Assembly: GCA_009602725.1 (NCBI GenBank)
Contig: WELB01000189.1
Coordinates: 39,072 to 84,082 of the forward strand
Direction of reading: 5' to 3'
Origin: Spirogloea muscicola
Taxonomy: Eukaryota; Streptophyta; Zygnematophyceae; Spirogloeales; Spirogloeaceae
Length of the DNA stretch: 45,011 nucleotides
Of this stretch, positions 1-45,011 are shown piece by piece (position 1 is the stretch's first letter; each line of letters opens with the position of its first letter). A program made the translations under genes and the position numbers. Below the pieces are notes generated by a model. The model had not been told where the DNA came from. It did no database searches and was given only the letters and a program-made list of their open reading frames with translations.

Positions 1-51
1 CCCCGCCAGCGGTGACCGCCGAGGCCCCGCCGGCGGCGGCGGCGGCGGACC

Positions 52-3000
52 ATGGCGTTCACGTGGCGCGGCTGGTTCGGCCGCCGCGCGCCGCCGGACG
101 GCCTCTTCCAGGTCACGGACCGCATCTACGGTGAGACTGCCGTGGGACGCCCGGGCCTCTGCCACCGAGGCCGCCGGCGCGGCTTGCTGCACAGTGTGCC
201 TAGGCAACATGGCCGACCCTTTGCTTGGGCCCTGCTGTGCGGAAGACTGCCAGTGGTTGCCAGAGGCTGGGAGCTAGCTCTAGCAGGAGTGTCCTTGGAA
301 CATGCAGTAACACCACAAGCAAGCAGAAGCACTGCTGGCTGGCCGCAAAGCTTGCAATCCGCCGCACTTGAGGCGACTTGCACGTTGCAGCTCCGCTTGC
401 AGTCACTTACCCCAGGCACCTTCCCTCTGCGAGACACTTGACGGCCGCAGCTACACTACGACTTGTTGACCTCGCTGTTGCTGGTTTCGGTGGCCTCGAT
501 CGCCTTTGCCTTTCTGAGAGCCTCCGTCTTGCGTCCTCACTTGCCCAGTTTTCGACTCGTGCTTCTCCACGGAGGTTCTACGGGAAGACGCCTACGCCGT
601 GTACGTGCGCCATGTCGCAACGCAGCTACACGAGCAGCTGCCCGAGGCTGCATTCTTGGTCTTCAATTTCCGGGTGGGCCACTGCACTCTCGCCTCTGAG
701 CTTCCAGGTTCAGGCTGGCGGTGAGTCACACTCGCAGCAGCCAACTTTGTTGACCAATTTGCTTTCTGTCGTGCAGGAAGGGGAGAGGCGGAGCCAGCTG
801 AGTGAGCAGCTAGCAGGGCAGGACATGATCGTGATGGACTACCCCCGGCAGTTTGAAGGCTGCCCCGTCATCTCGATGGCCATGATGCACCACCTCCTCC
901 GCTCTTACAACAGCTGGCTCGAATTGGATGGTGGGGCTCAGCACTTGGTTCTGATGCACTGTGAGCGCGGCGGCTGGCCACTACTCGCGTTCATCCTCAC
1001 TGCCATTCTTCTCTACCAAAAGGATCATCGAGAAGAGCTCCGTACATTGGAGATGATCCAGAGAGAGGCACCTAAGGGTCTGTTGCAACTGCTTTCGCCT
1101 CTTAGTCCAATCCCCTCACAGGTATGTGTCCGCCGTGCTTTGTTTCGACCTCAAGGATGAGAGCTTGCTATCACCATCTTCAGTGACGTGGCTGTTGGCA
1201 GCGCTCTCAGGACGATGCCATATTTGCCTGCTCCTGTTTCCTGACCCAGTGCAAAAGAATCAGGGCGTAGAGATGACGTGTATGTCGCACTTCACGACCT
1301 ACTAGGCTTTGGCACCAGTTGCGTAATGGTGTGGTCTAAGCTACTCAGTCAGAAACCTCTGAAAAGCACAGGTATGCCTCGACATCAGAGCTTGCTAGTC
1401 TGTGCATGCAGGTGAGGTACCTGCAGTATGTGACCAGAAGAAATAATATGATGGCGGAGTGGCCTCCGCCAGAGAGGGCCCTGACGCTGGACTGCCTCAT
1501 CCTTCGCTCGGTTCCCAGCTTTGACTCAGGAAGTGGCTGCAGGCCAATGATCAGGGTTTATGGAAGGGATCCCCATTTCCCTGACCAGGACACCACACTC
1601 TTATTCTCGACCACCAAGAAGAGATCCCCAAGGCACTACCGACAGGTATTTTGAGAGTTTCCTACACGTCGCTAAGCTCGCAGTCTGCAACCATGCAGAG
1701 ACATTGTTGCGAAAGGTCATGTACAAAGTCAGAGACGTTGCTGAGAAGAAGCTGGAGGAGCTATAGCAGGTTTCGCATGACAGCAATTGTGAGCGATTGA
1801 TGATTTTGTGGGTCCATGTCTCTCTTCCAGGTCGATTGCGAGGTAGTGAAGATGGACATCCAATGCGCAGTGCAAGGAGACGTGGTTGTGGAGGTCATCC
1901 ACTTAGAAGCGGAGTCGCGGCGAGAGACCATGATGTTCAGGGTCATGTTCAACACCGCGTTCTTGCGGTCGAACATGCTGATGCTCTCAAGGGATGACAT
2001 TGACGTGCTGTGGGGGGCAAAAGAGCGCTTCACCAAGGACTTCCGCTCCGAGGTTCCTGCCCTAAGACAGTATGCATGTGTCACTGTTCACTGTGCATGA
2101 GCAGGATATCTCATAACTGCGGGTTTTGGACATGCCAGATCCTTCACCTTCTTGCTTTTGGGACAGTACTAACTACACACTGGCCAGCTACTCAGCATGA
2201 CGTTACTGGAGTGCCATTTAGGCAGTTTGGGTTCTTGTCGTGATCTCCTCCTCGTGCGAGAGGTCATCAGGTGCGAAGGTTATCAGTCAAATCCGTGTAA
2301 GAGCAGGCCATGGCTTGACAAGCTTGAGCAGCATCGTCCCTCGTGCAGGTTCTCTTTGGAGAGCTTGACGTCTTGCCACCTGCCCCAGAGGTTTCAGCTG
2401 TTGCACTTCCCAATGGAAAGGGGGATGAGAAAGGCGGGCTTCCTGTCGAGGCCTTTTCCAAGCTGCAGGAGCTCTTCAGTGGGGCCACGTGGGGCGAGAA
2501 CACAGGGATGGACTCAGAAGCTGCGATGCAGTTGCTGAGGCACATCACGGCCCAAAACGGTCTCTCGACAAGTTGGGACAAGGTTCTTGCTGACAGGCAG
2601 CAGTCGACCCTGCATAAGCGGACGCTCTCGTCCTCCACTCTTGGTGAAGACGACGATGAGTATGCAAGCCAGAGCCTGGAGAATGGAGAGGCGCCAAAGC
2701 AGTTGCAGCACCAGCAGCAGGCAAAGGCCCGGAAGTTGGCGAATGGCAGCTCCGACTGGGAGACAGAGTCTGAGCCAGAGTCGTCGATTGGCACGATCAC
2801 CCCTCCTCCTACTCCTCCACTTGCGCCCCGGGTTAACGAGGCCATTCCCTCCGTTGTCGAGCTCCCCTCTGCAGCATGTGGTGATGGTAGTGACGGGCTC
2901 GCTCCTCCACTCTCCTTGCCGCCGGCAGTTACTGGCAGGCCTCCACCGCCTCCGCCCCCACCACCCCCTAAGCCACCACGCCGCATCATCCCCCCTCCTC

Positions 3001-6000
3001 CTCCTCCTCCCTACCCCATCCCTCCCCATTGGATAGAAGAGGTCCTGCAGCCGCTCTCACCTCCGCCTGTGCTTGCCCCTTCCTGTAGGTCAGCAGGGTC
3101 CATCCCTCCACCACCACCTCCGCCCCCCGTTCCGCGTCGTAGATCAGAAGGAGGCCCCCCGCCTCCGCCGCCCCCACCTCCAGTGCCTCCCCGTAAATCA
3201 GGAGGCCCGCCACCTCCCCCTCCTCCACCCCCGCTTCCTCCTCGGCGCTCAGGTGGAGTGCAGCCCCCTCCGCCTCCTCCGCCACCGCCCGTCCCTCCTC
3301 GGCGAGCCCAGTTAGCTGATTCTGTAACCCCTCCTCCACAGCCCCCTCTAGAGGCCCCACGGTTGGAAGGTGGTGCACCCCCTCCTCCTCCGCCACCTCC
3401 ACCGCCAGTCCCTCCACGACGAGCAAGCTCAGGCTCCGTGCCGCCACCTCCACCTCCCTCTCCACCCCCACCACCCAGGCGGAGTAGCGGGGGCGGGGCA
3501 GCTCCTCCTCCTCCCCCGCCTCCCCCGCCTCCTCCTCCGAGGCGGGGACACGCAGGGCCCCCTCCCCCTCCTCCGCCGCCACCACCTCCTGGAGGGCGTA
3601 AAGGAAACCCGCCCCCTCCGCCGCCACCACCACCACCACCAGGTGGACGAGGCCGCGGAGGACCCCCTCCACCGCCTCCACCGCCACCAGGCAAGAGGTT
3701 AACACCTGGAACCCCCCCCCCACCCCCGCCGCCACCAGGACTAGGGAGAGGAAGAGGCAGTCCAGCTGCAGGCACTCCTCCCCCCCCACCAGTCCCGAAG
3801 AAGGCTGCACTGAGGCCCCTCCACTGGGTGAAGGTCACCCGAGCAGTCGAAGGCAGCCTCTGGTCTGAACCTCAGAAGGAGAGTGAAGAGGCCAGGTGTG
3901 TATCTTGACAGCCTTGAGTCATTGGCATGCTATGTCTTGTAGGGGTTTCTCAAAGCCAGGGCCTCGTAGAGAACTGTCCGTAAGGGTAGACACTAATGTC
4001 ACAGCCTTTCCTGCTATGCACGGGGGAGGTTAATGCATAGCCGTACATTTCTTACTGCACCTTTTTTGTGCATGAGCATGACTTACTTCATGATTAACAA
4101 TGACTCACTAGCAGTGGCCTTGACATCCTGCTCTGCATGACATTTATTGAACTACTGATCGACTGGCCTGTCAGGGAGCCCACCTTTGACATCACGGAGC
4201 TGGAAGCGCTCTTTTCTACTGCTACTCCAGCAAAGGCCAAAAGTGCAGACTCTGACAAGGCCAAGGCTGCTAAGCTTGGAGGAAAGCCTGAGAAGATACA
4301 CCTGGTACTTTTCTGATCTATACATTGAGTTGACGGCACTATGTTGTGCTTGCCTGCTTTTAAAGCATGGCAGACATGTAACGTGGTCAATCTGAAAGTG
4401 GTAAAAATAATTCCCTGGCAACTCAGCACTTTGTAAGTGCTGACTTGCACAAGCTTGGCTTTTGCAGATGGATTTGAGAAGGGCCAACAACTGCGCTATC
4501 ATGCTAAGCAAAGTGAAGATGCCCCTGCCGGACATGTTTGTAAGTTCTGCCTCGGCTTATGCTGAGAATTCCATGTGGAATTGATTGAAGATGAATTGGA
4601 TACCTATTACTGACAATGATTGGTCACAGCAGTATGCCATGGATGGAATTTTGGGCAGGCCAAGGTCAAAGGACCAAAAATAGGCATTCTTAGTTCATCC
4701 AGCGAACTTAGCGAAAAGGGCTCTTTGGTGGATTGTTAGCCAGCTTATCAGTCTATTGTTTTCAACAATGCCTTCTTGCAATACTTCTTGTTCTAGGTGC
4801 TCGTGGTCATCAGTGATTCTATCAGAAGAACCTTGAGCATGTTTCTCACCATTCATCTCCTGATCTTGATTGTATGGGCAGAAAGGTGTGCTCGCACTCG
4901 ATTCCACAGTGCTGGATGTTGATCAGGTGGAGAACCTTCTCAAGTTCTGCCCAACCAAGGATGAGATGGATAAGCTGCGGGTGAGAGATGAGTCATCCTG
5001 GTCAAATTCATACCTCATTGGTCTCAGTAGCATTGCTCGATGGTCATCCTTCCATCCTTGACATTTGTCAAGATCTCACTTTTCACTCTGCATATGATGC
5101 ATTGGCCATGTCGGAGGACTCATGCTGACCCTGGCAAGATCAGGCTTTCACTGGAGACATAACGCAACTAGGCAAGTGTGAGCTATTTTTCATGGAGATG
5201 ATGCGAGTACCTCGGATGGAGGCAAAGCTCAAAGTCTTTTCCTTCAAGTTGCAATTGAAAACTCAGGTGCTTTGTGCTGGAGGCTTTGTGGGCTTGTTCC
5301 TGTTGCTGTGCTTGTCGTGGAGGACACAGCTGGCTTCCTGCTGTGATCTCTCCCTCCCTCCCTCCCTCCCTCCCTCTCTGTGTCTCTGTGCGTGTCGACA
5401 CAGTGTGAGGGAGCTAACATGAGTGCTGAGAGCAGTTTAGCTGCCGCTGTTGCAGGTTGCAGATTTGAGGGCCAATCTGGAGCTTGTCAGGAATGCTTCG
5501 CGAGAGGTACGTACCACGCACTCCTGTGCAAAATCCTAAACCCTAAAACCTGTGTAGTTACTACACAGGTTTTGTCAGCTCTGAGGCTTGGCATTCATGA
5601 CGCAGGTCAGAGAATCTGGGGCATTGAGGCGTATAATGCAGACGATACTGTCCCTTGGCAATGCGCTAAATCAGGGTACAACAAGAGGTCAGTGCCGGCT
5701 GATAAGGCTGATGACTTATTTTTCTATGTCTGCTCAAACGGGTCAGCCAATGACTATTTAGGCTTGGCTTGCACATCAGAAGGATGATGATTTAGGCAGC
5801 AGTTGTAACATTTGCTCTGGTCATATTTCAGGTCAAGCCATTGGCTTCAAATTGGACAGCCTACTCAAGCTCACTGATACACGTGCAAGGGGCAACAAGA
5901 TGACCCTCATGCACTACTTGTGCAAGGTAGAGCTGTAGCTCCCACTTACTTGACCGCTTGACATGCGAGGACCTCCCTTGACGATGTATACATGATTGTA

Positions 6001-9000
6001 TACAGAGTGAAACGCATTGTGCTGCATGGCCTTGTATGGTGGAGGAGTGCTTGGGTCCAAGCTGTACTTTCTGTCCCTTCTCCGTGACCTGGTCAACCAT
6101 TGGCATATATCTTCCAGGGCATGATTGCTCAGCTAGCAGGCCTCATTTCAGCTCTGGCAATGTGTCAACAGCTCTTGAGCTTGTGCAAATGCTTGCAGGT
6201 ACTCTCTGAGAAGTTGCCAGAATTGATGGACTTCTGGAAGGAGATGCCACATGTTGGTGATGCTGCGAAGGTACTTAATCTTCATATGCTCTGGCCAAGA
6301 AACAGGATGGCCAAGCTTTTGATAAGGAGGTCCTCCACAGTGTGAAGCAAGCAGTGCCACTTTGGCCTGAGACTTTTTCTCAGCCAGCACTGCCTTTCTT
6401 GACAGAGGGCTGTTTCTCATTCATGCTCCTCCGACTGTCATATGCAATAGGTGCAACTGAAGGCACTGGCTGAAGAGATGCAAGCTATCAGCAAGGGACT
6501 GGAGAAGGTTGAGCAAGAATTGACAGCGTCAGAAGGAGATGGTCCTGTCTCAGTTGGCTTCCGACAGGTATGCTATTTTGCAATGAAGTGCTTGTGCAGC
6601 ATGATGTTATGATTGCGGTTCATTCGCGTAATGAGCCAGAGGCTTATCCTGCCACTCATTCTCCAATGGAGGTCGACTATTTGCTGTTACATATTGCTCA
6701 CCACAAAGCTTGTAGCTAGAGTAAGTCAGAGTAAGAGTAGCAGCAAGTTGCACATGGGTAGCAAGTAGGATGTAGGTAGAAGAGACACCTCATGTTAGAC
6801 TGTCATCGTCTTTTCTACGGTGCAGACTCTGAGCGGATTCCTGGAGCAGGCTGAGGCAGAGGTCCGGACCGTGACGTCGCTGTACACAGAAGTGGTGTGT
6901 AACTCTCTCTTAATTGCACTTTCCCCGTGGCCATATGCAAAATCAAGTTTGCACTTCCATTCCAAAAGCTTGTAAGTGTGACACAGTATTTCACATTTAG
7001 GTTTGCATGAGTTCTTCATATAAGTATACATATCGGGCGACCTGACTTTCATGGAGACTAATGCATCATAAGTCTATTTCGTCCGTCAGCAAGTATGCCT
7101 TGGTGTTTGTGCAATGTTGCATCTTCTCAAGGGGTGGGTACACTCATATGGGCGTCGAGCTGTGTGTTTTGTTCTACAGAGTAGAGCTGCAGACATGCTG
7201 GCACAGTATTTTGGTGAAGACCCAGCTCGATGCCCTTTCGAACAAGGTGAGGTAGTGTGCCACTAAGGAAGGGCCGTATAAGATTAGTAATGTGGGAGGT
7301 CCATGATAGGCCTATACTGGTTAGACGCATGCATACCTTGCAGATTGATTGAAGGCTTTCAGCATGACTTTAATGTAGTGGTAAATGGTACGCTACTAGC
7401 GGTGGCACTTGCAGTGTTCTCAACTTGGCGTTCAAGGTGACCGTCACTTATGTTGATGTCGGTTTGCAGTGGTGTTGATACTGTTCAACTTCATCACTCT
7501 CTTCAAAAGAGCCATTGAGGAGAACACGAAGATGGCAGAAATGGAGAAGAAGAGGCTTGAGCAGGAAGCTGAGAAGGAAAGAAAGACCAAAGAGAAGGAG
7601 TCTGCAGAACTGGAGAAGAAGAGGCTTGAGCAGCAAGCTGAGGAAAAAAGGAGTAAAAAGGAGACGGCTGAACTGGACAAGAAGAAGCTCGAGCAGGCAG
7701 TCAAAGAGGAAGCGCAGAATGGAGAGAAGGAGGCAGCGCAAACGGAGACGAAGCGGCTCAAGCAGGACGACGAGCACTTGAGGGCAGAGAGGGAGGTAAA
7801 GGAGCTGGAAAGCAAGAGGCTTGAGCAGGAACTTGAGGAGGAGAGAAACAAGGCAAAGATGGCAGTGGCAGACCTGGAGCAGAAGAGGCTCGAGCAGGAG
7901 GCTGAGGAGGAGAGGAGAAAGACAGAAAGGGAGGTGGCAGAACTGGAGAAGAAGCGGCTCGAGCAGGAGGCCGAGGAGGAGAGGAGAAAGACGGACAGGG
8001 AGGCGGCAGAAGTGGAGAAGAAGCGGCTCGAGCAGGAGGCCGAGGAGGAGAGGAGAAAGACAGACAGGGAGGCGGCAGAAGTGGAGAAGAAGCGGCTCGA
8101 GCAGGAGGCTGAAGAGGAGAGGCGAAAGGCAGAAAGGGAGGCGGCAGAGCTGGAGAAGAAGCGGCTCGAGCAGGAGGCTGAGGAGGAGAGGCGAAAGACA
8201 GAAAGGGAGGCCGCAGAACTGGAGAAGAAGCGGCTCGAGCAGGAAGCTGAGGAAGGGAAGCTAAGGGCAGAGAGGGAGGCAGCGGAGCTGGAGAGGAAGC
8301 GGCTGGAACTGGAGGCTGAAGCGGAGGCTGACAATGAGAGGAGATTGGCAGAGGAGGAGGCAGCAGAGCTGGAGAAAGAGCGGCTCCGGCAGATTGCGGA
8401 GGAGGAGGAGAGAAGGGCAAAGAGGGAGGCGGCAGAGCTGGAGGAGAAACTGCAGGAGCAGGAGGCCGAGGCAAGGAGAAAGTTGGCAGCAGAAGCAGAG
8501 GCAGCAGCCATGGAGAAGAAGAGGTTCGAGCAGGAAGCTGACGAGGAGAGGAGATTAGCGGAGGCGGCAGAGCTGGAGAAGAGGAGGCTCGAGCAGGAAG
8601 CCGATGAGGAGAGGAGAAGGGCAGAAGCAGAGGCCGTGGAGCTGGAGGAGAAGCGGTTGGAGGAGGAGGCTGACAAGGAGAGGAGAAGGAGAGAGCTTGA
8701 AGCGGCAGAGCTTGAGAAGGAGCAGCTTGAGCAAGAAGCTGAGGGGAAGAGGAGGCAGGCGGCACTAGAGGCAGCAGAAGTGGAGAGGAGGAGGCTGGAG
8801 CAGGAAGCTGAGGAGTTGCGAAGAGCAGAACTGGAGGCCGCAGAATTGGAGAAGCTGCGCAAGCAGGAGGCCGAGGAGAAGCTGAGGGCAGAAGCCGAGG
8901 CGTCAGAATTGGAGGTGAAACGGCTTGAGCAGGAAGCAGAGATAGAGAGGAAGAGTGCAGAAAGGGAAGCTGCAGAACTGGAGAAGAAGAGGCTTGAGCA

Positions 9001-9511
9001 GGAGGCTGAGGAGGAAAGGAAAACTGCAGAACTGGAGGCGGAAAAGTTGGAGAAGAAGTTGCTCGAGCAGGAGAAGATGGAGGCAGAAAAGGAGGCAGCT
9101 GAACTGGAGAAGAAGCAGCTCGAGCTGAGAGCCAAGGAAGAGGAGAGAAGGGCAGCTGCGGGGACAGCAGAGAAGGAAAGGCTTGAGCAGGAAGCAGAGA
9201 ATGGGAGGAGAAGGGCAGAGCTGAACATCTCAGAAACTATGGAGAAGGCAATTCCCGAGCAGGAGGTTGAGGAGAGGAGAGAGGAAGGAGTGCAGGTGGC
9301 TGACAGGGGAGCCCTGGAGGAGGAGGAACCACCGCAAACACCTCGAGATGAGACCACTGCGGTGTCTGAGCAGTTGACAGATTCTAAGAAGGTTCCTCAT
9401 AGAGTGCCCTTAAAGCCACCACCCAATATTGAGGACTACTTCCGGGCTGTTGGAAGACTTGGACCCAAAGCAACAACTTTTGACAAACATGAGAAGGATG
9501 GAAAGCTATGA
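52..9511 (+). CDS. Class II formin: PTEN-like + C2 + FH1 + FH2 + very long helical tail
   Basis: Actin nucleator and elongator. Exons: 52-130, 549-673, 777-1121, 1412-1645, 1831-2052, 2349-3895, 4175-4304, 4468-4539, 4882-4980, 5144-5266, 5456-5506, 5606-5687, 5832-5926, 6199-6270, 6451-6567, 6826-6894, 7180-7246, 7470-9511. Phases close exactly to 1856 aa. The start has a good context (ACCATGG). Residues 1-183 are the PTEN-like fold (RRAPPDGLFQVTDRIY, MDYPRQFEGCP, HCERGGWP at Cys130). Residues 184-335 are the C2 domain (RVMFNTAFLRSN). Residues ~486-819 are FH1 with many runs of 6-12 prolines, and ~825-1195 are FH2 (PLHWVKVTR, GNALNQGTTRG, KMTLMHYLCK). The order and spacing are those of plant class II formins. 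The oddity is the last exon: ~600 residues of KKRLEQEAEEERR-type repeats before a short tail (PPPNIEDYFRAVG), whereas the plant homologues I know end soon after FH2. Domain assignment is very secure; individual splice sites are inferred. Confidence 0.95.
5350..5377 (+). repeat. (CCCT)n microsatellite in formin intron 10
   Basis: Uninterrupted TCCC tetranucleotide repeats followed by a TCTCTGTG tract, lying between formin exons 10 and 11. Confidence 0.9.
5535..5550 (+). repeat. Telomere-like repeat (CCTAAACCCTAAAACC) in formin intron 11
   Basis: A two-unit Arabidopsis-type telomeric motif about 28 nt after the donor site at 5507. It overlaps the left arm of a perfect palindrome at 5545-5573. 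Confidence 0.75.
5545..5573. repeat. Perfect 14-bp inverted repeat with 1-nt spacer
   Basis: The left arm AAAACCTGTGTAGT (5545-5558) and right arm ACTACACAGGTTTT (5560-5573) are exact reverse complements around one T. It lies in formin intron 11 next to the telomere-like motif. Confidence 0.9.
7946..8290 (+). repeat. Five tandem 69-bp units in the last formin exon
   Basis: Units start at 7946, 8015, 8084, 8153 and 8222 and are nearly identical. Each encodes the 23-residue repeat EKKRLEQEAEEERRK-TEREAAEL with small changes. More degenerate copies run from about 7540 to 9230. The region is extremely purine-rich on the + strand. Because 23 is not a multiple of seven, a simple continuous heptad coiled coil is not obvious; a charged single alpha-helix is equally likely. 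Confidence 0.9.
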
Positions 9512-11138
9512 AAACAACCTTCTCGGGCACTTAAATTCTGAGTGAGTGTAAAGCTTGTCACAGGGCAAGAATGTCTAGCAAGGATCTAGATCTATTTGGT
9601 GTCTCAAGGGATGTTGACCACTACGTTGGGATGTTGGCCAGCTGACGGTCCTTTCACTGTACACTGCAGAGCATGTGATCAATGAGATTGGACACCATAC
9701 AAGAGAAAGTCCCCAAGTCCATGGTGGAGCAGTGCAGGTGCTGCACTTGGGTTGCCCCCCAGTGGGTTGCCCACCAGTGAGACTACTGTGTGACTTGTTA
9801 AAGAGCTGCTTGTATGTGCAGTTGTGTACGTGCAGACTGCCAAATCTACCTCCTCTGATATACATAATTGATCTGAAACACATGTATAGGATGATGAGTG
9901 AAACAGTCTGCAGCCCCTGTGAATGCAGCGCCTCACTCTTTTATGTAAGTGTATTTTACGCAGGCGGTTGCACCTTTGAGCTTCTCAAGCTGATCATTGG
10001 GATGCGGCAAGGAATGGCAAGGAAGTGGATGGGAGAGGAGTTGCCTCCTATTGCAGCTATTGGCTCTATTCCACATCTCAATGAGCTCACGTGCAGCGGT
10101 ATGGCCTGCCAGACCTGACCCTGACAGGATAGAATGATGAATTGAACACACATTTCAGCCATCACTTATCGTGCCGTGATTGATGCCACTGTTTCAGAAG
10201 CTTTGATTCCCCGGTAAGACTGATCGGGCAGAGCTTTAAAGCAGGTGGTAGAATAAGGTCGTTGCAAGACAAGGTCATCAGAAACCCAAGAATGGATAAC
10301 TGATGACCTGCACCAAGTTTGAGCAACAAGCCCGTTAAAGGCAGCAGTGCCCTTGCTTGAGTTGCATACATTACAATGCATGTATTACTTGCTTCTTTGA
10401 CGTCTGGAGTCGGCATCTAATCTACATACATGTCCTTGTCCAGGTGCAAAACCTTGTGCATAGGAAGAGCGATTGCTTGAAAGGTCAGCTTGATGCCTCA
10501 CTCTCACTGCATCAGTGCAGTAGGCCTTAAGAGTTAGAGCTCCAGTAATCTGACATCACTTTACCTTCAGTCCTCTCAAGAAGGCTGCACTTCGACTTTG
10601 GGACCGCTGAATGAAGATGACCGCTGCATGTCACTATACGATAGCAGATAGAGGAGGCCAAATTGATCGCCTTCAACAAGAGATACCATCATGTGATGAA
10701 CTCTGCTTGGAAATTGCTCATTGAAATGGAAATGGCATTGTGACAAGTATCTGCTTTGCTGTATAAGGCTCAGCAATTTCAGCTGGGAGAAGTAATGTGT
10801 TGTAGATGCAATTCAATTGGACATAGTAATTGCACTTTCTCATAAAGTCCTACCTTACGGTGACTGGAGCAGGACGTTCCATGACTCGGGTTTCACATCA
10901 TCCACATTGACTTATGGTCAAGCACTAAGATGCGGACACCATTGCACGGGGCTGGTGTGTATGCCATATGTAAAGTAGCCCTTGGCACTGTGAAAGCACG
11001 CATTGCTTGGCGACCTGCTCGCACACGTCGGCAATGCAAGTCGTGGCCGGCAATGAGAGCGGTGGAGGCCTGCGGCTGGACATCGTCGATACCACCTGGA
11101 CTCGCGTGAGGTCTGAAGACGGGGGCAGCGGAGCGAAG

Positions 11139-11245
11139 GCCAGGCAAGGCCAAGGAAGGCAAAGCAAGGCAAGGCAAGGCCCAGGCAAAGCAGGGCAAGG
11201 CCTGGGCAAAACAAGGCAAGGCAAGGCTGGGGAAAGGCAAGGACG
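11139..11245 (+). repeat. CAAGG/GGCAA pentamer-rich tract
   Basis: About 100 bases made of imperfect GGCAA / AAGGC pentamers, interrupted by CCTGG and AAAGC. It lies ~600 bp upstream of the DHCR7 start and has no convincing coding frame. Confidence 0.8.
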
Positions 11246-11419
11246 TTGCCTCGTACGGCGGCCAGTCAGACGAGGCCGGCCAGGTCAGCCGGACTTGCCA
11301 CATGGAGGCCAGCTCAGCGTCCCAGTCATAGGCTCCTGGGCAGCATCGAGGGACGGGGTGTCCGCGTCGTCCGGCAGACACCGTACCGCAGGAAAGAGAA
11401 ATTGTCTCACTACTTCTCC

Positions 11420-11449
11420 CCGACGAATTTGCGGCGCCGAATTCGTCGG
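11420..11449. repeat. 10-bp inverted repeat around a GGCGCC core
   Basis: CCGACGAATT (11420-11429) and AATTCGTCGG (11440-11449) are exact reverse complements. The 10-base spacer itself contains the palindrome GGCGCC. It lies ~380 bp upstream of the DHCR7 start, so it may be a dimeric transcription-factor site or a hairpin; there is no direct functional evidence. Confidence 0.8.
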
Positions 11450-11827
11450 CCGGACGGGCCCGAGGCCAGGGAGCCCCTCCGCCGCTGACGTGGCTGCTGA
11501 CTAGGCCAGGCGTGACACGTGGCCGGAGGGCGGTAACGTGGCCGGCGGGGCCTTTTCGGTAGGCTGGACTTTTCTGCCGTGGAGTAATCAGGGAAGTTAA
11601 GGGGAATTGATAATAAGTGAAAGTTTACTCGCATTAAGTACCTGAAAGTTCGTCCATAAACCCTGGCCCCCAACCCCCCGCCCCGTCCCCGTCGCTGGCG
11701 CCGCGCTCCGCGGCGCCGCTCGCGGCGCGCGCCGCGGCCGTGGCGATGGCGGCGTNGCTCGTTACAGAAGTCCTCGAGCCGTGCTGAGCGCCGCAAGCGC
11801 CGCCGTTGGCTGCGCAGGTGGTTCGTC

Positions 11828-14800
11828 ATGGCCAAGCTGGGGGGCTCCGCGGCGGCCTTCGCGGCGCTGTGCCGCGACGGCGGCTGGCCGGCCGTGCGCG
11901 GCGCCTGGCCGGTGCCCGGCGCCACGGCGTGGGCCCTCATCCTCGCCTTCGCCGCGTTCGAGGCCCTCCTCATGCTCGCCATCCCGGCCAAGGAGTGGCT
12001 CGGCCCGGTCTCGCCCGCTGGCAACCGGCCCGTCTACAAGGTGCTTGAAAACCTAAACCCTGAAATCTAACCCTAACCCTAAGCCTAATGTAAGCTAAGA
12101 ACCAAGTTTTTGCAGAGCCCCACAGCAGCACGTAAGTGATATTATAATTGGTAGTAATGAGTAGGTCTGGTGACCTGACGTGGCGGTCTGGCGAATCTCT
12201 GAGAGGCCAGTATACAGCGACTCCTCTTGTTGCTGCTGCTTTTTGCAGTGCAACGGCTTCCAGGCATACGTCATCACGCTGGTGACCTATCTCGCAATCT
12301 GGAGGTACAGTGTTCAACACAGAGCAGCCTTCTCCTCAGCCGATATGCACAGCCGCAATTACTGTGGGATGTCCTCTGGTCATTGTTATATCTGTTGACG
12401 GGGTGTGGTTGTGGTTGCATCCTCTGCAGGCTGGGTATATTCAACCCAAGCGTGGTCTATGATCACCTTGGAGAAATCATCTCTGCGCTGAACATCACCG
12501 CTTTTGCACTCTGCGTCTTCCTCTACATCAAGGTCAGTGCTTCTCACAGCCTCTAGATTCGACTTTCTCCTCAGAAGGATGTGCATAGAAGTTATTGTCC
12601 TTCGATATCTGGATGCAGTCTTGCATCCCTTCGCAGCAAGAGTACATTGTTGCTCCACAAGCCGAGCAACACTATGTAGCTGAGGGTGTCATCCTCTGTG
12701 CATCTCTATGAGCAGGGGAATGTGGCACCATCGTCATCTGACTGGGGGTCTTCGGAAAACTTCATCCAGGACTTCTTCTGGGTAGGTGGCAACAGCAGCC
12801 CTGTGAAGACCTCCAGCTTAAGCAGCTTGCAGGTGGATCAACTGATAGGCTTTGCGGTGAATTCCTCTGCCAGGGCATGGAGCTGTATCCACGGATTGGC
12901 AAGTGGTTTGATATCAAGACGTTTACGAACTGCCGATTTGGGATGATGAGCTGGGCGGTCTTGGCCATCACGTATGCCATCAAGCAGGTAGTGATCTTGG
13001 TCACAGAGAGAGCATGTAGCTGCTCAATCTGCAATTTATTGTCGAGTGGTATAGCATGTGCTTGTCAGGCTACTATCCTCGAATCTCTGATATATTGCTC
13101 TGTGTAACATTATGCATGACTTGACATCTGATCACTTCACAAAGAGGGACGACGCTGCAAAGTAGGAAATGTAGGCAAACTATAGTCTGCTTGCAATAGG
13201 CAGCTCCTTGTGCAAGAACTCAGCTGACAACATGGCACTTTGACTGTGCCGAGCAGTATGAAATGAACGGCGTAGTGGCGGACTCAATGCTGGTGAGCGT
13301 GGTGTTGATGCTGGCCTACTGCTCCAAGTTCTTTTACTGGGAGTCGGGCTACTGGAACACCATGGACATCATGCATGATCGCGGTCGGGACGGCTGCTCT
13401 TGACACTGCCTTTTGCTTGCTCTACAGACTGATCCTACACCTCGTTTCCATAACATGCAGTCTCAGTCTGCACGTCTGGAAGTCCTAGACCTGCAGTTTG
13501 AGCATTGCTAATAGTCAACCTGCAATTGTTCCTCCGCCATGACCTCTGCCAGTCCAAGGTCAGGTTTGACTTGGTTGCTCTGAGGTGTATGGTTCAGGGC
13601 TGCTCTTGTAGGCTCTAACGCTTGTTGTTGGCTGCCATGAAATGAAGCTCCGCAGCTGGATACTACCTCTGCTGGGGCTGCATGGTGTGGGTCCCCTGCA
13701 TCTACACCTCGCCAGCCATGTACCTTGTCCACCACCCCAACCATCTCGGCGCCCTGGTCAGATGCTGGCCCCTCTGTATCTGCAAACCTGCGCTGATGAT
13801 GAAGGGTCTCAAGGACATGAGCCAGCAGGCTAGCCCAATCATGCTCGTTCTTACCAGGACTAGCGTGCAGCGGAGCTGCTCTGTCCACTCCCACTCTGGC
13901 GCTGGTGCTCAGCATTCTGCACTGAGACTGGCATGTCAGTCATACCAGGTCGCCTTGCTCGAGGTGCAGCTGCAAGAAGTATAGCAAGTTGACACAATGT
14001 TACACCATCCTGCCGTTGCTTGCAGAATTCGGCTATCACCTTCCTCCTAGGCGTCCTGATGATCTGGGTGAACTACGACTCTGACCGGCAACGGACGCAC
14101 TTTCGAGCTACCCATGGGAAGTGCACCATCTGGGGCTCCAAGCCGTCCAAGGTCAAAGCATTAGCCCCTGGATGTTACATATTTCCACATTAAATTTAAC
14201 TTTTAGGAGCAATCAACTTTGCCTGGCCTCAAGCTGCACCTGTAAAGCCCTGACCTCACTTGTTCTGCCGAGCACTTACAGCCAATAACAGCTGTACCCA
14301 CTGTGAGCAAAACACACCTGCTTGATTGTGCTATGTGCAGATTGAAGCCACATATGTGACTGAGAGTGGCGAGACAAAGACCAGTCTGCTGCTGACCTCT
14401 GGCTGGTCAGCACCAACGTCTTTGTATTTAAATGACACGAGGATAGTAGAAGTAGCGAGTCATGCCAGTGTTCCTGCAGTATTCATCCTGTTGCTTGCAA
14501 GTCATTTTCAGGGTGCCTTTGCTGTGGCCACTGAAGAGTTGCCCTGTGTGCTTGATACTAAGTAGGTGGGGCTTGTCCCGGCACTTCCACTACCTGCCTG
14601 AGATCCTGGCGGCCTTCTTCTGGACGCTCCCCTGCCTCTTCAACCACGTGGGTGTCTCAGCCCCCAATTTTGCACGTGCTCAATCGCTATGAAGCAGTCC
14701 AGTTTGTATCATTTGTCCTTGAAGCGGAGTGCGACTCTTGTGCAGCAAAGATCCTGACCACTGGACTTCTTGCGCTTTGGCAAAATCGTCTCGTTGGTGC

Positions 14801-15132
14801 AGATACTGCCGTACTTTTATGTTGTATACCTCACTATCTTACTAGTCGACAGGGCTGTGCGGGATGACAAGCGGTGCCGCAGCAAGTAAGTATTGCTCCA
14901 GGATCTGGCTGTTGGCCACGACACGCAGTAGTGCACCTTGAAAGCAGGCTTGATATCTGAAGAGCGTGGTTGTAGCAGAGTGCTCTTCCCAGAGACCATG
15001 CCCCCACTTGTGATGACAACACCTTGACCTGACTTTCTTGTGTGAATGATTTTGTGCCACCTCAGGTATGGGAAGTACTGGCTGATGTACTGCAAGCGGG
15101 TGCCGTATAAGATCATTCCAGGCCTATACTGA
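11828..15132 (+). CDS. DWF5: Delta-7 sterol reductase (7-dehydrocholesterol reductase, DWF5 type)
   Basis: NADPH-dependent reductase of the sterol C7-C8 double bond, an integral ER membrane enzyme of the phytosterol pathway. Exons: 11828-12040, 12249-12304, 12430-12532, 12716-12781, 12874-12987, 13257-13383, 13656-13756, 14026-14151, 14341-14405, 14566-14647, 14803-14885, 15066-15132; phases close to 400 aa. Diagnostic stretches are SPAGNRPVYK, GIFNPSVVYDHLGEI, GMELYPRIGKWFDIK, NCRFGMMSWAVLA, GYWNTMDIMHDRAG, TSGETKTSLLLTSGWWGLSR, and the C-terminal sterol-reductase signature RAVRDDKRCRSKYGKYW before IIPGLY. It is about 30 residues shorter at the N terminus than Arabidopsis DWF5 (432 aa). The frame stays open upstream of 11828 but shows no ATG, and an N sits at 11756, so a further 5' segment is possible. 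Confidence 0.96.
12051..12090 (+). repeat. Degenerate telomere-like array in DHCR7 intron 1
   Basis: Imperfect CCTAAACCC / CTAACCCTAA units beginning 10 nt after the first donor site (12041). On this strand the array reads in the C-rich telomeric orientation. Confidence 0.8.
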
Positions 15133-15719
15133 CTCTTCACACTCGCTCTCACCTCTATCCTTCCTGACATCTTTTCTGAGAGTAAGAAAGCTGCAAGGCT
15201 TTTGGCAACATGCCCACCTGGCCTTATGCCAGGTGGTATTTCCACGTCCTTTAACGACCAACAAGGTCCTTGAATGACTGTAAGTCCTCTAAGCCTCTAG
15301 GACCAACCGGCGATCAAAAGCAGGGTCCTCTGAGGTCTTGCACACTGGGTGGCTTGTTGGTCGACAGAGCTAGTGCTGAAGCATGTCCTGCTGGAACCCA
15401 CCGCCAAGTGCTATGTAAATGCAGATTTACAAGATGAAGGAACCCCCACCCTTAGGCAGCGCTGAGCATTGCATGCATTCTGAGACCACCTTTGGACTGT
15501 ACACAAGGGAGGAGGAAGCTGATGACTGCCATGGCAGATCGCAAGGGCAGCCATCCAGCCAAAACCAGGCTGCAAATGGTAGCAGCAATAGCTGAGGTAC
15601 TACACTGAGCATGGCGGCAGCCGCTGTCACTTCTAAGCGAGGCAGTTCCTGCATGAGAGACAACGATTGCACTCATTTTTGACAGGACTGACGCGGCAAG
15701 CAGCCAGCTGCTTGCCGCA
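15133..15719. other. Convergent intergenic region, DHCR7 3' to HSBP 3'
   Basis: No gene seen. It should contain the 3' UTRs of both neighbours. At 15214-15236 there is an exact hairpin: CCACCTGGC and GCCAGGTGG around a 5-nt loop, 82 nt past the DHCR7 stop. Confidence 0.6.
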
Positions 15720-16642
15720 TCACGCCTCCTGGGACGACTCCCGCTTGAGGGCCGGCGGTGGCGGCTGCGCTAGGACCTGGGCGCCGCCGTCGGCCCCGGC
15801 TTCCCGGACCAGGTCCCCTATGCTCCGCTCCAGCTCGTCAATCCTCGTGCCCATCTCGTCAAGTGCGAGCGGGCCAATGGAGTTAAGGAGAATGAAGCAC
15901 CCCGAGTTGCTGGGGAGGGCACAGGCAGGCTCGCTGGGGAGCTACGTGAGGACTTGCCAAAGTGGACCGCAGCCCGAAGCGGCGACGACTCTGATGCAAA
16001 CTCCACAGGAGCACTGCGGATCTGCATCAAGTTGATTGGCAGTCGAGCGCGAATGCGTGGCACTTGAGCCTACAAGAATGCTGGGTGGCAGCCCGACCAA
16101 ATGCAGCGAGGAGGATATTTCTCGTGATAATGGAGTCGGACATGTTCTGGAACCGCGCTTGCTGCAGGCATCCAGCGACGAGTCAGGCAGTGCGAGAGCT
16201 GCACCGCAACGGCGGCCGCCGGCAGTCGTCGGGCCGGCCAGGCTTTGTGGGTCCAGGCTTCTGTCAAAGGAAAATTAGTGGGCAACGGTCTCGGTCAGAG
16301 GCACCGAGGCAGCACGGGTGGGACTTGGCGAGCTCACCATCTGCTGCAGCAGGTTCTGGACCTGCGGGCCACAACGGAAAGCCATTACGGCAGCAGCAAG
16401 TGAGGCCTCTGGCAGCTCTCCTGAACCCTAAACCCTTAATCCCTAAGCCCTAAGCCCTAAGCCATAAACCCTTATATCTAAGTCCCGTGGGCGGGCGGTG
16501 TCGGCCAGAGCCCCCGCCGGAGCGCTGCGGGCGACTATCTCCGACCAGAGGCGGCGGGCAGTGCGGCGGCGCTCACAAAGGCGGTGAGCTCCGCTGCGCT
16601 CTGCGGCGCGGCCGCCGCCGCCGCGGGGTCGCCGCCGCCGCC
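15720..16642 (-). CDS. HSBP: Heat shock factor binding protein (HSBP), 5' end in gap
   Basis: A small coiled-coil protein that binds trimeric heat-shock transcription factors and attenuates the response. Visible exons in transcript order: 16642-16577 (PQSAAELTAF, continuing into the gap), 16361-16338 (VQNLLQQM), 16161-16119 ([14 protein letters not shown]), 15862-15720 ([17 protein letters not shown], ending KRESSQEA). Joined, the core reads [40 protein letters not shown], which follows the plant HSBP consensus almost residue by residue. About 91 residues are visible; the initiator Met is presumably inside the N gap. Introns 1 and 2 are GT-AG. Intron 3 (16118-15863) starts AT and ends AC with U12-type signals. 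The gene is head-to-head with the coiled-coil gene at 17362. Confidence 0.93.
15863..16118 (-). other. U12-type AT-AC intron in HSBP
   Basis: A 256-nt intron on the minus strand. The donor is ATATCCTC (16118-16111), 7 of 8 bases of the minor-spliceosome consensus ATATCCTT. The branch-point segment TCCTTAACTC (about 15889-15880) matches the U12 consensus, with its adenosine ~20 nt before the terminal AC (15864-15863). Joining 16119 to 15862 rebuilds an ATT codon and restores the conserved ITRIDEM sequence. No GT-AG alternative restores the frame. Confidence 0.88.
16423..16475 (+). repeat. Degenerate telomere-like array in HSBP intron 1
   Basis: CCCTAAACCC, CCCTAAGCCCTAAG and CATAAACCC units. 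The array lies within HSBP intron 1 (16576-16362), about 100 nt from its donor. In the transcript sense it reads as the G-rich strand (TTTAGGG). Confidence 0.85.
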
Positions 16643-16643
16643 G

Positions 16644-17289
16644 NNNNNNNNNNNNNNNNNNNNNNNNNNNNNNNNNNNNNNNNNNNNNNNNNNNNNNNNN
16701 NNNNNNNNNNNNNNNNNNNNNNNNNNNNNNNNNNNNNNNNNNNNNNNNNNNNNNNNNNNNNNNNNNNNNNNNNNNNNNNNNNNNNNNNNNNNNNNNNNNN
16801 NNNNNNNNNNNNNNNNNNNNNNNNNNNNNNNNNNNNNNNNNNNNNNNNNNNNNNNNNNNNNNNNNNNNNNNNNNNNNNNNNNNNNNNNNNNNNNNNNNNN
16901 NNNNNNNNNNNNNNNNNNNNNNNNNNNNNNNNNNNNNNNNNNNNNNNNNNNNNNNNNNNNNNNNNNNNNNNNNNNNNNNNNNNNNNNNNNNNNNNNNNNN
17001 NNNNNNNNNNNNNNNNNNNNNNNNNNNNNNNNNNNNNNNNNNNNNNNNNNNNNNNNNNNNNNNNNNNNNNNNNNNNNNNNNNNNNNNNNNNNNNNNNNNN
17101 NNNNNNNNNNNNNNNNNNNNNNNNNNNNNNNNNNNNNNNNNNNNNNNNNNNNNNNNNNNNNNNNNNNNNNNNNNNNNNNNNNNNNNNNNNNNNNNNNNNN
17201 NNNNNNNNNNNNNNNNNNNNNNNNNNNNNNNNNNNNNNNNNNNNNNNNNNNNNNNNNNNNNNNNNNNNNNNNNNNNNNNNNNNNNNNNN
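16644..17289. other. Assembly gap (646 N) over a divergent promoter
   Basis: A run of N flanked by very GC-rich sequence. It hides the HSBP first-exon start and most of the region shared with the divergent gene starting at 17362. Confidence 0.99.
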
Positions 17290-17361
17290 GGGCGGGCCCG
17301 CTGCGCGGGGAGGGCGTCGGAAGTTCCCGGGCCGCGGCCGGGCGCCTCTGCGGCGGTAGGC

Positions 17362-20300
17362 ATGGCGGCCCTCGCGCCGGCAACGCCGCCGGCGACGCCG
17401 GAGAAGGCGGCGGCCATCGACGGCGCGTCGCAGATCAAGTCCGTGCGGGATGCGGCGTCCATGTTCGGCAGCAAGACAGACTCGTGAGTGCCGTCGGCGC
17501 CGTGACATTGGAACGCCATCCCAGCAGAGGACTCATAATGGCGCAGCTTGACATGGCATGCCAAGGCCGCTCAGCAGAGGCTGCATTCCCTTGCCTGAGT
17601 GCCAATTGGCGCCTGCTTCGCAGCGCCAAGACGCCGCAGGACATCCGCAGGAAGGCGTCCGCCGCGTACATGGACTGGATGACCAAGGGCGGCGCGACGG
17701 CGCCTCCGGCCGCTGGCTCGGCGCCTGATCATGGTGCGGAGCCTCAGGCTCCTGAAGGCTTCAAGGTGGGCCCGGCTGCCAACAAGGCTCTGTCCCTGGA
17801 AGGGCCTGCTCACCGCCGTATCTAGCGGGTCAAAGAATCTGCTGAAAAAACCGATTGACAAGCTGTGCATTGCTGCCAAGTGCCGCGAGCTCACTCTGGA
17901 ATTCTGGCCGTGCGCGTACTGGCAGACGCTGTGGCTAGAGCTACAGCGCACGCAGGAGGAGCTGGCGGCCGCCAAGGCCAACGCCATGGAGAACCAGGCA
18001 AAGGCCGCTGAGGCCGAGGCCGCCCGGCAGGCTGCTCTCACGCAGCTGGAGGCTGCCAGGAAGGATGCCGAGGCACGTACGCAGAGCCTTCAGGTACAGG
18101 CTTGCCTTTGCCAAGGCACTTTTGATGTCAGCCAGTCGTCCCTCAATCTCCTCGGAATGACTTGGAAGGCAGTTTCCCATGCGTGTGTGCACACTCTCTG
18201 GAGCTGGACTGAAGCGACACATGCAAACCCTCTGAAGTTGCTTGCATTTTGGCACGTTATCAAGCCCATCACTTGCAGTAGCGTACTGTCTGCATAACCG
18301 ATTGTGACCGCTGCATTTGCAGTCGCCAAGGCAGCAATGGAGGTCATCTAGCAAGGGTGGGATGGTTGACGTCGTGCACAACAATTTGCCTCTCTGCAGT
18401 CTCTACTGGCCGATGCTGAGAGCACCAAGAAAGCATTCGAGGAGAGAGTGGTCGCTGGCCAGGCCGAGACGGAGGCTAAGATGGTTGCTCTTCAAGCGAA
18501 GCTTGAGGCAACTCAAGGTGCGGGCAAGTCCTGCCACACCAACAAAAGCTTGGGTTGTAATGTAGCCTGTATAGAGCCACCAAGAGCTGGCAATGCAGCA
18601 TGCTTGACTCAAGGGGGCTCGAGCAGGTCAGCATGCCTGACCGCTGTGGACATCCCCGTCCTTTCCTTGACTTGCCCTCCAGCCTTGCACGAAGAGGCGT
18701 CAGCTTCGACAGAGGTGAAGCTGAAGGTGTTGCAGGAGGAGCTGCAGGCCACAAAGAGCTCCTATGATGCAGCCCTCGTTGAGACAGGCCTGTACTCTCG
18801 CCCTGAAGGTTATTGCAATTGTCACAATGGTTGTCAAATATGAAGTAGGTCACCTGGCTCCTACTCACACGAGGGTTATGCATTGACCTTGCAGGCAAAA
18901 TGAAGAACAATCATGAGGAGAATATTTCAGCGCTGCAGGCAGAGCTTGTGGGTGTAAAGACACAGCATGAGTCTGTCCTTGCCGACTCGGGTAAAGCTGT
19001 GAACCGCCAGCTTATCCAGCCTTCTCAGCATCTGCCGAGCACTCCAGCATTTGGCAGTCTCCTACTTGATAATTTGCTAACTGCCAGGCTTGCCTCACCT
19101 GCTGTTAGATTTCACTTGTGAATGCAAGCTTGCTTCCTGTGCTTGGCTTTGACGGGCCATTTGACGCTCTCTTGTCAACAGCTGAGAAGTCTAGCGAGTG
19201 GGAAGCCAAGGTGTCCCAAGTGCAGCAGGATTTTGAATCCGCCCGGATCCAGCATGCCACAGCCATCAGGGAGGCAGGTTAGCTTGCAGTAGCAGCTATT
19301 ATTTGAGCAGTCCTTGTGCCTGGTTGAGCAAGTGCATAGAAGCCCAAACCTGCACCCTGTAGCAGCTCAATAAAGTGTGCTGCTAGATGCGGCAAGGTCT
19401 ACGTGCCTTTCAATATGTCCGGCATCAACAAAGCTCTGTTCCCTTTGCCACATGCCTACATGCAGCGAGCCTGCAGGCAGGGACTGCTAGCAGGGTGACA
19501 GACTTGGAGGAGCAGCTAGAAAGCACAAGGGTTGCTATTGCGGAATATCAAGGCAAGCGACCTGAAGTGTGGCACTGTTGCAGGAACTGTCCTGCTCTGC
19601 ATCTGAAAACTTGCACGTAGAGTGCAGTTGTCTATTGTATTTCTCTCAATTTCAAAGCTCTGCAATTGTAGCTTGTCAATCAGACATGCTACAGGGGTTT
19701 GAACGATGAGCGGTGCTGCCTGCAGAGATGTTGGAGGCAAGAAGCAGAGACTCGCAGGTCCTTCGTGCTGACGGGGGAGCATCTGAAGACAGCAGATCAC
19801 AGGAGCGAGACTTGGAGCTTGCAAAGTTGACGCAGATGGACAAGGACGTTGCCAACTTGAAGCTGCAGCTGGAGGTGAGGTGCAGCAGCTCACCCTTGCA
19901 TGTGCTACTGTACACCTACAGCATCCGTTACGGCAGCTCATTAAGCTATCGTGCAGCTTAGCAGGATAGCGAGCAGGAGAGGGCGTCAGCAACAAGGAGG
20001 GCTGAGGTAGCCTCCGAGGCTGCGGCCACAGCCCAGGCAACGCTGCAGCCATCACAGGAGCAGGTTGTAAGCACGCTGGTATTGCTGCTTGCATGCCTCA
20101 CCGTGTATGTTGCAAGATGACCTTCATACGGCTCTCAAGCTCCTTGGCTTTGTCGCAGTCAAATTTGGTGTATTGGTGGACTTCTTGACCTTCTTACAAC
20201 TCTTCTTGATGACAACCTGATTCCTACTCTTCTGTGCTTGTTAGCTCGCTAGCTCCAGAGCTGGGGTTGAGCACCTCAGCGAGAGGATGGAGGGGCTCTT

Positions 20301-21800
20301 GCTGGAGGTGGACTTGGCCAGGCAAAGAGAAGCAGCAGCCTGTGCTGAAGTGGAGCGGCTAAGGGGCTTCCTTGGGGGCTCTGCAGCTGCAGGACTGCTT
20401 GCAAGTGCCAAACCCCCCGGGTAAGTGCAGTGGTCACAGCAATCAGGGCCGTTGAAGTGCTGCAGTACTCGTCAAGGTGGCTACATGTATGTCTCAGCAA
20501 TCTAATGTGCACTCAAGCTCTCTTCTCAGAGGGCTCATGCCTCCATCAGTGAATGGCAACCTTGGAGAAGACGAAAAGCAGATGAAGGTGGCGGAAGAAG
20601 CGCCAAGTTTCAGCGAGCGTGAATCAAGAGAAGCACCACTGGATGCGCTTTCGCTGGCAGCACCGCCTGCCCATTTGGAGGCAAGTTTACAACGATTATG
20701 CCCCTCGCATCCATGACCTGACTTGCTTGCATATGTTGTTATCTCCCCTCAGTCTTGCTCTTGCATCTGCTAGACCTGGCCTTGCTTTCCTTTCACCGCT
20801 TCTTGACAGCACCCATTTGTGAGGGCTTCAGGTAAGCTCTTCCGAAGCACCGGAGGCCAAGGCCCAGAGGAGTGGCCAAGGCCCAGAGGAGTTCGTCAGC
20901 CCATCCAAGGTGCCTGGAAACCTAGATGTAGTGAATGAGTCTCAGCTCGGCAATCATGAAGTGCGAGATGCTGGGGAGCACTACCCTTTGGCTTCACTCG
21001 AACAGGTCAGGTTGGAGGCTGAGAGGGCAAAGAGAGGAGAGGAGGAAGCTTTGGCAAAGCTCGACGAGGTGCAATCTGCCAAGGTGATGTTTGGCTTGAA
21101 GCAGCACTTTGTAACATCCTTCTATTTAGACTCAGCTACTTGCAAGTGCCTGAATCTGACAAGTGAGACAGTACTGCTAGTAGATCAGTCAACTCTTTGA
21201 GAACCAGGGTTGGCACACTCAGCCGGTCAGCTGACCTTCAAACGTCAGATGATCCGGTCTGCAGGCTGTTGTAGAAGCAGACCTGCAGAAGTGGAGGGAG
21301 GAGGCGATCATCCGCAGGCTGTCAGCAGAAGCTTTGGCACAGACACTAGCAACAGAAGGTGAGGTTGCCCTGGTGGCCGCACCTAGCAGCTGCAAGTCAG
21401 TAGCCTTGCGTGTTCACAATTCAAATGGTAGCTAGGCAAAGTTTTATATTGTCCAGTGTTGATTTTCGAGGGACCTTGATATATGTCGATATCTGCTCAT
21501 CTGCATCTGTAGGTTACAGTTTCCTTCAGCGCAAGTAGGTGAATTCCCGGCTACACACAATCCTGCTGACGTACGGCCACCACTGGCTCACTCGGTCTGA
21601 CTTTTGCATCTCAAACTGCGCTCGCAGCGGCCACCAACTCGAACATCAGCGAGTTTCACGCAGCAGCAGCGAGGGCCGCCGCCCAGGGCGAGGTGCAGGC
21701 TGTGACGGCAATGAAGCACCTGGCCACAGAGCCAGTGCAAACACCCGATCCGCACGAGAAGCTGCGCCAGCCGAAGTGCGGCGGTTGCACAGTCATGTGA
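17362..21800 (+). CDS. Long coiled-coil protein ending in a CaaX prenylation motif
   Basis: Not confidently identified. Exons: 17362-17483, 17624-17765, 17926-18093, 18400-18517, 18683-18808, 18895-18990, 19182-19277, 19466-19552, 19726-19874, 19965-20066, 20245-20420, 20530-20680, 20832-21083, 21265-21358, 21628-21800; phases close to 683 aa. The N terminus (IKSVRDAASMFGSK, then RRKASAAYMDWM) faintly recalls the SVKEAVSLFG motif of plant WEB/PMI blue-light chloroplast-movement proteins, but this is weak. From residue ~90 it is Ala/Glu/Gln-rich coiled coil (LAAAKANAMENQAKAAEAEA). Exons 5-8 encode related ~32-residue modules, all bounded in phase 1. The extreme C terminus KCGGCTVM is a CaaX box with a neighbouring Cys, suggesting farnesylation and membrane attachment. 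Two introns (after 19552 and 20680) appear to be GC-AG. The middle exon boundaries are the least certain. Confidence 0.75.
20855..20892 (+). repeat. Exact 19-bp tandem duplication inside coding sequence
   Basis: The unit GGCCAAGGCCCAGAGGAGT occurs twice back to back in exon 13 of the coiled-coil gene. Because 19 is not a multiple of three, the same bases are read as AKAQRS in the first copy and GQGPEE in the second. Confidence 0.85.
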
Positions 21801-22380
21801 AAACCTCCTGACTACCTGCTCCAGCATGGTCTCGAAAGGTGTAGGGAACAAAGTGGAGCAGCATCATTCTTTCATCCCACAACTCAGCTGCTCGACTCCA
21901 AGTCCCAGAGGCAGGGAAATACCTGAACACCCCTGTGCATTTGGGGGTGGCTGTAGCCTCCCATTGACAACAGCCAGTGCATGAGCACCTGCCTGCACAA
22001 GCTTTCGCCAAGCTCAAGCAACAAGTCACTGGAGACGAAGCGTTGGGGAAATAAAGCATGGCCACAGCCTAAGCAATGGTGACGAAGAAGGGCTTGCCTT
22101 GAGACCACTCAGGAGCTGCAGGATTGAGGTTCTCGCGAAGAGCAGAGCACGGCTGTCCCTGCTCGTGAGTGCAGCTGAGGCTCTGCAGCTGCAGCAAGCC
22201 GACCCATTCAGAGTACCAGTCAGGAGAAGCATTATACATTCTATTAAGCTAAGATGCTGGCCGCAGTACGGGGTCCTGGCTTCAAAGTCGTATACGACTT
22301 CGCTGACTGTCGCAGGAGTGACACGTTCATGCGAGCACCTTCTCTTGAGAACTAAGGCAATTTGCAGAGTTTGGAATGTG

Positions 22381-22609
22381 GCTGCTGATATTAAAGAATT
22401 GGCTGTAAACTGCCAGCCAGATGCATGCAGGTTTTCCTGACGGACCCAAAGGCTAGGCAGACAGGGCGCCCTCAATACCCCCGTGTCAGCAGTCGGAAGT
22501 CAGATGAGCTGAGGGGAGGAAGAGCAACCCCGCTGCGCAAGCCAGAGGCTGCTGCAAGGGCGCGACCAGCCCGGCGATGCAAAGCAATCGCCTGGGACCG
22601 CTGTAGGCA
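22381..22609 (+). repeat. Foldback repeat, copy A
   Basis: Starts GCTGCTGATATTAAAGAAT, contains GGCTGTAAACTGCCAGCC and CAGGGCGCCCTCAATACC, and ends near CGGGACCGCTGTAGGC-like sequence. Its reverse complement recurs at 23192-23419 with roughly 90 percent identity by eye. Confidence 0.8.
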
Positions 22610-22810
22610 CATGAATTAATGCATTCGGTAGCAGGACACAAGACCCAAAGGCACCGAGCCACCGGGAAGGGCTGCAACCTGTTCCCGGCGCCGCTGGTCA
22701 GCTTGAGAGGCCAGCAGCGAGAGTAAGGAGAACCACCGACCCCCGTAACACCCATTAATGTCCATGGCCAGGGGGTAAAAGGTATCACCCGCCGGGTGGT
22801 CCTTGTACTT

Positions 22811-23030
22811 GGGCTGGCTTTTCCAGCCCCTATCCTCAATGGGCGAGCACTTTCTTCTACTGCGTCTCTGACCTGAGGCTGCTTAGCAGGGGTTACTGAG
22901 TGATCCGTAGCTGCTTTGTTTCTGTGTGCTTGTTTCTCTAGCGCTTCCCCTGGCCCCCTTCTCGTCCTATGTTGATTCTTTTTGGGGCTGGCTTTTCCAG
23001 CCCCTATCCTCAATGGGCGAGCACTTTCTT
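22811..23030 (+). repeat. Directly repeated 46-bp module
   Basis: The segment beginning GGGCTGGCTTTTCCAGCCCC and ending GGGCGAGCACTTTCTT occurs at 22811-22856 and again at 22985-23030. A diverged start (GGGCTGGCCTTTCCCAGCC) occurs at 23142. It lies between foldback copies A and B. Confidence 0.8.
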
Positions 23031-23191
23031 GTACTTGTGCAACTTCTTCTGTTCGGCCACCTTCACGGCAAAACCGGGAAGGAGAGCCACTTCTTCTATT
23101 TCGTTAGCACTCCGGCTCCTTCAGACCTTGTCCATTCCTTTGGGCTGGCCTTTCCCAGCCACCACTCAATCTTGCCGCGCTTCCCTCTATT

Positions 23192-23419
23192 TGCCTACAG
23201 CGGTCCCAGCGATTGCTTTGCATCGCCGGGCTGGTTGCGCCCTTGCAGCAGCCTCTGGTCTGCACAGTGGGGTTGCTCTTCCTCCCCTCAGCTCATCTGA
23301 CTTCCTACTGCTGACACGGGGGTATTGAGGGCGCCCTGTCTGCCTAGCATTTGGTTCCGTCATGAACACCTGTATGCATCTGGCTGGCAGTTTACAGCCG
23401 ATTCTTTAACATCAGCAGC
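23192..23419 (-). repeat. Foldback repeat, copy B (inverted relative to A)
   Basis: Begins GCCTACAGCGGTCCCAG and ends ATTCTTTAACATCAGCAGC. Together with copy A it forms an inverted pair separated by ~580 bp, the arrangement expected of a foldback or terminal-inverted-repeat element. Confidence 0.8.
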
Positions 23420-23429
23420 CGCTTGACTT

Positions 23430-23709
23430 GCAGCAGCCTCTGGCTTGCGCAGCGGGGTTGCTCTTCCTCCCCTCAGCTGTGCTTACCTTTGTACTTGGCC
23501 ATACTGGCCTTCGATTGTTTCAAATACACGAAATTCACCTCAGCTCATCTGACTTGCTACTGCCCGACACGAAGACACGGGGGTATTGAGGGCGCCCTGG
23601 CTTTTCGGCGAGCACTTTCTTCTGTCTGCCTAGCCTTTGGCTCCGTGATGAACCTGCATGCATCTGGCTGGCAGTTTACAGCCGATTCTTTAGTATCAGC
23701 AGGCATTAT
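23430..23709 (-). repeat. Foldback repeat, copy C (same orientation as B, with insertions)
   Basis: Direct copy of B immediately downstream, starting at the CAGCAGCCTCTGG segment. It carries a 67-bp insertion flanked by CCTCAGCT (23471-23478 and 23538-23545) and a ~25-bp insertion resembling part of the module at 22811 and 22985. Confidence 0.75.
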
Positions 23710-23817
23710 CTGTTTGCAGAGTGCAACAGGATCAAGCTTGAACTCCCTGCAGCCACCGCCACCGCCGCCGCCGCTAACGCCGCCGCCGCCGCCGTCGTGG
23801 GCCCGCATTGGGGCGCA

Positions 23818-26800
23818 ATGGCAGCGGCGGCGGTCGGCCAGCTGCTGCGCGGCGCGGACGGCGCCGGCGCGGCGCTGGGCCTGTCGCCCGCGATCTCGCG
23901 CTTCCTGCTGGCGCTGCTGCTCTCGCTGCCGGCGCAGGGCGCACACCGCCTCGTGCCCTCCGGTGCGCCTCGCCATCAGCTGCGCCACCATAGAAGACGA
24001 CGCCTTGCTCTGGTTGAGATTCTCATCAAGCCCATATGATGTGACTCATGTGGGCGTCGTCCGCGTCGCAGCCACCGGGAAGCACGTGTACGCCGCTGCC
24101 ACTGGCGGCGGCCTCTGCTGGCTGGCCTACGGAGGTGGCTCAGGTCCGCCCATGTCGCCACCTTGGCTTAACTTCTTCCGTTGCTTGCGGCACGACGACG
24201 TGGGTTATGCCCATTGACCCCATTGCCGCAGCGGCACGGACGTCATTGCAGCCGCCTGGCACCTCCTAGCGCCCGTCGCCGTTGCGTACGGGGCCATGGT
24301 GGTCGACCGGCGGCGGTGCGGCGGGGTCGCCTTCGCGGGGAGCTTCGCCTTCCTGGCCTACTGGTCGCCTCCGCTTGCCTCGTCCTCTGCACACCACCTA
24401 AGTCCTAGAGTTATGTCAGCCGTACGCGCCACTAGGAGCTGCTAGCTTGCCAAGTCCATGGATCCTCGAGACCCCTCATGAAGCTGCACAATGCTGCCAG
24501 TCCAAGGTCCTCTGGACACACCTCGTCTCCTTCATTGGTGTCACCTTGCTTCGCTTTGCCGGACTGAGCTGCTGCCGGACTGGCCGGATGCGTCCCCATG
24601 CCGTAGAAGCGGTCATCAAAGTTGGCACAAGGTCGCCTCGCTCAGCCTGAGAGTCTCTTCTAGGCACTTTGCGAACACGAATGCTGTCAGGCCTGATGGG
24701 TGACAGGGCAGAGCGTGTGCGCAGTCACGTGAAGATGCTAAGCGGGCAGGCCTGGCGGCAGGGCGGCATGGACTTCACGGGCAGCCTCATGGTGCTCACG
24801 CTCAAGGTCGTGTCGTGTGCCATGGACTACCAGGACGGTCTCCTCCCTGCTGACAAGGTGAGCCATTGTTCAGGGAAGGCTGATGGCAGAGCAGATCTTT
24901 TCAGTAGTATCCGATCACTGTCACAGGACCTGAGGTGTGACTCCGTCTTGTGCAGTCGGTTATATTGAGGCCTGCCCCGAGGGGTCTTGTGATCGTGCGT
25001 TTGCAGGCTGCTAGCCCGACGTACACGTACCGGCTGAAGGTGCTGCCCTCGCCGCTCGAGTTTGCGGGCTACATCCTCTGCTGTGGCAACGTGCTCGTTG
25101 GGCCCGCCATCGACTTCCGGGGCTACCGTAATTACTGCGAGCATCGAGCGGTGAATGCTGGAAGGGCTGAAACTGTTGCACGAGGGCATCTTTCTATCAT
25201 CAAGTTATGAAGCGAAGAAGAAGCGCACAGAGCTGCCATACAAAGATTGCACAATGCAGGACGCATTGGGTTCACTGAGATTCTTGTATGTCTGTTGCTT
25301 TCTCCGCGTAGCTGACTGGTTGTCCGGTCATTCTTGGCGCAGGAGTGGGACCCTCGGGCTGACAAGCCCATGCCTTCAGTCCTTCCAGCTGCACTGGCAC
25401 GGCTCATACAAGCTGCCTGCTGCGCAGCCTTATATCAGACACTGGTGCCCCGCTTCCCTGGCAAGTACATGACTGACCCACGCTTCTTCAAGCTGACCTT
25501 CCTACAAAGGCAAGCCGACACTCCTCAGGCAATGACCCTCCAACTTTGTCAGACACGGGGATTGGCTGCTGTGGACGGCAAATAATAGATGATTTTAAAG
25601 CCCCCTTGAGTCAATCAAGATAAGAGCCGACAAGACAGTCAAGAGCTAGCAGAAGCGTCCACCTCCTGGCCTGTGCAGATGCGGGTACATTTGGATGGCA
25701 GCCCTGACAATGCGCATCATGTACTACTTCGTCTGGTCGCTAGCCGAGACAGGGCTCCTCCTCTCTGGCCTTGGCTTCTCGGGGTGGTCCAAGAGCACTC
25801 CCTCGGAGCCAGATTGGTGCGTTTATGAACCAAAGCCTCTGTTTTGTTTCGTCAGAGCAGCTTGCAGACTGAATATTGTCGAGGCAAGCGGTCTCGTTGC
25901 AGCATCTAGGATTCTAGCCCTTCTGTCAGTTTTGCTGCTAGAGCTTCTCAAGCTATACATCCGTTCTTATGTGAGCTTGCGGCTGCTAGAGAAGCTCACA
26001 TCTGCAGGCTCAGGTTCTAGTGTGTCTGCGGCTTGGTCCCGCAGGAAGCGGGCTGACCATGTGAAGCCTCTCAAGGTCGAGCTAATACCCAGTGCGGCGA
26101 AGCTTCCGTCTTACTGGAACATGAAGACGGCTGAGTGGCTAAGAATCTGTGAGTGTGCGCACAGCGGAAGCGGACACCTGCTCAATGAGGCGCGCATCTG
26201 AAGGATGTTTGAGATCATTCTGAAGCCACCATGCAAAAGCAGGCTGTAGAAAGACTCAGTATAAGCAGTGCACAAATGGGATCATGTAAGCAAAACATAG
26301 TGATGTTGTCCTGCTTGATATGCACTTTGCCCTCTGGCAGATGTATATGATCGCCTCAATCTCTGGGTAGGAAGGCCCACCTTTGGTACTCTTCTGGCCA
26401 CTCAAGTGGTCAGTGCCGTGTGGCATGTAAGTTTCTCTGACATATTATCAAGGACTGCCTTATAACAATCCGGTCGTGCTTGCATGCTACCACTTAATAC
26501 ATGTCACTGTTGAGCAGTGCCCTCCTCATCTGTTGTTGGGCTTTGGAGTGCCAGCTCTATTTTCCCCTTCGATGTCCATCTCTTGACTGGCATGGTAACG
26601 GTGGCCATCATTGCATGACCTTGCTCTAGGGCGTGTATCCTGGGTACTACCTGTTCTTTGTGAACTGTGCTGTTGCACAGCAAGCTTCAAAAGGTATTCC
26701 TGTCTGACTAAGCACACGCAAAATTGCATGGCTGCACATTCCTTGCACTCGTGAGATTTTCTGGTGAAATTTGCAATTGCTAGGTTGCAATGGTAGGTAT

Positions 26801-27330
26801 GGAATTATCCGCATTCACCAGCATGGTGTGATCTTAAGGACATCATGTCATTGCCAGCATATTACAAGCTTCACCTCAAGATCCCAGAGAAGTCATCATT
26901 GCTGCGAGGCTTTAGCAACCAATTTCACTGGCTGTTCACACAGTTGGTCCTCAACTATTCTCAAGTCGGCTTCATTGTGAGCTTGCTCTTCGCCCTCTAC
27001 TGGAAGCGTCTTTCTCTTTTCTCTTGCATGAAAGCTGCTTCTGAGCAGAGAGCGCACCTGCTGATTATGGTACTGACTAAACACAGCACTCTAGAGTCGT
27101 ACTGCACTGGTGTGTCCTACATTAGAGAAGCAAACTTGCCCATGGAATGCATGAAATACACCACTAACACCCACCATCCGATTGAGACTTTCTCTGCGCA
27201 GTTGCTGCATGCGCGTCAGACGCTTCATGTCTGGAACTCGGTGTACTTCGTTGGCAACCTCCTCCCGCTTGCTGTCCTGTGGGCGAGTGGTCTGCTCAAT
27301 TCCCGGCGCACATCCAAAGTTGTTGATTGA
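23818..27330 (+). CDS. LPCAT: MBOAT-family lysophospholipid acyltransferase (plant LPCAT/LPLAT type)
   Basis: Multi-pass ER enzyme that re-acylates lysophospholipids with acyl-CoA (Lands cycle). Exons: 23818-23962, 24072-about 24153, 24232-24363, 24725-24857, 25007-25150, 25343-25509, 25679-25816, 26045-26148, 26341-26426, 26630-26693, 26822-26976, 27202-27330; about 492 aa, against 462 for Arabidopsis LPCAT1. Landmarks follow the plant order: GKHVYAAATGG, GSLMVLTLKVVSCAMDYQDG, GYILCCGN, MYYFVWSLAETGLLLSGLGF, LPSYWNMKTAEWLR, then the MBOAT catalytic His region VSAVWHGVYPGYYLFFV, and LVLNYSQVGF near the C terminus. The intron after 25509 starts GCAAGC (GC-AG type). The exon 2-3 junction is unclear: the best GT donor (24145) breaks frame and only a weak donor at 24154 keeps it. 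The gene is convergent with OVA1. Confidence 0.94.
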
Positions 27331-27719
27331 TCAGCTTCAGTCCAAGCTTCCCTCAGTCGTCCCACATCTGCCCAGGGCCACCTTCAATACTTACTTCTTA
27401 CCTCTTGCACTGTGTCTCCTAGTAAGCAGACCGCCCTGCCCTGATGAGCTTGCTTGCTGCAACTCGCTTTGCTTAGACTCGCATTCAATATGTTACTAAT
27501 TGCCCAACCTATTCTTCAGCTCAGCCAGTATTGGCTATTCAATTATCATTGTTGAACAACTATTAGATGAGCAACAGTGCCTCGTCCAATTTGGACACAG
27601 AGCTCGCCCTTCTGCACTTCGCTGCTGGCCTACCTGTCACACTTATGCTGTCAGTCTCTGCGTCACGAAGGACGCTTCAAAGCCATTTGAAGAGCAAGAA
27701 AGAATGCGAACTCAGACCT
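27331..27719. other. Convergent 3' intergenic region
   Basis: 389 bases between the stop codons of the acyltransferase (+) and OVA1 (-). AT-richer than the exons; nothing else is seen in it. Confidence 0.6.
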
Positions 27720-32555
<4,836 letters not shown>

Positions 32556-32571
32556 CCCCCGCTGCGCTGCC

Positions 32572-32607
32572 ATGGCCACCAGCCGGCCGACGCGTCGCCG
32601 CTGCTAG
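32572..32607 (+). CDS. Short upstream ORF (11 codons) before the RING gene start
   Basis: ATG at 32572 (context GCCATGG) followed by 10 further codons and TAG, 29 nt before the ATG at 32637. It is in a different frame from the main ORF. It may be a genuine uORF, or irrelevant if the true start lies in the gap. Confidence 0.3.
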   Translation: MATSRPTRRRC

Positions 32608-32636
32608 GCCACCTGGCGCGGCCGCGCCCGCCCGAG

Positions 32637-35371
32637 ATGCACCCGACGCGCGCGCCGCCGGAGGGCTCGGACAGCGCCGCCTCCGCCGAGCACTTGCGGG
32701 GGCAGCTGCAGGCGCCCAGGCAGGCCGAAGCCCCCGGCCCCAGGCGTCCAGCCGCCGAGGAAGCTCCGGACCGGGCGCCGCCGCCGGCTCGGGACGGCCA
32801 TGGCCAGTCACGTCAGATGGCCATCCGCGTCGAGGAGCCTCCGAGGGGTCTCCCCGTGCCTTCGCCGCTGTCCCTGCCGTCGTCGCCGACCTTCCAATCC
32901 TCACCGACCTCGCAGGGCTCCGCTGGCGACCAGTCCCCCACGGGCAGCGCCGTCGAGGCCGGCCAGCGTCTGAGGACCAATCCCTTCAACACCGGCCTCT
33001 GGGTGTCCATCGAGCTGGTCTTCACGCTCAGCCAGATTCTGGCAGCGTGCCTCGTGCTCGTCCTCTCCCCGAAGGAGAAGCCCGAGCCGCCGCTCCGCCT
33101 CTGGATTATCGGTTACGCTGCCGGATGCATGGCAACCATCCCGTTACTCTTCTGGCGATACACGCATCGCTACGTTCGTGTGCATGGCCAGTCCGGACAT
33201 AGTCGCTCCCCTTCTTCAGGCCAATCAAGGTGCCAGCTTCACTGCCGGGTCGCATGATGTGTATGCAATGGTTGCAACTTCATCTCAATAATAGCCATAT
33301 TATTTGTAGATGTGCTTAAGGATGGCTTCTCTGAGCAGAATAAGTTTTCCAGCTTTCCAGTTGAATACTGCTGCTTCCATGAGAAGGTCTTGCAAGGATC
33401 CAACTCTCTTTCATCGACTTCCATATGCTTCCTAAATAGCACCAGCTAAACTTAAGCTTGTCTACATGCTACCTCACCATGATTCCTTGTGCTCGCAGGT
33501 CTGAGAGAACGGCGAGAAGTGGCATGGTACCTGCGCCAGCAACTCCTAGCTCTGATCAATTCATGATTGCTACCATACCACAAATTCGGTCCACATCTGC
33601 AGGTGAATCACTACCAATCAGTCTGCACAACAGCAGACTGCAAGCAAGGCGCTCCTTGTCTGGAAGAACTTTCTGGAACTGGATGATTGCGCAGTACAAT
33701 GAGCAACGGTAAGTGGTTGTGATGTTATTGAACCTTGGACCTTTTGCAATAGCATGCGCGCGCAGCAAGGAAGCATTTGCTAGTGCTTTGAGCGGCTTTG
33801 AAGCTTGAGCTGAAGCCATGAGGAACAAGAGCTGTTCCTCATGGCTTCATCAAGTTGACACGGGAACTGGTGCATCTTTGTGCTTGTGTTCTCCGTATCA
33901 TGTGCCTCGCCATTACGCCATCAGGGAGTCACATTTCTGAAGCTTGACCAGGTCTTGCAAGACTAAGAACGTTCCATTCCTCCTGCAGGATGATGCTTGT
34001 CGTGGAGCGGTTCAAAATCGCTTTGGACGGCTTTTTTGCAGTCTGGTTTGTCGTTGGCAATGTGTGGGTATTTGGAGACGACTCCGCCTACCACGAAGCA
34101 CCAAGCTTGTACTGGTAAGTGATGGAGGGCTGCCAGTATGTCACAGTAATTAATGTGTCATGCAACAGAGGGCAAGAGAGACAGTGCTGACAAGGCTATG
34201 CCCTAATACCTCCATATCATACTGTCAGTAGCGTGTACATGGATGGGTCTGGTCGTGAGTGACACTCAGTGGTTCCAATGATGCAGGCTCTGTGTTTCGT
34301 ACTTGACACTTAGCTGCATAAGCTATGCCATGCCATTTATAGTATGTGCCACAATCTGCTGCTGCCTTCCCGTCATCATCATGCTCCTTGGCTTCTCGGA
34401 TGAGCCGATGCACGGCAAGGGAGCATCGCCTGAGGCAATCAGCTCGCTTCAGAAGTACAAATTTAGGTCACACGGAGCACACAAGGATAGCTTCAAAGAG
34501 GAAGGTGGAGAATCTGATACTGAGGGCGTCGGAGAGGGCGGCCTTCTGGCTCAGGGGACACTCGATGAGCGCCGCGTCTCAGCGGAAGATGCTGTAAGGC
34601 TCCCTGCTAACTTGTCCGCACCTCCCTTTCTGATGAACTGCTATTGAATTTGCAATATCGTCTTCATTTGGATGCTGCTCTAAGGTCGTCATTCCAGCAT
34701 AGATGAAATAAATAACAGCGTCAGATATGCAGAGGGCGGTGTCACAGAGATGAAAATCAACTTTGGCGTAGTCCACCATGGAGCATGTCTCGTGATGTTC
34801 CGACTTGCTGCACTTTGTGATAGCCAAGCTTCAAGCACTGCGTGTTAGTCAAAGGGCGGTAGTCTTACAACCCTGAGCATGGGTGCGTAGTCAATGAGAA
34901 TACTTGAGAATGCGGACACAATAGTGACTTGGTATCAATCTGAGCAGTCTTGCTGCTTGCGCAGGTCTGCTGCATCTGCTTGGGAAGGTACTGCGATGGA
35001 GTGGAGCTCAAGGAGTTGCCATGCGAGCACCACTTTCACAGCAGCTGTGTTGACACATGGCTCAGAATAAACTCCTCCTGCCCACTCTGCAAGCTTGACA
35101 TCTCAGGCAACACAGTCGAAGGTGGCGCCTCAGAGGGTTGTTGCTTAACCCTAGTTGAACTTGCTGCAACCACCTTGTCCTCCATGCTTTGGAAGTACAA
35201 GTAATTTCTTGTGGCCTTTGCTAGGTTGCTGCATGTCCTCAAGCTGCATGTGAGGTCCAATGTGGTCAGGCCAATCTTCAAGGACTCACAGTGTATGAAC
35301 TTGGCTGCGCAGGTTCTGCATCGCAGGAACAGAGCAGCAGTCGCGCTGAACAGGCCCGACCAGACGTCTGA
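32637..35371 (+). CDS. Multi-pass membrane RING-H2 E3 ubiquitin ligase
   Basis: Plant membrane RING family resembling Arabidopsis At1g63170/At1g68070-type proteins. Exons: 32637-33229, 33499-33708, 33989-34114, 34287-34593, 34965-35121, 35313-35371, giving 483 aa. Order: a disordered Pro/Ser-rich N terminus; two hydrophobic segments (LWVSIELVFTLSQILAACL, LWIIGYAAGCMATIPLLFW); ALDGFFAVWFVVGNVWVFG; ISYAMPFIVCATICCCLP; then RING-H2 CCICLGRYC, LPCEHHFHSSCVDTWL, SSCPLC (C3H2C3, all eight ligands present). The frame runs open upstream of 32637 and encodes DASPLLGH, a motif typical of this family's N terminus, so the real start is probably in the gap. The end is also uncertain: reading through 35121 instead of splicing gives a stop at 35202-35204. 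Confidence 0.9.
33811..33849. repeat. Perfect 17-bp stem, 5-nt loop hairpin in RING-gene intron 2
   Basis: Left arm TGAAGCCATGAGGAACA (33811-33827) and right arm TGTTCCTCATGGCTTCA (33833-33849) are exact reverse complements with loop AGAGC. Pairing extends by CTTGA/TCAAG beyond a 2-nt bulge. It lies inside the 33709-33988 intron. Confidence 0.9.
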
Positions 35372-36407
35372 CACTCGGCCTGTCAAAGCAATGGGTGCCT
35401 GCCCTGGGCTTGGGCTTTGGGCCTCCAAAAGAAGGTCAAATCACCAGGTTCAACCATACACACACCTGCACCAGCTGGAAGGTGACGAGCCATCAAGCTG
35501 TGGTCACAGTTGCCTGCCTGCTAATGGTCAGCAGACCTCACCTCCAGGACTGGCACCTCAGCAGCTTTTTATGCCCCATCCTGCGTGCATCAGCTCGCCC
35601 GCCACAGCAGCAATCTGGCCCCTCATCAGGCCCTGTGCAGGAGTCAGGACAGCAGTAGACCAAGTAGATGGCTTGCTTTGTAGGATAGACTGGAGCAGAG
35701 GCTGTGGAGCAGCACGCAGCTGCAAGGGCATGCATCCGAGCTGCTGCCACTTCGCTTCATGGTGGCAACGCTAACAAGAGTGAGCAAGAAGTTGACACAG
35801 TGTCAGCTCAAGGTCGAGCTGAAGCTTGAGCCTCCTTATCGTAGCAGGTGCTACGCCATCCAGCCAAAAACTTGCGTGGTTGCCACCTGCGCTTTGAGCG
35901 TGGCACAGGACTGTGCTAACCATGTGTTACTATTTCTTCCGTGTACTTTCCAGGCCACACTGATCTGCAGGCTCGTTCTGGTCTCAGAACGAGATGTGGT
36001 GGTTTGCATGTTTCAATGGTTAGATGCGGTCTGTTGAGTACAACTCAAGCATCGTCAAGGGGCTATCATGGGTTAATCCAAAGTCAATCAGTGTTGTGCA
36101 TCAGTGGGTCCCCATCACCATTCCCAGCACACTAGATGCATGAAAGGTTGGAGGCAGGGCTCTGGCCACGTGTGAAAGACTGAAAACACAGCAAACAATA
36201 TCCAAAGTATTTCACAATTTCTACTAAGAGGGCCAAACAAATGGTATTCATGGCTCTTGATTTCTGAAGAGCTCAAAAATGTGCTGTCCCAATGGGAGGA
36301 CTCTAAATTCCATGTATTTGATTCTCACAAATAGAATCTGATGGCAGGAGCAGAGGTACTCCGCATAAATGCACCCACTTGGCAAGCCTTTGACGTAGCA
36401 ACAGCTG
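35372..36407. other. Convergent intergenic region, RING 3' to URB2 3'
   Basis: About 1 kb. A moderately open frame on the + strand (35395-35658, ending QQQSGPSSGPVQESGQQ) could be a UTR or an alternative exon of the RING gene, but resembles nothing known. A hairpin with arms CTCGTTCTG / CAGAACGAG around a 4-nt loop sits at 35972-35993. Nothing else is seen. Confidence 0.5.
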
Positions 36408-39400
36408 CTACACCTTGCCAGTATATTTGTGGCGGCGCTCATACTCTCCCTTGAGCTGAAGGAGCGCGTCCCTCCTCAGGCCCTCTGCGAACAAGCCAGC
36501 AAGCACAGACGGCCACAAAAATGTCAGAAGTCCAAGTGGTTGCCCAGTCGTGGCCAAAGGCAATGCTAGGCCATAGCAAGCAAAGACTCCTACCGCCACC
36601 GAGCGCCGTGTAAAGCTGCTGCAGCTCGTGGGGCTTGCAGACATCCATAAGAGCAAATGCTCCGGCTTTCAGGCTTCCCTCCACACTCCTGCAAAACCTT
36701 GCAGCAGCCCTCAAAACGCCATCCAGAGGCAAAGGGCGACAGCTCTACTCGTGTCACTTATGCTCACAGCAATGGCCAAAAACCAGCCAACACTTTGACC
36801 AGCCAGCCAACAATTCTCATTGTCCTCGCTAGCGCACCTTGGAAGACCCCAGCCGAAGTGGGCGCACGAGTGGGAGATGTAATCTGCAAGCAAGTGCACG
36901 CAGTACTTCCCAAGCGTGTCCTTCTGATCCGCAACCTGTTAACAGGACCTAGAGTGTTAGTCCTTAAAGTGATGCAGTCAAATGCTGAACAAATCACACT
37001 GTGAGCGTTCAGCTGTATGCATATGCTGCCAAGCTGCATAAGCAAGCAATCATAAGCATTTCCCTAGTGCTTATGATAGCAGCTAGTGCAACTGCCTCTA
37101 TGATTTATAGGCAAAGCGCCTCACTGCTTCGTAGACGCGCCTCAGCCAATTGGCACAATGTACAGCAAAGTCAGTGCCCTCGTTTGCGAAGGCCGACGGT
37201 TCCAGCCTCTCGGCCAGGCGGTTGGGCGCCCCCAGGCAAAGCAAGAGTGCCTCAGTTGACGAGGTGAGCATTGCTGCAAGCCGCCGGACCTCCCTGCAGG
37301 GCGGAATTAGACGACCCACTTAGATGATTGGACAATGGCCTTGACCTTCAACCTGGGCAGTGGAATTGACTTTCATGATTTACTGATGCAATGCGACCTT
37401 ACTTTCTGGCAGATCCCGATCCCGTACAGACTGCAACCCCATCAATAAGGTGGGAAAGCCCCTAGCAGGATTTTAGCAACAGGTGGGCAAATCCTAGTCC
37501 GGCCTTCTTACCGCAGCCTGTGGTGCACAGCTGCAGTCAGCAGCTTGCAGCAAGCCACGAAAAGGTCCACTGATGCGGGGTCACTGCTGAAGAGGACTAC
37601 TCGAGCCCTGCGGCTTGGGCCACAGTTGAAGATAATCCACGGGGCGTGCACCGCAAGCGCCACGTGTGCAGCCATCATGGGGAAGATGGCTGCCCTGGAT
37701 ATCATGGTCGTCATGACCTTGATGTACTGCAGAAATGCAACTGAGCTGAAGTGTCTGACCCGCAAACCCTCCCCGATAAAGGGCCATGCGTAATGTGGAT
37801 GTCTAACATCCATACATTCTGGTCTGAAAGCCTGCCTCTAATATGACTTATTGTCGAGGATGGTGATACAGTCTGCTTATAGCAAGTGCCAATGGATGTC
37901 AGAAGATTGCAGCTACATGAGTCGAAACTGCAAATGACCCTCAGACCCTGTATGACTTCCTCGACAGAAGCCCAGACCCTCAATCCAGATTGGAGGCGCT
38001 AAAAGTAAGAGCGCAGGTGGCAGACTGTGCAAGCTACTGACCAGTGCGAACCAAGAAGGGTGGGCTTTCTCACCAGCAGAAGGTCAGCAGAGTGCGTGGG
38101 GACATAAGGCCTGGCGATGCTCCCTGTAGCACCCTCCCAGCCGTCATCAGCTGGGCCGTTGCTGCAGCTGCCAGCGCTGATGTTGTAAAAGATGGCCGTG
38201 AGGAAGGCCTGGGCATGGCTGGCAAGCCGGCTCAGGCGCCATGGCCCTGCATCAAGGTGACGCCGACGAGGCATTATGTCACTTGTCACCCGTCAGCACC
38301 ACCAGCAAGAACAGATTGGGAAGTTATCTAAGGCGTTCCAAGGATTGCATGTGTTGCACATTCCGATAATTGCTCTCCTTCAGCCATCAATAGTCGCTTG
38401 GATTGCTAAATAAGGAGCTTGCATTGGCCCCTGAATCTTGCAAGATAGGATAGGCCAAGGGCCCACGACTTGAAGCTAGCATGATGCAAGCACTTGGTGG
38501 AGGAGGTAAGGGCGTACTGACTAGTATGGCTGATAAGATGGACATGCCAATGCTGCTCTGAGCAATTCTGGCTGGTATGGATGCAGATTCAACATCTACG
38601 CCCTCAACCTTCAACGCTGACTTCTACTTACATGAGCATGTTGGAAGACTATGTCGCAAGAGAAAATACCTGACACTGCCTGAAGAGTTATATCCAGGCA
38701 TTCAGCAGCAGCAGACCGGAGGCTCTCTGAAGCAGCTCCACAACAGCCATTGCCATCACTCCTAATAACCTCATTTGCTTCTTTGACATCAGGATTGGCC
38801 ATGAAAGCTGTAGTGCCCAACAGCGGCGTGCCAAGCCTTGTATCACAAAGGACTGCATTGGCATTGCCCAGAATGGCCTGCTCAATGAGGCAGAGCACCA
38901 GGTCGAGGTGCGGTCGAGACGCCACCTTGACGAGCGCTGCAAACGAGCTCCTGGCGGCTGCCTGCAGGGGCGGCAACCTGGTGTTCTTGCCTGCGTGGTA
39001 CTTGGCGACATCAAGGGCTGAGACTGAAAGGGACCTGCCGGCCGCTCGCCTCATGGACCCCAGGAGGTGCAAGTGGAGCTCAGCCAGGCTCCGCATCAGC
39101 GGCAGGGGCGGGGGCTCCACGCCGCCATGAAAGGTGGCGAACACGGCTTCCAGGTACTGGCAGGCACCCAGCAGGCAGCGCCCGTCGAGCCGCCCAGATG
39201 GAGCATCTCTCAGGAGCCCCTGTGCTGCTGCCATAAGGTGGACGCGATCGACACGGACTGAGGCTGCACCGTGATCTGGAATGACGCCGGTGCCACGCAT
39301 TGCCAGTATCAAACGATAAGCGGAAGCCATGCTACAGAACATTGCTTCGACTCTGGACTGGAAGTTCGAACATGCAAAATGGAGGCCCCAAAGGTGTAAC

Positions 39401-42400
39401 TTGCTCACGAGCTCCATGTGATCAATTTGTGGACCCAATTGCGGCCTGGATTTGGTGTACGTCCTGCCAGATTCAGGTGAGGTGCAAACCACAACTAGGT
39501 TGGTATTGCAGGCGCAATGTGTTGGTCCCCAAGACTACCAGGTGGGTGCTGAGCTGACCTTCAAGGCATGATGTAGCCCAGAGCTTCAAGGTGGCTGCGC
39601 TCGCAGAGAAGAGGTGGCCGATGCATCGCTGCCAGCCCAGCACATGCCGCAGGCTCCGAGCGTCGACATCAACGAGGCAGATGTCAACGTCCTCCCACGC
39701 TTCCCAGCTGAACAGTGCTATCTTCCGTCTGGACTTGGCGTGCACCATATCAGGTCCATCCCCGCAACCTTTGCCTGAGACCTCACCCCTGACCTCGTCC
39801 TCCTTGCTCTTCTCCTCTTCCCTTTCGTCCAAAAGCTCACTCTCACTCTCACCCGCAGTGTCAGTGACGATACCATTGCCAGCCTGCTTGCTCACATCCA
39901 CCTCATGGACTGCCTGCTCCTCCTTTACAACCACGTTTTCAGTACTATCTACACTGTGTGAAGCTGCAGACGGTCTCTGCGATATTCGGCACTGAATAAC
40001 CGTTCCCCAGATTGATGAGCTTCCTGTGACATCCAGTAGGCCGGCAAGAGTGGCCTCACACTGCTGCAGAACGTCATGAAATTCTGCCGCTCTTGAAAAG
40101 CTCAGCCAGCTCTGCGCCACAAGCTGCCAGAGCACGCTGCTGAGTACGGCGGCCGCCGCTGTGACTCGGACCTGGCAATCAGCTCCACCACTGCCGTCCT
40201 CAGAGAAGCAGTGCAGCTCCTTCAGAAGGTGGGCCACAAGCGTCCTGAAGCTGCTGGGGTCAACACCCAGGCTTGCCGCGAGGCGGTAAGCCAGCACCTG
40301 GATCTCGTCGATGAGCTCCTCCACAGAGTCGTCACCTGGTGCTCCCACCTGGTACCAGTGCACACTATCGATGGCTGGCAGGTGTTCAAGAACGTTGCCC
40401 TTTTCAGCAGCCGCCTCTGTGGCATGCAGGGCCGCCCTGGTAGACAGCAGCGGCCAGTCCAGCAATCGTGGCAGGGCCTCTGCAGTGGAGTTCACATCCA
40501 TTGCGGCGGAGCTCAAGCTGACTGACAATTGGGGCGCAGAGAGGGCGTGCGCCAGGGCAGCTTGAGCGGCGCGGCACGTGACCAGCGCCGACAGCGCCTG
40601 CGAGTGCTGCGCAGGGTCCTGGAGCAGCAGCAGGGTGAGCAACCTGCACGATTCACAAAGTCAGATCATGATGGCGATCAGTATTCTACACTGATTCTGG
40701 CTTGACTCTACTTCTGCGTTTGACCATGCAATTGGTGACATGTCCTTCGTACATACTCGTAGACAATTGGCACTTACTAATGTCTTCATCGACAGAGCTC
40801 CATGCTTAATAGATGCTTTGCCTTGCTACTGCTTGCGAGCAACCAAAGGAGTGCAAGCCCGTACTGCTCAACTCGACCGACGACGCCGAACAAGGTCGCA
40901 GCATCGCCAGCTGCTAAGTATGCTGCCGGCAGCTTCCCCAGGAGCATGAGGAGGCTGCACAGCCTTGCAAGGTCCAGCTCGGGTGCGCTGGTCAGCTGAG
41001 CGACTGCGCCTGCACGCTCCTCTGGCGACCAGCTCGCCTGGCTGTCCAGCAGGTTCTGCACGTGCTCCAAGCACTTGTCGACAACGCCAGGGCCCTCACT
41101 GGCAGAGTGCAGCAGCTCATCAGCAAACGGCAAGCCAAAGTGCTGCAGTGCCGCACAGGTAGCCTTCTCAAGCTCCTGAGTGTAAGCGGCTGCAAAGGCT
41201 TCCCGAACCGCCTGCATTACATGCAAAACACGCAATTCTATGTCAGGGCTGAAGACTGGTTCTGGTTTGCTGCGTTTTGCTGGCCCAAGCTCTTTATCTT
41301 GGAAACCCCTAAGCAGTACACCCACTCCACAAGCTCAACTCCTAAGCACAATTACATCAACGGCGAGCAGATGCCATCATCTCTTGGTCTGAGCCTGAGC
41401 TTGTAAGTGGATGCCTGTGGATTTCGGCATTGCAGCAAAGCAAAGGAGCCTCACAAGGAATTGCCTTAAACAATGTAACTGATCTGGGTGCTTAGCCAGA
41501 AAAGAGAAGCTGCTTTCTGATAGCTTCACTTGCAGAGCACCTCAATGTATGCCAGGTTGCTCAGAGTCAAGGGGAGTACCAGCAGCTCGTAGAAGGTGGC
41601 GTCCGACAGCAATTCCAATGTGATGTCGGCTGTTGACATGCCTCCTCCTTCTGTGGCCACCTCCATGCCGGAGCACTGTGAGACGCCGCAGGCCAGGTCT
41701 GGTGGCACCGTGGCGAGCACGGTGGCCCAGAAGCGCGCCAGCTGGGCGCGGCCAGCCAGCGGCGACCACAGGTCTGCACTGCGGCAAAGGAGCTGCCACT
41801 GAGCAATTGGGTACGTCGTCCACGTGAGCGATGCGGGGACGCCGTCCCAGAGGTCATTGCCGCCAGCTGCCAGTGCCAGCCTTTGGAGCCCACCAAAGAG
41901 CACCGCCAGCAGCTGACGCACGGCGCGCTTCCTGGCAACCCTGCTGTCGGGCTTGCCCAGCAGCGCCTTGCCGGCGAGGTCGCTGAGGGCGTGCACGGCA
42001 GCAGTATCTGAGGCCAGTCTTGCTATTGGCGCGACCCCGCTATTGTCGCCTTCGATGGCAAGACTGGCAGTCCCGTTGCCGCAAGCCGGGGCTTCAAATG
42101 ACAAGGTTGCTAGATTGGTCAAGAAATCTGTGTCGGTCTTGAGCAATGCAGCGGACACTGCCAATGATTCATCCTCCGGCGGTGCATTAGCACGGCAGTG
42201 GGCCTGGAGCGCCTGCAGCGACAGGAAGAGCGGCACGAGGACAGCAGCGTCGAAGGAGGTGCACCCCGGCTGCCGCAGCAGCGGCAGCACCGCTTGGAGC
42301 ATGTCGCCAGCTGAAAGCCCCGAAGCCACCGCATTGCCTGGCGTTACTGCCACATTGTCAAGGACGCAGGTGTACAGTCCCGCTAGTGCAGCCGCCGTTC

Positions 42401-45011
42401 TTGCACGCCCGTGGCCGACCCAGCCGTCACTGCACACTGTGCCTAGGGTGGCTGCCATGTCAGCCCCCAGCGTCTCTAGCAGGGACGGCACCTGGCCAGC
42501 CGGCGCGCGCCGTGCCGCCGCTGCCGCAGTGCCCAGGATAGCACGACTGGCGGCTAGCGCAGCGGCCCCACTGGAAGCGCCAGCAGGGCCCCGGAGTGCC
42601 GTGGCCAGCCCGCAGACCCCCTTATGGACCTGCAACGGCAGTGACAGCGCAGCGGCTGTGCTCAGAGTGCAGAAGCGACTCCATCTTAAGCTTCATGACC
42701 AGCGGGGCAAGAGTCAGCTTTTGGTTCTTATAAATGGACTAAACGTCTATCCTTTTCCTTTTTCTGGACCTCAGCCCAGAACCCCTGAATAACGGCTTGT
42801 TAGACAGCTAATGAGTTGTCATCCTCACCTGGCGGATTTCGCCATAAAGCTTGATGAGGCGGCTGCCAAGAGCCGCGCTAGCCGCAAAGGCATCCACTTC
42901 CAGAGACTCAGAGAAGGGTTCACTGTGGCTCAGGCCTGCGGTTCAGAGGAGGAGCGACCACAGCGCGGTCGCGTGCGGCTCAATCGCCCGGTACTCAAGC
43001 TCCAGCAGCTCGCCGAGGAGCACGACCAGTGCCGTGGCAAGCCTTGCGTGCTGAGTCCCGTTGTTCCCGCCGTACCCACAGGCGTGCTGGGTGCCACGCC
43101 GCCGCTGCTTCGCTGCGCTGCCGGTAGCAACGAACCATTAGCACGAGCTCCGCTGAGGACTCCCCTCTATTTTTCAGCAGGCGCCGCTGCCACCGCTTCG
43201 CTGCACTGACTGTAGCACTGGACCATCAGGATGAGCTCCGCTGCGAGCCCATTTCATCGGCAGGCGCTCCGACTTAGATCAGAAAGATAAGTGAACCATT
43301 GCCAGTGCGTGCACCTGCTGCCAGGCCTAGGCTTTATTGGCTGTGGCGGCGCCTGCACCGCTGCGCTTGTCGCGAGCTCCATCGTCAGGCTGCCCAAGGC
43401 AGGCCGAACAGCAGCACTACCAGTGAGAAGCTAGCAGCATGCTTTGCGTAGCGCACGGTCAAACCCAGCCAAAATTTGGGTGCTGGTAGTTTTTGTGCCC
43501 GATGGCCTTCCACCACATCAGCATCTACTAGCATCTAAGGTAAGAGGCTGCCAGCAGATTTCATGCACTCATGAACCCCTGAAGGCTTTCCCTAGAATCT
43601 CAGATCAAGCTAAGAGTTCCATGGCTGCTCGCGCTTCACCCTGCCAACTTGGTGAGGAGGGCGAACTGGTCCCGCGCCGGGGTGTCCTCGCTGGGCACGT
43701 ACGCACCCACGCTGCGGGCGGCCCGCATGAGCGCCACCATGGCACGAACCAGCGGCAGCAGCTCTGCTGCCTGTTCGCCACCGGCAGAGCGCAAGAGCAG
43801 GCCCTCTTGCACCGGCTTGAGGAGCCTGGAGAAGACGACAAAAAGAGCCGAGCTGCGCGGCGCCCTTGCTGTGTGCCCGCCAGCTTCGCTATCCAGAGAG
43901 CTGCCACCGCCAAAGTCTGCCAGTACCTTCTCGGAGCCGCCAACACCACTGCCGCTGACGGCCTCGGTGAGCCGTGCTGGCGACCGAGCCAGCGCACGGG
44001 CGTACGCCTGCAGCAGCCAGTCCAAGCCGTCAAGGTGGTGGGTGCTCATGGCGCCAACGCCGGCGTCGACGGCCTCAAAGAGCAGCCGGTGGTAGCTCCG
44101 CGGGTTGTCAACGTCGCCCCCCTGCTGGCGCCGCTCCACACCTCGCTTCCTCGCACCTTCCTCTTTTCTCCTCTCCCCAAAGTCATGGTTGATCCTGTCG
44201 TCGTCCTTCGCCACTCCGGCAGAGGCAGTGCCAGTTGCCGCGGCGGCGGTGGCGGCATACCCGCTTACATGGAAGCTCAGAAAAAGCCCGCGCTCCAAGA
44301 TGCCCTCCACCGCTGCGAGCATGCAAGCCTCCCAGCCTCTACCAGTTCCTGCCACAGGATGCCATCCAGGCGAAGATGAGCGCCGCGGCAGCCGCAGGCA
44401 GGAAGCGGCAAAGTGATTAAGGTTTGAGGCTTGGGCTGAGCAACAGGTATATTAGTGACAACTTTGGTGTCAGGGCCCGAGAGTATGATCGGGAGGGGAT
44501 AACCACGACGTGAAGTGTCACTTAGCTGCACACAGATGTCATCAAATCAAATTCTGTGATCTCAACCTCACTGACATATGAGCCCTACATAACCCTTGCT
44601 TACTTACTCACCAGATCTCCTGCACCATCTATGGATGCCAGAATGTAACCCGACACCCTAAACCCTTGATCCCTGAACCCTGGACCTTAAACCCTTTTGC
44701 TGATGGGTCTGATGTCCACCTTCAATCCCGTGGGATGTGGCGGCGCCCCGCAGAGCTGCCAGCGCGGCGAGCAGGGGGCCGAGCAGCGGCCCGGCGACCG
44801 CGGCGAAGATGCGGCGCGGGTGGGCGTGGCCTCCCGCCGCGTCTCGGAAGCCCTCGGCGGCGTGCAGAGCGAGCAGGCGCAGAGGCACGGGGCCTTCAGC
44901 GCGAGACGGCGGCAGGCGCCGGAGGTGCGGGAGCGCAGCCAGGGCCGCGCAGAGCGCCGCGGCGGCGGCGTCCAGCGCCAGGTGGTAGGCCTGCACAGCC
45001 TGCCGTGCCCG
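36408..45011 (-). CDS. URB2: URB2/NPA2-family ribosome biogenesis protein, N terminus beyond window
   Basis: Nucleolar factor for early 60S pre-ribosome assembly. Visible exons in transcript order: 45011-44720 (open at the edge), 44312-43640, 43117-42829, 42629-41541, 41211-40844, 40643-39539, 39357-38670, 38246-38074, 37726-37512, 37293-37125, 36935-36838, 36688-36594, 36484-36408; about 1777 residues, against ~2000 for the plant protein. The assignment rests on the C terminus, which carries the Urb2 domain: RRVYEAVADQKDTLGKYC, GAFALMDVCKPHELQQLYTA, LGGEGLRRDALLQLKGEY and the final RRHKYTGKV, parallel to plant URB2 ends. Earlier parts are Leu/Ala-rich helical repeats with an acidic insert (ESELLDEREEEKSKEDEVRGE). 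Exon 43117-42829 contains an in-frame TGA at 42945-42943, so that exon may hide a small intron or an error. Confidence 0.85.
43095..43280. repeat. Degenerate ~90-bp tandem duplication in a URB2 intron
   Basis: Two diverged copies share GCTTCGCTGC, GTAGCA, ACCAT and GAGCTCCGCTG in the same order, about 90 bp apart. The first copy overlaps the inferred acceptor of the exon starting at 43117. Confidence 0.5.
44654..44697 (+). repeat. Degenerate telomere-like array in a URB2 intron
   Basis: CCCTAAACCC, ATCCCTGAACCC and TTAAACCC units, ~22 nt downstream (in the minus-strand gene) of the donor at 44719. In the transcript sense it reads TTTAGGG-like. Confidence 0.85.

Follow-up and report, generated by a model that had tools for sequence, protein, structure and literature searches.

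Green algae are listed as lacking U12 splicing (PMC2846911), whereas minor introns have been reported from the streptophyte algae Chara and Klebsormidium (PMC10639083). The first-pass annotation of the DNA described here stated that the U11/U12 system has been lost in many algal lineages; this fits the former source, and the minor introns of Chara and Klebsormidium in the latter narrow it. HSBP, the gene examined below, does not appear as a term in the main text of PMC10639083, and a literature search found no paper combining U12, minor introns and Chlorophyta.

The window, i.e., the whole stretch of 45,011 nucleotides of Spirogloea muscicola DNA that was analysed, carries HSBP, a small gene related to the heat-shock response, with an AT-AC intron. 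The position of this alga was checked with PsbO, built from four exons on contig C222, where the single copy found is located. PsbO shares 73-77% identity with four land-plant chains and 59-67% with three chlorophyte chains (the species labels of the compared chains being those that we presume), and an unrooted tree of eight sequences places it with the land plants, on their side of a branch with 100/100 support. On the PsbO sequence, S. muscicola groups with streptophytes and not with chlorophytes; given this placement and the minor introns of Chara and Klebsormidium, a minor spliceosome is expected in this alga rather than surprising.

The HSBP gene and its third intron

The HSBP gene lies on the minus strand, with three introns in its visible part; an assembly gap covers its 5' end, and the start codon is probably located in or near the run of N at 16644-17289. 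The 3' part of exon 1 (16577..16607, encoding ..PQSAAELTAF) is followed by intron 1 (16362..16576), exon 2 (16338..16361, VQNLLQQM) and intron 2 (16162..16337), both introns having ordinary U2-type termini (GTGAGC...GCAG). Exon 3 (16119..16161) contains 14 residues and the first base of I, and it is separated from exon 4 (15720..15862, stop codon TGA) by intron 3 (15863..16118), a putative U12-type AT-AC intron of 256 nt in phase 1, whose 5' end reads ATATCCTCCTC and whose 3' end reads CTCCTTAACTCCATTGGCCCGCTCGCAC. The 5' splice site of this intron is ATATCCTC (16111..16118), its U12 branch element is CTCCTTAAC (15882..15890, with TCCTTAAC at 15889-15882), and its AC acceptor is located at 15863..15864.

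Joining 16119 to 15862 restores the conserved ITRIDEM sequence in the reading frame, just as had been proposed. The joined protein matches the Pfam HSBP1 profile (PF06825) with 94 bits (cut-off 28.6) over positions 2-51 of 51, and its alignment with human HSBP1 (3ci9; E 1.7e-11) is free of gaps. When introns 1 and 2 are taken out and intron 3 is kept, the HSBP1 match has 47.7 bits and stops at profile position 28, retention of intron 3 shifting the frame (256 = 3x85+1).

A search of the genome assembly (153 Mb, 471 contigs) disclosed three HSBP copies, on contigs C189 (the window), C29 and C135, sharing the same visible exon-intron structure and the GTGAG...GCAG termini of intron 1. Their visible exons remain in an open frame, exons 1-3 being free of indels and exon 4 having a single one of 3 nt; identity between copies amounts to 95-100% for exon 3, 93-94% for exon 4 and 87-93% for introns 1 and 2. 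The body of intron 3 (256 nt in the window, 260 and 246 nt in the other copies) is 84-90% identical in pairwise comparisons, with indels of 3, 4, 7, 10 and 14 nt. The first eleven bases of the intron are nevertheless the same in all three copies, including the donor (consensus RTATCCTY) with C at +8, and the AC end is kept in the two copies outside the window. Near the 3' end, all copies have a branch element close to TTCCTTRAC; the window reads CTCCTTAAC and the other two copies CTCCTTGAC, an A/G difference permitted by the U12 consensus. The branch-to-acceptor distance of U12-type introns can reach up to about 20 nt. In the three HSBP copies, 19 nt separate the end of the branch element, i.e., the C of AAC, from the AC end, and 20 nt are counted from the second branch A. 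The donor, branch segment and spacing of about 20 nt agree with the first-pass annotation; the distance, identical in all copies, exceeds the range of 10-15 given in PMC2426677.

The three copies of the gene also show other features. Intron 1 harbors degenerate TTTAGGG/CTTAGGG telomere-like repeats (about 16415-16480 of the window, minus strand), which are present in the other two copies as well, with details differing among copies. In the copy on C29, a long poly-A run (near 701-771 of locus L012) adjoins the place matching the run of N in the window and is perhaps a gap-filling artefact. Elsewhere in the window, methionyl-tRNA synthetase exons (PF09334) are located at 29907-31250 (minus strand); an Rfam scan of the whole window gave no match, and a tRNA scan of the whole window found none.

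The possible joins between exons 3 and 4 were scanned with donors over 180 positions and with acceptors as far as base 329, counted from where exon 3 begins. Fifty-seven joins stay in frame and reach the C terminus (6 GT-AG, 33 GC-AG and 18 AT-AC), a number rising to 4249 joins if every dinucleotide pair is counted. Just one of the 57, the AT-AC join of intron 3, yields the HSBP1 domain without gap or insertion, each of the remaining in-frame joins cutting from or adding to the coiled coil. Hence, the earlier statement that the frame can be joined only from AT to AC holds for a gap-free HSBP domain and not for the open frame as such, since other joins exist that damage the coiled coil. This bears on the idea that the U2 spliceosome might remove the intron, either as one of the rare U2-type AT-AC introns or by means of a GT-AG or GC-AG pair giving rise to an altered HSBP. 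AT-AC termini are not sufficient to assign an intron to the U12 class (PMC3584512), and the six GT-AG and 33 GC-AG joins do continue in frame to the stop codon; however, none of these 39 joins restores the HSBP coiled coil, and they were rejected because all of them damage it. Moreover, both the branch element and positions +1 to +8 of the donor conform to the U12 class, and they persist in three copies amid differing surroundings; removal by the U2 spliceosome appears very improbable.

It might also be imagined that the HSBP copy is decaying and that its U12 signals are the relic of an intron no longer spliced, as one of three copies could be in decay and the assembly gap conceals the 5' end of the gene; but the visible parts of all three copies keep both an open frame and intact signals, and we regard this as slightly less probable still than the action of the U2 spliceosome. 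When the window was searched for RTATCC[TA][ACT] followed within 600 nt by TCCTTRAC and then by AC or AG, the single occurrence was intron 3 of HSBP; 100 first-order Markov simulations had a mean of 0.05 occurrences and a maximum of 1. Intron 3 is very probably a genuine U12-type (minor-class) AT-AC spliceosomal intron, which would be removed by the minor spliceosome; this reading is supported by the elements kept in three diverged copies and by the U11, U12 and U6atac genes, the minor-spliceosome proteins and the other U12-type introns described below. We infer that U11 would pair with UCCU of the donor (+4 to +7) and U12 with CTCCTTRAC, that U6atac would then take the place of U11, and that the intron would be cut out from AT to AC, restoring R/I/DEM, the order of these events being taken from other species.

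Minor-spliceosome genes and further U12-type introns

The genome contains loci scoring above the Rfam cut-off for U12 (three loci; best 42 of 1707 candidates scored), U11 (four loci; best 39 of 3632 candidates scored) and U6atac (three loci; best 46 of 5506 candidates scored). The cores of the copies are 98-100% (U12) and 95-98% (U6atac) identical, and the 150 nt upstream of them are 71-80% identical. The upstream regions have in common an ATCCCA element, and a clear TATATAA is found upstream of U12, the TATA-like stretches being weaker at U11 and U6atac; we take these to be plant-type snRNA promoter elements. Three of the U11 copies share their flanks, and the fourth (L007, on C439), which has neither the shared flank nor the upstream elements, is likely a retro-copy. 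AAAGGG is conserved in U11, which thereby retains its fit to the donors. As for U4atac, no Rfam match was obtained in the genome, the positive controls being likewise silent; a pattern based on the complement of U6atac had four matches, three of which are antisense U6atac and the fourth of which (L015) is without recognisable snRNA features.

A chimeric protein query searched against the genome revealed U11-35K exons on C3 and C2 (best PDB match 8r7n_C) and an RRM on C13 and C4, the best solved relatives of which are RBM41 and then RBM40/65K. From these matches, the RRM is of the RBM41/65K type and closer to RBM41 than to 65K; RBM41 has been reported as a minor-spliceosome protein (PMC11039992). 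Exons on C36, C132 and C19 are read as U1-70K. PF05253, the CHHC zinc finger of U11-48K, had no match in the genome, this 25-residue domain being one that an intron can split. A weak RRM match was also observed at C140:158738-158908, inside a reading frame given as open over 5846 codons.

Further U12-type introns were sought with three pattern searches, combining a donor (RTATCCTY in two of them, RTATCC in the third) with the branch YTCCTTAAC at limited spacing. The matches numbered 1, 4 and 18, against 6, 4 and 23 for the reversed-pattern control; since there is no excess over the reversed pattern, canonical U12-type introns are few in the spacings searched. The single match of the first RTATCCTY search (L018) and one of the four matches of the second (L019) were not accepted as introns. 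In the RTATCC search, 13 of the 18 matches were not accepted, among them the L019 site, the sites on C27, C28 and C349 (a common sequence without a supported join) and the ambiguous ones on C2, C108 and C141; the remaining ones had no convincing join. Inspection of the flanking sequences nevertheless disclosed a convincing U12-type GT-AG intron in three copies of the delta-COP gene (on C88, C79 and C124), with the donors GTATCCTT, GTATCCAC and GTATCCAT across the copies and a join that aligns without gaps to 5a1u_H. Two other U12-type introns are located in a KIF15-like kinesin (C142), the join being gap-free to 4bn2_A, and in a DEAD-box helicase (C214), where the Pfam DEAD domain spans the join; this helicase presumably resembles DDX31. 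From the branch element to the intron end there are 9 nt in delta-COP and 11 nt in both the kinesin and the helicase. Including HSBP, the accepted U12-type introns belong to four genes and eight loci.

The minor-spliceosome system that the first-pass annotation took to be implied by the intron finds support in the U11, U12 and U6atac genes, U11-35K, the RBM41/65K-type RRM and the further U12-type introns; among the components that it listed for a genome check, U11, U12, U6atac and U11-35K were found and U4atac was not.

A genome triplication has been stated for S. muscicola (PMC7994812). HSBP, U12, U6atac, delta-COP and the U11 genes with shared flanks occur in threes, whereas PsbO and the helicase (one copy each) and U11-35K and the RRM (two copies each) are at odds with a clean triplication. 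Since the intron and the snRNA genes are present in three copies, their comparison shows directly how far each signal is constrained.

The U6atac sequence and the variation of the donors

The U6atac loci (L008, L009 and L010, on C40, C294 and C69, respectively) match Rfam RF00619 with 83-86 bits over the full length and have the GAGAGAAGGUUAGCA core and a terminal U run. All of them read GUGUUCGUUGAGCCGAGAGAAGG in the place where the Rfam consensus reads GUGUUGUaUGAAAGGAGAGAAGG, so that nucleotides 12-14, within the box facing the 5' splice site, are GCC and not AAG; further differences from the consensus fall between nucleotides 6 and 9, outside the box. It is known that G14 and G15 of human U6atac pair with C6 and C5 of the 5' splice site, respectively (PMC4980772). 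In the human register, none of the six donor types pairs with the algal U6atac at +6 and +7, and the predicted duplexes are weaker for all six even if other registers are allowed (e.g., -3.2 versus -5.6 kcal/mol for the consensus with the HSBP donor, and -1.1 versus -5.1 kcal/mol with the delta-COP donor of C88).

The first 68 nucleotides of U6atac, including the GCC triplet, are identical in the three copies, despite a divergence of about 25-29% in the 150 nt upstream, which suggests that the altered form is under constraint; the presence of GCC in all three loci indicates that it was probably fixed before the loci separated. In a predicted fold, to which no weight is given, GAGCC (nucleotides 10-14) can pair with GGCUU (61-65) of the same molecule.

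Across the eight loci with U12-type introns, five have T and three have A at donor position +7, and four have C, three T and one A at position +8. This drift, together with the changed U6atac, may point to co-evolution, although the eight loci represent just four genes and positions +1 to +6 were fixed by the searches for the genes other than HSBP. It is possible, albeit tentatively so and with the balance slightly against it, that the minor spliceosome of this alga has been transformed, with U6atac not pairing at +6/+7, U11 and proteins choosing the 5' splice site, +7/+8 drifting and RTATCC being kept. If true, this would represent a natural test of the need for the helix between U6atac and the 5' splice site, and the change, if real and functional, bears on whether U6atac pairing is needed beyond +5. 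In transfected CHO cells, the CC5/6GG change of the 5' splice site in a P120 minigene needed compensating changes in U6atac, and changes in U11 were also needed for near-full activity (PMC4980772). The U6atac sequence, rather than the HSBP intron, deserves a second look.

Comparison with known systems

The HSBP intron is a further streptophyte-alga case of the known U12-type class. It represents a clear-cut AT-AC example from a streptophyte alga, extending what has been recorded of minor splicing between land plants and the other green algae, from which the system is reported to be absent (PMC2846911). Minor introns are likewise present in the streptophyte algae Chara braunii and Klebsormidium nitens, for which 166 and 110, respectively, are given (PMC10639083), compared with the four genes and eight loci recovered here by searches limited in spacing and motif. 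With the U12-type AT-AC introns of land plants and animals, the HSBP intron shares the ATATCC(T) donor, the TCCTTRAC element and the AC end, and the alga shares the U11, U12 and U6atac genes; the intron differs from them in its 20-nt spacing and in the C at donor +8. A further difference from the land-plant and animal systems concerns U6atac, the alga having GCC in place of the AAG of RF00619 at nucleotides 12-14 in all three loci.
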